Made by a program: the position numbers and the translations under genes. From Flavobacterium sp. N1994 (GTDB taxonomy: Bacteria; Bacteroidota; Bacteroidia; Flavobacteriales; Flavobacteriaceae): a DNA stretch of 64,000 nucleotides. How positions within the stretch are numbered: position 1 is the first letter of the stretch; every line of letters begins with the position of its first letter. The stretch lies in the NCBI RefSeq assembly GCF_025947145.1, contig NZ_CP109999.1, positions 1,984,001-2,048,000 of the forward strand. The letters run 5' to 3'. Below the pieces are notes generated by a model, which was not told where the DNA came from, made no database searches, and saw only the letters and a program-made list of their open reading frames with translations. Positions 1-64,000 of this stretch are shown here, in pieces.

Positions 1-274
1 AGAACGTTCCAATCATCGGTGATTTTATAGTAACATATTTTGAATTATCATCAGCAGTAGGAGCAGCAGTAACCGGAGCGGCAGCAACTGGAGCAGCAGC
101 AGGAGCAGCTATAGCTTGTTGCATTGGTGCTTGTTGTACATAAGTTATATCGTGAGAGTTACCTTCTAATGTAGTTCTGATGGTAATCTTTATATCGCCC
201 GTTTCTAATTTCACTTCTGCAACTCCAGAATTGGATACAAATTTGATTAGGTTTTGAATTTCTTTTAAATCCAT
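1..274 (-). CDS. accB: Biotin carboxyl carrier protein of acetyl-CoA carboxylase, N-terminal part (cut by window edge)
   Basis: The product begins MDLKEIQNLIKFVSNSGVAE, followed by a beta-rich segment (VKLETGDIKITIRTT), an Ala/Pro-rich linker and then KSPMIGTF, which opens the biotinyl domain. This order is typical of AccB, which carries the biotin shuttled between biotin carboxylase and carboxyltransferase in malonyl-CoA synthesis. The gene runs off the left edge, so the biotinylated lysine (EAMKM region) is outside the window. The ATG at 274 lies 23 bases after the fabH stop on the same strand, so both fatty acid genes probably share a transcript. Confidence 0.93.
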   Translation of the reverse strand, partial: MDLKEIQNLIKFVSNSGVAEVKLETGDIKITIRTTLEGNSHDITYVQQAPMQQAIAAPAAAPVAAAPVTAAPTADDNSKYVTIKSPMIGTF

Positions 275-297
275 AATTAGTTAGTTTTAGATTAGTT

Positions 298-1296
298 TTA
301 TTGTTTGTTGTATGCCCATTTCAAGTAGATAGAACCCCACGTGAATCCACCACCAAATGCTGCAAAAATTAAATTATCTCCTTTTTTAAGTTTATCTTCA
401 AAATCACTCAACAACAAAGGCAATGTTGCTGAGGTAGTATTTCCATATCTATGGATGTTTACCAATACTTTATTTTCATCCAGTCCCATTCTACTGGCAG
501 TAGCATCAATGATTCTTTTATTTGCTTGGTGGGCAATTAACCAATTCACATCATCTTTAGTAAGATTGTTACGTTCCATGATTTTCTCACTCACATCAGC
601 CATTCCTGAAACTGCATATTTAAAAACGGTTTTACCATCTTGAAAAACAAAGTGTTGCCCATTAGCAACCGTTTCAGCAGAAGGAGGAAGTATCGATCCA
701 CCAGCATCTATTTTAAGATACTCTCTACCAATTCCGTCACTTCTTAAAAACTCATCTTGCAATCCAAGACCTTCAGTATTAGGCTCAAATAAAACAGCTC
801 CTGCTCCATCTCCAAAGATGATACAAGTAGCTCTATCCGTATAATCGATAATAGAAGACATTTTATCAGCCCCAATCAACAATACTTTTTTGTATCTCCC
901 AGATTGAATATAAGCAGCAGCATTTGACATTCCGTAAAGAAAACTAGAACAAGCAGCTTGCAAGTCATAGGCAAAAGCATTTACTGCACCTATTTGAGAA
1001 GCCACATAAACTCCCGTAGCAGCTACAGGCATATCTGGCGTAGCAGTGGCCATAATGACTAAGTCTATTTCAGCAGGGTTGATATTGGCTTTAGAAATTA
1101 AATCTTGAGCGGCTTTGATAGCCATAAAAGAAGTGCCTTTTCCTTTTTCTTTTAAAAGTCTTCTTTCTTTGATTCCTGTACGAGTGGTAATCCATTCGTC
1201 ATTGGTATCAACCATGGTTTCCAGTACTTGATTTGAGAGTACAAATTCTGGAACATAGGCTCCAACTGCGGTTATTGCGGCTGTAATTGTAGTCAT
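298..1296 (-). CDS. fabH: 3-oxoacyl-ACP synthase III (KASIII)
   Basis: This enzyme condenses acetyl-CoA (or a branched primer) with malonyl-ACP to start fatty acid synthesis. At 332 residues it has normal FabH length. The Cys-His-Asn triad is visible: Cys116 in AACSSF, His256 in AHQANKR and Asn286 in YGNTTSA. The glycine-rich C-terminus (FAAFGGGFTWGS) also fits. It lies between rpmF and accB on the same strand, the common order in this phylum, which ties ribosome and lipid synthesis to one region. A hairpin terminator separates it from rpmF, so it may also have its own promoter. Iso-branched primer use is likely in flavobacteria but cannot be read from the sequence. Confidence 0.97.
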   Translation of the reverse strand: MTTITAAITAVGAYVPEFVLSNQVLETMVDTNDEWITTRTGIKERRLLKEKGKGTSFMAIKAAQDLISKANINPAEIDLVIMATATPDMPVAATGVYVASQIGAVNAFAYDLQAACSSFLYGMSNAAAYIQSGRYKKVLLIGADKMSSIIDYTDRATCIIFGDGAGAVLFEPNTEGLGLQDEFLRSDGIGREYLKIDAGGSILPPSAETVANGQHFVFQDGKTVFKYAVSGMADVSEKIMERNNLTKDDVNWLIAHQANKRIIDATASRMGLDENKVLVNIHRYGNTTSATLPLLLSDFEDKLKKGDNLIFAAFGGGFTWGSIYLKWAYNKQ

Positions 1297-1403
1297 AAAA
1301 GTGGTATTTTTCTAGTCGTTTTTTTCAAAACGAAAAGTTGTGGAAATTACAAAAAAAATTTAAACCTAACTTAATTAGGAGGGGATATTTATTAAATTTC
1401 TTA

Positions 1404-1440
1404 AAACAAAAAACTCCCACAAAGTGAGAGTTTGTTTTGT
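1404..1440 (-). terminator. Rho-independent-type terminator after rpmF
   Basis: An AAACTCCCAC / GTGAGAGTTT hairpin has one mismatch and is flanked by A and T runs that extend the stem (ACAAAA / TTTTGT). It sits 14 bases beyond the rpmF stop on the minus strand. Confidence 0.7.
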
Positions 1441-1453
1441 AAAAAAACTTTAA

Positions 1454-1648
1454 TTAGGCAACAGCTACTGATTTATCAATAACTACTTGTCCTCTGTAAT
1501 ACATTTTACCTTCATGCCAGTAAGCTCTGTGGTATAAATGCGCTTCACCTGTTACAGGACAAGTCGCAATTTGAGCAACAGTTGCTTTATAATGAGTTCT
1601 TCTTTTATCTCTTCTTGTTTTGGAGATTTTTCTCTTAGGATGTGCCAT
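1454..1648 (-). CDS. rpmF: 50S ribosomal protein L32
   Basis: A 64-residue basic protein starting [19 protein letters not shown], the conserved L32 N-terminus. It is a component of the large ribosomal subunit. Only one cysteine is present (in TCPVTG), so the four-cysteine zinc ribbon of some L32 proteins is missing and this is the zinc-independent form. The gene begins 9 bases after the DUF177 gene ends, the widespread yceD-rpmF pairing, and is followed by its own terminator. Confidence 0.97.
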
Positions 1649-1657
1649 TTTACTATA

Positions 1658-2200
1658 TTATTTATCCGTTAATAGTTGTTTTAATTTGTCCCAACGTGGG
1701 TCAATATCATCTTCTTTTTTTTCTTCTTCTTTTATTTCTTTGACTTGTAACTCATTCAGTTTTTTCAATGCTTCTGTTTGTAAAGTTCCGTCTTTCACGC
1801 CAGGATGAACTCTTTTATGTGGAACTGATAATACAATCATTTCATAAATGTATTGAGACAAATCAATTTGATGTTCACCATGTGGCAGTATCAATAATTC
1901 GTCATTATCATTATTGAATTCGTCACCAAACTGAACCACCAATTTTATTTTACCTTTAATTGGCAAATCAAATGGCTCTCCAGTTAAATCACACGGAACG
2001 TTCACTGTTCCAGTATGTTTAAAGTTGATTTCCAACATGGTAGTCTTCTTTTCCAAGACAACATTAACTGTTACATCACAACTTTCGAATTCATCAAAAC
2101 TAAATTCGTCAAAGAACTTTTTGCTTATTTTAAATTCAAACTGATGCTTTCCTAATTTTAATCCTATAAAAGGAATTAAATATTCATTCATACTTTTCAT
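1658..2200 (-). CDS. DUF177 (YceD-like) protein
   Basis: A 180-residue acidic protein of the DUF177/YceD family. Family members are encoded just upstream of rpmF in most bacteria, and in E. coli and plants they have been linked to 23S rRNA accumulation or processing. The family core VPCDLTGEPFDLPIKGKI is visible around residues 69-86, followed by a charged C-terminal tail (KEIKEEEKKEDDIDPRWDKL). It has no signal peptide or membrane segment, so it should act in the cytoplasm. It is the first gene of the unit that continues into rpmF and probably fabH-accB. The biochemical role is inferred from the family only. Confidence 0.85.
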   Translation of the reverse strand: MKSMNEYLIPFIGLKLGKHQFEFKISKKFFDEFSFDEFESCDVTVNVVLEKKTTMLEINFKHTGTVNVPCDLTGEPFDLPIKGKIKLVVQFGDEFNNDNDELLILPHGEHQIDLSQYIYEMIVLSVPHKRVHPGVKDGTLQTEALKKLNELQVKEIKEEEKKEDDIDPRWDKLKQLLTDK

Positions 2201-2233
2201 CTAAACAACAATTTGAGCCCCAATTAGGGTGTG

Positions 2234-2261
2234 CAAAGATATAAAATTATTGCAATTCCAA
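2234..2261 (-). promoter_or_regulatory. Promoter of the DUF177-rpmF unit
   Basis: Read on the minus strand, TTG (2259-2261) is followed by 17 bases and TATCTTTG (2234-2241), matching the Bacteroidetes -33 / -7 pattern TTG-N17-19-TAnnTTTG. The start codon is 33 bases downstream. Confidence 0.75.
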
Positions 2262-2284
2262 AAGCGTTATAAACATTTTTTTGT

Positions 2285-3331
2285 TTATAACTGTTTTTCT
2301 TTGGTTTTCAGTGGGTTTTTGCTTATTTCTTGATACTCATTTCTTGAATTATAAATATCAATCGCTAAGTAAACCGCTTCTTTAAACGAATTATAATCAG
2401 CAATTCCTTTTCCAGCAATTTCATAAGCAGTTCCATGATCTGGTGAAGTTCTTATTTTATTTAATCCCGCCGTGTAGTTTACACCATTTCCAAAAGATAA
2501 GGTCTTAAACGGAATTAATCCTTGATCATGATAAGTGGCAATAACCGCGTCATATTTTTCATATTGCCCACTACCAAAAAATCCATCCGCGGCATAAGGG
2601 CCAAAAACTAAGGTTCCCTTTTCAAATAATTTCTTTAATGCTGGTTTTACTATTTCATCATCTTCCTTGCCAATAATACCATTGTCTCCAGCATGTGGAT
2701 TCAAAGATAAAACGGCAATTTTGGGTTTGTTAATGCCAAAATCCTGAATCAAACTATGTTTAATGGTTTCTATTTTTTGGAAGATTAACTTTTCTGTCAA
2801 ATGTTTGGCTACTTCATTCACAGGAACATGATCCGTTAAAAGTCCAATTCTTAAATTATCCTGAACCATTAGCATCAAAGCATTTCCTTCAAGTTCTTTG
2901 TCCAAATAATCAGTATGCCCAGGAAATTTAAATTCTTCTGATTGAATATTATATTTATTAATAGGAGCCGTAACTAAAACATCTATTTTATTTTCTTTCA
3001 ATGCTTTTGTTGCTGCCACAAATGATTTAATGGCGTATTTACCAACAGCATCATCGTTCTTTCCGAAATTTAAATCTACTCCTTCTTTCCAAATATTAAG
3101 CACGTTGACTTTACCAAGAACCACTTGGTCGAGTTGGTCAATACCATGTAACGGAGTTTCAAATTCCAAAGTCTTTTTTATAAAAGACATTACTTTAACG
3201 TTAGCAAAAATAACAGGCGTACAAAGTTCTAACATTCTAGAGTCATTAAAAGTCTTTAGAACTACTTCACTGCCAATTCCGTTCAAATCACCGATAGAAA
3301 TTCCGACAATGATATTTTCTGCTTTTTTCAT
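2285..3331 (-). CDS. pdxA: 4-hydroxythreonine-4-phosphate dehydrogenase
   Basis: PdxA oxidises 4-phosphohydroxy-threonine in the DXP-dependent pathway to pyridoxal phosphate. The 348-residue length is normal. The three metal-binding histidines are in place: His168 in TDHVP, His213 in NPHAG and His268 in YHDQG. The N-terminus carries SIGDLNGIGSEV. It is divergent from ribE with 60 bases between the start codons, so two cofactor pathways share a promoter region. The minus-strand TAAATTTG in this gap is a plausible -7 element for pdxA, although no good TTG is at the right distance. Confidence 0.96.
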   Translation of the reverse strand: MKKAENIIVGISIGDLNGIGSEVVLKTFNDSRMLELCTPVIFANVKVMSFIKKTLEFETPLHGIDQLDQVVLGKVNVLNIWKEGVDLNFGKNDDAVGKYAIKSFVAATKALKENKIDVLVTAPINKYNIQSEEFKFPGHTDYLDKELEGNALMLMVQDNLRIGLLTDHVPVNEVAKHLTEKLIFQKIETIKHSLIQDFGINKPKIAVLSLNPHAGDNGIIGKEDDEIVKPALKKLFEKGTLVFGPYAADGFFGSGQYEKYDAVIATYHDQGLIPFKTLSFGNGVNYTAGLNKIRTSPDHGTAYEIAGKGIADYNSFKEAVYLAIDIYNSRNEYQEISKNPLKTKEKQL

Positions 3332-3391
3332 AAGAAGAACAAGTTATTTATTGCTAATTTTGAAGTGCAAATTTAGTAAAATAAAACCACA

Positions 3392-3982
3392 ATGTTTACA
3401 GGAATAATCGAAACCCTTGGAATAATAAAAGATTTAAAAAAGGACAATGATAATCTACATATAACACTCTCTTCAACTATAACCAACGAATTAAAAATTG
3501 ACCAAAGTGTGGCACATAATGGAGTTTGTCTTACTGTAGTCGCCATAAATAATGACGAATATACGGTAACTGCGATCCGAGAAACTATTGAAAAAACAAA
3601 TTTAGCCGATTGGAAAATTGGTGACATTGTTAATTTAGAACGTGCTATGAAACTTGGCGACCGTCTTGACGGACACATTGTTCAAGGTCATGTAGATCAA
3701 TTTGGTATTTGCAAATCTATTGAGGAAGCTAACGGAAGTTGGTACTTTACTTTTGAATACGACAGTAAATTAAATAACATTACTATTGAAAAAGGTTCTA
3801 TAACAGTAAATGGTGTAAGCTTGACAGTTGTCAATTCTAAAGCAAATGAGTTTAGTGTTGCCATCATTCCATATACATACGAACACACAAACTTCAGCAC
3901 TTTTAGTAAAGGCACAAAAATTAATTTAGAATTTGACGTTGTGGGAAAATACGTTGCTAGACTCTATGCTTTGAAACAATAA
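3392..3982 (+). CDS. ribE: Riboflavin synthase alpha subunit
   Basis: This enzyme dismutates two 6,7-dimethyl-8-ribityllumazine molecules into riboflavin and 5-amino-6-ribitylamino-uracil. The 196-residue protein starts MFTGIIETLG, the invariant family start. It has two homologous lumazine-binding halves, shown by NGVCLTVV near residue 47 and again NGVSLTVV near 145. GDRLDGHIVQGHVD marks the start of the second half. A TAATTTTG at 3355-3362 is a possible -7 element 30 bases before the ATG. The gene is monocistronic and ends in a hairpin shared with the convergent neighbour. Confidence 0.97.
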   Translation: MFTGIIETLGIIKDLKKDNDNLHITLSSTITNELKIDQSVAHNGVCLTVVAINNDEYTVTAIRETIEKTNLADWKIGDIVNLERAMKLGDRLDGHIVQGHVDQFGICKSIEEANGSWYFTFEYDSKLNNITIEKGSITVNGVSLTVVNSKANEFSVAIIPYTYEHTNFSTFSKGTKINLEFDVVGKYVARLYALKQ

Positions 3983-4010
3983 AGGATTAGATAACGTTTA
4001 TAAAAAGGAA

Positions 4011-4040
4011 AAGCTTCAAATTAATTTGAAGCTTTTTTTA
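4011..4040. terminator. Bidirectional terminator between ribE and the small Pro-rich protein gene
   Basis: Positions 4011-4034 are a perfect 24-base palindrome whose first half is AAGCTTCAAATT, followed by a T run on the plus strand and preceded by an A run that serves the minus strand. The TAA stop of the minus-strand gene (4021-4023) lies inside the palindrome. Confidence 0.85.
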
Positions 4041-4239
4041 TGTTTTTTATTCTGTTTAATTTGTAAATGCCATAGCACAACGAAGCTATCACCAACAAAA
4101 ACAAACCTGCGTCCAACGGTAATCCTGGAGGAGGCGGTGGTGATGATGGTGGCGGCGGTCCTGAAGCTGCAAAAACATTAGTTTGTTGCAAGAAAAACAC
4201 AACCAGAATAATAATAATTCTATTCGGGACAATTTTCAT
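4021..4239 (-). CDS. Small secreted Pro-rich protein with PID-CTERM-like sorting tail
   Basis: A 72-residue protein in three parts: an N-terminal signal peptide (about residues 1-24, ending VFAASG), a proline run (PPPPSSPPPPPGLPLD), and a C-terminal membrane segment (LFLLVIASLCYGIYKL) with a basic tail (NRIKNIKKASN). The Pro-(Ile/Leu)-Asp motif before a transmembrane helix and basic end resembles the PID-CTERM sorting domain that I recall from flavobacterial proteins. Here the Ile is Leu. There is almost no mature domain between signal and tail, so it could be a small membrane peptide or a minimal substrate of a sorting enzyme. The function is unknown. Confidence 0.7.
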   Translation of the reverse strand: MKIVPNRIIIILVVFFLQQTNVFAASGPPPPSSPPPPPGLPLDAGLFLLVIASLCYGIYKLNRIKNIKKASN

Positions 4240-4419
4240 AGTGCGTAAAAGTATAAAAAAAAACTAATCGTCAAAACTAAATATAAATATAATCGACAAC
4301 TTAACTCAAAATTAATGATTAAAAGCACTATTCCTAAAGTGGTATTGCCCATTTATTAAAAAACAAACTTTATCCTATTAACGGTGTTTTTAATTCTTTG
4401 GTTTTTATTTTCAAAAACA

Positions 4420-4447
4420 ACAAAGACCTCAAAAGAGAGGTCTTTGT
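4420..4447 (-). terminator. Terminator of the CAU tRNA
   Basis: A perfect 11-bp stem (ACAAAGACCTC / GAGGTCTTTGT) with a 6-base loop lies just 3' of the tRNA on the minus strand and is followed there by TTGTTTTTG. The rest of the 4240-4569 stretch is AT-rich spacer plus the tRNA itself; I see no further gene in it. Confidence 0.75.
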
Positions 4448-4451
4448 AATG

Positions 4452-4525
4452 TGGTCCCACTTGGGCTCGAACCAAGGACCACCTGATTATGAGTCAGGTG
4501 CTCTAACCAACTGAGCTATAGGACC
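4452..4525 (-). tRNA. tRNA with CAU anticodon (Met, or Ile2 if modified)
   Basis: A 74-base cloverleaf. The acceptor GGTCCTA pairs with TGGGACC and the discriminator is A. The D arm is GCTCAGTTGGTTAGAGC. The anticodon arm CCTGA-CTCATAA-TCAGG has the anticodon CAT. The T arm is CTTGG-TTCGAGC-CCAAG. CCA is not encoded. A TTG-N20-TAATATTG stands upstream on the minus strand as a possible promoter. CAU may be elongator Met or lysidine-modified Ile (AUA). The sequence alone does not decide between them, although the stem/loop resembles Ile2 tRNAs as much as Met tRNAs. Confidence 0.9.
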
Positions 4526-4569
4526 AGTTTTGAGGTTGCAATATTAGCACTATTTTTTGTTCATTGCAA

Positions 4570-4977
4570 CTATTTTGATGGGATTTCTTGACAAAGTTCA
4601 ATCAAAACGCCATTTGTCCCTTTTGGATGTAAAAAAGCAACTAGTTTATTGTCTGCTCCTTTTTTAGGAGTTTCGTTTAAAATAATAAAGCCTTCTTTTT
4701 TTAACCTGTCCATTTCTTCTAAAATATTCTCAACATCAAAAGCGATGTGGTGAATGCCTTCACCTTTCTTTTCAAGGAATTTTGCAATAGGACTTTCTGG
4801 ATTCGTTGCTTCAAGGAGCTCGATTTTGTTTGGACCATTAATAAAAAAAGATGTTTTTACTCCTTCGCTAGCCACTTCTTCTTCTTTGTAGGGTGGGTTT
4901 CCAAATAGTTTTTCAAAAAGTAAATTTGAATCCTTTAAATTTTTTACAGCAATGCCAATATGTTCTATTTTTCTCAT
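4570..4977 (-). CDS. mce: Methylmalonyl-CoA epimerase
   Basis: This VOC-superfamily metalloenzyme interconverts (R)- and (S)-methylmalonyl-CoA in the propionyl-CoA/succinyl-CoA route. The start MRKIEHIGIAVKN is chosen at the ATG at 4977; an in-frame TTG three codons upstream is less likely. The paired beta-alpha-beta modules show metal ligands in HIGIAV near residue 5, IELLEA, HHIAFDV and LIELCQ near the C-terminus. At 135 residues it has family length. It is transcribed towards the tRNA and has no operon partner in the window. Confidence 0.93.
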   Translation of the reverse strand: MRKIEHIGIAVKNLKDSNLLFEKLFGNPPYKEEEVASEGVKTSFFINGPNKIELLEATNPESPIAKFLEKKGEGIHHIAFDVENILEEMDRLKKEGFIILNETPKKGADNKLVAFLHPKGTNGVLIELCQEIPSK

Positions 4978-5027
4978 GACTTTCAATTGAACTACAAAGG
5001 TAACAAAAATTCAAATGGTTTCTCCTT

Positions 5028-5083
5028 TAGCCCTGATGGGAGCGGCACCGAAGTAGAGCGGACAGCAGGAATATGGATTACTG
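5028..5083. repeat. Short flavobacterial intergenic repeat (TAGCCCTGAT...GCGGACAGCAGGAA type)
   Basis: The mce-rbfA gap holds TAGCCCTGATGGGAGCGGCA, a short middle, then GAGCGGACAGCAGGAA. From memory, intergenic elements of the form TAGCCC(T/C)GAT..GCGGCATCC-hairpin-GGA(A/C)AGCAGGA recur widely in Flavobacterium genomes. This copy appears to have lost most of the central hairpin. It is locally GC-rich compared with its surroundings. No second copy was seen in this window, so the family assignment rests on recall. Confidence 0.5.
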
Positions 5084-5129
5084 AAGTGCCAAAACTTTCG
5101 CTACTAAGCATTATAAAAATTTAAAATTG

Positions 5130-5137
5130 TATTTTTG
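5130..5137 (+). promoter_or_regulatory. -7 element upstream of rbfA
   Basis: TATTTTTG fits TAnnTTTG and ends four bases before the rbfA ATG, so the transcript would have almost no leader. No clear TTG stands 17-20 bases upstream, so the call is tentative. Confidence 0.45.
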
Positions 5138-5141
5138 CAGC

Positions 5142-5534
5142 ATGGAAACGAACAGACAGAAAAAAATTGGCAGTGTATTGCAAAAGGATTTAGTAGATAT
5201 TCTTCAAGGAGAAATACGCAAAAACGGATTGACAAACTTGGTAATTTCCGTTTCTAAAGTGAGTGTTACTACTGATTTGGGTGTGGCTCGCGTTTATTTG
5301 AGTGTCTTTCCACAAGAAAAAGCTGCCGAAATTTTAGCCGCAGTTAAATCGAATATGCCCTTGATTAAGCACGATTTATCTCAACGTGTTAAATTGCAAT
5401 TGCGTAAAGTGCCGAATTTAGCTTTCTATATTGATGACTCTTTGGATTATATAGAAAAGATTGATAATGCCTTAGCAGGTAAAGAAAACCCAATTGAGAA
5501 TCGTGACCTTTTAGACAAACGCAAGAAATTTTAA
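5142..5534 (+). CDS. rbfA: 30S ribosome-binding factor A
   Basis: RbfA binds the 30S subunit during late 16S rRNA maturation and is needed for growth in the cold. The 130-residue protein starts METNRQKKIGSVLQKDLVDI; the ATG at 5142 is preferred over an upstream in-frame codon because it directly follows a promoter-like element. The KH-type fold region includes TDLGVARVYLSVFP and the conserved VPNLAFYIDDSLDYIEKID near residues 97-115. It is separated from the permease gene by 2 bases, so the two are co-transcribed. Confidence 0.95.
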   Translation: METNRQKKIGSVLQKDLVDILQGEIRKNGLTNLVISVSKVSVTTDLGVARVYLSVFPQEKAAEILAAVKSNMPLIKHDLSQRVKLQLRKVPNLAFYIDDSLDYIEKIDNALAGKENPIENRDLLDKRKKF

Positions 5535-5536
5535 AG

Positions 5537-6736
5537 TTGAACTTCCCGCTTTATATAGCCAAACGATACCTTTTTAGCAAAAGTAAAAACAATGCTATCA
5601 ATATTATTACGGGTATTGCTTCGGTTGGTATAATTGTTGGCGCCATGGCTTTGTTTGTGGTATTGTCCGTTTTTAGCGGCTTACGTGATTTTAGTTTGTC
5701 TTTCTCTAATGACTTTGATCCCGATTTAAAAATCAATCCTGTATCTGGAAAAACATTCTTCATCTCTCCTAATCAGGAAAAAGAAATCAAAAATACAGTT
5801 GGTATTGCTTCCTACAGTAAAGTTGTTGAAGAACGTGCACTTTTCTTTTTTAAAGGAAAAGAATTGGTTACTTATTTAAAAGGTGTCGATAGTAATTTCA
5901 CTAAAACTAATGTGGTTGTAAAGAATATTTACAATGGCCAATGGTTGAAACCCAATAGTTATCAGGTTGTTGTAGGCTATGGGATTGCAGATAAATTATC
6001 CATGGGTCTTTTTGACTTTAACAATCCTTTCGAAGTATATGTTCCTAGAAAAGGCAAAGGTGTTATTGAAAGTGAAGCGGAAGCTTTTTATAAATCAGAT
6101 TTGATTCCGATTGGGATTTATGCCATCAGTGAGGATTTGGATAGTAAATATGTGTTTGCAGACTTATCATTGGCACAAGAATTACTAGAACTGAAACCTA
6201 ATCAACTTTCTGGTATCGAAATTAAGTTAAAACCTAATTCAGATGAATCCCAAATCATTTCGAAACTGAATACTATTTTCCAAAATAAAGTTGAAGTTAA
6301 AACACGAGCCCAATTAAATGCTACGCTTTATAAGATGTTGAACACTGAGAATATTGCTGTGTATTTAATTTTTACTTTGGTGATTATCATTGCGCTTTTC
6401 AACTTAATTGGCGCTTTGATTATGATGGTTTTGGATAAAAAAAGCAATTTAAAAACGCTGTTCAATTTAGGTTCTGAAATCAAAGATTTAAAGAAAATAT
6501 TCCTTTTACAAGGTAGTTTATTGACCGTAATTGGTGGAGTTATTGGGTTGTTTTTGGGAATAATCATCGTGTTACTACAACAACATTACAAACTAGTTAT
6601 GATTACGCCATCATTAGCTTATCCGGTTGTTTTTAGTATTCAGAATGTGTTGATAGTTTTCGGAACGATAGTAACACTTGGCTTTATTTCTAGCTGGATT
6701 GCTAGTTCTAGAGTGACCAAAAAACTGTTGGATTAA
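5537..6736 (+). CDS. FtsX/LolC-E type ABC transporter permease
   Basis: A 399-residue inner-membrane permease of the MacB/FtsX family. It has one N-terminal membrane helix (about residues 22-48), a large periplasmic domain, and three C-terminal helices (about 270-300, 320-350, 365-395). Its N-terminus FPLYIAKRYLFSKSKNNAINIITGIASVGIIVGAMAL resembles LolC/LolE, which extract lipoproteins from the inner membrane. No ATPase partner is adjacent. The start appears to be TTG at 5537, two bases after the rbfA stop. The 3' end overlaps the convergent dusB gene by 4 bases. The substrate is inferred from family only. Confidence 0.85.
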   Translation: MNFPLYIAKRYLFSKSKNNAINIITGIASVGIIVGAMALFVVLSVFSGLRDFSLSFSNDFDPDLKINPVSGKTFFISPNQEKEIKNTVGIASYSKVVEERALFFFKGKELVTYLKGVDSNFTKTNVVVKNIYNGQWLKPNSYQVVVGYGIADKLSMGLFDFNNPFEVYVPRKGKGVIESEAEAFYKSDLIPIGIYAISEDLDSKYVFADLSLAQELLELKPNQLSGIEIKLKPNSDESQIISKLNTIFQNKVEVKTRAQLNATLYKMLNTENIAVYLIFTLVIIIALFNLIGALIMMVLDKKSNLKTLFNLGSEIKDLKKIFLLQGSLLTVIGGVIGLFLGIIIVLLQQHYKLVMITPSLAYPVVFSIQNVLIVFGTIVTLGFISSWIASSRVTKKLLD

Positions 6737-7725
6737 ACAAACTGATAATCTGCGTACACTTCTTGAATTTCATTCAAAATTTTGAATAACCCTTCTGCGT
6801 CATCCGTGGTTACTAATCTTTGTTTGTATTCTTTAAAGGAATGCACATTTTTGAAATAATTGGTATAATGACGGCGCATTTCTACAATTCCAACACGTTC
6901 TCCTTTCCAATCCATTGACCAAGTTAAATGATTTCTTGCCGCTTCCACTCGGTCAAGCATTGTAGGTGCAGGTAAATGTTCCCCCGTTTTGAAGTAATGT
7001 TTGATTTCGTTAAAAATCCACGGATAGCCAATGGCAGCACGACCAATCATCATTCCGTCTAAACCGAATTTATTCTTGTATTCCAATGCTTTTTCTGGAG
7101 AATCAATATCTCCGTTTCCAAAAATAGGCATTGTAATTCTGGGATTATTTTTTACTCGGGCAATGTGTGACCAATCCGAATGACCTTTATACATTTGGGC
7201 GCGAGTTCTAGCATGAACGGTTAACGCTTGTACTCCTATATCTTGTAATCTTTCGGCAACCTCATCAACATTGATGGAATTTTCATCCCAACCCAATCGC
7301 GTTTTTACAGTTACTGGAAGATTAGTTCCTTTGATAACGGCTTTGGTCAATCGAACCATCAAATCTACATCTTTCAAAACTCCAGCGCCGGCTCCTTTAC
7401 AAACCACTTTTTTTACGGGGCAACCAAAATTAATATCAACTAAGTCAGGCTGAACGGCATCAACTATTCGAGAAGACATCTCCATTGCTTCTTCATCACC
7501 ACCAAAAATTTGAATTCCGACAGGCCTTTCGTAATCGAAAATATCCAACTTCATTCGGCTTTTCATCGCATCGCGAATTAGTCCTTCTGATGAAATAAAT
7601 TCCGAGTACATCAAGTCAGCACCATGTAATTTACACAGTCTACGAAATGGCGGATCGCTCACGTCTTCCATAGGTGCAAGTAACAAAGGAAAATCCGGTA
7701 ATATGATGTTGCCTATTTTGGGCAT
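6733..7725 (-). CDS. dusB: tRNA-dihydrouridine synthase (DusB type)
   Basis: A flavoenzyme that reduces specific uridines in tRNA D-loops. It is 330 residues with the FMN-binding TIM barrel: LLAPMEDVSDPPFRRL at residues 15-30, the catalytic Cys102 in NFGCPVKKV, VKTRLGW, LTVHARTRAQMYKG, and GNGDI / MIGRAAIGYPWIF near the phosphate site. Length and motifs match DusB best, but the exact uridine cannot be read from sequence. A CAAAAATA (TATTTTTG on the minus strand) at 7742-7749 is a possible -7 element. Confidence 0.93.
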   Translation of the reverse strand: MPKIGNIILPDFPLLLAPMEDVSDPPFRRLCKLHGADLMYSEFISSEGLIRDAMKSRMKLDIFDYERPVGIQIFGGDEEAMEMSSRIVDAVQPDLVDINFGCPVKKVVCKGAGAGVLKDVDLMVRLTKAVIKGTNLPVTVKTRLGWDENSINVDEVAERLQDIGVQALTVHARTRAQMYKGHSDWSHIARVKNNPRITMPIFGNGDIDSPEKALEYKNKFGLDGMMIGRAAIGYPWIFNEIKHYFKTGEHLPAPTMLDRVEAARNHLTWSMDWKGERVGIVEMRRHYTNYFKNVHSFKEYKQRLVTTDDAEGLFKILNEIQEVYADYQFV

Positions 7726-7906
7726 TAGCTATAATTTTTGGCAAAAATACTAATTTTTGTTGGTTTCGGCTTCCAAGACTTTTAAATCAAAACTTTGCGT
7801 TATATTTGCCGATTAAATACGAGAGCGTTTTTGCCCAAAAATTGACAGATACAGAAGATGAAATGCGAAGCATTACATGTTTCCAAAAAGACAATATTAA
7901 GTTTAC

Positions 7907-9703
7907 ATGAAACATATTAGAAATTTTTGCATTATTGCACACATTGACCACGGAAAAAGTACGCTTGCGGACCGACTTCTAGGGGCTACTCAAACTGTTA
8001 CGGCTCGAGAAGAAAAAGCTCAGTTGTTAGACAACATGGACTTAGAGCGTGAGCGTGGTATTACGATTAAGAGTCACGCTATTCAAATGGAATACAAATA
8101 TAAAGGGGAAGATTATATCCTAAACCTTATTGATACTCCTGGACACGTGGATTTCTCCTATGAAGTTTCCCGTTCGATTGCTGCTTGTGAAGGTGCTTTA
8201 TTGATTGTAGATGCAGCACAAAGCATTCAAGCACAAACGATTTCAAATTTATATTTGGCTTTAGAGAATGATTTGGAAATTATTCCAGTATTGAATAAAG
8301 TTGATTTACCTAGTGCCAATCCAGAGGAAGTTAGTGACGATATTATTGATTTATTAGGTTGCAAATTAGAAGATATTATACACGCTTCTGGTAAAACTGG
8401 ATTTGGTGTAGAGAATATTTTGGCAGCCATTATTGAAAAAATTCCAGCTCCAAAAGGAAATAAAGACGAACCTTTACAAGCTTTGATTTTTGATTCTCAT
8501 TATAATCCGTTCCGAGGAATTGAAGTTATTTTCCGTGTAAAAAATGGAGAAATCAGAAAAGGGCAGAAAATTAAATTCATGGCTACTGGGAATGAATATT
8601 TTGCTGATGAAGTAGGAACATTAAAGTTAAATCAAGTTCCAAAAAATGTGATTTCTACTGGAGATGTTGGGTATTTGATTTCTGGAATTAAAGAAGCGAA
8701 AGAAGTAAAGGTTGGTGATACCTTAACAGATGCTAAAACGCCAACAACTAATATGATTACGGGATTTGAAGATGTAAAACCGATGGTTTTCGCCGGAATT
8801 TATCCTGTTGACACGGAAGATTATGAAGATTTGCGTGCTTCGATGGAGAAACTGCAATTAAATGATGCTTCGTTAGTTTTTACTCCTGAAAGTTCAGCCG
8901 CATTAGGGTTTGGTTTCCGTTGTGGATTCCTAGGAATGTTGCATTTAGAAATCATCCAGGAACGTTTGGAACGTGAATATGATATGACTGTAATTACTAC
9001 GGTTCCCAACGTTTCGTATTTGGCTTACACCAAAAAAGATCCAGAGGTTGGTTTTGTAGTAAACAATCCATCGGATTTACCAGAACCATCAAGGTTAGAC
9101 CGCGTTGAAGAACCTTTTATAAAAGCAACCATCATTACCAAATCAGATTACGTAGGGAATGTAATGAGTTTGTGTATTGAAAAACGTGGAGTTATTACCA
9201 ATCAAACTTATTTAACTACTGAAAGAGTAGAATTAAATTTTGATATGCCTTTGGCAGAAATTGTATTCGATTTTTATGATAGATTGAAAACGGTTTCCAA
9301 AGGATATGCTTCTTTTGATTATTCGCCAATTGGTATGCGAGCTTCTAAATTAGTTAAATTAGACGTTCTTTTAAACGCACAATCAGTAGATGCCCTTTCG
9401 GCTTTAATTCATGAAAGTAATGCGTATAACATTGGTAAAAAAATGTGTGAGAAGTTGCGTGAATTAATCCCTAGACAACAATTTGATATTCCGATACAAG
9501 CGGCTATTGGTGCTAAAATCATTGCCCGTGAAACTATAAAAGCCTTACGAAAAGACGTTACTGCTAAATGTTATGGTGGTGATATTTCACGTAAACGAAA
9601 ATTATTGGAAAAACAGAAAAAAGGAAAGAAAAGAATGCGTTTAGTGGGGAATGTAGAAATTCCACAAGAAGCTTTTATGGCGGTATTGAAATTAAACGAT
9701 TAA
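7907..9703 (+). CDS. lepA: Elongation factor 4 (LepA), ribosomal back-translocase GTPase
   Basis: LepA is a membrane-associated translational GTPase acting on stalled or maturing ribosomes. The 598-residue length is standard. The G motifs are AHIDHGKST (G1, near residue 12), [10 protein letters not shown] (G2), DTPGH (G3), NKVDLP (G4) and SGKTGFGV (G5). The LepA-specific C-terminal domain includes [30 protein letters not shown] at 7801-7808 may be its -7 element, leaving about 100 bases of leader. It is monocistronic and convergent with pfkB. Confidence 0.98.
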
Positions 9704-9725
9704 TTTTTGACAAACAAATACATAG

Positions 9726-9756
9726 AAACCCAATGGCGAAAGTTGTTGGGTTTTTT
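9726..9756. terminator. Terminator between lepA and pfkB
   Basis: A stem AAACCCAA (9726-9733) / TTGGGTTT (9746-9753) is followed by a T run on the plus strand. It serves lepA and overlaps the pfkB stop codon. Confidence 0.75.
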
Positions 9757-10681
9757 ATTGCAATGCTTCAAACAATTTTAGAGCGTCTTCCTTTTTAAAA
9801 AGTTGCGTTCCTTCGTTCATAGTTGCTGCAGTACCACAGGCTACTCCCCATTGAATAACTTCTTTTAATGTTTTATTTTGGGACAAAGCCCAAACCATGC
9901 CGCCAACCATGCTATCTCCAGCTCCCACTGTACTTTTCTTTTCGACTTTTGGTGCAGCAACAAATTCGGTTTGGCTTTTGGAAACCAATAGAGCTCCTTC
10001 TGCTCCCAATGACACCACAACTATTTCTGCGTTACCATTATTAATTAAAGTTTTAGCGGCTTTTTCAATGTCGTTTTGTTCTAAACGTTGGACACCTATT
10101 AATTTCGCTAATTCTCCTATATTGGGTTTGACCAAATAAATACCGCTTTCTAATACTTTTTTCAAGGACTCACCTGATGTATCTACTACTACTTTTATTC
10201 CTGAGGATTTTGCAGTTTGAGCAATTTGTTGGTAGAAATCAATTGGTAAACCTTCATTCAAGCTACCACTTATGACTAAATAATCCGTTTTAATTTCTTT
10301 TACTGTATTGATAATGTCCTTTTTTTCATCCTCTGACAATTCATTTCCAGGAAAACCAAATCTATATTGTGCTTTAGTTTCATTGTCAAAGGCAATAAAA
10401 TTTTCTCTGGTCCAGTTTTTAGTTCGAATGACATTGGTTTCGATATCCTTATTTTGGATTAATTCTTCAAGCATTTCACCAGAAGAACCCCCAGAAGTGA
10501 ATATACAAAGTGAGTTTCCGTCAAGTGCTGCAATGGCTTTTGAAACATTGATTCCTCCTCCGCCAGCATCATACTGAGGTTTTTCACAACGTATTTTTTG
10601 CTCAGGTATCAATCCTGTAAAATGAGTGCTTTTATCTAATGAAGGGTTTATGGTTAAGGTGGTAATTTGGTTTGATTTCAT
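9755..10681 (-). CDS. pfkB: 6-phosphofructokinase, PfkB (ribokinase) family
   Basis: A 308-residue sugar-phosphate kinase. The family signatures are GGGGINVSKAIAALDG near residue 41 and STVGAGDSMVGGM near 247, whose Asp is the catalytic base. The sequence runs collinear with E. coli Pfk-2, with shared stretches such as NWTRENF, VISGSL, VDTSGE, LVKPN and VVVSLGAEGAL. Phosphorylation of fructose 6-phosphate is therefore the best guess, but 1-phosphofructokinase or tagatose-6-phosphate kinase activity cannot be excluded. It stands alone, divergent from thiL, with no PTS or sugar uptake genes nearby. Confidence 0.85.
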   Translation of the reverse strand: MKSNQITTLTINPSLDKSTHFTGLIPEQKIRCEKPQYDAGGGGINVSKAIAALDGNSLCIFTSGGSSGEMLEELIQNKDIETNVIRTKNWTRENFIAFDNETKAQYRFGFPGNELSEDEKKDIINTVKEIKTDYLVISGSLNEGLPIDFYQQIAQTAKSSGIKVVVDTSGESLKKVLESGIYLVKPNIGELAKLIGVQRLEQNDIEKAAKTLINNGNAEIVVVSLGAEGALLVSKSQTEFVAAPKVEKKSTVGAGDSMVGGMVWALSQNKTLKEVIQWGVACGTAATMNEGTQLFKKEDALKLFEALQ

Positions 10682-10781
10682 GTCAAAAATTTATTCCTAT
10701 AAAGTTGCGAATAATCAATGAAACTATGCGCAAACTATGGCTAAAAAACTTTGTAACTTTGCAATCTAAAATTCAGCAATT

Positions 10782-11828
10782 ATGTTAGAAGATAAATCAC
10801 CACAACGCACTTCGTTATCGCAATTAGGAGAATTTGGTTTAATTGACCATTTGACCAAAAACTTTGATGTAAAACAACCTTCGACTTTGAAAAGTATCGG
10901 AGATGATGGAGCTGTTTTGGATTTTAAAGATAAAAAAGTAATTGTTTCGACTGATTTATTGATTGAAGGTGTTCATTTTGATTTGTCCTATATGCCTTTG
11001 CGTCACTTGGGTTACAAGGCTGTTGTTGTAAATGTCTCTGATATTTGTGCGATGAATGCTAAGCCTACTCAGATAACCGTTTCTGTAGCGGTTTCAAATC
11101 GTTTCCCTTTAGAAGCTATGGAAGAATTGTTTGATGGAATTACTTTGGCAGCAAAATTCTATAATGTAGATGTTATTGGGGGAGACACAACTTCGTCTCA
11201 AAAAGGATTGATTATTTCGATTACGGCTATTGGTGAAGCTTCTGAGTCGGATATTGTATATAGAGATGGCGCAAAAAACGGAGATTTATTGGTTGTTACT
11301 GGAGACTTAGGTTCTGCTTACATGGGATTACAAGTTTTGGAAAGAGAAAAACAAGTATTTCAAGTAAATCCAAATAATCAACCCGATTTAGATGCCTATA
11401 CATATTTAATAGAACGTCAATTAAAACCTGAGGCTCGTCACGATATCAGGGAATTATTATCAAAATTGGAAGTAAAACCTACCTCAATGATTGATATTTC
11501 TGATGGTTTATCTTCTGAGATTATTCATATTTGCAAACAATCGAAAGTGGGTTGTAATTTATACGAAGAAAAAATTCCGGTAGACCCGCAATTTATCAAT
11601 GTTTGCGAAGAATTTAATATTGATTCTACAACCGTTGCTATCAATGGTGGCGAAGATTATGAATTGTTGTTTACGATTGCTTTAGAGGATTTTGATAAGA
11701 TAAAAGCCAATCCCAATTTTACTGTAATCGGACATTTAACACAAGAAAGTGAAGGAATACATTTGATTACAAGAGCTAATACCAAAATTCCATTAAAAGC
11801 AAGAGGCTGGGATGCTTTAGAAGCATAA
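10782..11828 (+). CDS. thiL: Thiamine-monophosphate kinase
   Basis: ThiL phosphorylates thiamine monophosphate to the active cofactor thiamine pyrophosphate. The 348-residue protein has the PurM/ThiL superfamily fold: IGDDGAVLDF with metal-binding Asp residues near 42-43, STDLLIEGVHFD, NVSDICAMNAKP, GGDTTSS, VTGDLGSAYMGL, DISDGLSSEI and GGEDYELLFT. A -7 element TAACTTTG lies at 10754-10761, 20 bases before the ATG. No other thiamine gene is adjacent. Confidence 0.95.
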   Translation: MLEDKSPQRTSLSQLGEFGLIDHLTKNFDVKQPSTLKSIGDDGAVLDFKDKKVIVSTDLLIEGVHFDLSYMPLRHLGYKAVVVNVSDICAMNAKPTQITVSVAVSNRFPLEAMEELFDGITLAAKFYNVDVIGGDTTSSQKGLIISITAIGEASESDIVYRDGAKNGDLLVVTGDLGSAYMGLQVLEREKQVFQVNPNNQPDLDAYTYLIERQLKPEARHDIRELLSKLEVKPTSMIDISDGLSSEIIHICKQSKVGCNLYEEKIPVDPQFINVCEEFNIDSTTVAINGGEDYELLFTIALEDFDKIKANPNFTVIGHLTQESEGIHLITRANTKIPLKARGWDALEA

Positions 11829-11851
11829 ACGATTTAGGGTTTACTAAAATC

Positions 11852-12517
11852 TTATATAATCCCTTTTATTTTGGCCTCGTTGATTAAATCGGTTTCTGTT
11901 CCGCCTTTTACTTCTAATATTTCACTGATGTTTAGTATGCGTTTTTCAACTGCATTTAAAGAAATTGGAATATATTGAGGTAAATCTTTGGATTTAACCC
12001 CTTTTGATAGATGAAACAATATTTGTTTATCAAAAGCATCTAATTCAATGTTGGTGTATTGTGCTTGACCCACTAATTTGATAACCGTTTGACTATAGTA
12101 GCTTTGATTGTTTATAATCTTATCGAAGGCAAAAATCAATTCATCAAAAGTCAAATCGTTTTTAATAATTAATCCACTTGGGTTAATGTTTTTAATGATG
12201 TTGTTGATTTTTAGTAATTCAGAATGCATGGTTAACAAAATAATTTTGCAATTAGGCATTTCTGTTTTGATCAATGCGGCTAAATCTTCGCCTGAGTAAA
12301 TTCCTTTTTCTGCATATTCTGGCATACTGATGTCAAAAAAAGCAACATCAAAAGGAATTTTTGCTTCTTTAATACTTTCATAACCTGTTTTGCAACTATT
12401 GGCTTGTGTAACTGCAAACTCAAATCCTTGTTGGCTGTATTTATCAAGTGCATTTTTATAGGCCTGAATTATAAAAGGGTGATCATCTACAATTAGAATA
12501 TTGATTGGGTTTGTCAT
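11852..12517 (-). CDS. NarL-type response regulator (partner of the adjacent TPR kinase)
   Basis: A 221-residue two-domain regulator. The receiver domain has Asp11/Asp12 (LIVDDHPF), phospho-acceptor Asp62 (FFDISMP) and a conserved Lys in LIIKND. A C-terminal HTH at about residues 155-205 (LDAFDKQILFHLSKGVKSKDL) is LuxR-like but diverged. Its start overlaps the kinase stop by 4 bases, so it is translationally coupled and is the clear cognate partner. A paralogue lies at 18982-19638. The targets are unknown; the repeat-peptide gene nearby is an obvious one to test. Confidence 0.9.
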   Translation of the reverse strand: MTNPINILIVDDHPFIIQAYKNALDKYSQQGFEFAVTQANSCKTGYESIKEAKIPFDVAFFDISMPEYAEKGIYSGEDLAALIKTEMPNCKIILLTMHSELLKINNIIKNINPSGLIIKNDLTFDELIFAFDKIINNQSYYSQTVIKLVGQAQYTNIELDAFDKQILFHLSKGVKSKDLPQYIPISLNAVEKRILNISEILEVKGGTETDLINEAKIKGII

Positions 12518-14568
12518 GCTTCTTGTTCGGTTATTTGTTTAGTTTGTATAGGTATTGTGATTACTATTTTGGTTCCGTTGTCTTTTTTAGAATTAATATC
12601 TATGATACCTTGACACTCTTTGGTTCTTGATATCATATTTTGCATTCCTATTCCTTTGCTTTTCTTATTGACATCGAAACCGATTCCGTCATCTTTAATT
12701 TTTAGATATACATTTTCGTCATCGCCTTTGATTTCTACATTAATATTCTTGGCGTTAGCGTATTTATTGATGTTTTGCAAACCTTCTTGCAATATGCGAT
12801 ACAAATTAATTTTGATGGCATTTCCTATTTTATCCCAATTAATAGTATCATCAATATTATAATTTACATTAGCATCATGCATCGATTTTTGTTCTTCTAG
12901 TAAATTATGAACGATGGAAACAAAGTTATTAATTAAAACTAATTTCTCTCTATTCAAGTCATGTGAAATTTCACGAATATCTTGCTCAATTGTTTTTAGT
13001 TCGTTTAACAATTCATGCCTTTTTTGCACGGCATCTTCCTCAGTACTTGAATTTAAACTGTCTAAATTTAATCGTAGCCCAAACATTCTTCCTAAAATAC
13101 CATCGTGAAGGTCTTGTGCCAAACGTTTCTTTTCTTTGCTTCGACTTTCGTCTATAATAGATTGTTGAGACATCATCAGGTTGTAGATGTCTTCATTGGC
13201 TTTTTGTTGTGCTTGCTTGTATAATAATTCTCTTGTTCTAGCTCTTTGTGCACGAACTACAAATAAAAGTATTCCTATTATGACTGAAATAACAAAAAAG
13301 TATAGTAGTTTTCTGTTTCTCTCTGCTAGACCTTTGTTTTCACTGATGATTTCATCTGTTTCGAGTTGCATACGATTAAACCGATCTCTCGATTTACGTT
13401 CAGCAATTTGAAGACTATCATTTATTCTAATATATTCATCAGTATATTGAAAAGCTTTCTTTTTATCAACAATTGAAGATTGTTTAAGTGCTAAAACAAC
13501 ATTTAAAGGCACTTTTGATTCCTTTGCAACAGATAGAGACAATAAGGAGTATTTTATTGCCTGATTAGAATCCCCACGTTTATTAAAATATTCAGAAATA
13601 TGAATATAACTTCCAACCACGGCTGTTGGATTATTTAAATTTTTTCTAATTTCTAATGCTTCAAAAAATAAAGGTGAAAGATCAGTATTTGCAAGTTTAT
13701 TGATAAATAATTTGCAATATGCTAAATTATCAATTAGATTTGAATATAGTAATGGGTCATCATTTTTAATAAGTTTGTTTTTTAAAGCTTCTTCAAAGTA
13801 ATAAGCTCCTTTTTCAAATTCTCTTGATTTTAAATAAAGGTATCCAATATTGTTTTGACAAACAGTTGTGTAGTATTCTCTATCTTCTTTTGAAGGCAAA
13901 TCTTTAATTGCTTCTAAAGCTTCTTTGAAATAAAAAATCCCTTTTTCATATTCTTTTAATTCAGTTGAAACAAGACCAAGTTGATCTAAAGACCCATAAA
14001 TTCTATTATAAACATTAGTGTCTTTAAAAATGGAATGAGCCTTTTTAAGTGAATATTCAGCTCCTAAATAATCCCCTATTGAATATTGAACAATTCCTTT
14101 ATTCATTAGGATATTAGCATAATTTTTTCTGTCTTTTAGCTTAGCATATATTTTTTCTGCTTTAATACAAAAATAATATGAGCTATCAAGTTTTTGAATT
14201 TTGAAGTAAAAATTGCCTCTTGATCTGTATGCCATTCCTAAGTTTAATGTATCATGTCCAGAAATTGAAAGGTCAAGTAATAGTTTTGAAGACTGGTCTA
14301 GCTTTATTTTATCTCCATTTTTATAAAATTCAAACACAATATCTGATAGTAGATTTCGATTGTTTAAATTGTTTTCTTCAGATTTTAATGATGATAAAGC
14401 CTTTATTAGATATATATCATTATTATTTTTACCACTATTTAAGTTTCGTTTATAAGTTTCAAAATATGTTTTTGCATTAATCTTTTTACTATTAATAGTA
14501 TTAGCGCTTTTGTTTTTTGAACAAGAGAAAATTATAAGACATGAAAGTAATAAAGTACTAAATTTCAA
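12514..14568 (-). CDS. TPR-containing sensor histidine kinase, lipoprotein signal
   Basis: A 684-residue kinase. It starts with a lipoprotein-type signal (lipobox ending at Cys16 in LIIFSC), followed by several tetratricopeptide repeats at about 110-390, one membrane helix at 420-439 (LLYFFVISVIIGILLFVVRA), a coiled coil, and a HisKA_3 dimerisation helix with phospho-acceptor His488 in AQDLHDGILGR. A HATPase domain at about 590-680 (DDGIGFD, KGIGMQNM) follows. The TPRs should lie outside the inner membrane and could sense a peptide or protein. The lipobox before an internal membrane helix is odd: the Cys may simply end an uncleaved signal. It is coupled to the regulator at 11852-12517. Confidence 0.92.
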   Translation of the reverse strand: MKFSTLLLSCLIIFSCSKNKSANTINSKKINAKTYFETYKRNLNSGKNNNDIYLIKALSSLKSEENNLNNRNLLSDIVFEFYKNGDKIKLDQSSKLLLDLSISGHDTLNLGMAYRSRGNFYFKIQKLDSSYYFCIKAEKIYAKLKDRKNYANILMNKGIVQYSIGDYLGAEYSLKKAHSIFKDTNVYNRIYGSLDQLGLVSTELKEYEKGIFYFKEALEAIKDLPSKEDREYYTTVCQNNIGYLYLKSREFEKGAYYFEEALKNKLIKNDDPLLYSNLIDNLAYCKLFINKLANTDLSPLFFEALEIRKNLNNPTAVVGSYIHISEYFNKRGDSNQAIKYSLLSLSVAKESKVPLNVVLALKQSSIVDKKKAFQYTDEYIRINDSLQIAERKSRDRFNRMQLETDEIISENKGLAERNRKLLYFFVISVIIGILLFVVRAQRARTRELLYKQAQQKANEDIYNLMMSQQSIIDESRSKEKKRLAQDLHDGILGRMFGLRLNLDSLNSSTEEDAVQKRHELLNELKTIEQDIREISHDLNREKLVLINNFVSIVHNLLEEQKSMHDANVNYNIDDTINWDKIGNAIKINLYRILQEGLQNINKYANAKNINVEIKGDDENVYLKIKDDGIGFDVNKKSKGIGMQNMISRTKECQGIIDINSKKDNGTKIVITIPIQTKQITEQEA

Positions 14569-14595
14569 TTTAAGAAAGAATTAAAAATCGAAAAT

Positions 14596-14636
14596 ACAAA
14601 AAAAAGGCTGTCAAATTAATGACAGCCTTTTTTTTA
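14596..14636. terminator. Terminator after the repeat-peptide gene
   Basis: A perfect stem AAAGGCTGTCA (14603-14613) / TGACAGCCTTT (14620-14630) is flanked by A and T runs on both sides. On the minus strand it ends transcription of the repeat-peptide gene 21 bases after its stop and isolates the kinase gene downstream. Confidence 0.85.
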
Positions 14637-14657
14637 TAAATTAAATTTAATATCTAT

Positions 14658-14942
14658 TTAAAGTGTAATTGTCAAACCAGGTTCTTGACTTCTCCCTCCA
14701 ATTGTTAAACCAGGCTCTTGACTTCTTCCTCCGATATCAAAACCAGGCTCTTGACTTCTTCCTCCGATATCAAAACCAGGTTCTTGACTTCTCCCTCCAA
14801 TTGTTAAACCAGGCTCTTGACTTCTTCCTCCAATATCAAAACCAGGCTCTTGACTTCTTCCTCCAATTTCAGATGGAGTTGTAAAAGACGTCACGATAAG
14901 CATTAATGCTAATAAACCGAATGTAGTTGCTAATTTTTTCAT
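14658..14942 (-). CDS. Secreted tandem-repeat peptide (six 11-residue repeats)
   Basis: A 94-residue protein. Its signal peptide (MKKLATTFGLLALMLIVTSF, cut near TTPSE) is followed by six near-identical 11-residue units. The shared part is IGGRSQEPG followed by FD or LT, and the last unit ends LTITL. There is no other domain. The mature product is about 70 residues, all repeat, hydrophilic and without cysteine. It sits between two paralogous TPR sensor kinases, with its own terminator. I recognise no family. It may be a precursor of short peptides or a repetitive surface protein. The signal peptide and the intact frame through all repeats argue that it is a real gene. Confidence 0.8.
   Translation of the reverse strand: MKKLATTFGLLALMLIVTSFTTPSEIGGRSQEPGFDIGGRSQEPGLTIGGRSQEPGFDIGGRSQEPGFDIGGRSQEPGLTIGGRSQEPGLTITL
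14677..14874. repeat. Six tandem 33-bp repeats inside the repeat-peptide gene
   Basis: Units start at 14677, 14710, 14743, 14776, 14809 and 14842 (plus strand, each opening CCAGGYTCTTGACTTCTYCC). Two subtypes exist: the first and fourth units end ...CAATTGTTAAA and the others ...ATATCAAAA or similar. Nearly identical DNA at every unit means recent expansion or active homogenisation. Confidence 0.95.
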
Positions 14943-15144
14943 AATTTGAGACTTTTTATTTTAATGTTTTTGTTTCGTTTTTTGTGGTGTGTGCCTTAGT
15001 TGTGATTTGAGGCTATTGCACTTTCACGATGTAAAACTAAAAAGGATGTCTCTGTGAAGCCCTATATATATTGGTGTTTATGGTAGAATGACCTCGTTTG
15101 ATAGTGAATGATAGGCAAATCCGGGTGGATGATTTTGGTGATTT

Positions 15145-15182
15145 TTATCAAAATGTTGATAATTGAATCCAATTGTTGATAA
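15145..15182. promoter_or_regulatory. Candidate operator upstream of the repeat-peptide gene
   Basis: A perfect 7-bp inverted repeat, TTATCAA (15145-15151) / TTGATAA (15156-15162), is followed by a third TTGATAA at 15176-15182, 20 bases (about two helical turns) from the second. There is no T run, so it is not a terminator. The rest of the 319-base gap (14943-15261) is AT-rich leader with a TAGTTTTA near 15040 as a weak -7 candidate on the minus strand; no other gene is visible. Confidence 0.4.
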
Positions 15183-15261
15183 GATGGATTAAACACAAAT
15201 TGTTTCCTTACCGTTTTAATTTGTAGCGGGCAAGTAATATGATTTCAAAAAATGTGAAATG

Positions 15262-17310
15262 TCATGATGAGGATAACCAAAAATTATTTAACGGAATAGC
15301 AATGTTAATGGAAGTGCTTTTTTGTCTTATTGAATTGATGGTGATTTTTCCTTTAAGCAAATTTACTCGCATTTTCATATTTTGAATACCTATGCCTTTT
15401 GGTGTAGCTTTGGTATCAAAACCAATTCCATCATCTGAAATAGACATACAGATATTCGGATAATCTAATAACAAATTAATCATTGCATTTTTTGCTTGCG
15501 AATATTTATTAATGTTTTGACTTGCTTCTTGAATGATGCGATATAAATGCATTTTTAATTCACTAGAGATATTATTCCAATCTATCTCCTGATCAAATTC
15601 TAATTTATATTGGGTTTTACTGGTTTTATTTTGTTCGATGACAAAATCTTCCAGCATCCTGATAAAACTATCTTCTTTGCGAAATATTTCATCATTTAAA
15701 TCATGTGATACGGATCTTATTTCTTGCTCTATTTTATAAATATCTTTTACATAAGTAAGACATTTTTGAATAGTGTCTTTATCTGCTTTATGTGACAATA
15801 CAGCTAAATTAAGTCTGGTACTAGATAATTTATTCATTATCCCATCATGAAGTTCAAGTGCAATTCGTTTTTTTTCAGTTTGTCTGACTTGTTCTTCTTT
15901 TGCTTTTTGAGTAAACATTAAATGGTATATTTCTTGGTCAGATTTTTGCTGTTTTTGGTGCATTCTTAACTCTTTTTGCTTTGAACGTTGCCAAGTAATA
16001 ATAAGAATTAATACAACAATCAATATTACTACAGCTGATATTCCACTTATAATCCACTTTTGATTAATTGCTTTATCTTTTTCTTTCAAAATTTCATCAG
16101 TTTGAAATTGAATTTTATAATATTGATTTCTAGACAATCGTTCTGCAAAAACAATACTGTCATTTTTTTTATGGTATTCTTTAATATATTCTGATGCTTT
16201 GCAGCTATTAATAAATCCTGCATTACTCAATGCTGTTAGGAAATAGTAGGAACCTTTAGTCTCTTTGGCTAATTTTAGAGCCTTTTCAGAATAAGTAATT
16301 GCTTTTAGAGTATCTTTTTTGACAAAATAATAATTAGACAAATAAATATTACTTACAATAATTTCCTTTTTATCAATATCATTTTTTAAAAGTTTTATAG
16401 CCAAAAATAAATTATTTGGAAATCCATTGTGTTTTTTTACTGCTAACATACAGCATGCTAGGTTATTCAAAAGTATTCCATACAGTCCAGGTGACCTTTT
16501 TATCAAGTCTTTTTCTTTTAAAGCCTTTTCAAAATAATAAATAGCTTTTATGTATTCTTTTTTTTCTCTATGAACATTTCCAATATTATTTAAACAAATT
16601 CCAACATAACATTCTCTATCACTCTTTAAAGTAAGATTTTTTGAAATTTTAAGAGCTTCATTAAAATAAATTATTGCATCATCATATTTCCTCATATTAT
16701 GAAAAATGTTTCCTAAAGAATTTAATGAATTATAAATATTTTTATAATCATTAGTTTTTTTGAAATACATCAATGCTTTTATTTCTGATAACTCAGCACC
16801 TAAATAATCATCTTGAAAATATTGAGCTAAACCTTTATTAAAATATATTTTGGCTAAACTAAATTTTTCAGAAGTCCTTTTATATAGCATTTCAGATTTA
16901 CAATAATAATAATATGAGCTATCATAAATACCACGTTTTATATAATATCCGCCATAGTAATTATAACATCTAGCCATACCTAAAGTGTCATTTGTAATTT
17001 TGCTCTTTTTAAAATAAATGTTTGTAACTGCTTTGGATTTGTTCAAGCTTAAATTAGTAAGATACACACAAACGATTTTACTTAATTGATTTTTAATAAT
17101 ACTATCATTCTTATTCAAATCAATTATCGAATAAGCTTTGTCATTATATTTTATCCTATCAGCAAATGGCAAAGTGTCATTGCTAGCTAAATCGATGTAT
17201 TTCTTAATTGAATCATTTTTTGAATCTGAAGCTGTTGTTTGCGTTTTTGGAGTACAGCTATAAAATATTATAAATAAAAGGAAACTTGTAGGAAGGAGTT
17301 TTTTAATCAT
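15262..17310 (-). CDS. TPR-containing sensor histidine kinase, paralogue of the neighbour
   Basis: At 682 residues it is built like the kinase at 12514-14568: a lipoprotein-type signal (Cys19 in FIIFYSC), TPR repeats at about 110-390, one membrane helix at about 419-440 (WIISGISAVVILIVVLILII), a coiled coil, HisKA_3 with His488 in ALELHDGIMNK, and HATPase (DDGIGFD, KGIGIQNM). The active His falls at the same residue number in both, which supports a tandem duplication. Its likely regulator (18982-19638) is not adjacent: three small secreted protein genes lie between. It lies just upstream, in the direction of transcription, of the repeat-peptide gene. Confidence 0.92.
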   Translation of the reverse strand: MIKKLLPTSFLLFIIFYSCTPKTQTTASDSKNDSIKKYIDLASNDTLPFADRIKYNDKAYSIIDLNKNDSIIKNQLSKIVCVYLTNLSLNKSKAVTNIYFKKSKITNDTLGMARCYNYYGGYYIKRGIYDSSYYYYCKSEMLYKRTSEKFSLAKIYFNKGLAQYFQDDYLGAELSEIKALMYFKKTNDYKNIYNSLNSLGNIFHNMRKYDDAIIYFNEALKISKNLTLKSDRECYVGICLNNIGNVHREKKEYIKAIYYFEKALKEKDLIKRSPGLYGILLNNLACCMLAVKKHNGFPNNLFLAIKLLKNDIDKKEIIVSNIYLSNYYFVKKDTLKAITYSEKALKLAKETKGSYYFLTALSNAGFINSCKASEYIKEYHKKNDSIVFAERLSRNQYYKIQFQTDEILKEKDKAINQKWIISGISAVVILIVVLILIITWQRSKQKELRMHQKQQKSDQEIYHLMFTQKAKEEQVRQTEKKRIALELHDGIMNKLSSTRLNLAVLSHKADKDTIQKCLTYVKDIYKIEQEIRSVSHDLNDEIFRKEDSFIRMLEDFVIEQNKTSKTQYKLEFDQEIDWNNISSELKMHLYRIIQEASQNINKYSQAKNAMINLLLDYPNICMSISDDGIGFDTKATPKGIGIQNMKMRVNLLKGKITINSIRQKSTSINIAIPLNNFWLSSS

Positions 17311-17330
17311 AAAGTCAAATTAATTATAAA

Positions 17331-17370
17331 CAAAAGTGAGTCTTAACTTTTAAGTCAAAACTCACTTTTG
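17331..17370 (-). terminator. Hairpin terminator after the 130-residue secreted protein gene
   Basis: A perfect 11-bp stem CAAAAGTGAGT (17331-17341) / ACTCACTTTTG (17360-17370) begins directly at the stop codon of the upstream gene and is 20 bases before the kinase start. On the minus strand it is followed by TTTATAATT, a weak tail, so it may be an attenuator with readthrough into the kinase. Confidence 0.6.
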
Positions 17371-17763
17371 CTATTCTTGTTTTATTGTCATTACTATGTC
17401 TTCATCGAAATTATATTCCCCTTTTTTGTATACTTCTTTGTTGGAGAGTGTAATTTCGTATGTGTAAATACCTTTTGGCACTAATAAAAGGCATTCTTTT
17501 CCATCTTTTGGGATAACAAGTTCTTTTCTAATTTCATCTCCCTCCTCGTTTTTGCCTACAAGTTTGAAAGTTATTTTATCGGTAAGTTTGTTTTTCACAC
17601 ATAAACTTTCAATCACTTTACTATTCGCTTTTGCACCCGATTTTGACATTTTGAGAATGGATAAACCACTCAAAAGCATTTCACCTCCTTTGATGGCGTT
17701 CTCAAGATCGGACTGTGCGAAACTGAAATTGAAAAATAAAAGTAAAATAAAAGTTATTCTCAT
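17371..17763 (-). CDS. Small secreted protein of unknown function (130 aa)
   Basis: A signal peptide (MRITFILLLFFNFSFAQ, cut after the Ala-Gln) is followed by a helical segment (DLENAIKGGEMLLSGLSILKMS) and a beta-rich half (DKITFKLVGKNEEGDEIRKELVI, YTYEITLSNKEVYKKGEY) that looks like a small Ig/transthyretin-type sandwich. No family is recognised. The start overlaps the stop of the 67-residue secreted gene by 4 bases, so the two are translationally coupled and may act together. It is in line with the HK2 kinase downstream and may be co-transcribed through a hairpin. Confidence 0.75.
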   Translation of the reverse strand: MRITFILLLFFNFSFAQSDLENAIKGGEMLLSGLSILKMSKSGAKANSKVIESLCVKNKLTDKITFKLVGKNEEGDEIRKELVIPKDGKECLLLVPKGIYTYEITLSNKEVYKKGEYNFDEDIVMTIKQE

Positions 17764-17963
17764 TTTTTTATGCTTGAAATTAACATCTCATTTGCTACTA
17801 TATCCCTAGTATAATCATTAATCAATATGTTATGACATCCATGAACTCCTTTACTTTTGAGCTCCTTTAATCCTTCAAAATCCCCCCTGAAATATTCAGT
17901 TTGAGAACTAGCACTTAAACTGAAAAAAACTGTAGCAATAATGCCTAAAACTAATTCTTTCAT
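17760..17963 (-). CDS. Very small secreted protein of unknown function (67 aa)
   Basis: A signal peptide (MKELVLGIIATVFFSLSASSQ) is followed by a 46-residue mature chain with two Asp-rich stretches and one cysteine (GVHGCHNILINDYTRD). The signal peptide resembles that of the 125-residue protein at 18266-18643 position by position, although the mature parts differ. It is coupled by a 4-base overlap to the next gene. No function is recognised. Its size and secretion suit a peptide signal, toxin or adaptor, but nothing distinguishes these. Confidence 0.7.
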   Translation of the reverse strand: MKELVLGIIATVFFSLSASSQTEYFRGDFEGLKELKSKGVHGCHNILINDYTRDIVANEMLISSIKK

Positions 17964-18063
17964 AATTATCTAGATAATTTTTAATTATTTCAGTCCAACT
18001 TTGTGTCGTCCAAAACATATAAAGGCTGGACTATATTTTTTTTGGTTGGTTTAGTCTTGATTT

Positions 18064-18258
18064 CTGTTTAATAACAAACCTCTAAAATAAACAGAAAATT
18101 AAATTCTTTTTCAATATAAAGTTTTTATATCGAGTCACTTTATGGTGGTAAGCCACTTTTTTAACCAAATCTTTGTTTTTAAATTAATTAACTTATTTTT
18201 GATGTTATAAAATTATATATTTAGCCATCCCTTTTGGTAGTCAAAAAGTGTACATTTT
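18064..18258. promoter_or_regulatory. Duplicated upstream block A (before the 67-aa secreted gene)
   Basis: The gap 17964-18265 has no gene. It carries an inverted repeat CTGTTTA...TAAACAG at 18064-18094 (17-base spacer) and, farther upstream, AAAAAGTGTACATTTT at 18243-18258. Both elements recur in the same order in the gap before the 125-residue gene (block B). The distances to the respective start codons are also similar (about 100 versus 87, and about 280 versus 261 bases). They look like shared promoter-region or operator sequence. Confidence 0.55.
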
Positions 18259-18265
18259 CTATACC

Positions 18266-18643
18266 CTATTTAATGGTAGAAAGTAATCTATTCTGTAATT
18301 TTATAGCTTCTTCTACAATTCTTTCATAGTCTGATGTTAAGCTGTCTTTATAGATTGCAGAAGTAAACTCATCAGAAATAGTTAAAGAAAATTCAATAGC
18401 TATTTTACTGTTCAGCTTCTTGTTTTTTTCTTCATTTAAAGTGCATTCCTCTAATAATTCCTCTAAGTTTTCTTGAAGGTCTCTTATACTATCGAATTTG
18501 TATTTAACAACTTCATTTTCTGATGAAATCGATAAATAGACCAATTCAATTCTTCCTTTTTTCTCTATGTAATCTTTATCTTGAGGATAACTATTAAATG
18601 AAAATAAAAGCAAGGCCATTATTCTAAATACAAAATTCTTCAT
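18266..18643 (-). CDS. Small secreted protein of unknown function (125 aa)
   Basis: A signal peptide (MKNFVFRIMALLLFSFNSYPQ) is followed by a charged, mostly helical mature chain (DLQENLEELLEECTLNEEKNKK, ERIVEEAIKLQNRLLSTIK). A short beta stretch (GRIELVYLSISS) comes first. No family is recognised. The signal peptide and upstream region are duplicated at the 67-residue gene, which implies common regulation. It lies between the response regulator 18982-19638 and kinase 15262-17310 on the same strand, so it belongs to the same signalling cluster. Confidence 0.75.
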   Translation of the reverse strand: MKNFVFRIMALLLFSFNSYPQDKDYIEKKGRIELVYLSISSENEVVKYKFDSIRDLQENLEELLEECTLNEEKNKKLNSKIAIEFSLTISDEFTSAIYKDSLTSDYERIVEEAIKLQNRLLSTIK

Positions 18644-18729
18644 GTCTAAAAGCTATTAAATAAAACAACCCTACTTAATATTATTTAATAAAAAGTGAGG
18701 GCTGCTTTTGTTTGTTTATTTCTTTGCAT

Positions 18730-18919
18730 CTGTTTAACAACAAATCTTAAAATAAACAGAGAAATTTCTATTGCTTTTACCAATCAAAAATACCACTTAA
18801 TGAATGAAGCAATTTTAGAGAGGATATACCTCCTTGTTTAACCGTTTGTATTTACAGTTTAACATGTGTAAAATTAAATAGTGGGGAAAAGATATAGGTA
18901 CACAAAAAGTGTACATTTT
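18730..18919. promoter_or_regulatory. Duplicated upstream block B (before the 125-aa secreted gene)
   Basis: The 338-base gap 18644-18981 has no gene. It contains CTGTTTA...TAAACAG at 18730-18759 and AAAAAGTGTACATTTT at 18904-18919, the same pair as block A, offset by about 661-666 bases. Here the second element also forms a perfect inverted repeat GTACAC-AAAAA-GTGTAC, a likely protein-binding site. Confidence 0.55.
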
Positions 18920-18981
18920 TAAAATGTTGATGAATTAAATATTTTTTTGATTTAGGGGTTGTTTTTAAATCTAAATAGTTT

Positions 18982-19638
18982 TTAAATCAAGCCTTGCTTT
19001 CTTGCTTCAGTTAAAATATCTTCATCATTCCCTTTATCAATGCCTAAATAATCTTTAATCATTGCTTTTCTTTTGTCAATAGCACTTTTAGAAAGATGCA
19101 ATTCTTCTTGAATACTTTTAGTTTTTTTTCCTTTTGAAATTAAAATAATAATTTGACGGTTGTAATTATCTAAAAGTTTAGTAGGTATCTGTGAATCAAG
19201 TTTTATAGTTTTTATAGAGGGACTGTAATAACGAGAGCCTTTGACTATAGTATCAAAAGCAAATAAAAAATCATCGGGAAGTATATCACTTTTTACTAAT
19301 AACCCTTCTGGATTCTGCTCTTTAATAATTCCATGAAGAACAAGAGATTCTGAATGAGAAGTTAAAATCACAATTTTTGAGTTTGGCAAATGCTTTCTAA
19401 CAATGGCAACCAAATCAAGTCCTGAATTAATTTTTTTTTCAGTGTAAGGTGGTAAAGTGACGTCTAAAAAAACAATGTTATAGGAAATCGAGGTAGTTGT
19501 TATTATTTTGTATGCGGATTCACAACTAAAAGCCGAAGTAGTAGCAATGGAATAACCATAAGGGTTAAAAGCCAATATAGACTTATATCCTTCTATAATA
19601 GGTGGGTGGTCATCAATCATTAATACACTTACTTCCAT
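18982..19638 (-). CDS. NarL-type response regulator, paralogue of 11852-12517
   Basis: A 218-residue regulator. The receiver domain has Asp9/Asp10 (LMIDDHPP), phospho-acceptor Asp59 (VFLDVTLPPY) and Lys in LLVKSD. The C-terminal HTH is at about 155-205 (LLDNYNRQIIILISKGKKTKSI, HLSKSAIDKRK). It shares architecture and local sequence with the regulator at 11852. By elimination it is the likely partner of the kinase at 15262-17310, separated from it by three secreted-protein genes. The binding site is unknown; the duplicated blocks just downstream are reasonable candidates. Confidence 0.88.
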   Translation of the reverse strand: MEVSVLMIDDHPPIIEGYKSILAFNPYGYSIATTSAFSCESAYKIITTTSISYNIVFLDVTLPPYTEKKINSGLDLVAIVRKHLPNSKIVILTSHSESLVLHGIIKEQNPEGLLVKSDILPDDFLFAFDTIVKGSRYYSPSIKTIKLDSQIPTKLLDNYNRQIIILISKGKKTKSIQEELHLSKSAIDKRKAMIKDYLGIDKGNDEDILTEARKQGLI

Positions 19639-19672
19639 ACATATTTTTTAGTAAACGTATTATTTTTCTTCT

Positions 19673-19770
19673 AAATATCCAAATAATTTTATGAAGCTAT
19701 TCGGCTAATAGTAAATCTATCTTCTCTTTATCGGTTTTTTAAAACGGTAGTTTAGTTGTCAGGATTTTGT
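19673..19770 (-). pseudogene. Decayed 3' fragment of a LytTR regulator gene
   Basis: The minus strand matches the 3' end of the LytTR gene at 20300-21193 (its 20303-20392 region). It translates to TTKLPF-stop-KTDKEKIDLLL, then after a frame change ISRIAS-stop-NYLDI, against TTKLPFSKSYKENVDLIISRIASGNYLEI in the intact gene (the alignment is described in parts). Two stops and a frameshift show it is dead. The direct repeat is about 630 bases from the intact copy and the two flank the YegP-like gene. Confidence 0.75.
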
Positions 19771-19855
19771 GTATTTTTGGGGACTAACCGCAAAAATTTG
19801 AAAGAGATTTTTGGATTTCTTTTTACGTTTTTTGACTAAATTCCTGAAAAAGACA

Positions 19856-20230
19856 ATGGGTATGTTTGTAATAAGCAAGCGACTTAATGGTGACTATAAG
19901 TTTATTTTTGCTTCACGAAAAGGTAAAACAATCTTCACCAGTATAGGTTGTAAGCATAAGTCGGATTGTGAGCAAATGATTGCCGCCTTTAAAGAAAATG
20001 TAACCTTATTTGCCCTCACTCAATATAAAAAGGGGGCGGACAAACATTTTTTTAGAATTTCGAAAGATGGTTTAGTACTAGCCAATAGTAGAAAGTATTC
20101 TACAGCGCTTATGTTGGCCAAGGGTATTGATGAAATTAAGAAATATGCTCCCACTGCGGAAGTGCTAGATTTTTCTGAAAATGATGCGGTTTTTCCTGAG
20201 ACTGAAAGTGTAATGATAGGCAACGACTAG
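19856..20230 (+). CDS. YegP-like DUF1508 protein
   Basis: A 124-residue protein with two YegP-type modules: FVISKRLNGDYKFIFASRKGKTIFTS (about residues 4-29) and HFFRISKDGLVLANSRKYSTALML (about 64-87), each a beta-hairpin unit followed by a helix. The family is cytoplasmic and uncharacterised. The ATG at 19856 is chosen over an in-frame TTG at 19811; ATG 19862 is also possible. A conserved Glu/Asp-rich tail ends the protein. It is inserted between a decayed LytTR fragment and the intact LytTR gene, on the opposite strand to both. Confidence 0.8.
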   Translation: MGMFVISKRLNGDYKFIFASRKGKTIFTSIGCKHKSDCEQMIAAFKENVTLFALTQYKKGADKHFFRISKDGLVLANSRKYSTALMLAKGIDEIKKYAPTAEVLDFSENDAVFPETESVMIGND

Positions 20231-20299
20231 TGTGTTTAGTACTTGACATCTCTTCTTAAAGACTAAGTACCAAAAGAAAAGGAAGTAAACTTGTCACCA

Positions 20300-21193
20300 T
20301 TATATCTCCAAATAATTTCCTGAAGCTATTCGGCTAATGATTAAATCAACGTTCTCTTTATAGGATTTTGAGAATGGAAGTTTGGTGGTGGAATTCTTAA
20401 TATAACACACCGTATTCCCCGTATGGATTCGGGAAACTTGGTTGACATTGATGATGTAACTGTTGTGAATACGGAGGAATTGGGTTGACGGTAACACCGT
20501 TTCAAAATGTTTTAAGGTTTTGAATGCCGTAATCATTTCCCCATTGTTCAAATGAATATCGGTAGAATTGTTATCGGCTTCAAAATACTGAATATCTTCC
20601 GAGTCAATGTATCGGTAATCACCATAAGACTTAACACAAATCACCAATGATTTTTCTTGTTGAATTACTGTAGGTTTTTCTAATGTAATTGGCGTGATTT
20701 TAACCTCAATATCATTTACATTTTCATCTACTTTCTCTTCATCAAGAGTTTCCGTTTCGTCTAAGACTTCGTAGGTCGCTACTGGATTTTTTACCTCCAT
20801 ATGTGGCAAATCCGATTTTATGGCTCGGTCAAATTTTAGAATTGCTTTTCTAAAATCGTTGATATTTAACGGTTTTAATAAATAGTCTATTACTTCATAT
20901 TGTAAAGCATCATAGGCCAAATCTTTTTTGCTTGTGGTAACAATAATTTTAGGAACCACCGGTAAGTAGCGATATAACTCGTTAATTAAACTAAGGGAAA
21001 GGTTGCTTTTTTTGTCGGATGGATCTATTTCTAAAAAAACGAGATGCGGTTGGTGCTCCAATATTAAATTAACCCCATCATCATAGGTATTAGCGGATGC
21101 TAGAAAAGACAAATTACGAAAACGCTCAGCAATGGTCTGAGTTTTCGTGACATCGTCCTGGGTATCATCAATAATGATAAAAGTATGACTCAT
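20300..21193 (-). CDS. LytTR-family regulator with atypical receiver domain
   Basis: A 297-residue protein. An N-terminal receiver-like domain (about 1-125) is followed by an acidic linker (DETETLDEEKVDENVND) and a C-terminal LytTR DNA-binding domain (about 185-295: IQYFEADNNSTDIHLNNGE, LPSTQFLRIHNSYIINVNQV). In the receiver, Asp9/Asp10 and Lys107 (DYLLKPL) are kept, but the phospho-acceptor position is Glu55 (LVFLEIDPSD). It may be phosphorylation-independent or constitutively active. No kinase gene is adjacent. A dead copy of its 3' end lies 0.5 kb away. Confidence 0.88.
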   Translation of the reverse strand: MSHTFIIIDDTQDDVTKTQTIAERFRNLSFLASANTYDDGVNLILEHQPHLVFLEIDPSDKKSNLSLSLINELYRYLPVVPKIIVTTSKKDLAYDALQYEVIDYLLKPLNINDFRKAILKFDRAIKSDLPHMEVKNPVATYEVLDETETLDEEKVDENVNDIEVKITPITLEKPTVIQQEKSLVICVKSYGDYRYIDSEDIQYFEADNNSTDIHLNNGEMITAFKTLKHFETVLPSTQFLRIHNSYIINVNQVSRIHTGNTVCYIKNSTTKLPFSKSYKENVDLIISRIASGNYLEI

Positions 21194-21434
21194 TTAGCTT
21201 TTCCTTTGATTTAGGGAAAGCATTGCAGGTGGTAAAGGGGTAGTTTTGGGGAAACTATCTGTTTAGCTAAAGATTATAAATAAAATTTAACCACAAAAAT
21301 AAAAACGACTAAACGTATGTATTTTCGTTATAACGAAAGTAAAATTTTTGAGTTTTAGATTATCAAAATTGTTAATAGATACTTACATCTTGTTAATATG
21401 TCGTTATTTATTCGGACAAATGCTTACAAAAACG

Positions 21435-21470
21435 AATGCCCCAAACACTTTTCAATGTTTGGGGCATTTT
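21435..21470. terminator. Terminator of glyS
   Basis: A perfect 13-bp stem AATGCCCCAAACA (21435-21447) / TGTTTGGGGCATT (21456-21468) is followed by T residues and lies 19 bases beyond the glyS stop. The remaining 21194-21434 stretch is AT-rich upstream sequence of the LytTR gene with nothing else recognisable. Confidence 0.85.
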
Positions 21471-21486
21471 ATAGAAAAATACTTTT

Positions 21487-23028
21487 TTACATTTTCATCA
21501 ACCAGTTTCTCATAGAGACTTCGTTACCAATAATGGTTTTTAAATCTGCTATTTTAACACGGTCTTGTGCCATTGAATCTCGGTGACGAATGGTTACTGT
21601 TTCGTCTTCCAAAGTTTGGTGATCTACCGTGATACAAAATGGAGTTCCTAAAGCATCTTGTCTTCTGTAACGTCTTCCTACTGCATCTTTTTCATCGTAA
21701 GCTACATTGAAATCCCATTTTAGTTCTTCAATGATTTTTTGAGCCACTTCCGGTAATCCATCTTTTTTAACTAATGGTAAAACAGCTGCTTTAGTTGGTG
21801 CTAAAACTGATGGCAAACGCAACACTGTTCTAGTCGAACCATCTTCTAAAGTTTCTTCTTGTAAAGAAGTAGCAAAAACGGCTAGGAACATTCTATCTAA
21901 ACCAACTGAAGTCTCTACCACATAAGGCACATAACTTGAGTTGGTGTCGTTATCAAAATATTGTAATTTTTTACCTGAATACTGTTCGTGCGCTTTCAAA
22001 TCGAAATCGGTTCTCGAGTGAATTCCTTCCAATTCTTTGAATCCGAATGGGAAATTAAACTCAATATCAGCGGCAGCATTAGCATAGTGTGCTAATTTTT
22101 CATGGTCATGGAAACGATAATTTTGTTTTCCTAAACCAAGAGATAAATGCCAGTTTAAACGAGTAGTTTTCCAGTATTCATACCATTTCATTTCTTCTCC
22201 AGGCTTAACAAAGAATTGCATCTCCATTTGTTCAAATTCTCTCATACGGAAAATGAACTGACGCGCTACGATTTCGTTTCTAAAAGCTTTACCAGTTTGG
22301 GCAATTCCAAAAGGGATCTTCATTCTTCCTGTTTTTTGAACATTTAAGAAGTTAACGAAAATCCCTTGTGCTGTTTCTGGACGTAGGTATAAATCCATAG
22401 CATTCTCAGCAGAAGCCCCTAGTTTTGTGCCAAACATTAAATTGAATTGACGTACTTCAGTCCAGTTTCTTGAACCTGTTTCTGGGTCAGCAATTTCCAA
22501 TTCTTCAATTAAAGCTTTTACATCTTCTAAATCACCAGAGCCTAAAGATCGTCCCATTCTTTCTAGAATTTCTCGCTCTTTACCAAGATATTCCATTACA
22601 CGTGGGTTGGTGGTTTTGTATTGCTCTTCATCAAAAGAATCCCCAAAACGCTCACGAGCTTTTTCAATTTCTTTTTTGGCTTTCAGGTTTAATTTTTCGG
22701 CATAATCCTCAATTAAAACATCAGCTCTGTATCTTTTTTTAGAGTCTTTGTTGTCAATCAACGGGTCGTTAAACGCATCAACGTGACCAGAAGCCTTCCA
22801 TGTAGTAGGATGCATCAAAATAGCGGCGTCTAAACCGACAATGTTTTCATGCATTTGCACCATGGCTTTCCACCAATATTCTCTAATGTTCTTTTTTAAT
22901 TCTACTCCGTTTTGCGCATAATCATATACTGCGCTTAACCCATCGTATATTTCGCTTGACGGAAAAATAAATCCGTACTCTTTTGCGTGCGAAACTACAT
23001 TCTTAAATAAATCTTCTTGTTTTGCCAT
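21487..23028 (-). CDS. glyS: Glycyl-tRNA synthetase, alpha2 (eukaryote-like single-chain) type
   Basis: A class II aminoacyl-tRNA synthetase that charges tRNA-Gly. At 513 residues it is the homodimeric form; no alpha/beta two-gene form is present. Class II motifs are visible: motif 2 in FRNEIVARQFIFRMREFEQMEMQFF (about 250-275), and motif 3 near SVGLDRMFLAVFA. The YLRPETAQGIFVNF stretch is typical of glycyl enzymes. The anticodon-binding domain follows (APTKAAVLPLVKK). TATTTTTG on the minus strand at 23036-23043 is a likely -7 element, giving a near-leaderless transcript. The gene is divergent from comF. Confidence 0.97.
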   Translation of the reverse strand: MAKQEDLFKNVVSHAKEYGFIFPSSEIYDGLSAVYDYAQNGVELKKNIREYWWKAMVQMHENIVGLDAAILMHPTTWKASGHVDAFNDPLIDNKDSKKRYRADVLIEDYAEKLNLKAKKEIEKARERFGDSFDEEQYKTTNPRVMEYLGKEREILERMGRSLGSGDLEDVKALIEELEIADPETGSRNWTEVRQFNLMFGTKLGASAENAMDLYLRPETAQGIFVNFLNVQKTGRMKIPFGIAQTGKAFRNEIVARQFIFRMREFEQMEMQFFVKPGEEMKWYEYWKTTRLNWHLSLGLGKQNYRFHDHEKLAHYANAAADIEFNFPFGFKELEGIHSRTDFDLKAHEQYSGKKLQYFDNDTNSSYVPYVVETSVGLDRMFLAVFATSLQEETLEDGSTRTVLRLPSVLAPTKAAVLPLVKKDGLPEVAQKIIEELKWDFNVAYDEKDAVGRRYRRQDALGTPFCITVDHQTLEDETVTIRHRDSMAQDRVKIADLKTIIGNEVSMRNWLMKM

Positions 23029-23125
23029 AATGGTGCAAAAATATAAAAACGGAATGTAAAAAAATGATTTAAAAACGCTTAGAATACATTTTTTTTATAA
23101 TTTTATGTAAGAAATTTATCTTTTT

Positions 23126-23809
23126 ATGTGGAATCATCTTCTAAATTTATTTTTTCCAAAGTCTTGTGCGGGTTGTCATTCGATATTATTAAGCGATGAA
23201 AAGGTAATTTGTACCCAATGTCGGCATGAAATTCCGTTGACTAATCATCACACCATTGAAAATAATGAAGTGATACAAAAATTTTATGGAAGAATTCCTT
23301 TAGAGTTTGGTGCCGCGTTGTTTTATTTTCACAAAAAAGGGATAGTCCAAGAGATAATTCACAAATTAAAATACAAAGGGCAAGAAGAAATCAGTGAAAC
23401 TGTGGGTCATTGGTATGCTTCTGAATTAAAAGATTTAGAACAACTAAAAAATATTGACTACATCATCCCAGTTCCTTTACACCAGAAAAGATTACGCGAA
23501 CGAGGTTATAATCAAGTAGAAGGTTTTGGAAATGCCTTAGCTGCTGATTTGAAAATTCCTTTTGATGAAAAGATTTTATTCCGAAAATTATATACTAAGA
23601 CTCAGACCAAAAAAGATCTTCTTGGTAGAGCAGATGTCATTGCCACTGTCTTTGATGTTGATTTTAACGAGAGTCATCACGGCAAACATTTTATGTTAAT
23701 TGATGATGTCATTACTACGGGTTCAACACTCGAAGCTTGCAGTCGAGCCTTGTTAAAAATTCCTAACGCCAAAATCAGTATTGTTTGTATGGCGATGGCG
23801 CATAGTTAA
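23126..23809 (+). CDS. comF: ComF-family phosphoribosyltransferase-like protein
   Basis: A 227-residue ComF-type protein. The N-terminal zinc-ribbon cysteines are Cys14, Cys17, Cys29 and Cys32 (CAGC...CTQC). A type I PRTase domain follows, with the PRPP-binding loop LIDDVITTGSTLE near residue 192. In Gram-negative competence systems ComF acts in the cytoplasm on single-stranded DNA entry. The conserved RLRERGYNQVEGF matches the family. No other competence genes are in the window. It is divergent from glyS. Confidence 0.9.
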   Translation: MWNHLLNLFFPKSCAGCHSILLSDEKVICTQCRHEIPLTNHHTIENNEVIQKFYGRIPLEFGAALFYFHKKGIVQEIIHKLKYKGQEEISETVGHWYASELKDLEQLKNIDYIIPVPLHQKRLRERGYNQVEGFGNALAADLKIPFDEKILFRKLYTKTQTKKDLLGRADVIATVFDVDFNESHHGKHFMLIDDVITTGSTLEACSRALLKIPNAKISIVCMAMAHS

Positions 23810-23882
23810 ATGTTAAGTTTCCTCAAAAAGATTTCATTCACACTAAATATAATCGTTATTTTGTGCTTTGAAAAAATGCTTT

Positions 23883-25484
23883 ATGCCAAAAAATAGTTTA
23901 AAATATTTTTCTTTACTGATGCTGCTTTTTATCATTAGTTGTGCTAAACGTGGCACTATAACTGGAGGCTCTAAAGACACTCTGGCCCCTGTTTTGAAAG
24001 CTAGTTATCCGAAGAATTTTACAACAAATTTTAATGGAAAAGAAATCAAATTGGTTTTTGATGAATATGTAAAACTAAAAAATGTCAATAAGCAGTTGAT
24101 TATTTCTCCACCTATGAAAAATCAACCAGATATTTTACCACAAACTGCAAGTAAACTATTGACTATAAAACTTAAAGATACTTTGAGACCCAATACAACG
24201 TATAGTTTCAATTTTGGACAAAGTATAGAAGACAATAACGAAGGCAACCCTTATCCACAATTTAAATATATTTTTTCTACCGGAAGTTATATTGATTCTT
24301 TGGCGGTTAGTGTGAAAGTGAAAGACGCATTGGAGAAAAAGACTGATAATTTCGTTTCTGTAATGCTATACGAAATCAACGAAAAGTTTAATGATTCTAC
24401 TATTTATAAAGAAACTCCAAGATATGTTACCAATACTTTGGACAGTCTAAAAATCGTAAAACTGGAAAATATAAAGGCTGGGAAATATCTTTTAGTAGCA
24501 TTGAAAGACAACGGGAACAATAAATACAATCCCGAATCAGATAAAATAGGGTTTCAAAAACAATATATTACTATTCCTAATGATACCATTTTTGAAGTAG
24601 AATTGTTCAAAGAAATTTTACCTTTTAAAGCTATTAAACCAACTCAAGCCTCGAAAAACAGAATTTTGATGGGCTATGAAGGCAAAGCTAAAGAGGTAAA
24701 AGTGACCTTAAAAAATGGCGAAGAAATTATACCTTCATTGGTTACAAATTACCCGAAAAAAGACTCTTTACAAATTTGGTTCAAACCTGTAAAATCGGAT
24801 TCCTTGCATGTAACCGTTCAAAAAGAGAATTACAGTAAACAATTCACGGTGAAATTTAAAAAACAAAAAGCAGATACTTTATTTATAAGTTCTGAATTTA
24901 CTGGAAATTTACCACTTCGGGAGAGATTTAATATTACTAGTGCTACGCCTTTGATAAAATTTGATAAATCAAAAATAGCTGTATTCAATAAAGATTCTAT
25001 CGCAGTTCCTTTTGAAACCGAGTATGACGAAATGAATCAAAAACTCTATTTGAATTTCAAAAAAGAACCTTTGGAAAAATATAAAATCTCTATGATGCCA
25101 GGGGCTTTAGAAGATTTTTACGAACATAAAAGCGATACCTTAAGATACAATATCACAACCAAAAATGATTCAGATTATGCCAATATGAAAGTAGTATTGG
25201 AAAACTTAAAACGTTTCCCAGTCATTGTGCAATTAACGGATAAAGATGGCAAAGTTAAAGCAACAGAATATACTGAAAAGGAAACAACCATTAACTTTGA
25301 AGCTTTAGAACCAGCCCCTTATACATTGCGGATTATTTATGACGATAATAAAAATAAAATCTGGGATACTGGAAGTTATCTAGAAAAACGACAGTCCGAA
25401 GAAGTCATTTATTTACCTAATCCTATTGATCTTCACGCCAATTTTGATTGGGAACAATCATTTGATGTAAAAAATCCGAAGTAG
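23883..25484 (+). CDS. Outer-surface/periplasmic lipoprotein with Ig-like domain
   Basis: The ATG at 23883 is chosen; an in-frame TTG five codons earlier is less likely. The lipobox is LLFIISC with Cys20, followed by AKRGTITGGSKDTLAP. The sequence then fits a bacterial Ig-like (SbsA/Big_5) domain at about 35-135 (YPKNFTTNFNGKEIKLVFDEY... SYSFNFGQSIEDNNEGNP). Beta-rich repeats continue to the end, total 533 residues. Proteins of this kind are common in Bacteroidetes and uncharacterised. It is a single gene, convergent with the nitrilase gene 8 bases away. Confidence 0.82.
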   Translation: MPKNSLKYFSLLMLLFIISCAKRGTITGGSKDTLAPVLKASYPKNFTTNFNGKEIKLVFDEYVKLKNVNKQLIISPPMKNQPDILPQTASKLLTIKLKDTLRPNTTYSFNFGQSIEDNNEGNPYPQFKYIFSTGSYIDSLAVSVKVKDALEKKTDNFVSVMLYEINEKFNDSTIYKETPRYVTNTLDSLKIVKLENIKAGKYLLVALKDNGNNKYNPESDKIGFQKQYITIPNDTIFEVELFKEILPFKAIKPTQASKNRILMGYEGKAKEVKVTLKNGEEIIPSLVTNYPKKDSLQIWFKPVKSDSLHVTVQKENYSKQFTVKFKKQKADTLFISSEFTGNLPLRERFNITSATPLIKFDKSKIAVFNKDSIAVPFETEYDEMNQKLYLNFKKEPLEKYKISMMPGALEDFYEHKSDTLRYNITTKNDSDYANMKVVLENLKRFPVIVQLTDKDGKVKATEYTEKETTINFEALEPAPYTLRIIYDDNKNKIWDTGSYLEKRQSEEVIYLPNPIDLHANFDWEQSFDVKNPK

Positions 25485-25491
25485 TATATTT

Positions 25492-26256
25492 CTAACTTAT
25501 TTTAAACTCATCTTTATCATTCAGAAAAGCCAATTTGTTTCGTGTTTCTAGCAAATTTGCCTTGTTTAATTCTACAATAAAAACGGCATCTGCTTCTTGT
25601 GGCTCCAACAAATAGTTGCCAAGAAAATCTACCACTTGAGAATGTCCAACATACTCATGATGGTTATCATCCTTACCAATGCGGTTTACTCCAATAGTAT
25701 AACACATATTTTCGACAGCTCTTGCTTTTAGTAAAATATCCCAAGCATTGACACGTACTTTAGGCCAGTTAGCAACATACAGCAACACATCATAATCTTC
25801 TACATTTCGCGAAAAAACTGGGAAACGCAAATCGTAACAAACCAACGGACAGATTTTATATCCCTTATATTCTATTACCAATTTATCTTTTCCGGCGGTA
25901 TAAAATTCATTTTCGCCAGCCAGTGAAAACAAATGTCTTTTATCATAGGTTTTAATGTCTCCATTAGGAAAAACAAAAACCAACCGATTATAATAATTGC
26001 CTTTTTCTTCGATAACTAAGCTCCCTGTGATGGCGCAATTTTTGGCTTTTGCCAAATGTTGGAGCCAGGAAACCGTTTCTCCTTCCATCGTTTCTGCCAC
26101 TTGTTTTGGATTCATAGTAAACCCTGATGAAAACATTTCGGGAAGCACAATCAAATCAACGTCTTCCATAAAGCCTGTAATTTTTTGTGCCAAATGGCTT
26201 CGGTTTTCAATTGGGTTTTCCCAAGCTAACGAGGTTTGAACTAAGGCTATTTTCAT
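25492..26256 (-). CDS. Carbon-nitrogen hydrolase (omega-amidase/nitrilase superfamily)
   Basis: A 254-residue hydrolase with the nitrilase Glu-Lys-Cys triad: Glu40 in LPEMFSSGF, Lys106 in YDKRHLF and Cys140 in VCYDLRFP. The length and the DLRFP context match the YafV/Nit2 omega-amidase branch, which deamidates alpha-ketoglutaramate and alpha-ketosuccinamate in the cytoplasm. There is no signal peptide. It begins 2 bases after the GH92 gene stop, so the transcript is shared, although a metabolic link to mannosidase is not obvious. Confidence 0.9.
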   Translation of the reverse strand: MKIALVQTSLAWENPIENRSHLAQKITGFMEDVDLIVLPEMFSSGFTMNPKQVAETMEGETVSWLQHLAKAKNCAITGSLVIEEKGNYYNRLVFVFPNGDIKTYDKRHLFSLAGENEFYTAGKDKLVIEYKGYKICPLVCYDLRFPVFSRNVEDYDVLLYVANWPKVRVNAWDILLKARAVENMCYTIGVNRIGKDDNHHEYVGHSQVVDFLGNYLLEPQEADAVFIVELNKANLLETRNKLAFLNDKDEFKIS

Positions 26257-26258
26257 GG

Positions 26259-29069
26259 TTATTTGATTGAAATTTCGTCAACAAAAATAAAAGCATCACC
26301 GCCAAAACCCTGATGCCATTCGGGTAGTTTCCCAAAATTATACGCTTTGACTTTTACGTATTTAGCTTTGGTGCTATTATTAGGGTGAAAGATAAATGTT
26401 TTGATACGATTTTCTGTTTCCTTTGGATCAATATCATTTAAAATGGTTCCTGCTAAAGTAAAATTGATATTATCATTCGAAACATAATAATCCACTCTAG
26501 TTGGCATCAATATCCAAGAACGCGAATCCTGAAGAAATCTGGAGTTAAATTCTTCAATCTCCTTTTCTGTTTTTAAATCAATCACTGCTTCAAAATCCTG
26601 CCCTTGATACCCCTGCCAATCGCCTTTTCTCCAGTTTTCTGTTCCAAATATCCCATCAATCAACCCTTCTGGACCACCAGCATGATATTGTGGATTGTAG
26701 GTTGATTTGATGTCGATAGTGTAATTGTTAGGTTTTTTGAAGAAGGTAGATTTTACTATATTGCTTTCTTTCCTATCATTGATACTTTTTGCGAGTATTT
26801 CAATTGTTTCATTAACAACTATTGGTTTTGTGTATAAACTCCAAACTTTATCTTTTGCTGCATCATTATTTCCGTTTATCAAATAGTAGATTTTAGCATT
26901 TGGGTTTTGAGAAATTATTTCAATAGTCATTTTATCCTTAAACGCTTTGCTTTCTGCCTGAATTACTGGAACAGTAACAATATTTGGAGCATAATATTTG
27001 TTATCTCTTTTAAATCCACTTTCTGATTTATCACAAATCAGTATTTCCTTTTTATTAGTTTCTTCTCCTGTTATTTTTTCATAATTAATCTTAACACTTT
27101 TAAAAAGTGATTTAGTATCGTCCCAGTATGGCAATCCGGGAGTAACATCATAAAATCCCATAGAGCTTAGCACATACCAAGCACTCATTTGTCCGCAGTC
27201 TTCATCACCAATCAAACCATCGGGAGCATTTTTATAGAAATTATTTAAAATGTAATGAACTTTCTCGGTTGTCTTTTCTGGCTTACCAACATAATTATAC
27301 AAATAGGCAATATGATGACTTGGCTCGTTCCCGTGAGCATATTGACCTATTAATCCGGTAACATCAGCTTGTTCGCGACCTGTTGTTTTGCTTTCGCTGT
27401 TGAACATTTCGTCTAACTTGGCTTCAAATTTTGCTGCCCCGCCGTAAGCTTCAATCATCCCAGGAATATCTTGTGGAACGAAGAATGAATATTGCCAGCT
27501 GTTGCCTTCTGTAAAGTTATTGTTGATTTCCTTTGGGTCAAAAGGTTTGTCCCAACCCCCATTTTTCTTAGGTCGCATAAATCCTGTATTCCAATCAAAG
27601 ACATTTTTCCAACTTTGAGAACGTTGCATGAAGTAGTCGTAATCCTCTTTTTTATTTACAATCATTGCCATTTGCGCAATACACCAATCGTCGTAAGCAT
27701 ATTCCAAAGTTTTAGAAACACTTTCATGTTCGTCATCCATTGAAATAAAACCTTGCTTTTTATAGGCATCTAAACCTAAATGGTCTAGCATAGCCGAATG
27801 TTTTGCCGCCTCAAAAGCTTTTTCATAATCAAATCCTTTGATCCCTTTTGCCATAGCATCTGCCATTACAGAAACCGAGTGATAGCCTATCATACAATCA
27901 GTTTCATTGGAAGCCAATTCCCAAACGGGTAATCGTCCGCTTTGTTCATATTGAGCTAAAAATGTATTGATAAAATCGGCAGTGCGTTTCTTTTCAATTA
28001 AAGTATACAACGGATGCGCTGCTCTAAAGGTGTCCCAAAGCGAGAAAACCGAATAGTAATCAAATCCTATCGCTTGGTGAATTTGGTTGTCTCTCCCGCG
28101 GTATTTCCCATCTAAATCTTGAGCAATGTTAGGTTGCACCATGGTGTGGTATAAAGCGGTGTAGAAAATGGTGTTTTTGTCTTTATTGGTTTCTGTTATT
28201 TCTATTTTGGAAAGTTGTTTGTCCCAAAGTTGCTCGGCTTCTTTTTTGACTGTTTCAAAATTCCAGTCTTTGATTTCGGAACTATTTAATTTGGCACCAT
28301 CATAAGTGGTTGGAGAAAGAGAAACTTTAATTAAGATTTTTTCTCCTTTTTTGACCTGTTTAGAGAAACTCAAGGCTAATTGAGTTCCGGCAAAGAATGT
28401 ATCAGTTGCTTTAGCAGGAGCAAATCCGTTATTTCTAACGTTGTTGATTTTCATAGGAACGTTGAATTCTATTCGGGCATAAACATATTGGTCTTTGGCC
28501 CAAGCTTCACTTCTCCGTAGAACTTCTATCGTTTTACTATCAATGATTCTAACTTCACCTTCCAACAATTTATCTCTGTGATTTAAATCCAGAATAATAT
28601 TGGCTTGACCGCTTTTGTTGAAGGTATATTCGTGAAAACCTACTCGAGTTGACGTTGTTAATCTGACATCAATATTGTGTTTATCTAATTTCACAGCGTA
28701 AAATCCGGCAGATGCTTTTTCATTGGAATGAGAAAAAGTAGAGTTGTATTCTTTAGGATTCAATGTAGGTTCACCCATAGTTGGCATCAACATAATATCC
28801 CCAAAATCAGAACAACCCGTTCCGTTTAAATGCGTGTGAGAGAAGCCATAAATTATGGTGTCATCATAATGATATCCTGAACAACCATCCCAGCTACCAT
28901 CAATTCTGGTATCAGGAGACAATTGCACCATCCCAAACGGAACTGTTGCTCCAGGATAAGTATGACCATGACCTCCTGTTCCAATCATAGGATTTACATA
29001 TTGATGATACTTTTGACCGAAAACGGAAAAAGATAATAGTAATAGTAAACCTGAAAGTTTTTGTTTCAT
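26259..29069 (-). CDS. GH92 alpha-mannosidase, secreted
   Basis: A 936-residue glycoside hydrolase with a signal peptide (MKQKLSGLLLLLSFSVFGQ). The GH92 hallmarks are visible: YVNPMIGTGGHGHTYPGA at residues 24-41, GRLPVWELASNETDCMIGYH, NSWQYSFFVPQD, GNEPSHHIAYLYN and GDEDCGQMSAWYVLS. GH92 enzymes are calcium-dependent exo-mannosidases on N-glycan-type mannose. A C-terminal extension at about 690-936 contains a chitobiase-type beta domain and a discoidin/F5-F8-like carbohydrate-binding region (GGPEGLIDGIFGTENWR). No SusC/SusD pair is nearby, so it is not a classical PUL. Confidence 0.93.
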   Translation of the reverse strand: MKQKLSGLLLLLSFSVFGQKYHQYVNPMIGTGGHGHTYPGATVPFGMVQLSPDTRIDGSWDGCSGYHYDDTIIYGFSHTHLNGTGCSDFGDIMLMPTMGEPTLNPKEYNSTFSHSNEKASAGFYAVKLDKHNIDVRLTTSTRVGFHEYTFNKSGQANIILDLNHRDKLLEGEVRIIDSKTIEVLRRSEAWAKDQYVYARIEFNVPMKINNVRNNGFAPAKATDTFFAGTQLALSFSKQVKKGEKILIKVSLSPTTYDGAKLNSSEIKDWNFETVKKEAEQLWDKQLSKIEITETNKDKNTIFYTALYHTMVQPNIAQDLDGKYRGRDNQIHQAIGFDYYSVFSLWDTFRAAHPLYTLIEKKRTADFINTFLAQYEQSGRLPVWELASNETDCMIGYHSVSVMADAMAKGIKGFDYEKAFEAAKHSAMLDHLGLDAYKKQGFISMDDEHESVSKTLEYAYDDWCIAQMAMIVNKKEDYDYFMQRSQSWKNVFDWNTGFMRPKKNGGWDKPFDPKEINNNFTEGNSWQYSFFVPQDIPGMIEAYGGAAKFEAKLDEMFNSESKTTGREQADVTGLIGQYAHGNEPSHHIAYLYNYVGKPEKTTEKVHYILNNFYKNAPDGLIGDEDCGQMSAWYVLSSMGFYDVTPGLPYWDDTKSLFKSVKINYEKITGEETNKKEILICDKSESGFKRDNKYYAPNIVTVPVIQAESKAFKDKMTIEIISQNPNAKIYYLINGNNDAAKDKVWSLYTKPIVVNETIEILAKSINDRKESNIVKSTFFKKPNNYTIDIKSTYNPQYHAGGPEGLIDGIFGTENWRKGDWQGYQGQDFEAVIDLKTEKEIEEFNSRFLQDSRSWILMPTRVDYYVSNDNINFTLAGTILNDIDPKETENRIKTFIFHPNNSTKAKYVKVKAYNFGKLPEWHQGFGGDAFIFVDEISIK

Positions 29070-29086
29070 TGTAGTAAATAAAAAGC

Positions 29087-29926
29087 TTAATTATATTTCA
29101 ATTCAACATAAACTGGCAAATGATCCGATGGATATTTCAAGTCTTTAGAATCACTCAGCACTGCGTATTTTGTTACTTTAAAAGGATTCCCTTTAGATAA
29201 AAAGATATAATCTATAAGTGGCGTTACAACTTCATTGTGTTTAAACCCATTAAAGGTTCCCGATGGTCCAAAAGGGTTCTCTTCAGATATCTCTCGGCTG
29301 TCGTTCATTTCTTTTTTTAAATTGATGATTCGCTCCTCTTTGGGTTCCGAATTAAAATCGCCCATTAAAAATACTGGATAATTGTTGGTGTTGAGTTCCT
29401 TTATTTTGGATAGAATTAAAAGAATTGAATTTGTTCTAGCCAATTCTCCTTTATGGTCTAAATGCGTATTGAAAACCCAAAACGTTTGTTTGGTTACATC
29501 ATCTTTCAACAAGGCATAAGTGCAAACTCGGTTCAGTGCCGCATCCCAACCTTTCGAAATTTTATCAGGCGTTTCAGATAGCCAAAACGTATTTTCTTGA
29601 AGTACTTTAAATCGGTCTTTTTTGAAAAAAATATTGGAGGATTCCCCTTTTCCGACTCCGTCTCTTGCTATTCCTATATGATTGTATTTTGGTAATGCGT
29701 TAGCAATATCTTCCACTTGATTGGGCAATGCTTCTTGTATTCCGAAAAGATCTGGTTCGTAAAAAGCCATTTGAGAACACCAATAATCTTTCCTGTTGGG
29801 CCAAGCATTCTCTTTATCATTCGGAGTATCAAATCGAATGTTATAGGTCATCATTTTTAACTTTTGTCCTGAAGTTATTGTGGCAAATAGCAAAAGTATC
29901 ATCAATGAAAAGAAGCCTTTTTTCAT
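29087..29926 (-). CDS. Secreted endonuclease/exonuclease/phosphatase-family protein
   Basis: The start ATG at 29926 (MKKGFFSLMILLLFATITSG) gives a signal peptide; an upstream in-frame TTG is not favoured. The EEP fold motifs are present: MTYNIRFD, GIQEALPNQ, FNTHLDHKG, MGDFNSEP and SDHLPVYVEL at the C-terminus. Such proteins cleave phosphodiesters in nucleic acids, lipids or inositol phosphates; the substrate here is unknown. It is 17 bases upstream of GH92 on the same strand, so it likely co-transcribes and acts on the same extracellular material. Confidence 0.88.
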   Translation of the reverse strand: MKKGFFSLMILLLFATITSGQKLKMMTYNIRFDTPNDKENAWPNRKDYWCSQMAFYEPDLFGIQEALPNQVEDIANALPKYNHIGIARDGVGKGESSNIFFKKDRFKVLQENTFWLSETPDKISKGWDAALNRVCTYALLKDDVTKQTFWVFNTHLDHKGELARTNSILLILSKIKELNTNNYPVFLMGDFNSEPKEERIINLKKEMNDSREISEENPFGPSGTFNGFKHNEVVTPLIDYIFLSKGNPFKVTKYAVLSDSKDLKYPSDHLPVYVELKYN

Positions 29927-29983
29927 ACGAATCAAAATCTATAATTAGTTACTGTAAATATAACTCAATAGATTTTATACTAT

Positions 29984-30012
29984 AAAAAAACGCACCCAAA
30001 ATTGAGTGCGCT
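29984..30012 (-). terminator. Terminator after sdhB
   Basis: A stem CGCAC / GTGCG (29991-29995 and 30006-30010), extended by CAA/TTG inside with one mismatch, is followed on the minus strand by a run of T. It ends the sdhCAB transcript. Confidence 0.75.
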
Positions 30013-30035
30013 TTGTATAATTTAACGAGAGTGAA

Positions 30036-30797
30036 TTATTTCAGACTTGCTGCCAAATATTCTCTGTTCATTCTAGCAATGTTTTCGAGAGAGATTCCTT
30101 TTGGACATTCCACCTCACAAGCTCCTGTGTTAGTACAATTTCCGAATCCTTCTTCGTCCATTTGACGTACCATATTTAAAACTCTTTGTGTAGCTTCTAC
30201 TTTTCCTTGTGGTAATAATGCATATTGAGAAACTTTGGCTCCAACGAATAGCATAGCCGAACCATTTTTACAAGTCGCCACACAAGCACCACAACCAATA
30301 CAAGCCGCTGCTTCAAAAGCTCTATCCGCATCGTGTTTTGGAATTGGAGTGGCATTAGCATCAATCGTTCTACCTGATGTGTTTACCGATACGAATCCTC
30401 CCGCTTGTTGAATTCTATCGAAAGCACTTCTATCAACTACTAAATCTTTTACTACAGGGAACGCTTTACTTCTCCATGGTTCGATATAAATAGTGTCACC
30501 GTCTTTAAACTTACGCATGTGCAATTGACACGTTGTAGTTCCGGTTTCTGGTCCATGAGCTCTTCCATTGATATACAATGAACACATTCCACAGATTCCT
30601 TCACGACAATCATGGTCGAAAGCTACTGGCGATTTTTTTTCATTGATTAATTGTTCGTTCAGTTGGTCTAACATTTCCAAAAACGAACTTGCAGTTGAAA
30701 CATTATCTAATTTATAAGTTTCCATGCTGCCTTTAGATTTAGCATCTTTCTGACGCCAAATTTTAAGGTTTATATTGATATTTTTTGCTGAAGACAT
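30036..30797 (-). CDS. sdhB: Succinate dehydrogenase / fumarate reductase iron-sulfur subunit
   Basis: The electron-transfer subunit of complex II, at 253 residues. The 2Fe-2S cysteines lie in CREGICGMC with a further Cys in TTCQLHM. The 4Fe-4S and 3Fe-4S clusters lie in [15 protein letters not shown] and [15 protein letters not shown]. It passes electrons from the flavin in SdhA to the quinone site near SdhC. It is the last of three genes (sdhC-A-B) and starts 8 bases after the sdhA stop. The arrangement with a single b558 membrane subunit is standard for Bacteroidetes. Confidence 0.97.
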
Positions 30798-30805
30798 AAT
30801 GTATA

Positions 30806-32815
30806 TTATTTGTAATTTCTAGCTGCAATTTTTATAAACTCGTATTTCAATTCCTCTTTGTTCAGAATCTCTTTGCTGATGTCGTAGCCCATATATTCCC
30901 AGGCACTAACAAATGAGAAGTTTTCGTCATCACGAAGTGTTTCTCCTTCAGAATCCTGATACTCTTCACGGAAGTGACCTCCGCAAGATTCATTACGTTG
31001 CAAAGCATCCATAGCCATTAATTGTCCTAAGTCGATAAAGTCGGCAACTCGCATTGCTTTTTCTAACTCTTGATTCAATTCATCCGCACTTCCTGGCACG
31101 TAAACGTCTTTGTAGAATTCTTCTTTTAAAGCGGCAATTTCAGAAATGGCTTCTTTCAAGCCTTTTTCGTTTCTTGCCATCCCCACTTTATTCCACATAA
31201 TCAAACCTAATCTTTTGTGGAAATGATCTACCGATTTAGAACCGTTGTTGTTCAAGAATTTATTGATGGTTTCTTTTACACTGTTTTCAGCTTCAGCAAA
31301 TTCAGGTGAATCTGTTGAAATTTTCCCAGTTCTGATTTCATCCGCTAAATAATTCGATACGGTGTAAGGCAATACAAAATAACCATCGGCCAAACCTTGC
31401 ATCAAGGCAGAAGCTCCCAATCTATTCGCTCCATGGTCAGAAAAGTTAGCTTCTCCAGCAACGAAACAACCTGGAATGGTGGATTGCAAATTATAATCTA
31501 CCCAAACACCACCCATAGTGTAGTGAACGGCTGGATAAATTTTCATTGGCGTTTCATATGGATTCTCGTCGGTGATTTTTTCATACATCGCGAAAAGGTT
31601 ACCATATTTTTCTTCCAACCAAGCTTTTCCTAAACGAGTAGTTTCTTCAGGAGTTGGATTATGATTTCCTTGTGCGTAAGCTGCTTGTTTCCCTTTGCTT
31701 TGAATCTCGGTAGAGAAATCTAAATAAACACCTTCATTGGTGTCATTTGCTTCAATTCCATGACCTTGGTCACACATTTCTTTAGCAGCTCTGGAGGCTA
31801 CATCACGTGGCACAAGGTTACCAAAAGCAGGATATCTTCTTTCTAGGAAATAATCCCTTTGATCTTCACTTAATTGTGTAGGTTTTAATTTTCCTTCGCG
31901 AATGGCTTCGGCATCTTCTTTTTTCTTTGGCACCCATATACGACCAGAATTACGCAACGATTCTGACATCAAAGTCAATTTTGCCTGATTAGTTCCATGT
32001 ACTGGAATACAAGTGGGGTGAATTTGTACAAAACAAGGATTAGCAAATAAGGCCCCTCTTTTGTGCACTTTCCAACCTGCAGTTACGTTACTTCCCATGG
32101 CATTTGTAGAAAGGAAATACACATTTCCGTAACCTCCAGAAGCAATAACTACCGCATGAGCTGAGTGTCTCTCTAATTCTCCAGTAACTAAATTACGAGC
32201 AATAATTCCACGAGCTTTACCATCAACTTTTACTAAGTCTAGCATTTCATGACGATGAAACATCTGAACTCTACCTAATCCTATTTGTCTTGACAAAGCT
32301 GAATAAGCACCTAATAATAATTGTTGTCCAGTTTGTCCTGCTGCATAAAAAGTACGTTGAACTTGAGTTCCACCAAACGAACGGTTATCTAACATTCCAC
32401 CATAATCACGAGCAAAAGGAACTCCTTGAGCCACACATTGGTCAATGATATTAGCCGACACTTCAGCTAAACGATGAACGTTCGCTTCACGTGCTCTGTA
32501 ATCACCCCCTTTTATGGTATCATAAAATAATCTATATGTACTATCACCGTCATTTTGGTAATTCTTAGCGGCATTGATTCCTCCTTGAGCTGCAATAGAG
32601 TGAGCTCTTCTTGGTGAATCTTGGAAACAGAATGCTTTAACATTATACCCCATTTCTCCCAAGGAAGCAGCAGCAGAAGCACCAGCCAAACCAGTTCCCA
32701 CAACGATAATATCGATTTTGGGTCTGTTGTTAGGCGCCACTAATTTTAAATGATCTTTATAATCGGTCCATTTGTCCGAAATTGGACCTTCAGGTATTTT
32801 TGAATCTAGTTTCAT
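30806..32815 (-). CDS. sdhA: Succinate dehydrogenase / fumarate reductase flavoprotein subunit
   Basis: The catalytic subunit with covalent FAD, at 669 residues. The dinucleotide-binding motif is [19 protein letters not shown] (residues 37-55), and the FAD-attachment region is [14 protein letters not shown]. Substrate-site residues lie in HPTCIPVHG and [13 protein letters not shown], followed by [21 protein letters not shown]. It oxidises succinate to fumarate in the TCA cycle, facing the cytoplasm. It lies 10 bases from sdhC. Confidence 0.97.
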
Positions 32816-32825
32816 TTACTTGAAA

Positions 32826-33491
32826 TTATTGATTAAAATGATGAAACAATGCAATAAAAATAAATCCGAATGGGACAATTATTGCAAACGCATATCCTAG
32901 TTTATGAAGTGCTCTCGAAAATTTATTGTTGAATCCAACGGATTGGAACGAAGAATTGAATCCATGCCATAAATGTAAAAACAATAAGAAGAAAGCCAAA
33001 CAATACAAGCCTGTACGAATTGGACTTTCAAATTTGTGAACTAATTCTGGATAATATCTTGTAGCATCTAACGGATTGGCTTCAACGTATTTGTAAACCA
33101 TTTCAGGAAACCAAAAATCATAGAAGTGTAATCCAAGGAAAGCTAAAACTACAGAACCCGAAATAATCATATTTCTGGATGCCCAAGAAGAATTAGCTGC
33201 CCCATTGTTTTTAGCATAGCCAATAGGTCTTGCGCTTCTGTTTTTAAAATCTAAAACGAATCCCATCACAAAGTGAAAGACAACTCCTGCTGCTAAAATA
33301 GGTTGCATGACAAACTGAATCAACGGATTGTACCCCATAAAATGAGAACAAGCATTGAAGGTGTCTGCGCTAAATACCGAAGTTAAATTAATAGTGAAAT
33401 GAAGTGCTAAAAAAGATACTAAGAAAAGTCCAGAAAGTGCCATGGCAACTTTTTTTGCAATGGACGAACTCAAAATAGAAGATTTTGCCAT
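32826..33491 (-). CDS. sdhC: Succinate dehydrogenase cytochrome b558 subunit
   Basis: The di-haem membrane anchor of Bacteroidetes complex II: about 221 residues and five predicted membrane segments, with helix-borne His residues in LALHFTINLT, SHFMGYN, VVFHFVMGF, LGLHFYDFW and FLHLWHGF as likely haem ligands. The start MAKSSILSSSIAKK at 33491 is preferred over a codon 30 bases upstream, because the promoter -7 element at 33523-33530 would place the transcript start close to that upstream codon. It is the first gene of the operon. Confidence 0.93.
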   Translation of the reverse strand: MAKSSILSSSIAKKVAMALSGLFLVSFLALHFTINLTSVFSADTFNACSHFMGYNPLIQFVMQPILAAGVVFHFVMGFVLDFKNRSARPIGYAKNNGAANSSWASRNMIISGSVVLAFLGLHFYDFWFPEMVYKYVEANPLDATRYYPELVHKFESPIRTGLYCLAFFLLFLHLWHGFNSSFQSVGFNNKFSRALHKLGYAFAIIVPFGFIFIALFHHFNQ

Positions 33492-33522
33492 AAGAATGAA
33501 TAATTTATTTAAAAAAATCAAA

Positions 33523-33553
33523 CAAAAATACAGCTATTTGACCTTAACTACAA
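33523..33553 (-). promoter_or_regulatory. Promoter of sdhCAB
   Basis: On the minus strand, TTG (33551-33553), 20 bases, then TATTTTTG (33523-33530). This leaves about 30 bases of leader before the preferred sdhC start. Confidence 0.7.
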
Positions 33554-33652
33554 CCTTTTCGGAGTAATTTATAATCAATTTAAAGTAGTTTAACAGTTGT
33601 TGATTTACAACTATTTAAATGATGTTTTTTGAGCCAAAATCGTTAAACAAAA

Positions 33653-34519
33653 CTATTTCACATAGGTCGGAATCAGTCCTCGCAACCCCATGTCAACCAC
33701 ATTTTCTCCTGCTGCAGGTTCATATTTCCCATCAGCATTAACTTCATGCCATTCAAAACTGTGATTAATAGATAAGGATAGTGTAACGGTTACATCTCTA
33801 GTCTCAGTACCATCAATCACTAAATTTGATGCAAATCTTCCAGTAACTACGCAGGAATTAAGTGGAATTGGCGAGGTTGAATTGATTGGATTTGGAACGG
33901 TAGTGGCACCAGCTGGTGCTTGCCCAGAAGTAGAATACGGCTGATCATTCAAACCAAAAGCCCAATACCCTTGTGCTCTGTTCCCATTTACAGGAAAGAT
34001 ATTATTGCCGATGTTAAACGTGGTTAAATAAGTATTAAATCCAACAAAACTAGCTAAGGTTCCAGCATAATCTACTCCAGCACTACGAACATTTATCTGA
34101 TAATTTTGATATGCTAAAGACACACGAATCCATTCATAACTTCCTGCCGTTACTTGGCTTAATGGAATTTTTAAGAACACTTCATCTTGAGCTACAATTT
34201 TTTCTCTCGAAAAATCAATGGCATTGCCACCACCAATAGTAGTTTCAGCTCCGTGGTAAACAATGGTTCCTTGCCCTAATTGGGTGTTGGCATTCGGCGC
34301 TAATTCTATATAATGTGAACCAAGTGTATTAAAAATGGGTGATTGTGCAGCATTGCCAGCAGGAATGGTTGAAGGTTGCCCAAAGTTATTTAACCTGGCT
34401 TGATTGGGGTCAAATTTAAACTTGATAATCAACATAGGCTCACTTGCCGATTCACTAGTACAGGAATAAAGTGAGACCATGGTAATAACTAACAATAATA
34501 AGATATAGGATTTTTTCAT
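33653..34519 (-). CDS. Lipoprotein of unknown function (288 aa)
   Basis: The lipoprotein signal is MKKSYILLLLVITMVSLYSC with lipobox Cys20, then TSESASEP. The mature part is beta-rich and contains motifs I recall from an unnamed flavobacterial family: KFKFDPNQARLNNFG, AGNAAQSP, YHGAETTIGGGNAIDFS and SYEWIRVSLAYQNYQI. A weak similarity in layout to MbnP-like copper-binding domains exists, but I see no histidine/methionine cluster to support it. It is a single gene, divergent from pepP. Confidence 0.65.
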   Translation of the reverse strand: MKKSYILLLLVITMVSLYSCTSESASEPMLIIKFKFDPNQARLNNFGQPSTIPAGNAAQSPIFNTLGSHYIELAPNANTQLGQGTIVYHGAETTIGGGNAIDFSREKIVAQDEVFLKIPLSQVTAGSYEWIRVSLAYQNYQINVRSAGVDYAGTLASFVGFNTYLTTFNIGNNIFPVNGNRAQGYWAFGLNDQPYSTSGQAPAGATTVPNPINSTSPIPLNSCVVTGRFASNLVIDGTETRDVTVTLSLSINHSFEWHEVNADGKYEPAAGENVVDMGLRGLIPTYVK

Positions 34520-34658
34520 TTTGAATTTCTTTGATGCTTGGACGAAAATAATCGATTTATGTTAAATGATAACGGCAAAAAGCTATTTTTATTACATTTG
34601 AAAAGAATAAATCAAGAATCAATTTATCCAACAATCTAATTATCTAAGAAGTCTTATA

Positions 34659-35951
34659 ATGAAATACCATCAAATAGACCGCCAATTGTTTATCAAAAAC
34701 AGAGCAAAGTTTGTAGCACAAATGAAACCTAACAGCGTTGCTGTTTTTAATTCTAATGATATTTACCCTGTTTCTGCCGATAGTACTTTACCTTTTGCAC
34801 AACACCGCGACATCTTTTATTTAAGTGGCGTCGACCAAGAAGAAAGCATCTTATTGCTTTTTCCAGATGCTCCTTATGAACATTTGAAAGAAGTTTTATT
34901 TCTAAAAGAAACAAACGAACACATCGCGATTTGGGAAGGAGAAAAACTTACTAAAGACCGTGCTTTTGAAGTATCGGGTATTAAATCTGTCATTTGGCTA
35001 CAGGATTTCCACAAGACTTTGAAAGAAGTTATGGCTTACGCGGAAACGATGTACATCAATACCAACGAACATTACAGAGCTGCTATAGAAACGGAAACTC
35101 GTGAAGCCCGTTTTGTAAAATGGTGGAAAGAAAATTATCCGGCACACAAAGTAGAAAAGTCGAATCCAATACTACAAAGATTGCGCTCTGTAAAAGAAAG
35201 CGAAGAGCTAGATTTAATTCAAACAGCCTGCGACATTACCGAAAAAGGATACCGAAGAGTATTGCAATTTGTAAAACCAAGCGTAATGGAATACGAAATT
35301 GAAGCCGAGTTCGCTCACGAATTTCTTCGCAATCGTTCCAAAGGGTTTGCGTATACACCAATCATTGCGTCAGGAAACAATGCCAATGTGTTACACTATA
35401 TTGAAAACAACCAACAATGCCATGCTGGCGATTTAGTCTTGCTGGATGTAGGTGCTGAATATGCCAATTACTCTAGCGACATGACTCGTATGGTTCCCGT
35501 ATCAGGCAGATTTACGGATAGACAAAAAGAAGTTTACAACGCTGTCTTGAGAGTGAAAAACGAAGCAACAAAAATGTTGACCGTTGGTAATTTATGGAAA
35601 CAATACCATGTAGAAGTAGGTAAAGTAATGACATCAGAACTACTAGGCTTAGGTTTAATTGACAAAGCTGATATTCAAAACGAAAACCCAGACTGGCCAG
35701 CGTATAAAAAATATTTCATGCACGGCACGTCTCACCACATGGGATTAGACACCCATGATTATGGCTTACTTCACGAACCGATGCAAGCCAATATGGTCTT
35801 CACAGTAGAACCAGGTATCTATATTCCAACAGAAGGTTTCGGAATTCGTATTGAAGATGATGTGGTGATCCAAGCGAAAGGCGAACCTTTTAACTTAATG
35901 CGAAACATTCCTATTGAAGTGGAAGAGATTGAATCAATTATGAACTCTTAA
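34659..35951 (+). CDS. pepP: Xaa-Pro aminopeptidase (aminopeptidase P)
   Basis: A 430-residue cytoplasmic metallopeptidase that removes N-terminal residues preceding proline. It has an N-terminal creatinase-like domain (1-175) and a C-terminal pita-bread domain. The five di-manganese ligands are all present: Asp263 (LLDVGAEY), Asp274 (SSDMTR), His359 (HGTSHHMG), Glu384 (VEPGIY) and Glu399 (IRIEDD). It is monocistronic with its own terminator. Flavobacteria often have several homologues; this is the AMPP type. Confidence 0.95.
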   Translation: MKYHQIDRQLFIKNRAKFVAQMKPNSVAVFNSNDIYPVSADSTLPFAQHRDIFYLSGVDQEESILLLFPDAPYEHLKEVLFLKETNEHIAIWEGEKLTKDRAFEVSGIKSVIWLQDFHKTLKEVMAYAETMYINTNEHYRAAIETETREARFVKWWKENYPAHKVEKSNPILQRLRSVKESEELDLIQTACDITEKGYRRVLQFVKPSVMEYEIEAEFAHEFLRNRSKGFAYTPIIASGNNANVLHYIENNQQCHAGDLVLLDVGAEYANYSSDMTRMVPVSGRFTDRQKEVYNAVLRVKNEATKMLTVGNLWKQYHVEVGKVMTSELLGLGLIDKADIQNENPDWPAYKKYFMHGTSHHMGLDTHDYGLLHEPMQANMVFTVEPGIYIPTEGFGIRIEDDVVIQAKGEPFNLMRNIPIEVEEIESIMNS

Positions 35952-35969
35952 TTAGAAAAAAGATAATAG

Positions 35970-35997
35970 ACGGCTCACGAAAGTGGGTCGTTTTTTG
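35970..35997 (+). terminator. Terminator of pepP
   Basis: In RNA, ACGGCUCAC (35970-35978), a GAAA tetraloop and GUGGGUCGU (35983-35991) pair over 9 bp with G-U wobbles, followed by a T run. Confidence 0.75.
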
Positions 35998-36008
35998 TTA
36001 CCAATAGT

Positions 36009-36041
36009 ATTGTCATTCGGACAAAGGAGGAATCTCCACAA
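36009..36041. repeat. Fragment of a Bacteroidetes GTCATTC(C)GAC...GGAATCTCC repeat
   Basis: TTGTCATTCGGACAAAGGAG followed by GAATCTCCACAAGG resembles a short intergenic repeat I recall as very common in Bacteroidetes (GTCATTCCGACGAAGGAGGAATC). Only one copy is visible, so the assignment rests on memory. Confidence 0.4.
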
Positions 36042-36118
36042 GGATAATGAAATGCTTCATGCGTCAGCATCACAAAGTATGAAAGTTATCTTTTTCCTTG
36101 CTTCTTTCTTCTTTTCTC

Positions 36119-36454
36119 TTAACTTCCTTTTATTCTCAACAAAATCTCATTCTGAATCTTCAGCACTTTGTTTTCTTCTTGTAGCTGGGCTATTAGAGCG
36201 TCTTTCTCGGTAATCAAGGTTTTGTCATCACGTTTCGTTTCGGTGTAGGTTTCAGGAAGCAGGTTGGCAATATCTTTAAAAAAATTGTGTTTTGTGGCTT
36301 CGCAAATATTCCATAAAATATGGGTTCTGATGTTGGTGCTTCGGGTGTAATTTAAAATAGAAAGTCCGTTTCTTCCAATTTTTTCTCCCAATGCTGATTT
36401 TGATACCCGATTATTAGTGATATACTCTTGTAACATTTGTCCGGTGTCTAACAT
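36119..36454 (-). CDS. Small HTH/coiled-coil DNA-binding protein
   Basis: A 111-residue protein. The N-terminal helix-turn-helix-like region at about 12-60 (LQEYITNNRVSKSALGEKIG, then RNGLSILNYTRSTNIRT) resembles XRE-type repressors. The C-terminus at about 80-108 is a strong coiled coil with leucine spacing (LITEKDALIAQLQEENKVLK). It should dimerise through the zipper. It is transcribed away from a 21-bp tandem array, with the NYN-nuclease operon on the other side; autoregulation through the array is a plausible guess. No partner is adjacent. Confidence 0.75.
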   Translation of the reverse strand: MLDTGQMLQEYITNNRVSKSALGEKIGRNGLSILNYTRSTNIRTHILWNICEATKHNFFKDIANLLPETYTETKRDDKTLITEKDALIAQLQEENKVLKIQNEILLRIKGS

Positions 36455-36489
36455 AGTATGATGGTTTTTAAGAAATTATAGTATAAAAA

Positions 36490-36705
36490 TAATAAATTAT
36501 ATATAAATAGGTGATTCTATTATATAAATATGTCAATATAATACATAAATATGTATTTGTATTATACAAATATGACATTACATTATAAAAATATATCATT
36601 TCATTATATGTATATGACACAATACTAAATAAATATAACATTTTAATAAATTTATTTGTCATATAATGATATGTATATGAGGTATTATGACATAAATACT
36701 ATCTA
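36490..36705. repeat. Ten-unit degenerate 21-bp tandem array in an AT-rich intergenic region
   Basis: An AAATAT-like core recurs with an exact 21-base step, starting at 36505, 36526, 36547, 36568, 36589, 36610 (GTATAT), 36631, 36652 (degenerate), 36673 (GTATAT) and 36694. Consensus per unit is roughly ATTATAtAAATATGtCATT, with TGACA or TGTCA following the core in many units. 21 bases is two turns of DNA. The whole gap 36455-36885 has no gene; the far end (36706-36885) is AT-rich with no clear -7 element. Confidence 0.85.
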
Positions 36706-36885
36706 AGTTTTTTATGGTGTGGTTTTTGATAAAAATAAAGCGCATTGTGGATATAATTTTTTATGCATTTTCGTTTTACTTATAAAAAAGCAAAAACGGG
36801 CAAAAAAGATTGTGTAAACAAGTTTTTCTTTTTATTTTTCTGACAATGATTAGGTATAAAACAATAACTCATAAACTTTAGAAAC

Positions 36886-38010
36886 GTGCGTTTTATTATC
36901 CATAGAAATTTAAACACTAAGTCTTCCGGAGATTCCTATAATCTTGGAAAAATAATGCTCTATGCTTTGGGCGAAAAAATACATCTGTCAGGTATAAGCG
37001 AATATAATTATTTTATGCTTGAAGCACATGATAAGGAAGACAACGTACTATTTATGCTAAGTTATTTAATAAATAGTGTGGACGAAGAGGCAAAGCAACA
37101 GTATCGGGATGCGATGAAAAGCATAAAAGGGTATCAGCAAATAAAAAACAAAGATTCCAAAGTAATCATCCAGTATAATCTTCTAAAAAAAGCGATTCAT
37201 AATCATTTTGAAGTTGCCATAAACGAGTATTATCAATACTTAAATAAATCTTTTGATCTGGAACATTTCAAAGATTTGATAGAGTATGAACAAGTTAATT
37301 TTTATCATCTAAAGGATTTGGATAGCATTTACAATAATCCCAAAGTGACCCCATTAACAGCGGTTTTGTCATTACAACTGCCCGAAGAAGAAGGGGAATT
37401 TCCTATCCTTTTTTTGACGAATGAAGATATTGATAGTCAACCTAATTTAAAATTGAAAACCTTTTCGCCTAAATCGAAAGCTGCTGAAACATTGATCAAC
37501 AGCTATGTAACCGATGTATTTCAGTTTCCCTCAGTAGTTAGAGTTCCTGCTACCATGATGAAATCTTTGGCTTCTGAATTTTCAAAAAAAACGAAAGACA
37601 TTAAAGAAAAACTAAACCAATGGGCCAAACTATGTTTTGACAATCCTAACACCAACGAAGGGTTAACATTTTTTAGAGCGCAAGTACTACCGCTTATTGA
37701 AGAATATAAAAAGACAGCGCTAGACACTCAAGTGGGTAAAGAACTCATAAAGGTTAATTTGCCTGGTAACTTTGGGTTTTTACAATTTGGGGAAATGCCC
37801 GTTGAAAAAATTTGGGAACTAATGTTAGCCAATGACAACTGTACAGAAGAAGAATACCAAGAACTGTTGAAACTAAAAGAGACTCAGGCACCAAAGTATG
37901 ATGGCCGATGGCCTGTAGTTTTTTTTAGAGAAGAAGGCATCAAAGAAATTAAAAGAGAAGAAGAATTGGCAAAAATGCCCAGTACCAGAAAAACATTAGA
38001 TATCGATTAA
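36886..38010 (+). CDS. Protein of unknown function, first gene of the NYN-nuclease operon
   Basis: A 374-residue protein starting with GTG (MRFIIHRNLNTKSSGDSYNL). No signal peptide or membrane helix is seen. It is soluble and charged, with helical regions (YRDAMKSIKGYQQIKNKDSK; KTKDIKEKLNQWAKLCFDN) and a C-terminus rich in Lys/Glu. No motif is recognised, so no function is assigned. It sits 11 bases before the NYN-nuclease gene, so the two are co-transcribed and probably work together as antitoxin, substrate adaptor or regulator; nothing in the sequence settles which. Confidence 0.8.
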   Translation: MRFIIHRNLNTKSSGDSYNLGKIMLYALGEKIHLSGISEYNYFMLEAHDKEDNVLFMLSYLINSVDEEAKQQYRDAMKSIKGYQQIKNKDSKVIIQYNLLKKAIHNHFEVAINEYYQYLNKSFDLEHFKDLIEYEQVNFYHLKDLDSIYNNPKVTPLTAVLSLQLPEEEGEFPILFLTNEDIDSQPNLKLKTFSPKSKAAETLINSYVTDVFQFPSVVRVPATMMKSLASEFSKKTKDIKEKLNQWAKLCFDNPNTNEGLTFFRAQVLPLIEEYKKTALDTQVGKELIKVNLPGNFGFLQFGEMPVEKIWELMLANDNCTEEEYQELLKLKETQAPKYDGRWPVVFFREEGIKEIKREEELAKMPSTRKTLDID

Positions 38011-38021
38011 ACTTATAATTT

Positions 38022-39392
38022 ATGAAAACACAAAACTTACAGTATGTTACCGCCGATTTGTCGCTAATAGCAAACACTATCGAAATCAAAGCCATAGATG
38101 ATTTTTGTCAACTAATAGAAAAGCATCATGTTAGAGAAGTGTTTTTGGATAGTAATCTAGACAACTTTGCCATTGCTTACCATAATTTTTTGCTAGCTAT
38201 ACCCAGAAAAGAATTTAAAACGCTAGACGATTATCGCAACGCCGCCATTTATAATTTTGAGCGGGCCAGTGACTATTATGAGGCACAATTACTCAACATC
38301 AAAACCTATGAAAATTTCGAATTATTGAAAACTAGTGGCGTTCAAGATCCCGAACTTTACAAAACTATGGATAGTAAAAAATTCATGGAGGGCTACCAGC
38401 AAGTAGTTGCTTATCTTGATCAAATTCAGGACAAGTCACACTCATTTAAAAATCCTTATGAACTCTATACTTTTGCCACTGAAAATCAATTTGAAAACTT
38501 TGACCAATTTTTTAATGCTTTTCAAAAAGGATTTACGAATTTACACGAATTTGAAATAGCTAAAGAGCGAGGATTTACAGTAGCATCTGAATACAAAGAG
38601 GCGATGAATAATGGTTTTAGAGATTTTGAAATCTATAAAGAAGCCCAAGATATGGGTATTACAACCATTGATGAATATGAACAAAAGTTTCATTTAGAAA
38701 ATAATGATGAGAACTGTATCCACGACCAAAAAGTACTGCTATTATTATTGAGTAAAATTGATCAAGGCAAAAAAGTGGGGCTAAACAAATTAAAAACGCT
38801 CTTTGAAGAAGAATTAAAAGCCTATCAAAATCAAGAAAAAAAGTTACCTTCTTGGTTTACAACTACACTAAATGATACTGAATCATTAATAGCGTTTTTA
38901 ACCAAAAATGAAAAAGCCATCAAACTAGGAGATTATGATGCCGACGGAGAATACTTTGAAATAAAACCATTAAATGACAGGAATGTAGTAATAGATGCTA
39001 GCAATGTAGCCCACAACAGTCAAGGCAATAAGGATAGTAAACCCACTATACAAAACATTATAACGATGGTTAAATTCTTGAAGACAAAAGGCTTTACAGA
39101 TATTGTTGTTATTGCCGATGCCTCTTTAAGACACAAAGTGACCGATAAAGAAAAGCTGGAAGAACTAGAAAAAGAAGCCACATATTTCGTTGCTCCTGCC
39201 GAAACTTCTGCAGATACTTTTCTGCTTTCTATGGTCAAATCAAAACACTGTTTGTTAATTAGTAATGACACTTTTAGAGAGTATAAAGTAAAAGACTCTT
39301 GGCTGGCAGCCAATATTGATTATTTCAGATTAACGTTTATAATTACTCCAGAGGGAGTGATTATGCCCGAATTAGAAAAACAAAAAAAGTAA
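38022..39392 (+). CDS. Protein with 14-residue repeats and C-terminal NYN/PIN-type nuclease domain
   Basis: A 456-residue protein. Residues 157-222 hold about four and a half 14-residue repeats of the form F-x5-(F/Y)-x2-A-x3-G (FTNLHEFEIAKERG, FTVASEYKEAMNNG, FRDFEIYKEAQDMG). The C-terminal domain from about 320 matches Regnase/NYN RNases: VVIDASNVAH, then VVIADASL, AETSADTFLL and CLLISNDTFREY. The acidic residues Asp325, Asp366, Asp398 and Asp416 fit a PIN-fold metal site. The predicted role is RNA cleavage. Partner and trigger are unknown. It is the second gene of a two-gene operon. Confidence 0.8.
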   Translation: MKTQNLQYVTADLSLIANTIEIKAIDDFCQLIEKHHVREVFLDSNLDNFAIAYHNFLLAIPRKEFKTLDDYRNAAIYNFERASDYYEAQLLNIKTYENFELLKTSGVQDPELYKTMDSKKFMEGYQQVVAYLDQIQDKSHSFKNPYELYTFATENQFENFDQFFNAFQKGFTNLHEFEIAKERGFTVASEYKEAMNNGFRDFEIYKEAQDMGITTIDEYEQKFHLENNDENCIHDQKVLLLLLSKIDQGKKVGLNKLKTLFEEELKAYQNQEKKLPSWFTTTLNDTESLIAFLTKNEKAIKLGDYDADGEYFEIKPLNDRNVVIDASNVAHNSQGNKDSKPTIQNIITMVKFLKTKGFTDIVVIADASLRHKVTDKEKLEELEKEATYFVAPAETSADTFLLSMVKSKHCLLISNDTFREYKVKDSWLAANIDYFRLTFIITPEGVIMPELEKQKK

Positions 39393-39436
39393 CTTGTGAC
39401 TAACACAATTCGTGACTTCTGAATTCATTCGATTCT

Positions 39437-39466
39437 TTGTGGTTAAATAACTTAACCCTACTTTTG
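39437..39466 (+). promoter_or_regulatory. Promoter of the alpha/beta hydrolase gene
   Basis: TTG (39437-39439), 19 bases, then TACTTTTG (39459-39466), a full consensus match. The ATG follows 5 bases after the -7 element, so the message should be leaderless or nearly so. Confidence 0.8.
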
Positions 39467-39471
39467 TAATC

Positions 39472-40254
39472 ATGGAAGCCTTGTTATACAAAAACACTAA
39501 AATCTCCTATACCGACGAAGGTAAAGGCACCGCTGTGGTGTTATTGCACGGTTTCCTAGAAAACAAAACCATGTGGAAGGCATTTGTACCCGAATTATCC
39601 AAAAAACATCGTGTTATCACTATTGATTTGTTAGGCCATGGCGAAACAGAGTGCCTAGGTTACGTGCACCTGATGGAAGACCAAGCGGATATGCTTCATG
39701 CTTTATTGATGCATCTTAAAATTAGAAAAGCGGTTTTAGTAGGGCATTCAATGGGAGGTTATGTGGCTTTGGCTTTCGCCGAATTACACCCTGAATATAT
39801 GAAAGGATTGTTTCTTTTGAATTCTACTTCCCGCTCGGATAGTGACGAACGTAAAATCAATCGCGACCGAGCTATCGTTTGTGTGAAACAAGATTATACC
39901 AACTTCGTACGCATGTCTATTACCAATCTCTTCAGCGAAGACAATCGAGAAATATTGGCAAAGGAAATTGAAAAAGTAAAAAAAGAAGCACTCAAAACTC
40001 CGTTACAAGGTATTGTAGCTGCTCTAGAAGGGATGAAAATTCGAAAAGACCGTGAAGTCCTGCTGCATTTTGCGCCATATCCTATTCAGTTAGTGCTTGG
40101 AAAGAAAGACGGTGTCCTTGTTTACGAAGACAACATCGACCAAATAGAAGACACGAAAGTAGCCTTAACCACATTTCCTGACGGACACATGTCGCATATT
40201 GAAAATGAAAAAGCATTATTGAAAGTGTTACTAGATTTTTTGAAGAAGGTTTAG
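39472..40254 (+). CDS. Alpha/beta hydrolase
   Basis: A 260-residue cytoplasmic alpha/beta-hydrolase fold enzyme. The oxyanion motif is LLHGFLENK near residue 24. The nucleophile Ser93 is in VGHSMGGYV, and His is in DGHMSHIE near 242; an Asp between completes the triad. The overall shape matches the esterase/MenH-like branch, but the substrate cannot be assigned. It is preceded by a strong promoter without a leader, and its 3' end overlaps the convergent AddB-like gene by 4 bases. Confidence 0.88.
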   Translation: MEALLYKNTKISYTDEGKGTAVVLLHGFLENKTMWKAFVPELSKKHRVITIDLLGHGETECLGYVHLMEDQADMLHALLMHLKIRKAVLVGHSMGGYVALAFAELHPEYMKGLFLLNSTSRSDSDERKINRDRAIVCVKQDYTNFVRMSITNLFSEDNREILAKEIEKVKKEALKTPLQGIVAALEGMKIRKDREVLLHFAPYPIQLVLGKKDGVLVYEDNIDQIEDTKVALTTFPDGHMSHIENEKALLKVLLDFLKKV

Positions 40255-43010
40255 TTTAGCTTTTCCTCAAATGGAATTTCTATATTCAGAATTTCTTGAA
40301 GTAAAATAACTATTTGTTCCAAATAATCATTCATGATCTCAGGAGTAACGACTTCTATAGCCTCTTTATCTTGTTTAAAATTGAAAGGCAAGAATCCTGA
40401 TTTTAAGTTTTTAAACGAAATGATTCCGGCTTCTATTTCTAGTCCTTTGGCTTGTTCTTCAAACATAAAAGCATATGCTAACACCTGAATGATTTTGTCG
40501 TTTTTGATGTCTTCGGTCAAACCGTTCCAATCTTTTAAAGTAACACTTAGTTTATCTACTTTTCCTGTCTTGTAATCAATAATTCTGATTTTGCCGTTTC
40601 GCTTTTCAATTCGGTCCACATTTCCTTTAATCAGCACAGGAAAAGGCAAACGAGGGTCTTCTAGGGTTCTTTCAAAGGTTTCTTCTAAGGCTATGATCTG
40701 AACTTCATCTCCCTTTTCAAGAGCTTCTTGTTCGAGTTTTAGGAAATTGGACACATTTCTTTTAGCTACTTCATAAGCCAATAAGTTTCGTCCTTTTTTG
40801 ATTTCTCCTTCTTTGTAGACCAGCTTGAATTGGTTCAACACCTCATCATCTATCTTTTGAAAACAACTTTTAATATCATCGACGGTTAACAATCTTCCAA
40901 TGAAAGGTTTATACAGCTCCTCCAAAGCCCCGTGAATAATCGTTCCCAAAGTATTCACAGCTATGTTTTCTTCGACCTCATCTGTTTCCGAAATACGCAA
41001 AATCCTTTGAAAATAAAACTGTATCGGATTTCTAATATATGTGGTCAACGAAGATGGTGAAAATCCTTTTTCCGCTATTTCTCTTAAACGTGTCAATACA
41101 CTTTCTGTTTTAGGAACCACAATAGGTAGGTGTGCAATATTGGGCACATTAGCATTGTAGTATTGAAAGGTCAGATTGTGATTAGTTTGTTTTTCTACCT
41201 CCAATTGTGTAATGAAACGACTCTTTTCACCCGCATCAAATCCTTCGCTATCCGAATTGTAAATCAGATAAATATTTTTGGCGCGTTGTAACAAATGGTA
41301 AAAGTGATAGGTATAAATGGCGTCCTTTTCTTTGAAAGTTGGCAATCCATATTCGCGTTTTACATCATACGGGATAAAGGAATTAGTGCTTTTCCCTGCT
41401 GGAAATTTCCCTTCATTTACCGAGGTGATAATCACCGTTTCAAAATCGAGTACACGGCTTTCAAGCACTCCCATGATTTGCAAACCGGTTAGTGGTTCTC
41501 CTTCAAAAGAAACTTCGGCTACATCAATCACTTGCTTATAGATGGCTTGGAGCGTTTTAATATCATCAATTTTTTGGTGTTCTGAGAAATACGAAATCAT
41601 TTTATTAATGACTTTAAACACTGAATATACAAAGGCATTGGTAATCTTTTCTTCTTCATTGTCATAACTCAGATTTCCTTTGACTTTAAGCAGAATTTGC
41701 GAAAGATTTTCTAAGACATTTACAGAAGTAGTATCCCATTTTTGAAATAACAATTGAAACAATTCATTGTTTTCGGGATGCAATTCTTCTAGTTTCTTAT
41801 GGGTAATGAAAGTGTAATTGTTTTTGTTAATTCGGGTAACCAATTCCCAACAATTGACGTAAGGTTCAATCAACGGATGCGTCAATATATCCAACACATC
41901 TTTGTAATACATCACATAATTGTTGGCATTTCTTGACAACGCATTAGTATGCAATTTGAAGAGTTTGCTAATCAATAATTGGGCAGGATTATTTTTGCTT
42001 GAGAATCCCATAGTAATATTCAAGGCATCCACACTTGCGGGTAATGAATGTAAAATAGGCAACAACAGACTTTCTTCGCCAAGAACCAAAGCCACGTTCT
42101 GAAGATTAGCATCAGATGCTAAAGTGTGCTTTTCAATAATACTTCCGGCTATTTTGGCTTGACCAATAGATTTGGAAGTAGCGATAACATGAATGTTCTT
42201 TTCTTCCTTAAAATTGTTTACAATCCATTCATAAGGATGTGTTTTATAATGAATCCATTCTGATTTAAACTTCCGTTGAAACAATCCTGCGTCGTGAAAA
42301 GAATCATGAAGTAACGATTCATCAATATCCCAATAGATTTTGGCCACATCTAAAGCTAAAAGGTGTTGGATAATCTTTTCTTCTGCTTGGTTAAGTGCAT
42401 TGAATCCCGCAAAAATAAAGTGCTGGGAATTATTTTCCGAAAAATGGTCAAGGTTTCCAACGGCTTCACGATAAATCAATCCTTGATAACCAACTCCTTT
42501 ATTGAGGAGAGAATCGTAAAGTGCATGATAATAGGTTGGGAGTTTTTTCCAGAACGCTAAATAGTTTTCTATAAGATCCGTTCGTTTGTCTATATCCACC
42601 GACCAATGTTCTATTTCCTTAATATTTTCAAGGTATTTTAGAATATCATTGGGATTTAAAAGATATCGGTCTATTTCGTTGAAATCTTGTAGTAATGTCT
42701 TGGCCCAATTGGCAAAAGTTTCAAAAGAATCAGGCTCTTCATTTTGGGTTATCTCAAGATAGACTTCATAAAAATCGAATAATAGTTCAACACTATCTAT
42801 AGAACGAATCCCAGCAATGTCTTGAATAAAGTCTTCAATGCTTATGATTTCAGGGGCAAAAACATTCTTTGAAATTAATGTCTTTAAGGCATCTAGCAGA
42901 AATACTTTGGCTCTTTTATTGGGAAGAACAATCGTCAATTCTGAAAAATTATCAGAATGCAATTTTATAATTTCTTGAGCTAGTTGATGTAGAAAAGTGG
43001 ATTTTGACAT
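40251..43010 (-). CDS. AddB-like PD-(D/E)XK nuclease with degenerate helicase domain
   Basis: A 919-residue protein. The N-terminal segment resembles an inactivated UvrD-type helicase: LTIVLPNKRAKVFLLDAL stands where a Walker A motif would be, without the GKT. The C-terminal nuclease carries GNVDRIEKR and RIIDYKTGKVDKLS. It should pair with the AddA-like helicase-nuclease at 45775-48915 to process double-strand breaks in recombination. Unlike AddB of Firmicutes it has only two cysteines (in YVNCWEL and IKSCFQK), so the four-Cys iron-sulfur cluster is absent. Confidence 0.88.
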   Translation of the reverse strand: MSKSTFLHQLAQEIIKLHSDNFSELTIVLPNKRAKVFLLDALKTLISKNVFAPEIISIEDFIQDIAGIRSIDSVELLFDFYEVYLEITQNEEPDSFETFANWAKTLLQDFNEIDRYLLNPNDILKYLENIKEIEHWSVDIDKRTDLIENYLAFWKKLPTYYHALYDSLLNKGVGYQGLIYREAVGNLDHFSENNSQHFIFAGFNALNQAEEKIIQHLLALDVAKIYWDIDESLLHDSFHDAGLFQRKFKSEWIHYKTHPYEWIVNNFKEEKNIHVIATSKSIGQAKIAGSIIEKHTLASDANLQNVALVLGEESLLLPILHSLPASVDALNITMGFSSKNNPAQLLISKLFKLHTNALSRNANNYVMYYKDVLDILTHPLIEPYVNCWELVTRINKNNYTFITHKKLEELHPENNELFQLLFQKWDTTSVNVLENLSQILLKVKGNLSYDNEEEKITNAFVYSVFKVINKMISYFSEHQKIDDIKTLQAIYKQVIDVAEVSFEGEPLTGLQIMGVLESRVLDFETVIITSVNEGKFPAGKSTNSFIPYDVKREYGLPTFKEKDAIYTYHFYHLLQRAKNIYLIYNSDSEGFDAGEKSRFITQLEVEKQTNHNLTFQYYNANVPNIAHLPIVVPKTESVLTRLREIAEKGFSPSSLTTYIRNPIQFYFQRILRISETDEVEENIAVNTLGTIIHGALEELYKPFIGRLLTVDDIKSCFQKIDDEVLNQFKLVYKEGEIKKGRNLLAYEVAKRNVSNFLKLEQEALEKGDEVQIIALEETFERTLEDPRLPFPVLIKGNVDRIEKRNGKIRIIDYKTGKVDKLSVTLKDWNGLTEDIKNDKIIQVLAYAFMFEEQAKGLEIEAGIISFKNLKSGFLPFNFKQDKEAIEVVTPEIMNDYLEQIVILLQEILNIEIPFEEKLN

Positions 43011-43021
43011 TCTATAAAAAT

Positions 43022-43053
43022 AAAAAAACGCCCCGAATATCGGAGCGTTTTCT
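43022..43053. terminator. Terminator of the OmpA-like gene
   Basis: A stem AAAACGCcCCGA / TCGGaGCGTTTT around an ATA loop is flanked by A and T runs on both strands. It separates the OmpA-like gene from the AddB-like gene. Confidence 0.75.
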
Positions 43054-43072
43054 TAAAATATTTTAAAGGAAA

Positions 43073-44467
43073 TTATTTTACTAATTTCACTTCTACTCTT
43101 CTGTTATTAGCTTTACCAGCTTTAGTTTTATTAGTATCGATTGGTTTAGATTCACCGAAACCAACTGAAGATAATCTTGAAGTTGCAATACCGTTTTCGA
43201 TTAAGTAATTTTTAACCGCAGCAGCTCTGTCTTCAGATAATTTTTGGTTAGTAGCATCTTTACCATCGCTATCTGTGTGACCTTCGATAGAGAAGTTTGA
43301 AGATGGGTACTCTTTCAAGATAGCAACAATAGCTTGTAATACTGGGTAAGTTTGTTGTTTAAATGAAGCTTTTGCAGTATCAAACAAGATTGTTTTAGCA
43401 TAGTCATTTAATCTTTTTACTACCTCATCAGATACTTCTGGACAACCATTATTAGCTACAGTTCCTGCAACATCTGGACATTTGTCATCTTTATCTAAAA
43501 CTTTATCTCCATCTCTATCTGGCCAAGGACAACCACCGTTTTCTTTTGGACCTTTAACATCTGGACATTTGTCTGATTTGTCAGTAACACCGTCACCGTC
43601 AGCATCTGGACATCCACCTAAAGATTTTAAACCAGCAACATCTGGACAAGCGTCATCTTTGTCAGCAATTCCATCTCCATCAGTATCAGGACAACCATTG
43701 AATTCAGCTGGACCAGCAACATCTGGACAAGCATCATCTTTATCAGCAATTCCGTCAGCATCTGTGTCAGGACAACCATTAAATTGTTTTAAACCTGCAA
43801 CATCTGGACATGCATCATCTTTATCATAAATTCCGTCTCCGTCTGTATCTTTCCCTCCAAATTTGAATGTAATCCCTGCAAAATGTTGCATGTGAGATGG
43901 CATATCTTCACGAACATCTTCGTATGATTGTTTGTAAGTTGAACGCCAAGACAAACCTACAGTTTCAGTAAACCAGTAAGTTAAACCTAAACCTCCGTTT
44001 AATGTTCCTGCATGTAAATCATCACCTAGCCAAGTATAACCTCCACCAATATGAATAGATGGGTCAATCGTTTTAGATTTGATTAAGCTCATTAAACTAT
44101 AGTTAATAACTGCATCTACAGCATAATAATTTAAATCTCCTGGATTAACTACTGTATATGGACCATCAGCAACTCTTGGTAATACATACTTAGAAATTTT
44201 GTTAACAGAACCTGTAACTCCAAAAGAAAAATTACTTCCAACGTATTTAGATACGTTTAAATAAGAGACAGAAGAAATCATATTCCAATTGTCTTTTGCA
44301 TTAAAAAACTGAGATAATTGATCCTCTAATTTAGAAGCAGCACTTACTCTTGTATCTACTGCGTTAGCCCCAAACGATATCGCCCAAGGGTTGTTACTGT
44401 CTTGAGCCTGTGAGCTGAATCCAGCTAACATTACCAAAGCAACGAATAATTTGTTAAGATGTTTCAT
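43073..44467 (-). CDS. OmpA-family outer-membrane protein with thrombospondin type-3 repeats
   Basis: The ATG at 44467 ([22 protein letters not shown]) is chosen because it starts a good signal peptide. A beta-barrel of about 190 residues is followed by five calcium-binding TSP3 repeats ([19 protein letters not shown] and variants) and a C-terminal OmpA domain that binds peptidoglycan ([30 protein letters not shown]). The cysteines pair within repeats. This architecture is common for major outer-membrane proteins of flavobacteria, giving cell-wall attachment. It is likely highly expressed. Confidence 0.95.
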
Positions 44468-44558
44468 ACTTAATTTGATTAGATTATAAATGGTTATAAT
44501 GGGCAAAAGTAATACCTATTAATATAATATCAAAATGTTATTGTTAAAATATGGTTAA

Positions 44559-45749
44559 TTAGATGATATTTAGTGCATTTCCAACCTCGGTAAAGGCTAA
44601 AATTGCCTTATCAAGATGCTCTTTTGTGTGAGCTGCAGATAATTGCACTCTGATACGAGCTTTGTCTTTTGGCACCACTGGATAAAAGAATCCGATTACA
44701 TAAATCCCTTTTTTAAGCAATTCATCAGCCATAATTTGCGATAATTTAGCATCATACAACATCACTGGAACTATGGCGGAATCACCATCAATGATGTCTA
44801 AACCAGCTTTTTTCATTCCAGCTTTGAAATAGTTAGTATTCCATTCCAGTTTATCTCTTAAAGTGGTATCCTTTTCCAATAATTCAAAGACCTTGATAGA
44901 AGCTCCAACAATAGCAGGAGCTAAAGAGTTTGAAAACAAATAAGGACGAGAACGTTGACGTAATATTTCAATCACTTCTTTTTTTGCAGTGGTGTAACCT
45001 CCCATGGCGCCTCCTAATGCTTTTCCTAAGGTTCCAGTAATGATATCAACTCTGCCCATAACTCCTTTCGCTTCTAAAGTGCCTTTCCCTGTAGTGCCTA
45101 TAAATCCTGCAGCATGACATTCATCTACCATTACCAACGCATCATATTTATCAGCTAAATCACAGATTTTGTCTAATGGTGCTACCAATCCGTCCATAGA
45201 AAATACCCCATCAGTTACTATTAACTTGAAACGATGACCCGCTTCTACTGCTTTTTTTAATTGATTTTGTAAATCTTCCATATTGGAATTCTCGTACCGA
45301 TAACGCGCTGCTTTACATAAACGCACCCCATCAATAATAGAAGCATGATTCAAACTATCGGAAATAATACAATCTTCTTCTCCTAATAACGGTTCGAAAA
45401 CACCGCCATTAGCATCAAAAGCGGCGGCATATAATATAGTGTCTTCGGTTCCATAAAAATTAGCTATTTTTTGTTCTAATGTTTTATGAATATCCTGTGT
45501 TCCGCAAATGAAACGTACAGATGACATTCCGAAACCATGAGAATCCAAAGCATCTTTCGCTGCTTGAATCACTTCTGGATGAGAAGACAATCCCAAATAA
45601 TTATTAGCACAAAAATTTAAAACGGTCTTACCATTGACTATAATTTCAGCTCCTTGTGGTGAAGTGATGATGCGCTCTTTTTTGAAGATCCCATTTTGCT
45701 CAATGGTGTTCAATTCATTTTGTAGGTGTTGTTGAATCTTTCCGTACAT
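44559..45749 (-). CDS. kbl: Glycine C-acetyltransferase (2-amino-3-ketobutyrate CoA ligase)
   Basis: A PLP-dependent alpha-oxoamine synthase, 396 residues. Lys243 in [13 protein letters not shown] is the Schiff-base lysine; [11 protein letters not shown] holds the cofactor Asp and His; [13 protein letters not shown] opens the family core. It cleaves 2-amino-3-ketobutyrate with CoA to glycine and acetyl-CoA in threonine breakdown. The partner threonine dehydrogenase (tdh) is not in the window. The length and the [13 protein letters not shown] stretch favour Kbl over 8-amino-7-oxononanoate synthase, but the families are close. Confidence 0.9.
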
Positions 45750-45774
45750 GTTTATTTTTAGTTGTTGTTTAAGT

Positions 45775-48700
45775 TTACAAATTTACCACTTCCAAAGTTT
45801 CTCCAATATATACTAAAGCCTTTTTAATGACTTTGAATCCCATTTTTTCAATGGCGCTTTGGTAGTTTTCTATTTGCTTTGTGTATTTCGCTTGATGTGC
45901 CCCTGTTTTATAATCGAGTAAATAGATTTCATTATTGTTGTTAATGACCATTCTGTCGGGCTTCACCAAATTTCCTTCTTTCTGCAAAATGGTCTTTTCA
46001 TTTAAGACCTTGTTTTGATTTGAAAAGTAGAAGTGTAAATCAGGATGGTTGACAATTTCCTGAATCGTGGTTTCAACTTCTGTTCTTTGTGACGTTATAA
46101 TCAATCCGTTTTCAATAGCTTTGATTAGCGCTAAGTCGATATCTTCTTTGGTTTCGACATAAGACAAGATTTCGTGTAAAACATTTCCAAACGCTATAGC
46201 TTCCTGTTGTTTGGTATTCCACATCAAACTTTCACGCTGAGCAATTTTAATACTTCTTGGATTCAGCGTTTCTGAAAGTTGTGGAATGGTTTCCGTTTCC
46301 TCTTTCAATTCTTTAGTTTCAGATAGCTTTTCGGCTTTGCCAAAAGAATAATCTAATTTTCCTTCTTCAAATCCTTTCCCTTCTAGAAATTGAATAAAAA
46401 AAGTGGCCATATTATTGGGATATTCTCCTTTATTGTTCCTAGTCTGCATCCCCGAAATAATATACAATTGCTCCTCTGCTCGAGTTAACGCGACGTATAG
46501 AACATTAATATTGTCTAATAATTCTTCTTGCTTTTTTTGTTGGTAAATTACATTTGCTTCCTCCCCATACCCTTCTACTTTATTGTTTTTATCTACCAAA
46601 GCTTTCGGCAAACCCATAATCTCTTCATCGGCGTTGAGCCACATTTTCTCGCGAGGTCCTTTGCTGTAATCTTCCTCTGCAAAAGGAAATATAACTACTG
46701 GAAATTCTAATCCTTTCGATTTGTGAATCGTCATTATTCTAACCGCATCATTCCCTTCTGGTGACGGAATGCTTAATTTTTGGGAGTTGTTATCCCAATA
46801 ATATAGGAAATCTGAAATCCCAGCTTGGTTTTTTATATCACGCTCTAAGACAATATCCAAAAAGTACTGCACATAAGCATTCCGCTTTTCAATAGGCAAC
46901 ACTTTGGTAATAATGATTTCGGTAGCCTCATACAGAGATTTTTTTCTAATATTTTGAAACGAAAAATCAATACTAAAACCAATCAACCATTGTTGAAAAT
47001 CCACTTCATTGACTTGCGCCATCCCTTGAGCGATAAAATCATGAATGGCTAGAATAGTTTGTTGTGAAGCTAAATAATAAAGGAAGTTAGCTTTTGATTG
47101 TAAGTCGTTGTTGTTTTTTAAGTAACGTAAAACATTCACAATGCCTTGCACTTCAGAAGATGCACCAAGAAGTAAGCTCTCAGAAGATAAAATCGGAATT
47201 CCTTTTTGGGTTAAATAATTGGCTACTTCCGTGCCATGAGTTTTTTTACGGGTTAGAATTACAATGTCTTTGTAGCGAAATCCTTTTTGCTTTACCTCAA
47301 CAATCTTTTGCAAAGTAGCTTCTAAATACATTGCAGTTTTATCTAAACTTTCATCATCCGAAGCTTCCATTTTTGGGGTAAAAGAGATGGAAACATAGCC
47401 TCCCGTTTTTGAATTAAATTCTTGATGACTATGATTTTGGTACAAGTCTTTATAATCTTCATTCGAAAATTGTTGCGATAAGAATCCAAAGAATTGATTA
47501 TTGAAATCAATAACTTCAGAATAACTTCGATAATTGGTTCCTAGAGAAAAGAGTTTTTTATCAGGATTAACAAACGGATTTTTAGTTTTACTTAACTCAA
47601 TAAACTGCTCTGCTTTTCCACCTCGCCAGCGGTAAATCGATTGCTTTGGATCTCCCACAATCATCAACGACCCTTGTTCGCCATTCAAATCTTCACTCGA
47701 AAGCGAATTATCAATTAACGGAATCAGGTTTTGCCATTGCATTTCGGAAGTATCTTGAAATTCGTCAATAAAGAAATGGCGGTATTTTTCACCCAAACGC
47801 TCATAAATAAAAGGCGCTGGTTGGTTTTGAATTTGGTCGTTAATTAATTTATTAAACTCGGCTATAGAAAGGACATTTTGTTCTTTTTGAATCTTAGCCA
47901 ACTCATTACTTACCGTATTCAACAAAGAAAGTGGTGTAATATTTTTTAAGAACGCTTCATAGAAATTTTTCTTTTCAAATTTTTTATAGATAGAAGCCAA
48001 TATTTCAAGCAGATTGGGAATGATATTTTCAATAATGCCTTTGTCAGATGCTTTGCTATTGATTTGAATATCTTCAAAAGCATGAAACATTTTATTATTG
48101 GGATTGAAATTTTTATTTTTAATGCTATTCAAATGATTCGAAAACGTTTGTCTGGAAAATGAAGCTAAGTCAATTCCGTTATTATCAATCAATACTAAAG
48201 CTTCTGTTGCCAAATCAACTGTTTCTGATTCCAATTGCACAGCCAATTCAGCCAATTTGTTTTTGATTTCAATAAACTCGGCAATGGTCTTGTTATGAAA
48301 ATGTGTGATTTCCTCTCGATTGTTTTCGTTTAAAATCAACCTCCCCGTTTCCATAATATCGCGAGACACATCCCAAGATTTATCATCATCGGTTTTCTCC
48401 ATGGTGAAATCTACTAGTAAATTAGTCAAGGTTTCATCTTCTCCGGCTTGCGCAATAATAGCATCAATTGCTTCGGTCAAAAGGGTTTCTGTATCGGTAG
48501 TGGTTTCGAAGGTAATAGGCAAATTCAAATCGTGTGAAAAAGCGCGAATAACTTTTAAAGTAAATTTATCAATCGTCGAAATATCAAAAGCGGCATAATT
48601 GTGAATCAAGTTTTTGATAATGGCTTTGGCCTTTTCGGTGATTTTAGACAATGACAACCCAGTTTCTATTTGGATGTCTTGCATTAATTGAACGGCTTTC

Positions 48701-48915
48701 TCCGATGGTTTTTCCTTGGCAAACTCTGATAAACTCTCGACCACACGGCTTTTCATTTCGTGTACTGCTTTATTGGTAAACGTAATGGCTAGAATATTGC
48801 GATAAGCATCTGGCTTTTTGGAAAGCAAAATTATTTTCAAATATTCTTTAACCAAAGTATAAGTCTTACCTGAACCCGCCGATGCGTCGTATATGGAGAA
48901 AGCTGGTTTTTGCAT
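45775..48915 (-). CDS. AddA-like UvrD-type helicase-nuclease
   Basis: A 1046-residue superfamily 1 helicase with a C-terminal nuclease. Walker A is [17 protein letters not shown] (residues 9-25), the [11 protein letters not shown] motif II follows near 370, then [27 protein letters not shown] and [15 protein letters not shown]. The nuclease carries [20 protein letters not shown] near the end. It works with the AddB-like protein to resect double-strand breaks before RecA loading. The two subunits are split by the OmpA and kbl genes. Its start overlaps the GNAT stop. Confidence 0.9.
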
Positions 48916-49436
48916 TAGCTTTTTTGGATTAAATAAACAAAGTTCAACTTTGAGTCTTCGCCATAATATTCCACTTCATACTCGTCTACTTTTATAGCTC
49001 CTATTTTTTCAATCGCTTTTTGTGAACGATAATTGAACGCCCCTATGTGAAAATATACTTTATCCACATATTGAAAAGCGTAATCAAGCATCAGCTTTTT
49101 TATGGCTTTGTTGTATCCTATTCCCCAAAAAGGTTTTCCAATAAAAGTATAGCCAATTAAAATTGAATGATCATCTTCATTGTAATCATAAAATCTACTA
49201 CTCCCGATGACACCATTGGTTTTGGTATCACGAATTAAAAAGGCTCCTTTAGAAAGCATAGCTCCTTCAAAATAATTTTGAAAAACATCCCGTTGATAAC
49301 GCAATTTATTGGGGTGCTGTTCCCAAACCAAAGGATCGGAAGCTACTGCATACAATTCCTCAAAATCAGTTTCCTGTAAAGGGACTAATTGAATCATTTC
49401 GTTTTTTAAATGGACCGGCTGAAGGGGAAAGCTCAT
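48915..49436 (-). CDS. GNAT-family N-acetyltransferase
   Basis: The ATG at 49436 (MSFPLQPVHLKNEMIQLVPL) is chosen, as it begins the GNAT fold; a longer in-frame start at 49496 has no support. At 173 residues it has the acetyl-CoA core GIGYNKAIKKLMLDYAF near residue 111 and YRSQKAIEKIGAIKV at the end, typical of the RimJ/RimL group. It probably acetylates a protein N-terminus or small amine; the substrate is not assignable. The stop overlaps the AddA-like start (TAATG), which suggests translational coupling to a recombination gene. Confidence 0.85.
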   Translation of the reverse strand: MSFPLQPVHLKNEMIQLVPLQETDFEELYAVASDPLVWEQHPNKLRYQRDVFQNYFEGAMLSKGAFLIRDTKTNGVIGSSRFYDYNEDDHSILIGYTFIGKPFWGIGYNKAIKKLMLDYAFQYVDKVYFHIGAFNYRSQKAIEKIGAIKVDEYEVEYYGEDSKLNFVYLIQKS

Positions 49437-49550
49437 TAAAGTTTTGATATTGGTTTTTTCAATGGAATTATATAAAAATAGTATTTCTTTATACAAAGTT
49501 AAATGTATAAATTTGAATTCGTTTTAATACTAACTAAATATAAAAATATC

Positions 49551-50159
49551 ATGGCTTTTGAATTACCGCAATTACCTTATGCTTACGATGCATTGGAACC
49601 TTATATTGATGCTAGAACAATGGAGATTCACCACTCTAAACATCACAACGCCTACACTACAAATCTAAATGCTGCTATAGCTGGAACAGATTTGGAAGGA
49701 AAAACAATCGAAAATATTTTAATAAATCTTGATATGAAAAACGCAGCCGTTCGTAATAACGGTGGCGGGTTTTATAATCACAATTTGTTTTGGAGAGTGA
49801 TGGCGCCTAATGCTGGTGGAAAACCTTCTGGAGAATTAGCAGATGCTATTGATGCTGCTTTTGGTTCGTTTGACGAATTTAAAGCACAATTTGCAAAAGC
49901 GGGTGCGACACGTTTTGGATCGGGTTGGGCTTGGCTATCAGTTCACAAAGGAGGAAAGTTAGAAGTTACTTCTACTGCCAATCAAGATAATCCTTTGATG
50001 CCCGAAATTTCAAATGGTAGTTTCCCAATTTTAGGTATGGATGTTTGGGAACATGCTTACTATTTAAATTATCAAAACCGTCGTCCTGATTATATTGAAG
50101 CTTTCTTTAATGTAATTAACTGGACAGAAGTAGCCAGATTGTACGCTACAGAAAAATAA
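49551..50159 (+). CDS. sodA: Iron/manganese superoxide dismutase
   Basis: A 202-residue cytoplasmic SOD. The metal ligands are His27 (MEIHHSKHH), His77 ([11 protein letters not shown]), Asp164 and His168 (MDVWEHAYY). The ATG at 49551 ([17 protein letters not shown]) is chosen over an upstream codon at 49503. It detoxifies superoxide. Metal choice (Fe or Mn) cannot be read; the GFYNHNLFW context is found in both. A TAAATTTG at 49508-49515 may be its -7 element. It is followed by a terminator and then the small-RNA array. The symbol is provisional: sodB would apply if iron. Confidence 0.93.
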
Positions 50160-50181
50160 AAAAGAGATTCTGAATCAATAG

Positions 50182-50209
50182 ACCGACTGTGAGAGCAGTC
50201 GGTTTTTTT
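50182..50209 (+). terminator. Terminator of sodA
   Basis: A perfect 8-bp stem ACCGACTG (50182-50189) / CAGTCGGT (50196-50203) is followed by a run of T. Confidence 0.85.
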
Positions 50210-50224
50210 ATTGGGTATAGGCCT

Positions 50225-50301
50225 AAAAAATAAACAGGCGGAATCTCTTCCACCTGTTTGCCCCAAATCTACCATAAACTTAACCTACTAAATACTATGG
50301 T
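50225..50301 (-). ncRNA. Predicted small RNA, copy 1 of 4
   Basis: Read on the minus strand. The promoter is TTG (50333-50335), 19 bases, TAGTTTTG (50306-50313), a full consensus match, with the start predicted at A50301. The RNA has a 5' hairpin ACCATA/TATGGT, an AGATTTGGGGCAAA linker, then a terminator (AACAGGTGGAA / TTCCGCCTGTT, GAGA loop) and T6. It is about 77 nt. Its loop (GTATTTAG start) and terminator differ from copies 2-4, while the hairpin stem, the apical GTAGGT and the linker are unchanged, which is the pattern expected of selection on RNA. Confidence 0.75.
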
Positions 50302-50420
50302 AACACAAAACTAAGCACAACTTGTTAAAAAACAAGGTTTTTTGTTAAAAATATATTGGGATGATAGGCAAATGAGAGTGAAATCTCTAATTTTCAATGA
50401 TTATAGCGCTTAAATAAAAT

Positions 50421-50491
50421 AAAAAAGGTGAAGTAAACTTCACCCTTTTTGCCCCAAATCTACCATAAACTTAACCTACTAATGCTATGGT
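50421..50491 (-). ncRNA. Predicted small RNA, copy 2 of 4
   Basis: Minus strand. The -7 element is TATATTTG (50496-50503) with the start at A50491, four bases on, as in the other copies. A 5' hairpin ACCATA/TATGGT, the linker AGATTTGGGGC and a terminator GGTGAAG / CTTCACC with T6 follow (about 71 nt). The terminator stem differs in sequence from copies 3 and 4 but keeps pairing. No protein-coding frame is conserved across copies. Confidence 0.75.
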
Positions 50492-50607
50492 GAAACAAAT
50501 ATATAAGGGATAGAATGCTATAAAAAAATATTTCGGATGAACTACATCAAAAATCGTTAAAGTCAATAGTATTGTTTATTAAGAGGAATTTACAGCTTGT
50601 AGAAAAT

Positions 50608-50680
50608 AAAAAAGGTGAAAATTTCTTTTCACCCTTTTTGCCCCAAATCTACCATAAACTTAACCTACTAATGCTATGGT
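50608..50680 (-). ncRNA. Predicted small RNA, copy 3 of 4
   Basis: Minus strand. The -7 element is TATATTTG (50685-50692) and the start is A50680. The 5' hairpin runs from 50680 to 50651 (loop GCATTAGTAGGTTAAGTT, with an inner TTA/TAA pair around GTAGGT). The linker is AGATTTGGGGC and the terminator GGTGAAAA / TTTTCACC with T6 ends near 50608. It is about 73 nt and almost identical to copy 4. Confidence 0.75.
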
Positions 50681-50796
50681 CCAACAAATATATAGGAGAT
50701 ATATTGCCCGAAAAAAATATTTTAGATGAATGACGTTAATAGTCGTTGAAGTCAATATTGTTCTTTTTGGAGAGGAATTTGAAGCATGTAGAAAAT

Positions 50797-50869
50797 AAAA
50801 AAGGTGAAAATTTCTTTTCACCCTTTTTGCCCCAAATCTACCATAAACTTAACCTACTAATGCTATGGT
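50797..50869 (-). ncRNA. Predicted small RNA, copy 4 of 4
   Basis: Minus strand. The -7 element is TATATTTG (50874-50881), start A50869; a TTG lies 21 bases farther upstream. The RNA structure is the same as in copy 3 (hairpin, linker, GGTGAAAA terminator, T6), about 73 nt. It is the copy nearest the purF 3' end, transcribed in the same direction as purF but with its own promoter. Confidence 0.75.
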
Positions 50870-50994
50870 GGAACAAATATATAGGGGATAGAATGCTAGA
50901 AACAAATAATTTAGATGAACTACATCAATAATCGTTAAAAGACAAAAAATGTTAAAATTTTAATACGCTCGTGCATTTTTCCCTTCGTAAAAGT

Positions 50995-52857
50995 TCATAA
51001 AGGCCTTGTTGGCCACCCGATTCCCCCTGGAGTTGGATAGTCTCCTGTGAAGTACCAATCTCCTAGATTTTTTGGACACGCTCTGTGTAAATTTTCTACG
51101 GTTTGGAATATGATTTTTACTTCCGCCTTAATATCTTCTGATTTCAATAGTTCGGCTATCTTATCTGATATTTCTTGGTCTGTAAAAGGCTTGTAGATTT
51201 CAGTTACAAAATTAACAACATCGGTGTCTTTATAATTAACTTGAGCTTTGCATTTGGCATAAACTTCATCTACAATGTGATATAAATTGCGCTCTTTCAA
51301 CAAGGCTAAGGTAGCCTGAAAAGCTACTAGCCCTTCTAGTTTTGCCATATCAATACCATAACAATCAGGGAAACGAATTTGGGGTGCTGAGGAAACTACA
51401 ACAATTCGTTTTGGATGTAATCGATCCATCATTTTGATAATCGACATTTTTAAGGTTGTACCTCTAACAATGCTGTCGTCAATAATTACCAAATTATCCG
51501 TTGGCTTAATTACCCCGTAAGTAACATCATAAACGTGAGCTACTAAATCATCGCGACTGCTATCTTCGGTAATAAACGTTCTTAGTTTAGCATCCTTAAT
51601 GGCTATTTTTTCTGTTCTAATTTTTACTGAAAGGATTTCTTCTAGTTTTTCTTTAGTTAATGTTTTTCTATTATCCAGAATAAATTGATTTTTTCTTTGA
51701 TTCAGAAAATCATTAGCCGCTTCTACCATTCCATAAAAAGAGGTTTCAGCCGTGTTGGGAATATAAGAGAACACTGCATTATCGGTGTCGTTTTCAATGG
51801 CTTCTAATACCGCTGGCAGAATTAATTTACCTAACTCTTTTCGTTCTTGATAAATCTCGGCATCACTCCCTCTGGAAAAATAAATGCGTTCAAACGAGCA
51901 TGCTTTTTTAATCGTTGGCGTGATAATTTCTTCTTCTGTAATGATTCCGTTTTTCTTGATAATTAAAGCGTGCCCTGGTTGTAATTCCTGTACTTTTTCA
52001 AAAGGCACATTAAAAACCGTTTGTATGACGGGTCTTTCCGAAGCCACTACAACAATTTCATCATCCTCATAAAAATACGCAGGCCGAATTCCCGCAGGAT
52101 CACGAAATACAAAGGCATCTCCATGTCCTAAAAGTCCAGCCATAGCATAACCGCCATCCCAACCACGAGATGCTTTTTTTAGAATAGTCCCTAAATTTAA
52201 TTTTTCGGCAATAACGGGCGAGGCTTCTCTTTTTGATAAGCCGTTGTTTTTACATTCTTGGTACAAATCGGTAACAGCATCATCTAAAAAGTGCCCTATT
52301 TTTTCCATGACCGTAACGGTATCCGTCATTTCTTTGGGATGTTGGCCTAATTCTACCAAACTATTAAAAAGCTCAGTAACATTTGTCATATTAAAGTTCC
52401 CCGCCAAAATCAGGTTCCTATGCATCCAATTGTTTTGACGCAAAAAGGGATGAACACTTTCCAAACTATTTTTGCCAAAAGTACCATAACGAACATGCCC
52501 TAAAAACAATTCGCCTATATAAGGAATATGCTCTTTTTGCAATGCAATGTTATCTTGGTATTCCGGATGAAGTTGGAGTTCTTCATTAATTCTTTCATTA
52601 ATTTGGGCAAAGACATCTTGAATGGCTTGTGTTTTGTTAGAACGCACTCTACTAATATATCGATCTCCAGGTTCTACATCAAATTTTATGGAGGCAAAGC
52701 CAGCACCATCTTGTCCACGGTTGTGTTGCTTTTCCATTAGCAAATACATTTTTTGAATGCCGTAGAAAGCCGAACCGTATTTTTCTTTGTAGAATTCTAA
52801 TGGTTTTTTTAATCTTAAAAGTGCAATTCCACATTCGTGTTTTATGGCGTCGCTCAT
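50995..52857 (-). CDS. purF: Amidophosphoribosyltransferase-like protein (PurF)
   Basis: This is the first step of purine synthesis: glutamine plus PRPP gives phosphoribosylamine. At 620 residues it is longer than E. coli PurF. The N-terminal Ntn-hydrolase domain has its nucleophile at Cys9 (KHECGIALL), preceded by an 8-residue segment that may be a short propeptide. RGQDGAGFAS and GHVRYGTFG follow. The PRPP loop is LVIIDDSIVRGTTLK near residue 435. The extra length at the C-terminus is usual in Bacteroidetes. It shares direction with the downstream small RNA array and follows the PfkB-type kinase. Confidence 0.92.
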   Translation of the reverse strand: MSDAIKHECGIALLRLKKPLEFYKEKYGSAFYGIQKMYLLMEKQHNRGQDGAGFASIKFDVEPGDRYISRVRSNKTQAIQDVFAQINERINEELQLHPEYQDNIALQKEHIPYIGELFLGHVRYGTFGKNSLESVHPFLRQNNWMHRNLILAGNFNMTNVTELFNSLVELGQHPKEMTDTVTVMEKIGHFLDDAVTDLYQECKNNGLSKREASPVIAEKLNLGTILKKASRGWDGGYAMAGLLGHGDAFVFRDPAGIRPAYFYEDDEIVVVASERPVIQTVFNVPFEKVQELQPGHALIIKKNGIITEEEIITPTIKKACSFERIYFSRGSDAEIYQERKELGKLILPAVLEAIENDTDNAVFSYIPNTAETSFYGMVEAANDFLNQRKNQFILDNRKTLTKEKLEEILSVKIRTEKIAIKDAKLRTFITEDSSRDDLVAHVYDVTYGVIKPTDNLVIIDDSIVRGTTLKMSIIKMMDRLHPKRIVVVSSAPQIRFPDCYGIDMAKLEGLVAFQATLALLKERNLYHIVDEVYAKCKAQVNYKDTDVVNFVTEIYKPFTDQEISDKIAELLKSEDIKAEVKIIFQTVENLHRACPKNLGDWYFTGDYPTPGGIGWPTRPL

Positions 52858-52895
52858 TGTTGTAGTGTGTTAGTTGTGTTGTTGTATAAAATAAA

Positions 52896-52918
52896 AATGC
52901 CCCGAAAATTCGAGGCAT
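52896..52918 (-). terminator. Terminator of the PfkB-type kinase
   Basis: A stem ATGCCcCGAA / TTCGaGGCAT around AA, with an A run on the plus strand (T run on the minus strand), sits directly after the kinase stop. Confidence 0.7.
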
Positions 52919-52922
52919 AAAT

Positions 52923-53849
52923 TTAGGACAATTCTATATCAAATTGTGTTAACGCTTTGAATTGTTTTAGTCGTTGATTCACTTCTTCTTTTTTCAGTTC
53001 TACCATTCTTTCGGTTCCAAATTTCTCTACGCTGAACGACGCTAGATTAGAGCCTTGAATGATAGCGGTTTTCATCGTTTCAAAAGAGATGTCTCCTTGT
53101 TGTGTAATGAATCCTGCAAATCCACCAGCAAAAGTATCTCCTGCTCCTGTTGGATCAAATACATCGGCCAAAGGCAATGCTGGAGCAAAGAAAATATGCT
53201 CGTCATGGAAAATCAACGCTCCGTGTTCTCCTTTTTTAATCACTACATACTTTGGACCCATCGTGTGAATCTTAGCCGCTGCTTTTACCAAAGAGTATTC
53301 TCCCGATAACTGACGAGCTTCTTCATCATTGATAGTAATAACATCCACACGTTGTATTACGTCTAACAATTCTGGTAAAGCGCAATCCATCCAAAAGTTC
53401 ATAGTGTCTAAGACTACTAATTTTGGTTTTTTGGTCATTTGATTCAATACGCCTGTTTGTACTATCGGATGTAAGTTGCCTAACATCACAACATCAGCAT
53501 CTTTGAAGTTTTCAGGAACAATCGGATTAAAATCGGCCAACACATTTAATTCGGTAGCCAAAGTATCTCTTGAGTTCATATCGTTATGATAACGACCGCT
53601 CCAAAAGAAAGTTTTTCCGCCTTTAACTACTTCAAGTCCAGAAATGTCAATGTTTCTTGAGGTCAATAAATCTAAATATTCTTGTGGAAAATCATCTCCA
53701 ACTACAGAAACGATAGCTGATTGTAAGTTAAAATGCGAAGCAGAAAGTCCAATAAATGTTCCTGCGCCACCTAAAATCTTATCTGTTTTTCCGAAAGGGG
53801 TTTCGATAGCGTCAAAAGCCACCGTCCCTACTATTAAAAGTTTGTTCAT
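52923..53849 (-). CDS. PfkB (ribokinase)-family sugar or nucleoside kinase
   Basis: A 308-residue kinase with GGAGTFIGLSASHF near residue 27 and the catalytic DPTGAGDTFAGGFAGF near 235. The family covers ribokinase, adenosine/inosine kinase and fructokinase. The substrate is not identifiable, but the position directly upstream of purF and near purN and rnhA suggests a nucleoside or ribose role. The lack of the GGKGANQA ribokinase motif argues against ribokinase itself. It has its own terminator before purF. Confidence 0.85.
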   Translation of the reverse strand: MNKLLIVGTVAFDAIETPFGKTDKILGGAGTFIGLSASHFNLQSAIVSVVGDDFPQEYLDLLTSRNIDISGLEVVKGGKTFFWSGRYHNDMNSRDTLATELNVLADFNPIVPENFKDADVVMLGNLHPIVQTGVLNQMTKKPKLVVLDTMNFWMDCALPELLDVIQRVDVITINDEEARQLSGEYSLVKAAAKIHTMGPKYVVIKKGEHGALIFHDEHIFFAPALPLADVFDPTGAGDTFAGGFAGFITQQGDISFETMKTAIIQGSNLASFSVEKFGTERMVELKKEEVNQRLKQFKALTQFDIELS

Positions 53850-53922
53850 TATCTGAGTTTCAAATTAAAGGCGCAAAGATAAGTTTTAAGTTTTAGAGTT
53901 GCAATGATTATCAAAAAGCAAT

Positions 53923-54402
53923 TTACAACAGCTTCTGTTCTTCTTTTTCATAAAAAGCGTCTACAGATAAATTGGGTAAACCCGAAGCATAAACAGCTAA
54001 TTCATCACAACGCTCGTTTTGCGGATGATTATTGTGTCCTTTTATCCATTTGAAATCGACTTGATGCTGACGGTAAATCTTTAAGAAGCGCATCCATAGG
54101 TCGGGATTTTTTTTGTCTTTAAAGCCTTTTTTCTCCCAACCGAAGACCCATTTTTTCTCTACTGCATCCACCACATATTTCGAATCAGAAATGACAAGAA
54201 CTTTCGTATTTGGGTTTTTAATTTTCTCTAGACCTACAATTACTGCTAATAATTCCATTCGGTTATTGGTAGTATGCCTAAATCCTTCGTAGAATTCTTT
54301 TTTGTAATTCGTTCCTACTAATTCCATAACGACTCCATAACCCCCGTTTCCTGGGTTTCCTTTAGCAGCGCCGTCGGTGTAAATGTGGACTTGGTGTGTC
54401 AA
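53923..54402 (-). CDS. rnhA: Ribonuclease HI
   Basis: It cleaves RNA in RNA-DNA hybrids. The 159-residue protein carries the acidic active site: HIYTDGAAKGNPGNGGYG (first Asp), NNRMELLAV (Glu), VISDSKYVVDAV (Asp) and a C-terminal KGHNNHPQNERCDELA (His and Asp). It has no hybrid-binding N-terminal domain. The stop is 73 bases before the kinase start and its own start is 2 bases from the purN stop, so rnhA and purN are one unit. Confidence 0.95.
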   Translation of the reverse strand: MTHQVHIYTDGAAKGNPGNGGYGVVMELVGTNYKKEFYEGFRHTTNNRMELLAVIVGLEKIKNPNTKVLVISDSKYVVDAVEKKWVFGWEKKGFKDKKNPDLWMRFLKIYRQHQVDFKWIKGHNNHPQNERCDELAVYASGLPNLSVDAFYEKEEQKLL

Positions 54403-54404
54403 AG

Positions 54405-54974
54405 TTAGAATTTAGATGTTAGAAGTTTTTCTATTATTTGAGGGAAATGTTTGTGTTCTAATTTATGAATTTTTGCAGCAATATCATCTGCTAATGCGCA
54501 ATCATCTATGGCTACTTTTTCCTGAAAAATGAATTCCCCTTCATCATAATGTTCGTTTACATAATGAATAGTGATTCCTGTTTCTATCTCTTTGTTTTCC
54601 AAAACCGATTGATGAACCTTCATTCCGTACATTCCTTTTCCACCATATTTTGGCAATAACGCTGGATGAATGTTGATTATTTTATTGGTATAGGCCGCCA
54701 CAATTGATTCAGGCATTTTCCAAAGAAATCCAGCTAAAACAATTAAATCAGGTTTAATTTCGTTGATTTTAGCTAAAACAGAACCTTCGTTAAGTTCTTC
54801 TCTGTTAAAGATTACTGTTGGGACATAATGCTGTTGGGCTTTTTCTAAAACTTTGGCATTCGGATTGTTTGTAAAAACTCCAACTACTACAATATCCTTG
54901 TTGTTTTTGAAGTATTGGATAATATTCTCCACATTGGAACCCGTGCCTGAAGCGAAAAGCAATATCTTTTTCAT
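54405..54974 (-). CDS. purN: Phosphoribosylglycinamide formyltransferase 1
   Basis: It transfers a formyl group from 10-formyl-THF to GAR in purine synthesis. At 189 residues it has the phosphate-binding FASGTGSNVENIIQYF (residues 7-22), the active-site IINIHPALLPKYGGKGMYG (Asn and His) and HYVNEHYDEGEFI with the catalytic Asp. PurN and purF in one region show a partly clustered purine pathway. It is divergent from acpP, with about 250 bases between. Confidence 0.95.
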   Translation of the reverse strand: MKKILLFASGTGSNVENIIQYFKNNKDIVVVGVFTNNPNAKVLEKAQQHYVPTVIFNREELNEGSVLAKINEIKPDLIVLAGFLWKMPESIVAAYTNKIINIHPALLPKYGGKGMYGMKVHQSVLENKEIETGITIHYVNEHYDEGEFIFQEKVAIDDCALADDIAAKIHKLEHKHFPQIIEKLLTSKF

Positions 54975-55162
54975 ATGGATACACTATTGTTTTTTAAAGG
55001 AATATGTAATCGCCATCATATTATTGTTAATTGGCTATGGCGATTTCAGGTAAAACAAAATTACAGCACAAAAAAAGAATAAATACTTGAATTAAAACCC
55101 TGATGTTACAAGATTTTGAAATAAATTTTTTATTTTCGTTGCCACATTTACTAACAAAAGGG

Positions 55163-55191
55163 TTGTTTTAAAATAAAGTTTTTTATTTTTG
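55163..55191 (+). promoter_or_regulatory. Promoter of acpP
   Basis: TTG (55163-55165), 18 bases, TATTTTTG (55184-55191): an ideal flavobacterial promoter, with the ATG 30 bases downstream. Confidence 0.85.
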
Positions 55192-55221
55192 CCAACAAAT
55201 TTAAATTAAAAAATAGAAATT

Positions 55222-55458
55222 ATGTCAGACATTGCATCAAGAGTTAAAGCTATTATTGTAGACAAATTAGGCGTTGATGAAAACGAAGTTGTAACAGAAG
55301 CAAGCTTCACCAATGATTTAGGAGCTGATTCATTAGACACTGTTGAGTTGATTATGGAGTTCGAAAAAGAATTTGACATCCAAATTCCAGACGACCAAGC
55401 TGAAAACATTGCTACTGTAGGTCAAGCTATTTCTTACATCGAAGAAGCAAAAAAATAA
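55222..55458 (+). CDS. acpP: Acyl carrier protein
   Basis: A 78-residue acidic protein carrying growing acyl chains on a phosphopantetheine attached to Ser37 in [15 protein letters not shown]. It is very rich in Asp and Glu, with four predicted helices. It is followed by a strong hairpin and then fabF, the usual acpP-fabF order, but the hairpin lies between them, so full co-transcription is not certain. A strong promoter and leader fit high expression. Confidence 0.97.
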
Positions 55459-55466
55459 TAATTACG

Positions 55467-55500
55467 AATCCGTGAAACTATAACCAGTTTCACGGATTTT
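55467..55500 (+). terminator. Terminator or attenuator between acpP and fabF
   Basis: A perfect 13-bp stem AATCCGTGAAACT (55467-55479) / AGTTTCACGGATT (55486-55498) is followed by a T run. It probably ends most acpP transcripts, giving far more ACP than FabF. Confidence 0.85.
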
Positions 55501-55634
55501 TATTATTTTTACTAAAAAGTAAAAACTGATTGACATTCAATCTCAAAATATTGAAATACCCTTGTCTCTTTAATGATTACATTTGAAGAAAACATGGGTA
55601 TTATTTGTTTAAATACAATTGTAAAAAATAAATT

Positions 55635-56888
55635 ATGACGTTAAAGCGAGTAGTAGTAACAGGTTTAGGTGCGTTGACACCTATTGGGAATTCCATAGAA
55701 GAATATTGGAATGGCTTAGTCAACGGAAAAAGCGGCGCTGCTCCAATAACTTATTACGATACTGAAAAACACAAAACAAAATTCGCTTGCGAAGTAAAAA
55801 ACTTCAATATCGAAGATTTCATGGATCGTAAAGAAGCCCGAAGAATGGATAAATTTGCTCAGTATGCTGTTGCTGCTAGTGAAGAAGCCATTAAAGATGC
55901 TGGAATTACAGATTCTAACGTTAACAAACAAAGAGTTGGTGTGATTTGGGGAGCCGGAATTGGCGGATTAGAAACTTTTCAAGAAGAAGTTATTAGTTAC
56001 GCTCAAGGCGATGGAACTCCAAGATTTAATCCTTTCTTTATCCCTAAAATGATTGCTGATATTGCTCCTGCTCACATTTCTATGCGAAATGGTTTTATGG
56101 GGCCTAATTATACTACCGTTTCAGCCTGTGCTTCATCAGCCAATGCTTTGATTGATGCTTTCAACTACATTCGTTTAGGAATGTGTGATGTTATTATCTC
56201 TGGTGGTTCAGAAGCAGCGGTTACTATTGCTGGTATGGGTGGATTTAACTCGATGCAAGCCTTATCTACAAGAAATGATTCTCCTGAAACGGCTTCAAGA
56301 CCCTTTGATGCCACTCGTGATGGATTTGTACTTGGCGAAGGTGCTGGTGCTTTAGTGTTAGAAGAATACGAACACGCCAAAGCTCGTGGGGCAAAAATTT
56401 ATTGTGAAGTTGGTGGTGGTGGAATGTCATCGGATGCTTATCACTTAACGGCTCCTCATCCAGAGGGAATTGGAGTTATAGCCGTAATGCAAAACACTTT
56501 ACGTGATGCAGGAATGTCTCCAGACCAAGTAGACCATATCAATACGCACGGAACTTCAACACCTCTTGGAGATGTTGCCGAATTAAAAGCCATCAGTGCT
56601 GTTTTTGGTGACCATGCAAAAAACATCAATATCAATTCAACTAAATCGATGACTGGCCACTTACTAGGTGCTGCCGGTGCGATTGAAGCTATTGCTTCTA
56701 TATTAGCGATGAAACATGGTATTGTACCTCCAACAATTAACCATACTGTTGTAGATGAAAACATTGACCCAAGTTTAAACTTAACGCTGAACAAAGCTCA
56801 AAAAAGAGAAATTAATGTCGCGATGAGTAACACTTTTGGTTTTGGTGGACACAACGCTTGCGTTTTATTCAAAAAAATTGAAGCTTAA
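55635..56888 (+). CDS. fabF: 3-oxoacyl-ACP synthase II
   Basis: Elongating KAS enzyme, 417 residues. Cys165 in TVSACASSAN is the nucleophile; the two histidines lie in INTHGTSTPLGD and TKSMTGHLLGAAG. The C-terminus (NTFGFGGHNACVLFKK) is typical. It extends acyl-ACP with malonyl-ACP and, in related bacteria, controls cold adaptation of membrane lipids. It lies 7 bases upstream of rnc, so the two are co-transcribed. Confidence 0.97.
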   Translation: MTLKRVVVTGLGALTPIGNSIEEYWNGLVNGKSGAAPITYYDTEKHKTKFACEVKNFNIEDFMDRKEARRMDKFAQYAVAASEEAIKDAGITDSNVNKQRVGVIWGAGIGGLETFQEEVISYAQGDGTPRFNPFFIPKMIADIAPAHISMRNGFMGPNYTTVSACASSANALIDAFNYIRLGMCDVIISGGSEAAVTIAGMGGFNSMQALSTRNDSPETASRPFDATRDGFVLGEGAGALVLEEYEHAKARGAKIYCEVGGGGMSSDAYHLTAPHPEGIGVIAVMQNTLRDAGMSPDQVDHINTHGTSTPLGDVAELKAISAVFGDHAKNININSTKSMTGHLLGAAGAIEAIASILAMKHGIVPPTINHTVVDENIDPSLNLTLNKAQKREINVAMSNTFGFGGHNACVLFKKIEA

Positions 56889-56895
56889 TCTCTAG

Positions 56896-57636
56896 ATGAA
56901 AATTCTAAAAAATATATTTAAAAATTCCCGTTCCTCAGAGGACGGGATTTTTTTTAAAGAAATTCAAAACATAATAGGATTTAAACCCCAATCTATTATT
57001 TATTACCAAAAAGCTTTTACCCATCGCTCTACTAATCAAATAGATGGCAAAGGCAACCCCATGAATTACGAACGCTTAGAGTTTTTAGGTGATGCTATGC
57101 TAAGTGCTGTAATTGCAGCTCATCTTTACAACAAAGCACCCGCTGGTGACGAAGGCTATTTGACCAAAATGCGTTCTAAAATTGTTAGTCGGGAACATTT
57201 AAATGAGTTAGGAAGAGATTTAAACTTAATCCGATTTGTGGAAAGTAAAGTCCCTACACAACATTTTGGAGAAAACATTCATGGTAATATTTTTGAAGCT
57301 TTAGTAGGTGCTATTTTCTTAGACAAAGGCTATGACTATTGTGAACGATTTATTCAAAAAAGCGTTATCATCCCTTATGTTGATATTGCCAAGTTGGAAG
57401 GAAAAGTAATCAGCTACAAAAGCTTGTTGATAGAATGGTGTCAAAAAGAGAAAAAATCATTTTATTATGATGTTTTTGATGACAATGGAAACGACGGGCA
57501 AAAATATTTTGGCGTAAAATTGAGTATCGACAATAAAGTAATTGCCAAAGCAAGAGCTACTTCAAAAAAGAAAGCAGAGGAAAAGGCGTCACAAAGGGCT
57601 TATTTTGTATTTCAAGAAAAAATAGATAAAAAATAA
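56896..57636 (+). CDS. rnc: Ribonuclease III
   Basis: A double-strand RNA endonuclease for rRNA and mRNA processing, 246 residues. The signature is ERLEFLGDAMLSAVI near residues 56-70. A second acidic cluster (GNIFEALVGAIFLDKG) lies near 137-152, and a double-stranded RNA-binding domain at the end (SYKSLLIEWCQKEKK, KKKAEEKASQRAYF). The fabF-rnc pairing is common in Bacteroidetes. It could be the processing enzyme for the hairpin small RNAs in this window, but that is speculation. Confidence 0.95.
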   Translation: MKILKNIFKNSRSSEDGIFFKEIQNIIGFKPQSIIYYQKAFTHRSTNQIDGKGNPMNYERLEFLGDAMLSAVIAAHLYNKAPAGDEGYLTKMRSKIVSREHLNELGRDLNLIRFVESKVPTQHFGENIHGNIFEALVGAIFLDKGYDYCERFIQKSVIIPYVDIAKLEGKVISYKSLLIEWCQKEKKSFYYDVFDDNGNDGQKYFGVKLSIDNKVIAKARATSKKKAEEKASQRAYFVFQEKIDKK

Positions 57637-57750
57637 ATCAGATTCGCAAAAAACTACAACGATTTCGTTCATAAAATAAAGTTAACCTAAACCGTTGTTT
57701 GTGAAAATCTGTGACAGATAAACTATATTTACCACAAATTTTGCAATACT

Positions 57751-58239
57751 ATGGCGGTTCACAAATTGCATTTGGATGAGTTTGACAAAATAGATTATCA
57801 ATTAATAGCTATTCATACATCGCTTGAAGATTATTTACTAGCCTATTCGATTAATCAAAAATTACCTGTTATTCTCAAAAAAAGCGATTGTGATATCCAC
57901 ATCAGTAACAAAGAAGGAGAAACTCAATTTACAAGGTTTATTTTTGAAGATAAAGAAACGGCTGTTGCATGGAATTTAATTCAAAATAAGAATGATATTT
58001 TACTTTCCGAGGCAAGAGTAAATCAAGGTTTATTTGCTGAAAACAACAGCAAATTCTCAACAAAAGCCTACTTTATTCCTGAGTTCAAAAAAGTAGATTA
58101 TTTTTTAAAAATTGAAAATGGGGAAGATTATATTAATGTTGCCAACATAACCAATGAACTAAAAAAAATTAACCGTATAAGCACCCTTTACCCGGTTGAT
58201 GTAGAAAAAATAAAGTCAAAAAATAATTTAATTTTTTAA
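57751..58239 (+). CDS. IPExxxVDY-family protein
   Basis: A 162-residue protein of the uncharacterised Bacteroidetes family named for its IPEFKKVDYFLKIENG motif near residues 108-123. A helical N-terminus (HKLHLDEFDKIDYQLIAIH) is followed by a beta-rich centre (IHISNKEGETQFTRFIFED). It has no signal peptide or membrane segment. The family is almost always found directly before pyk, as here (5 bases), and may affect its expression or activity. No function is known. Confidence 0.85.
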   Translation: MAVHKLHLDEFDKIDYQLIAIHTSLEDYLLAYSINQKLPVILKKSDCDIHISNKEGETQFTRFIFEDKETAVAWNLIQNKNDILLSEARVNQGLFAENNSKFSTKAYFIPEFKKVDYFLKIENGEDYINVANITNELKKINRISTLYPVDVEKIKSKNNLIF

Positions 58240-58244
58240 TTAAA

Positions 58245-59675
58245 ATGCCAACAAGAAAAAAAACTAAGATTGTAGCCACACTAGGTCCTGCATGTAGTTC
58301 GAAAGAAGTAATAAAAAAAATGATTGATGCAGGAGTGAATGTCTTTCGTATTAATTTTTCTCATGCTGATTATACTGATGTAAAAGAGAGAATAGATATT
58401 ATAAGAGGTTTGAGTGATGAATTTGGTTACAACACCTCCATTTTAGCCGATTTACAAGGACCAAAGTTACGTGTTGGGGTGATGAAAGAAGATGTCGTTG
58501 TCAACCCAGGAGATATCATCACATTTCAAACGGCTGAAGATATTCCTGGAACAAAAGATCGTGTTTACATGAACTACAAAGAGTTCCCTAGAGACGTTAA
58601 TCCAGGAGAAAGAATATTGTTAGATGATGGAAAACTAATGTTTGAAGCTTTAGAAACAAATGGTACTACCGAAGTGGTTTGTAAAGTAATACAAGGCGGT
58701 CCATTGAAATCAAAAAAAGGAGTTAACCTTCCTAATACAAAAGTATCTTTACCAGCTTTGACTAAAAAAGACATCAAGGATGCTTTATTTGCAATTGAAC
58801 AAGAAGTAGATTGGATTGCGCTTTCTTTTGTTAGAACTCCTGCTGATTTAGAAGAATTACAAGATTTAATTGCCAAACATTCGGCTTATAAAATTCCAAT
58901 TGTGGCTAAAATAGAAAAGCCAGAAGCCGTTGAAAACATTGATAAAATTGTTGCTTTTTGCGATGGTTTGATGGTAGCTCGTGGGGATCTAGGAGTTGAA
59001 ATTCCGGCTCACGAAGTGCCTTTAATTCAAAAGAAATTAATTCAAAGAGCTAAAACAGCTCGTATCCCAGTAATCGTGGCTACTCAAATGATGGAAACGA
59101 TGATTACTAGTTTAACGCCAACGCGTGCTGAAGTAAATGACGTGGCCAACTCGGTAATGGATGGTGCTGATGCCGTAATGTTATCTGGAGAAACTTCGGT
59201 TGGAAATTATCCTGTCGAAGTAATCGAAAAAATGACTCAAATTATTGAAGCGGTTGAAGACTCTCCTTTAATTACTGTACCACAAAATCCACCTCACGTT
59301 AGAACGAAACGTTTTATTACCAAATCGATTTGTTATCACGCGGCAATCATGGCTAATGAGATTAAAGCAAAAGCCATTTCAACGTTAACAAACAGTGGTT
59401 ATACAGCATTTCAGATTTCAGCTTGGAGACCTTCTGCGCATATTTTAGTGTATACTTCTAACAAAAGAATCTTGACCCAGTTGAGTTTACTTTGGGGAGT
59501 AAATGCTTTCTTTTATGACAAATTTGTAAGCACTGATGATACTGTTGGAGATGTAAATGATATTGCCAAAAAAAGAGGATATGTAAAAAAAGGCGATATG
59601 CTTATCAACCTTGCCGCTATGCCCGTTGCTGATAAAGGGATGGTGAATACATTACGTGTATCTGAAATAGAATAA
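58245..59675 (+). CDS. pyk: Pyruvate kinase
   Basis: The last step of glycolysis: PEP and ADP to pyruvate and ATP. At 476 residues it has the barrel core: KTKIVATLGPACSS (residues 5-18), NFSHADY, DLQGPKLRVG, and the metal-ligand/active-site IPIVAKIEKPEAVENID with GLMVARGDLGVEIP. The C-terminal regulatory domain is present. It forms an operon with the IPExxxVDY gene. It lies 28 bases before the Bax-inhibitor-type gene. Confidence 0.97.
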   Translation: MPTRKKTKIVATLGPACSSKEVIKKMIDAGVNVFRINFSHADYTDVKERIDIIRGLSDEFGYNTSILADLQGPKLRVGVMKEDVVVNPGDIITFQTAEDIPGTKDRVYMNYKEFPRDVNPGERILLDDGKLMFEALETNGTTEVVCKVIQGGPLKSKKGVNLPNTKVSLPALTKKDIKDALFAIEQEVDWIALSFVRTPADLEELQDLIAKHSAYKIPIVAKIEKPEAVENIDKIVAFCDGLMVARGDLGVEIPAHEVPLIQKKLIQRAKTARIPVIVATQMMETMITSLTPTRAEVNDVANSVMDGADAVMLSGETSVGNYPVEVIEKMTQIIEAVEDSPLITVPQNPPHVRTKRFITKSICYHAAIMANEIKAKAISTLTNSGYTAFQISAWRPSAHILVYTSNKRILTQLSLLWGVNAFFYDKFVSTDDTVGDVNDIAKKRGYVKKGDMLINLAAMPVADKGMVNTLRVSEIE

Positions 59676-59703
59676 TTATATTTACTTTTTAAATTAATTA
59701 CTT

Positions 59704-60444
59704 ATGAACTCAAACAATCCGTTTTTTAAAACAAACGCTTTTAAGGAAAACAACGAAGTAACTCATGATGCTGTTATCATTGATTACAACCAAACTATGA
59801 CCGTTTCTGGAACTGTTAATAAGAGTTTCCTAATGATCATTTTACTAATTGCTAGTGCTGCTATAACTTGGTCTATGCCTAATCCTATTGGGTTTGCTAT
59901 TGCTGGAGCTATTATAGGGTTTGTTCTAGTGATAATTTCAACTTTTAAACCTCAACTTTCGACTTATTTAGCACCAGCTTATGCAGTTTTCGAAGGTCTT
60001 TTTATTGGGGGAATCTCAGCTATTTTCGAATACCAATATCCTGGAATTGTGATTCAAGCGGTTAGTTGCACTTTCGTAACTTTTATGGTGTGTCTTGCCT
60101 TGTACAAATATGAAATTGTAAAAGTGACCGATAAATTTAGATCGGTTGTTCTTGCTTCAACCATGGCTATTGCAACCTATTATTTGATTTCTTGGTTGTT
60201 TTCAATGTTTACTAGCTTCCAACCGGTTCATTATGGAAACTCTATGATTAGTATCGGAATCAGTGCTTTTGTAATTGTTATTGCGGCCTTAAATTTATTT
60301 TTAGACTTTGATCAAATAGAAAAAGGAGCCCAAAGCAAATTACCAAAATACATGGAATGGTATGGCGCTATGGGATTAATGATTACTTTAGTATGGTTAT
60401 ACATTGAATTCTTACGATTATTATCAAAACTGAACAGAAAATAA
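59704..60444 (+). CDS. Bax inhibitor-1/YccA-like integral membrane protein
   Basis: A 246-residue membrane protein of the Bax1-I family. It has seven predicted helices after a soluble N-terminus of about 40 residues; the motif LNLFLDFDQIEKGAQSKLPK near residue 196 precedes the last helix, with the acidic pair thought to bind calcium or protons. In E. coli YccA inhibits the FtsH protease; BsYetJ conducts calcium. Neither role is proven here. It follows pyk by 28 bases and has its own terminator. Confidence 0.88.
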   Translation: MNSNNPFFKTNAFKENNEVTHDAVIIDYNQTMTVSGTVNKSFLMIILLIASAAITWSMPNPIGFAIAGAIIGFVLVIISTFKPQLSTYLAPAYAVFEGLFIGGISAIFEYQYPGIVIQAVSCTFVTFMVCLALYKYEIVKVTDKFRSVVLASTMAIATYYLISWLFSMFTSFQPVHYGNSMISIGISAFVIVIAALNLFLDFDQIEKGAQSKLPKYMEWYGAMGLMITLVWLYIEFLRLLSKLNRK

Positions 60445-60466
60445 TCTTCCCTGATACAAAAAAAAG

Positions 60467-60492
60467 AACCAGCTATATTGCTGGTTTTTTTA
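60467..60492. terminator. Terminator between the Bax-inhibitor-type gene and dinB
   Basis: A 7-bp stem AACCAGC (60467-60473) / GCTGGTT (60480-60486) with T tail on the plus strand and A run on the other side. It is shared by two convergent genes. Confidence 0.8.
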
Positions 60493-60495
60493 TGT

Positions 60496-61578
60496 TTAAA
60501 AATCAAACTTCAATTGCACAACTACCGTCTTTTTGACTTCGGTATTTAGGTTATTTAAAGAAATACCCAACAAGCGGACTGATTCTTTCATTCGTTCTTG
60601 AAATAGGAGCTCTTTTGCCACCTCTAAGAGCAATCCTTTGTCGGAAATAAAGTAAGGCAATGTTTTGCTACGCGTTTGTGTCGTAAAATCGCTGTATTTG
60701 ATTTTTAACGTTACCGTTTTTCCTGAAATGTTATATTTCTTCAAGCGGTTTTCTAATTCATTGGCTATCCTTTCTAGCTTTTCAATCATAAAGATTTCGG
60801 AAGTCAAGTTTTCATTAAAGGTATGTTCGGCTGCTACTGATTTTGTAATTCTATTGGGTTTTACTTGACTGTTGTGAATGCCGCGCACGATGTTGTAAAA
60901 ATGCAAGCCACTTTTGCTAAAGTGTTCTTCAAGAAACTCTCTTGATTTTGATTTTAAGTCTTTGCCTGTAAAAATGCCTAAGTGATACATTTTATCCGTG
61001 GTAACTTTACCAATACCGTAGAACTTTTTGATGTCTAGGTTTTCCAAAAAACTTTCTACTTCCTCAGGATTTACGGTTTTTTGGCCGTTAGGTTTGTTAT
61101 AATCGCTGGCAACTTTGGCAACGAATTTATTTACTGAAATTCCTGCAGAGGCTGTTAACCCAACTTCTTCAAAAATTCGTTTTCTAATTTCTTGGGCAAT
61201 TAAGGAAGCGCTGGGATTCCCTTTTTTATTTTGGGTAACATCAAGGTAGGCTTCGTCAAGCGATAACGGTTCTACTAAATCGGTATATTCATGGAATATT
61301 TTTCGAATTTGTTTTGAGATCTCTTTGTAGCGTTCAAATCTTGGGCGAACAAAAATCAAATCAGGGCAATTCCTTTTGGCTTGAACACCACTCATAGCAG
61401 AACGAACTCCAAATTTTCTAGCTTCATAACTGGCTGCTGAAACTACTCCACGAACTTCACTTCCGCCAACAGCTAAAGGTTTTCCTTTTAAATCTGGATT
61501 GTCCATTTGCTCTACAGAAGCATAGAAAGCATCCATATCGATATGAATAATTTTTCTGTATGAGATTGGTTCCATCAT
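60496..61578 (-). CDS. dinB: DNA polymerase IV
   Basis: Y-family translesion polymerase, 360 residues. The catalytic acidic residues lie in HIDMDAFYASVEQ (residues 12-24) and SLDEAYLDVTQ near 103. SYEARKFGVRSAM, ASAGISVNKFVAKVASDYNKPNG and the HhH-containing thumb (FYGIGKVTTDKMYHLGI) follow. The little-finger domain is complete. A second ATG one codon in is also possible. It is divergent from the CYTH gene with 41 bases between, and has no LexA site that I can see. Confidence 0.96.
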   Translation of the reverse strand: MMEPISYRKIIHIDMDAFYASVEQMDNPDLKGKPLAVGGSEVRGVVSAASYEARKFGVRSAMSGVQAKRNCPDLIFVRPRFERYKEISKQIRKIFHEYTDLVEPLSLDEAYLDVTQNKKGNPSASLIAQEIRKRIFEEVGLTASAGISVNKFVAKVASDYNKPNGQKTVNPEEVESFLENLDIKKFYGIGKVTTDKMYHLGIFTGKDLKSKSREFLEEHFSKSGLHFYNIVRGIHNSQVKPNRITKSVAAEHTFNENLTSEIFMIEKLERIANELENRLKKYNISGKTVTLKIKYSDFTTQTRSKTLPYFISDKGLLLEVAKELLFQERMKESVRLLGISLNNLNTEVKKTVVVQLKFDF

Positions 61579-61619
61579 CTCACAAATTTATAATATCTTT
61601 AGCTACAAATTTGTTACTA

Positions 61620-62087
61620 ATGATAGAAATAGAACGTAAATTTTTGGTGCTTTCTGATAGTTTTGTAGCAGAAGCTTTTTCTAAAAAACGAATTGTCCAG
61701 GCATATATCAGTTCCAATCCGGATAGAACGGTTCGCATCAGAATAAAAGGTGACAAAGGGTATATTACCATCAAAGGAAAAGGAAATCACAGTGGCACCA
61801 CTCGATTAGAATGGGAAAGAGAAATCGGTTTATTAGATGCTGAAACGTTGCTTACCATTTGCGAAAGCGGCATTATAGAAAAAGTACGACATGAAGTAAA
61901 AGTGGGACAACATGTTTTTGAGGTCGATATTTTTTCGGGAGAAAACGAAGGATTAGTAATGGCTGAAATCGAACTAGAAGATGAAAACGAACCTTTTGAA
62001 AAACCTAACTGGCTTGGGCAAGAAGTAACCAATGACGAGCGGTATTACAATGCTTATTTGAGTAAAAACCCTTATAAAAAATGGTGA
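61620..62087 (+). CDS. CYTH-domain protein (inorganic triphosphatase-like)
   Basis: A 155-residue protein of the CYTH family. The ATG at 61620 (MIEIERKFLVLSDSF) is chosen because it starts with the EIERK ligand motif; the longer frame from 61560 has no support. The core also holds TVRIRIKGDKGYITIKGK, TRLEWEREI, FEVDIFSGENEG and MAEIELEDENE, whose Lys and Glu residues bind the triphosphate and magnesium. It may hydrolyse tripolyphosphate or another triphosphate. It ends one base before the convergent rlpA gene. Confidence 0.9.
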   Translation: MIEIERKFLVLSDSFVAEAFSKKRIVQAYISSNPDRTVRIRIKGDKGYITIKGKGNHSGTTRLEWEREIGLLDAETLLTICESGIIEKVRHEVKVGQHVFEVDIFSGENEGLVMAEIELEDENEPFEKPNWLGQEVTNDERYYNAYLSKNPYKKW

Positions 62088-62639
62088 TTATTTGGGCTCA
62101 ATAACTTCTATAGTAACTATAACCACACCTGAATTCTTGTTAGAAGCAATCTCCATAAATGCTTTTTTACTCAAATCAATTTCTCGCACTTTTGAAAACG
62201 GTCCGCGGTCAGTAACTTCAACTATTACGAATTTACCATTGGCTTCATTAGTCACTTTTACTTTAGTCCCAAACGGTAGTTTTTTATGCGCTGCAGAATA
62301 GCCGTTGTTATCAAATCTTTTCCCGCTAGCTGTTCTTCTTCCGTTGAATTTACTAGCATAATATGAGGCGTGGGCATTTTTTTTTAGGAACTTAAGCTTT
62401 AAATTGGCGACATCTAAAGTATCTAATTCTGTCACCTCACTTTTAAGCTTTATTTTTGCAGTGTCTACTTTAGTAGTAGCCATTACTTTTTCGTGTTCTT
62501 TATTTTCGTTGGCTTTTACTTTTACTGCCTTTTCTTTGTTTTTATCTTTTTGTTTGTGCTTGTGTCTGCTACCACTTGAAATTGTCATATTTAATGACGT
62601 TAACAAGGATAAAAACAGTATTAGAATTTTAGTATTCAT
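62088..62639 (-). CDS. rlpA: RlpA-like septal ring lytic transglycosylase (DPBB domain)
   Basis: A signal peptide (MNTKILILFLSLLTSLNMTIS) is followed by a basic Lys-rich linker and a C-terminal double-psi beta-barrel domain at about 93-180: HASYYASKFNGRRTASGKRF, GYSAAHKKLPFGTKVKV, DRGPFSKVREIDLS. The DPBB contains the conserved Asp-Arg-Gly-Pro motif. RlpA cleaves denuded peptidoglycan at the septum in Pseudomonas; E. coli RlpA lacks that activity, so activity is not certain. No SPOR domain follows, so targeting may differ. Confidence 0.88.
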   Translation of the reverse strand: MNTKILILFLSLLTSLNMTISSGSRHKHKQKDKNKEKAVKVKANENKEHEKVMATTKVDTAKIKLKSEVTELDTLDVANLKLKFLKKNAHASYYASKFNGRRTASGKRFDNNGYSAAHKKLPFGTKVKVTNEANGKFVIVEVTDRGPFSKVREIDLSKKAFMEIASNKNSGVVIVTIEVIEPK

Positions 62640-62718
62640 GAATAATCTTTTAATGTGAATGGTATTTTACAAAACGATACCTTGATAAAAAAAGCCCTAT
62701 AGAGGACTTATTATTTTT

Positions 62719-63141
62719 TTAAAACCAAAGATTCCAAGGTATTCGACTTAGAATAAATACTAATCCCAAAGCGTAAAAAATCGCAATGGATTTGAATTTG
62801 GCTTCACTTGTAGTTGCTTTTTTGTGTTTTGACCAACCAATGGTAATAAAAACTATAGCGATAATATTTACAAGAGGGTGCTCTATAGCCGTTAAACGAA
62901 AAGCGGCGTCTTTTATTAAATCTAAAGCTTCTTTACCCAGTGGTGAAACAAAATAGAGTATCAAGCCTACCACTAATTGTATGTGTGTGGCAATTAATCC
63001 AAACAAAGCTATTTTTCTGTCTTTTGGTGTAAACTCCTTTTTAGAAGACATGCCTATCCATGAGTTGATTATAGCAAATACTAATAATAACAAAGCTAAA
63101 TATGCCCAGCCTGAGTGAAATTTTTGAATAAAATGATACAT
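62719..63141 (-). CDS. Small integral membrane protein of unknown function
   Basis: A 140-residue membrane protein with four predicted helices: WAYLALLLLVFAIINSWIGM, KIALFGLIATHIQLVVGLIL, PLVNIIAIVFITIGW and SIAIFYALGLVFILSRIPWN. Histidines in the helices (HSGWAY, ATHIQL, EHPLVN) recall cytochrome b-like proteins, and similar flavobacterial proteins are sometimes called that, but no haem motif is certain. A weak hairpin AAGCCCT/AGGACTT with T run near 62690-62712 may end its transcript. I assign no function. Confidence 0.6.
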   Translation of the reverse strand: MYHFIQKFHSGWAYLALLLLVFAIINSWIGMSSKKEFTPKDRKIALFGLIATHIQLVVGLILYFVSPLGKEALDLIKDAAFRLTAIEHPLVNIIAIVFITIGWSKHKKATTSEAKFKSIAIFYALGLVFILSRIPWNLWF

Positions 63142-63182
63142 AGATTATTTTTTAGAGTAACAAATATAACTAAAAGGCATAA

Positions 63183-63208
63183 AAAAACGGCAACTTAAAT
63201 TGCCGTTT
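63183..63208 (-). terminator. Terminator of pgi
   Basis: A perfect 10-bp stem AAAACGGCAA (63183-63192) / TTGCCGTTTT (63199-63208), just past the pgi stop on the minus strand and preceded on the plus strand by further A residues. Confidence 0.85.
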
Positions 63209-63214
63209 TGAAAA

Positions 63215-64000
63215 TTATTTGTTTTTCAAAAAGTGCTTCAGTAAAAACGTTGTAGAAGAATCGTGTTGGTTTACTGAACCAGAATTTATTTCGTCTAAAA
63301 TAGAATTCGCTAATTGTTTTCCTAATTCAACGCCCCATTGATCATAACTGAAAATATTCCAGATGATTCCTTGTACAAATATTTTGTGTTCATATAACGC
63401 CACTAAAGAGCCTAAAGATTTTGGAGTGAGTTGCTCTATTAAAAACGTATTGGTTGGCTTATTGCCTGTAAAAACCTTAAACGGCAACAAGAAAGTTGCT
63501 TTCTCTTCAGTTACATTTTGTTTTTCAAACTCAGCTTTGACTTGTGCATCTGTTTTCCCGTTTAATAAGGCTTCTGTTTGGGCAAAAAAGTTAGACATTA
63601 ACTTGTCATGGTGATCTTGATTTCCGTAAAGTGGTTTTACAAAGCCTATAAAATCCGTTGGGATTAATTTAGTTCCTTGATGAATTAATTGAAAAAAGGC
63701 ATGTTGTGAATTGGTTCCTGGTTCACCCCAAATAATTGTTCCTGTTTGATAATTTACTGGTTTTCCGTCACGCCCAATACTTTTCCCATTGCTTTCCATT
63801 ATCCCTTGTTGCAGATAAGGTGCTAACTTTTGAAGATATTGAGTATAAGGAATTAATGCTTCGCTTTCGGCACCAAAAAAGTTGTTGTACCAAATACTAA
63901 GTAGTGCTAAAACAACTGGAATGTTTTTATCAAAATCAGCTGATTTGAAATGTTCATCCATTTCGTGAGCACCAAGTAGTAGTTCGTCAAAATTATCAAA
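63215..64000 (-). CDS. pgi: Glucose-6-phosphate isomerase, C-terminal part (cut by window edge)
   Basis: The frame stays open to the right edge ([18 protein letters not shown]), so the Met at 63961 is internal and the gene continues outside. The visible part, about 262 residues, has [20 protein letters not shown] (active-site Glu and His region), [21 protein letters not shown] and a C-terminal KILY-like VEL GKQLA stretch ([14 protein letters not shown]) holding the catalytic Lys. It interconverts glucose 6-phosphate and fructose 6-phosphate in glycolysis. Confidence 0.95.

Follow-up and report, generated by a model that had tools for sequence, protein, structure and literature searches.

What are the four repeated units between sodA and purF in Flavobacterium sp. 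N1994, and on what might they act? Flavobacteriaceae are abundant polymer degraders in soil and sea, and sRNA regulation in this family is little charted. An earlier note on the window, i.e., the whole stretch of 64,000 nucleotides that was analyzed, had described the units as selected sRNA genes on the minus strand, without naming a target. We arrived at the same description of the locus, which by its sequence features is a tandem array of predicted sRNA genes, and we propose a target for them, the mRNA of a CAP-domain lipoprotein. The features of the locus, in window coordinates, are as follows.

50797..50869, minus strand: sRNA unit nearest purF, 73 nt including the T run, start at 50869
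50608..50680, minus strand: second sRNA unit, 73 nt, start at 50680
50421..50491, minus strand: third sRNA unit, 71 nt, start at 50491
50225..50301, minus strand: sRNA unit nearest sodA, 77 nt, start at 50301, most diverged of the four
50874..50881, minus strand: TAnnTTTG box of the purF-side unit
50685..50692, minus strand: TAnnTTTG box of the second unit
50496..50503, minus strand: TAnnTTTG box of the third unit
50306..50313, minus strand: TAnnTTTG box of the sodA-side unit, TTG 19 nt upstream
50911..50939, minus strand: putative direct-repeat operator of the purF-side unit (TTTAACGA, 12 nt, TTCATCTAA)
50722..50750, minus strand: putative direct-repeat operator of the second unit
50533..50561, minus strand: putative direct-repeat operator of the third unit, which deviates from the search pattern at one position
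50995..52857, minus strand: purF, upstream neighbor with the same orientation (so named in the earlier note; only weak Pfam matches to class-II glutamine amidotransferase)
49503..50159, plus strand: sodA, convergent neighbor, Fe/Mn superoxide dismutase as confirmed by Pfam
50180..50205, plus strand: terminator-like site 3' of sodA

The starts are spaced by 189, 189 and 190 nt, in agreement with the earlier note, and all four units share one architecture, in which a TAnnTTTG box is followed by a 4-nt gap, an ACCATAG start, a near-identical 44-nt 5' domain and a terminator of the unit's own. The TTG-N19-TAnnTTTG arrangement that the note had reported for one copy was recovered at the sodA-side unit. 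The purF-side unit has a TTG upstream of the box with a 21-nt spacer, and no TTG was found at the corresponding place upstream of the box in the second and third units. A sigma-70 promoter scan identified 3 sites as compared to 3.7 by chance, which is expected because the promoters of this phylum differ. In total, 9 terminator-like sites were found on both strands of the segment 50150-51000, as compared to 0.5 in shuffled sequences, and 4 of them, all on the minus strand, belong to the units themselves. As is typical of trans-acting, base-pairing sRNAs, each unit appears to have both its own promoter and its own terminator.

All four units are predicted to fold into a 5' hairpin, an 11-nt linker and a terminator, as previously suggested, with z-scores from -3.25 to -4.81 and none of 200 shuffled sequences equally stable. 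The apical loop of the 5' hairpin is GUAGGU, the hairpin is followed by AGAUUUGGGGC, which is predicted to be single-stranded, and the linker carries GGGGC. A 30-nt core of the unit occurs at four places in the 3.35-Mb genome with up to 3 mismatches, while the reversed control gave none.

No known family accounted for the array. Rfam searches at gathering thresholds yielded no match on it. The earlier note had considered membership in the Flavo-1 family (RF01705), but the covariance model gave no match in the segment 49900-51200 at E-values up to 10; the sole Flavo-1 match at gathering level in the window (5025-5076, plus strand, 42.9 bits with a gathering threshold of 42) lies apart from the array. 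The best unit scored 27.7 bits against FopS (RF04319; E 0.1, gathering threshold 56), and the top match among the other families at E-values up to 10 was STnc40 (29.8 bits, cut-off 45), both of which were treated as chance or convergence. A phage origin was likewise rejected, since an 80-base unit had no match in phage records and the exact core pattern was absent from viral contigs. We found no description of the array RNA in the literature, with supplements outside the scope of the search. The array RNA may be among the sRNAs Rfp1-89 of F. psychrophilum, the sequences of which are placed in Table S8 of that study (PMC9723704).

The units are characteristic of the family. The core was found, with up to 3 ungapped mismatches, in 109 of 150 genomes of the same genus (reversed control 0). 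A model built from the four units matched 163 of the 199 sampled family genomes, representing 162 of 198 genera. In searches by a second model with strict filters, which may lose weak matches, 17 of 148 genomes sampled across the order and 23 of 247 across the phylum gave a match, and every one of these genomes belongs to the Flavobacteriaceae. The chromosomal address is also nearly fixed: both purF and sodA are neighbors at 44 of 49 related loci, purF alone at three, and neither gene at two, these last being from two other genera (L042 and L054). Two to six copies are present at 131 of 175 loci (some from one genome) and a single copy at 44. Among all loci collected, the copies are on the same strand at each of the 155 multi-copy loci, with a median spacing of 200. 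It could be argued from the row of strong terminators after purF that the repeats are nothing but terminators or duplicated DNA with no RNA function. We consider this extremely improbable, since the promoter box, the operator and the 5' domain are each conserved and none of them is needed by a terminator, and since the copies in the two genera mentioned above are located away from purF and sodA.

The alternative to such passive repeats, an array of selected sRNA genes, is supported by the promoter box, the terminator and the conservation across the family. For these comparisons, 104 matches were reduced to 83 distinct sequences by removal of three chance rows and identical cores, and 150 of 161 matches were included in a further alignment (A5); repeated copies in an identical context contributed a single count, and those with too little flanking sequence were left out. 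TA..TT was observed at the -7 place in every one of the 341 distinct copies for which the upstream sequence was long enough, and the strict TAnnTTTG box within 30 nt upstream in 207 of 340. The earlier note had described the pairing of the terminator stems as kept despite sequence change and had proposed a covariance analysis of homologs. The description holds true for the terminators: of 287 distinct copies, 286 retain one, the 5' arm occurs in 71 different forms, and selection there acts on the pairing and not on the letters. The 5' domain, including both stem arms, is nearly invariant across the family. Its hairpin is paired in 94.6% of cells as compared to 94.3% in shuffled alignments (12-48% in slid versions), because its columns hardly vary, and covariation therefore neither supports nor refutes this hairpin.

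A candidate target emerged from searches with the complements of the loop and the linker. The loop complement ACTTAACCTACT occurs exactly at six places in the genome, four of which are the sRNAs and two of which are near-identical CAP genes with the same leader (L271 and L277, at G000:C1:506816 and 671595). With one mismatch allowed, 15 matches were obtained as compared to 78 in the control, and the exact matches alone were used. The product of both genes is a lipoprotein of 166 residues in which a CAP domain was identified (PF00188, E 1.1e-13). Both leaders also carry TTTGCCCCACATCTAC, the linker complement with one mismatch; searched alone across the whole genome, the linker complement gave 58 matches, barely more than the 52 in the control, and the array accounts for four of the exact matches. 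At L271, a second GCCCCACATCTAC site was observed about 60 nt further upstream. A pyridoxamine phosphate oxidase gene (pdxH-like) is located beside the CAP gene in the three loci tested for this.

Across Flavobacterium, 40 of the 55 distinct CAP leaders can pair, from about -45 to +1, as an antisense of almost the complete 5' domain, with predicted energies of -32.6 to -52.5 kcal/mol as scored with one genus-type 5' domain for all genomes and not with each genome's own copies. The start codon is covered, and for each leader none of 100 shuffles paired as well. No pairing site was identified in the other 15 leaders (best -21.8 kcal/mol). CAP genes that share a 130-nt context were counted once in this set, and one locus without an ATG (L416) was excluded. 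The 40 site-bearing genes display two conserved islands, the operator and the leader site, and TTGCCCCACA in the leader is the top 10-nt block of the upstream-to-start profile with 1.78 bits, as compared to 0.67-1.37 within the initial 60 bases of the coding sequence. When 272 leaders of this genome were sampled, those of the two CAP genes took ranks one and two with -46.7 kcal/mol each, the mean being -17.3 and the next value -33.2; the sample was drawn from the window and from pattern-chosen stretches and not at random, so that most leaders of the genome are outside it. Apart from the 15 exceptions, the sRNAs are thus complementary to a conserved site around the start of an unlinked mRNA, as anticipated for trans-acting, base-pairing sRNAs, and they probably turn down the production of the CAP lipoprotein in Flavobacterium.

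The extent of this complementarity bears on what the RNA does. The near-invariance of the 5' domain, both stem arms included, exceeds the needs of a short seed and could indicate that the RNA mainly binds a protein, as a sponge or scaffold of the Csr-like type, with the CAP complementarity being secondary. This is quite unlikely in our judgment, as such a role does not predict that the CAP leaders mirror almost the whole domain as antisense. The same leader pairing is also compatible with activation or stabilization of the mRNA, for example by shielding from nucleases, and the operator repeat common to the sRNA and CAP genes (see below) would suit joint activation. The predicted pairing spans the start codon, however, and weak folding is predicted for the free leaders (-7.2 to -9.1 kcal/mol over 110 nt in 3 leaders), leaving little inhibitory structure to open, which makes activation an unlikely outcome. 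Repression by antisense pairing over the start codon is the reading that we prefer.

Two further genes are of interest with regard to targets. In a gene for a 126-aa secreted protein (L248/L258, G000:C1:586569, plus strand), 11 nt that are exactly complementary to the linker are found 17 nt upstream of the ATG; its leader is located downstream of an operator-like repeat and ranks ninth of the 272 with -24.9 kcal/mol. It is a possible second target, and should be viewed as a lead only. In another genome (L365, G034:C292:10627), an exact loop complement is found a short distance before the start of a gene whose product, a secreted protein of 419 aa or more, gave no CAP match in the search (-34.8 kcal/mol); this gene is a possible further target.

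We also compared the occurrence of the core and the CAP genes in 61 genomes of the genus, of which 42 contain CAP relatives. The two tend to be present in the same genomes: both were found in 40 genomes, the core only in three, CAP only in two and neither in 16 (Fisher 6e-10); for CAP genes with a pairing site the numbers were 33, 10, one and 17 (Fisher 2e-7). These p-values are descriptive only, as the genomes are not independent and kinship was not corrected for, and the core was scored by an ungapped pattern that may miss other copies. Genome G032 (L368), in which no CAP gene was found, is among the 18 scored as core-less and yet carries an sRNA copy with an indel, and each of the "neither" counts is therefore one too high. 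In genome G002 (L406), a CAP leader contains a pairing site, and the core is absent at up to 3 mismatches. Genomes such as these two could show compensatory changes.

In 10 of the 43 core-bearing Flavobacterium genomes no site-bearing CAP gene was found. A rigid CAP-type site pattern, which misses variants such as the CCCCAACATTTAC form even in Flavobacterium, was identified in 4 of 199 family genomes, namely this one and three with matches in apparent coding regions. Since the rigid site was not found in other genera apart from these three matches, CAP leaves the conservation across the family unexplained, and targets besides CAP should exist there. Conservation of the array where no CAP site is found, and in most genera of the family, would also be in line with the CAP leader serving mainly as a decoy that titrates the sRNAs from other targets, as would the very long complementarity. 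A decoy does not need to cover the start codon, and no other leader in the sample of 272 pairs comparably, with the sampling limits given above; we therefore hold this to be very unlikely. Translational repression of CAP remains our preferred explanation for the leader sites.

The regulation of the array was approached from the direct repeat, which is located at about -70 to -40 of the sRNA copies with a 20-bp period and has TGCATTTCATC twice as its clearest form; it is diverged in unit 4 of the window. The repeat motif was identified upstream of 41 of 55 CAP genes, whereas control windows contained it in 34 of 1000 cases and shuffles in 2 of 1100, keeping in mind that the motif was derived from the same promoters and that the control windows were taken from CAP loci and may overlap their promoters. 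Some CAP genes have the operator motif without an sRNA pairing site (L407, L412, L413, L415), one of them in a genome without the core (L407). A search of the whole genome with up to 1 mismatch gave 86 matches versus 65 in the reversed control, which is not discriminating, and no regulon is therefore claimed from it. LytTR operators are described as two repeats of 9-11 nt that are 11-13 nt apart (PMC4847170), beside which the repeat at the array and CAP promoters can be placed, with about 11 nt and a period of 20, sometimes 21. The operator of the E. coli LytTR protein YpdB, as given in the same source, is a direct repeat of GGCATTTCAT twice, to be compared with TGCATTTCATC in the clearest sRNA copies. 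The two halves are in both cases about two helix turns apart, although the period is 21 in YpdB and 20 in the array, with 21 at some CAP promoters. From this resemblance, the proposed common regulator of the array and the CAP genes is possibly a LytTR response regulator.

Taken together, the explanation that we favor, with a probability of roughly two in three, is a four-copy trans-acting antisense sRNA against the CAP mRNA under a shared regulator in an incoherent feed-forward loop. According to this model, the array would be transcribed into four copies of an sRNA of about 71-77 nt, the nearly invariant state of the 44-nt 5' domain would be maintained by base pairing, and the mRNA of the CAP-domain (PF00188) lipoprotein would be one main target in Flavobacterium. 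The sRNA loop and the GGGGC linker would make contact at two points on the CAP leader, from which the duplex could lengthen until it covers the start codon, whereby translation would be blocked. The 20-21-bp direct repeat at the sRNA copies and the CAP genes would be bound by one and the same transcription factor, which is possibly a response regulator of the LytTR type, so that one signal induces both and the sRNAs restrain CAP, with the number of sRNA copies setting the dose.

More tentatively, and with some doubt, we suggest that the array represents a post-transcriptional system belonging to the core of the Flavobacteriaceae, which we have not found in print. This would be a regulator-controlled tandem battery of sRNAs, in which the whole 44-nt 5' domain with its hairpin is a near-complete antisense of target leaders, giving trans duplexes of about 40 bp that are far above the usual trans seeds, and which forms one regulon with its lipoprotein target. 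The near-identity of the domain in more than 100 genera would then be due to antisense leaders that are maintained in each of them, those of CAP genes in Flavobacterium and those of other genes in the rest. If confirmed, it would be a trans-encoded sRNA with a length of complementarity that is usual for cis-antisense RNAs. In most of the sampled genera, the locus provides a predicted RNA whose chromosomal position is almost constant. Together with a candidate target at the cell surface in one genus and a putative operator common to both, it makes the use of sRNAs by the Flavobacteriaceae testable in laboratory strains.

Several multi-copy sRNA systems provide a basis for comparison. The Qrr sRNAs of Vibrio are several similar sRNAs that are controlled by one response regulator and use sigma-54. 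The array resembles them in having several similar sRNAs, the single response regulator being a feature of Qrr, and a graded dosage as in Qrr, which the earlier note had brought up, is possible for the array copies by analogy. In Listeria monocytogenes, most copies of the sRNA LhrC are arranged in tandem. The LhrC copies are near-identical, have their own promoters, are all controlled by the response regulator LisR and block the translation of the surface-protein mRNA lapB, as reported in PMC4132741. Multi-copy sRNAs with their own promoters, one response regulator and the mRNA of a surface protein constitute a logic that the array is here proposed to share, whereas LhrC blocks the Shine-Dalgarno region with short CU-rich stretches (PMC4132741) and nearly the whole 5' domain of the array is antisense to the leader. 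No sequence relation to LhrC is claimed, nor is membership of the array in LhrC or FopS.

Within the genus, the sRNA Rfp18 of F. psychrophilum is described as widely conserved, with metalloprotease targets and a third stem-loop that pairs (PMC9723704); the array units, compared by description, have two stem-loops. Within the phylum, FopS of Bacteroides thetaiotaomicron (RF04319) is a multicopy sRNA of about 65-70 nt with a sigma-ABfr-type promoter and a terminator, which pairs near the start codon of mRNAs for outer-surface proteins (susC), according to PMC11697453. FopS differs from the array by its dispersed copies, its binding of RbpB and its single-stranded 5' part, in place of which all four array units have a predicted 5' hairpin, while the two are alike in phylum, copy multiplicity, size, the presence of a putative promoter of this type and a terminator, and pairing near the start codon of mRNAs for surface proteins, which is predicted for the array.
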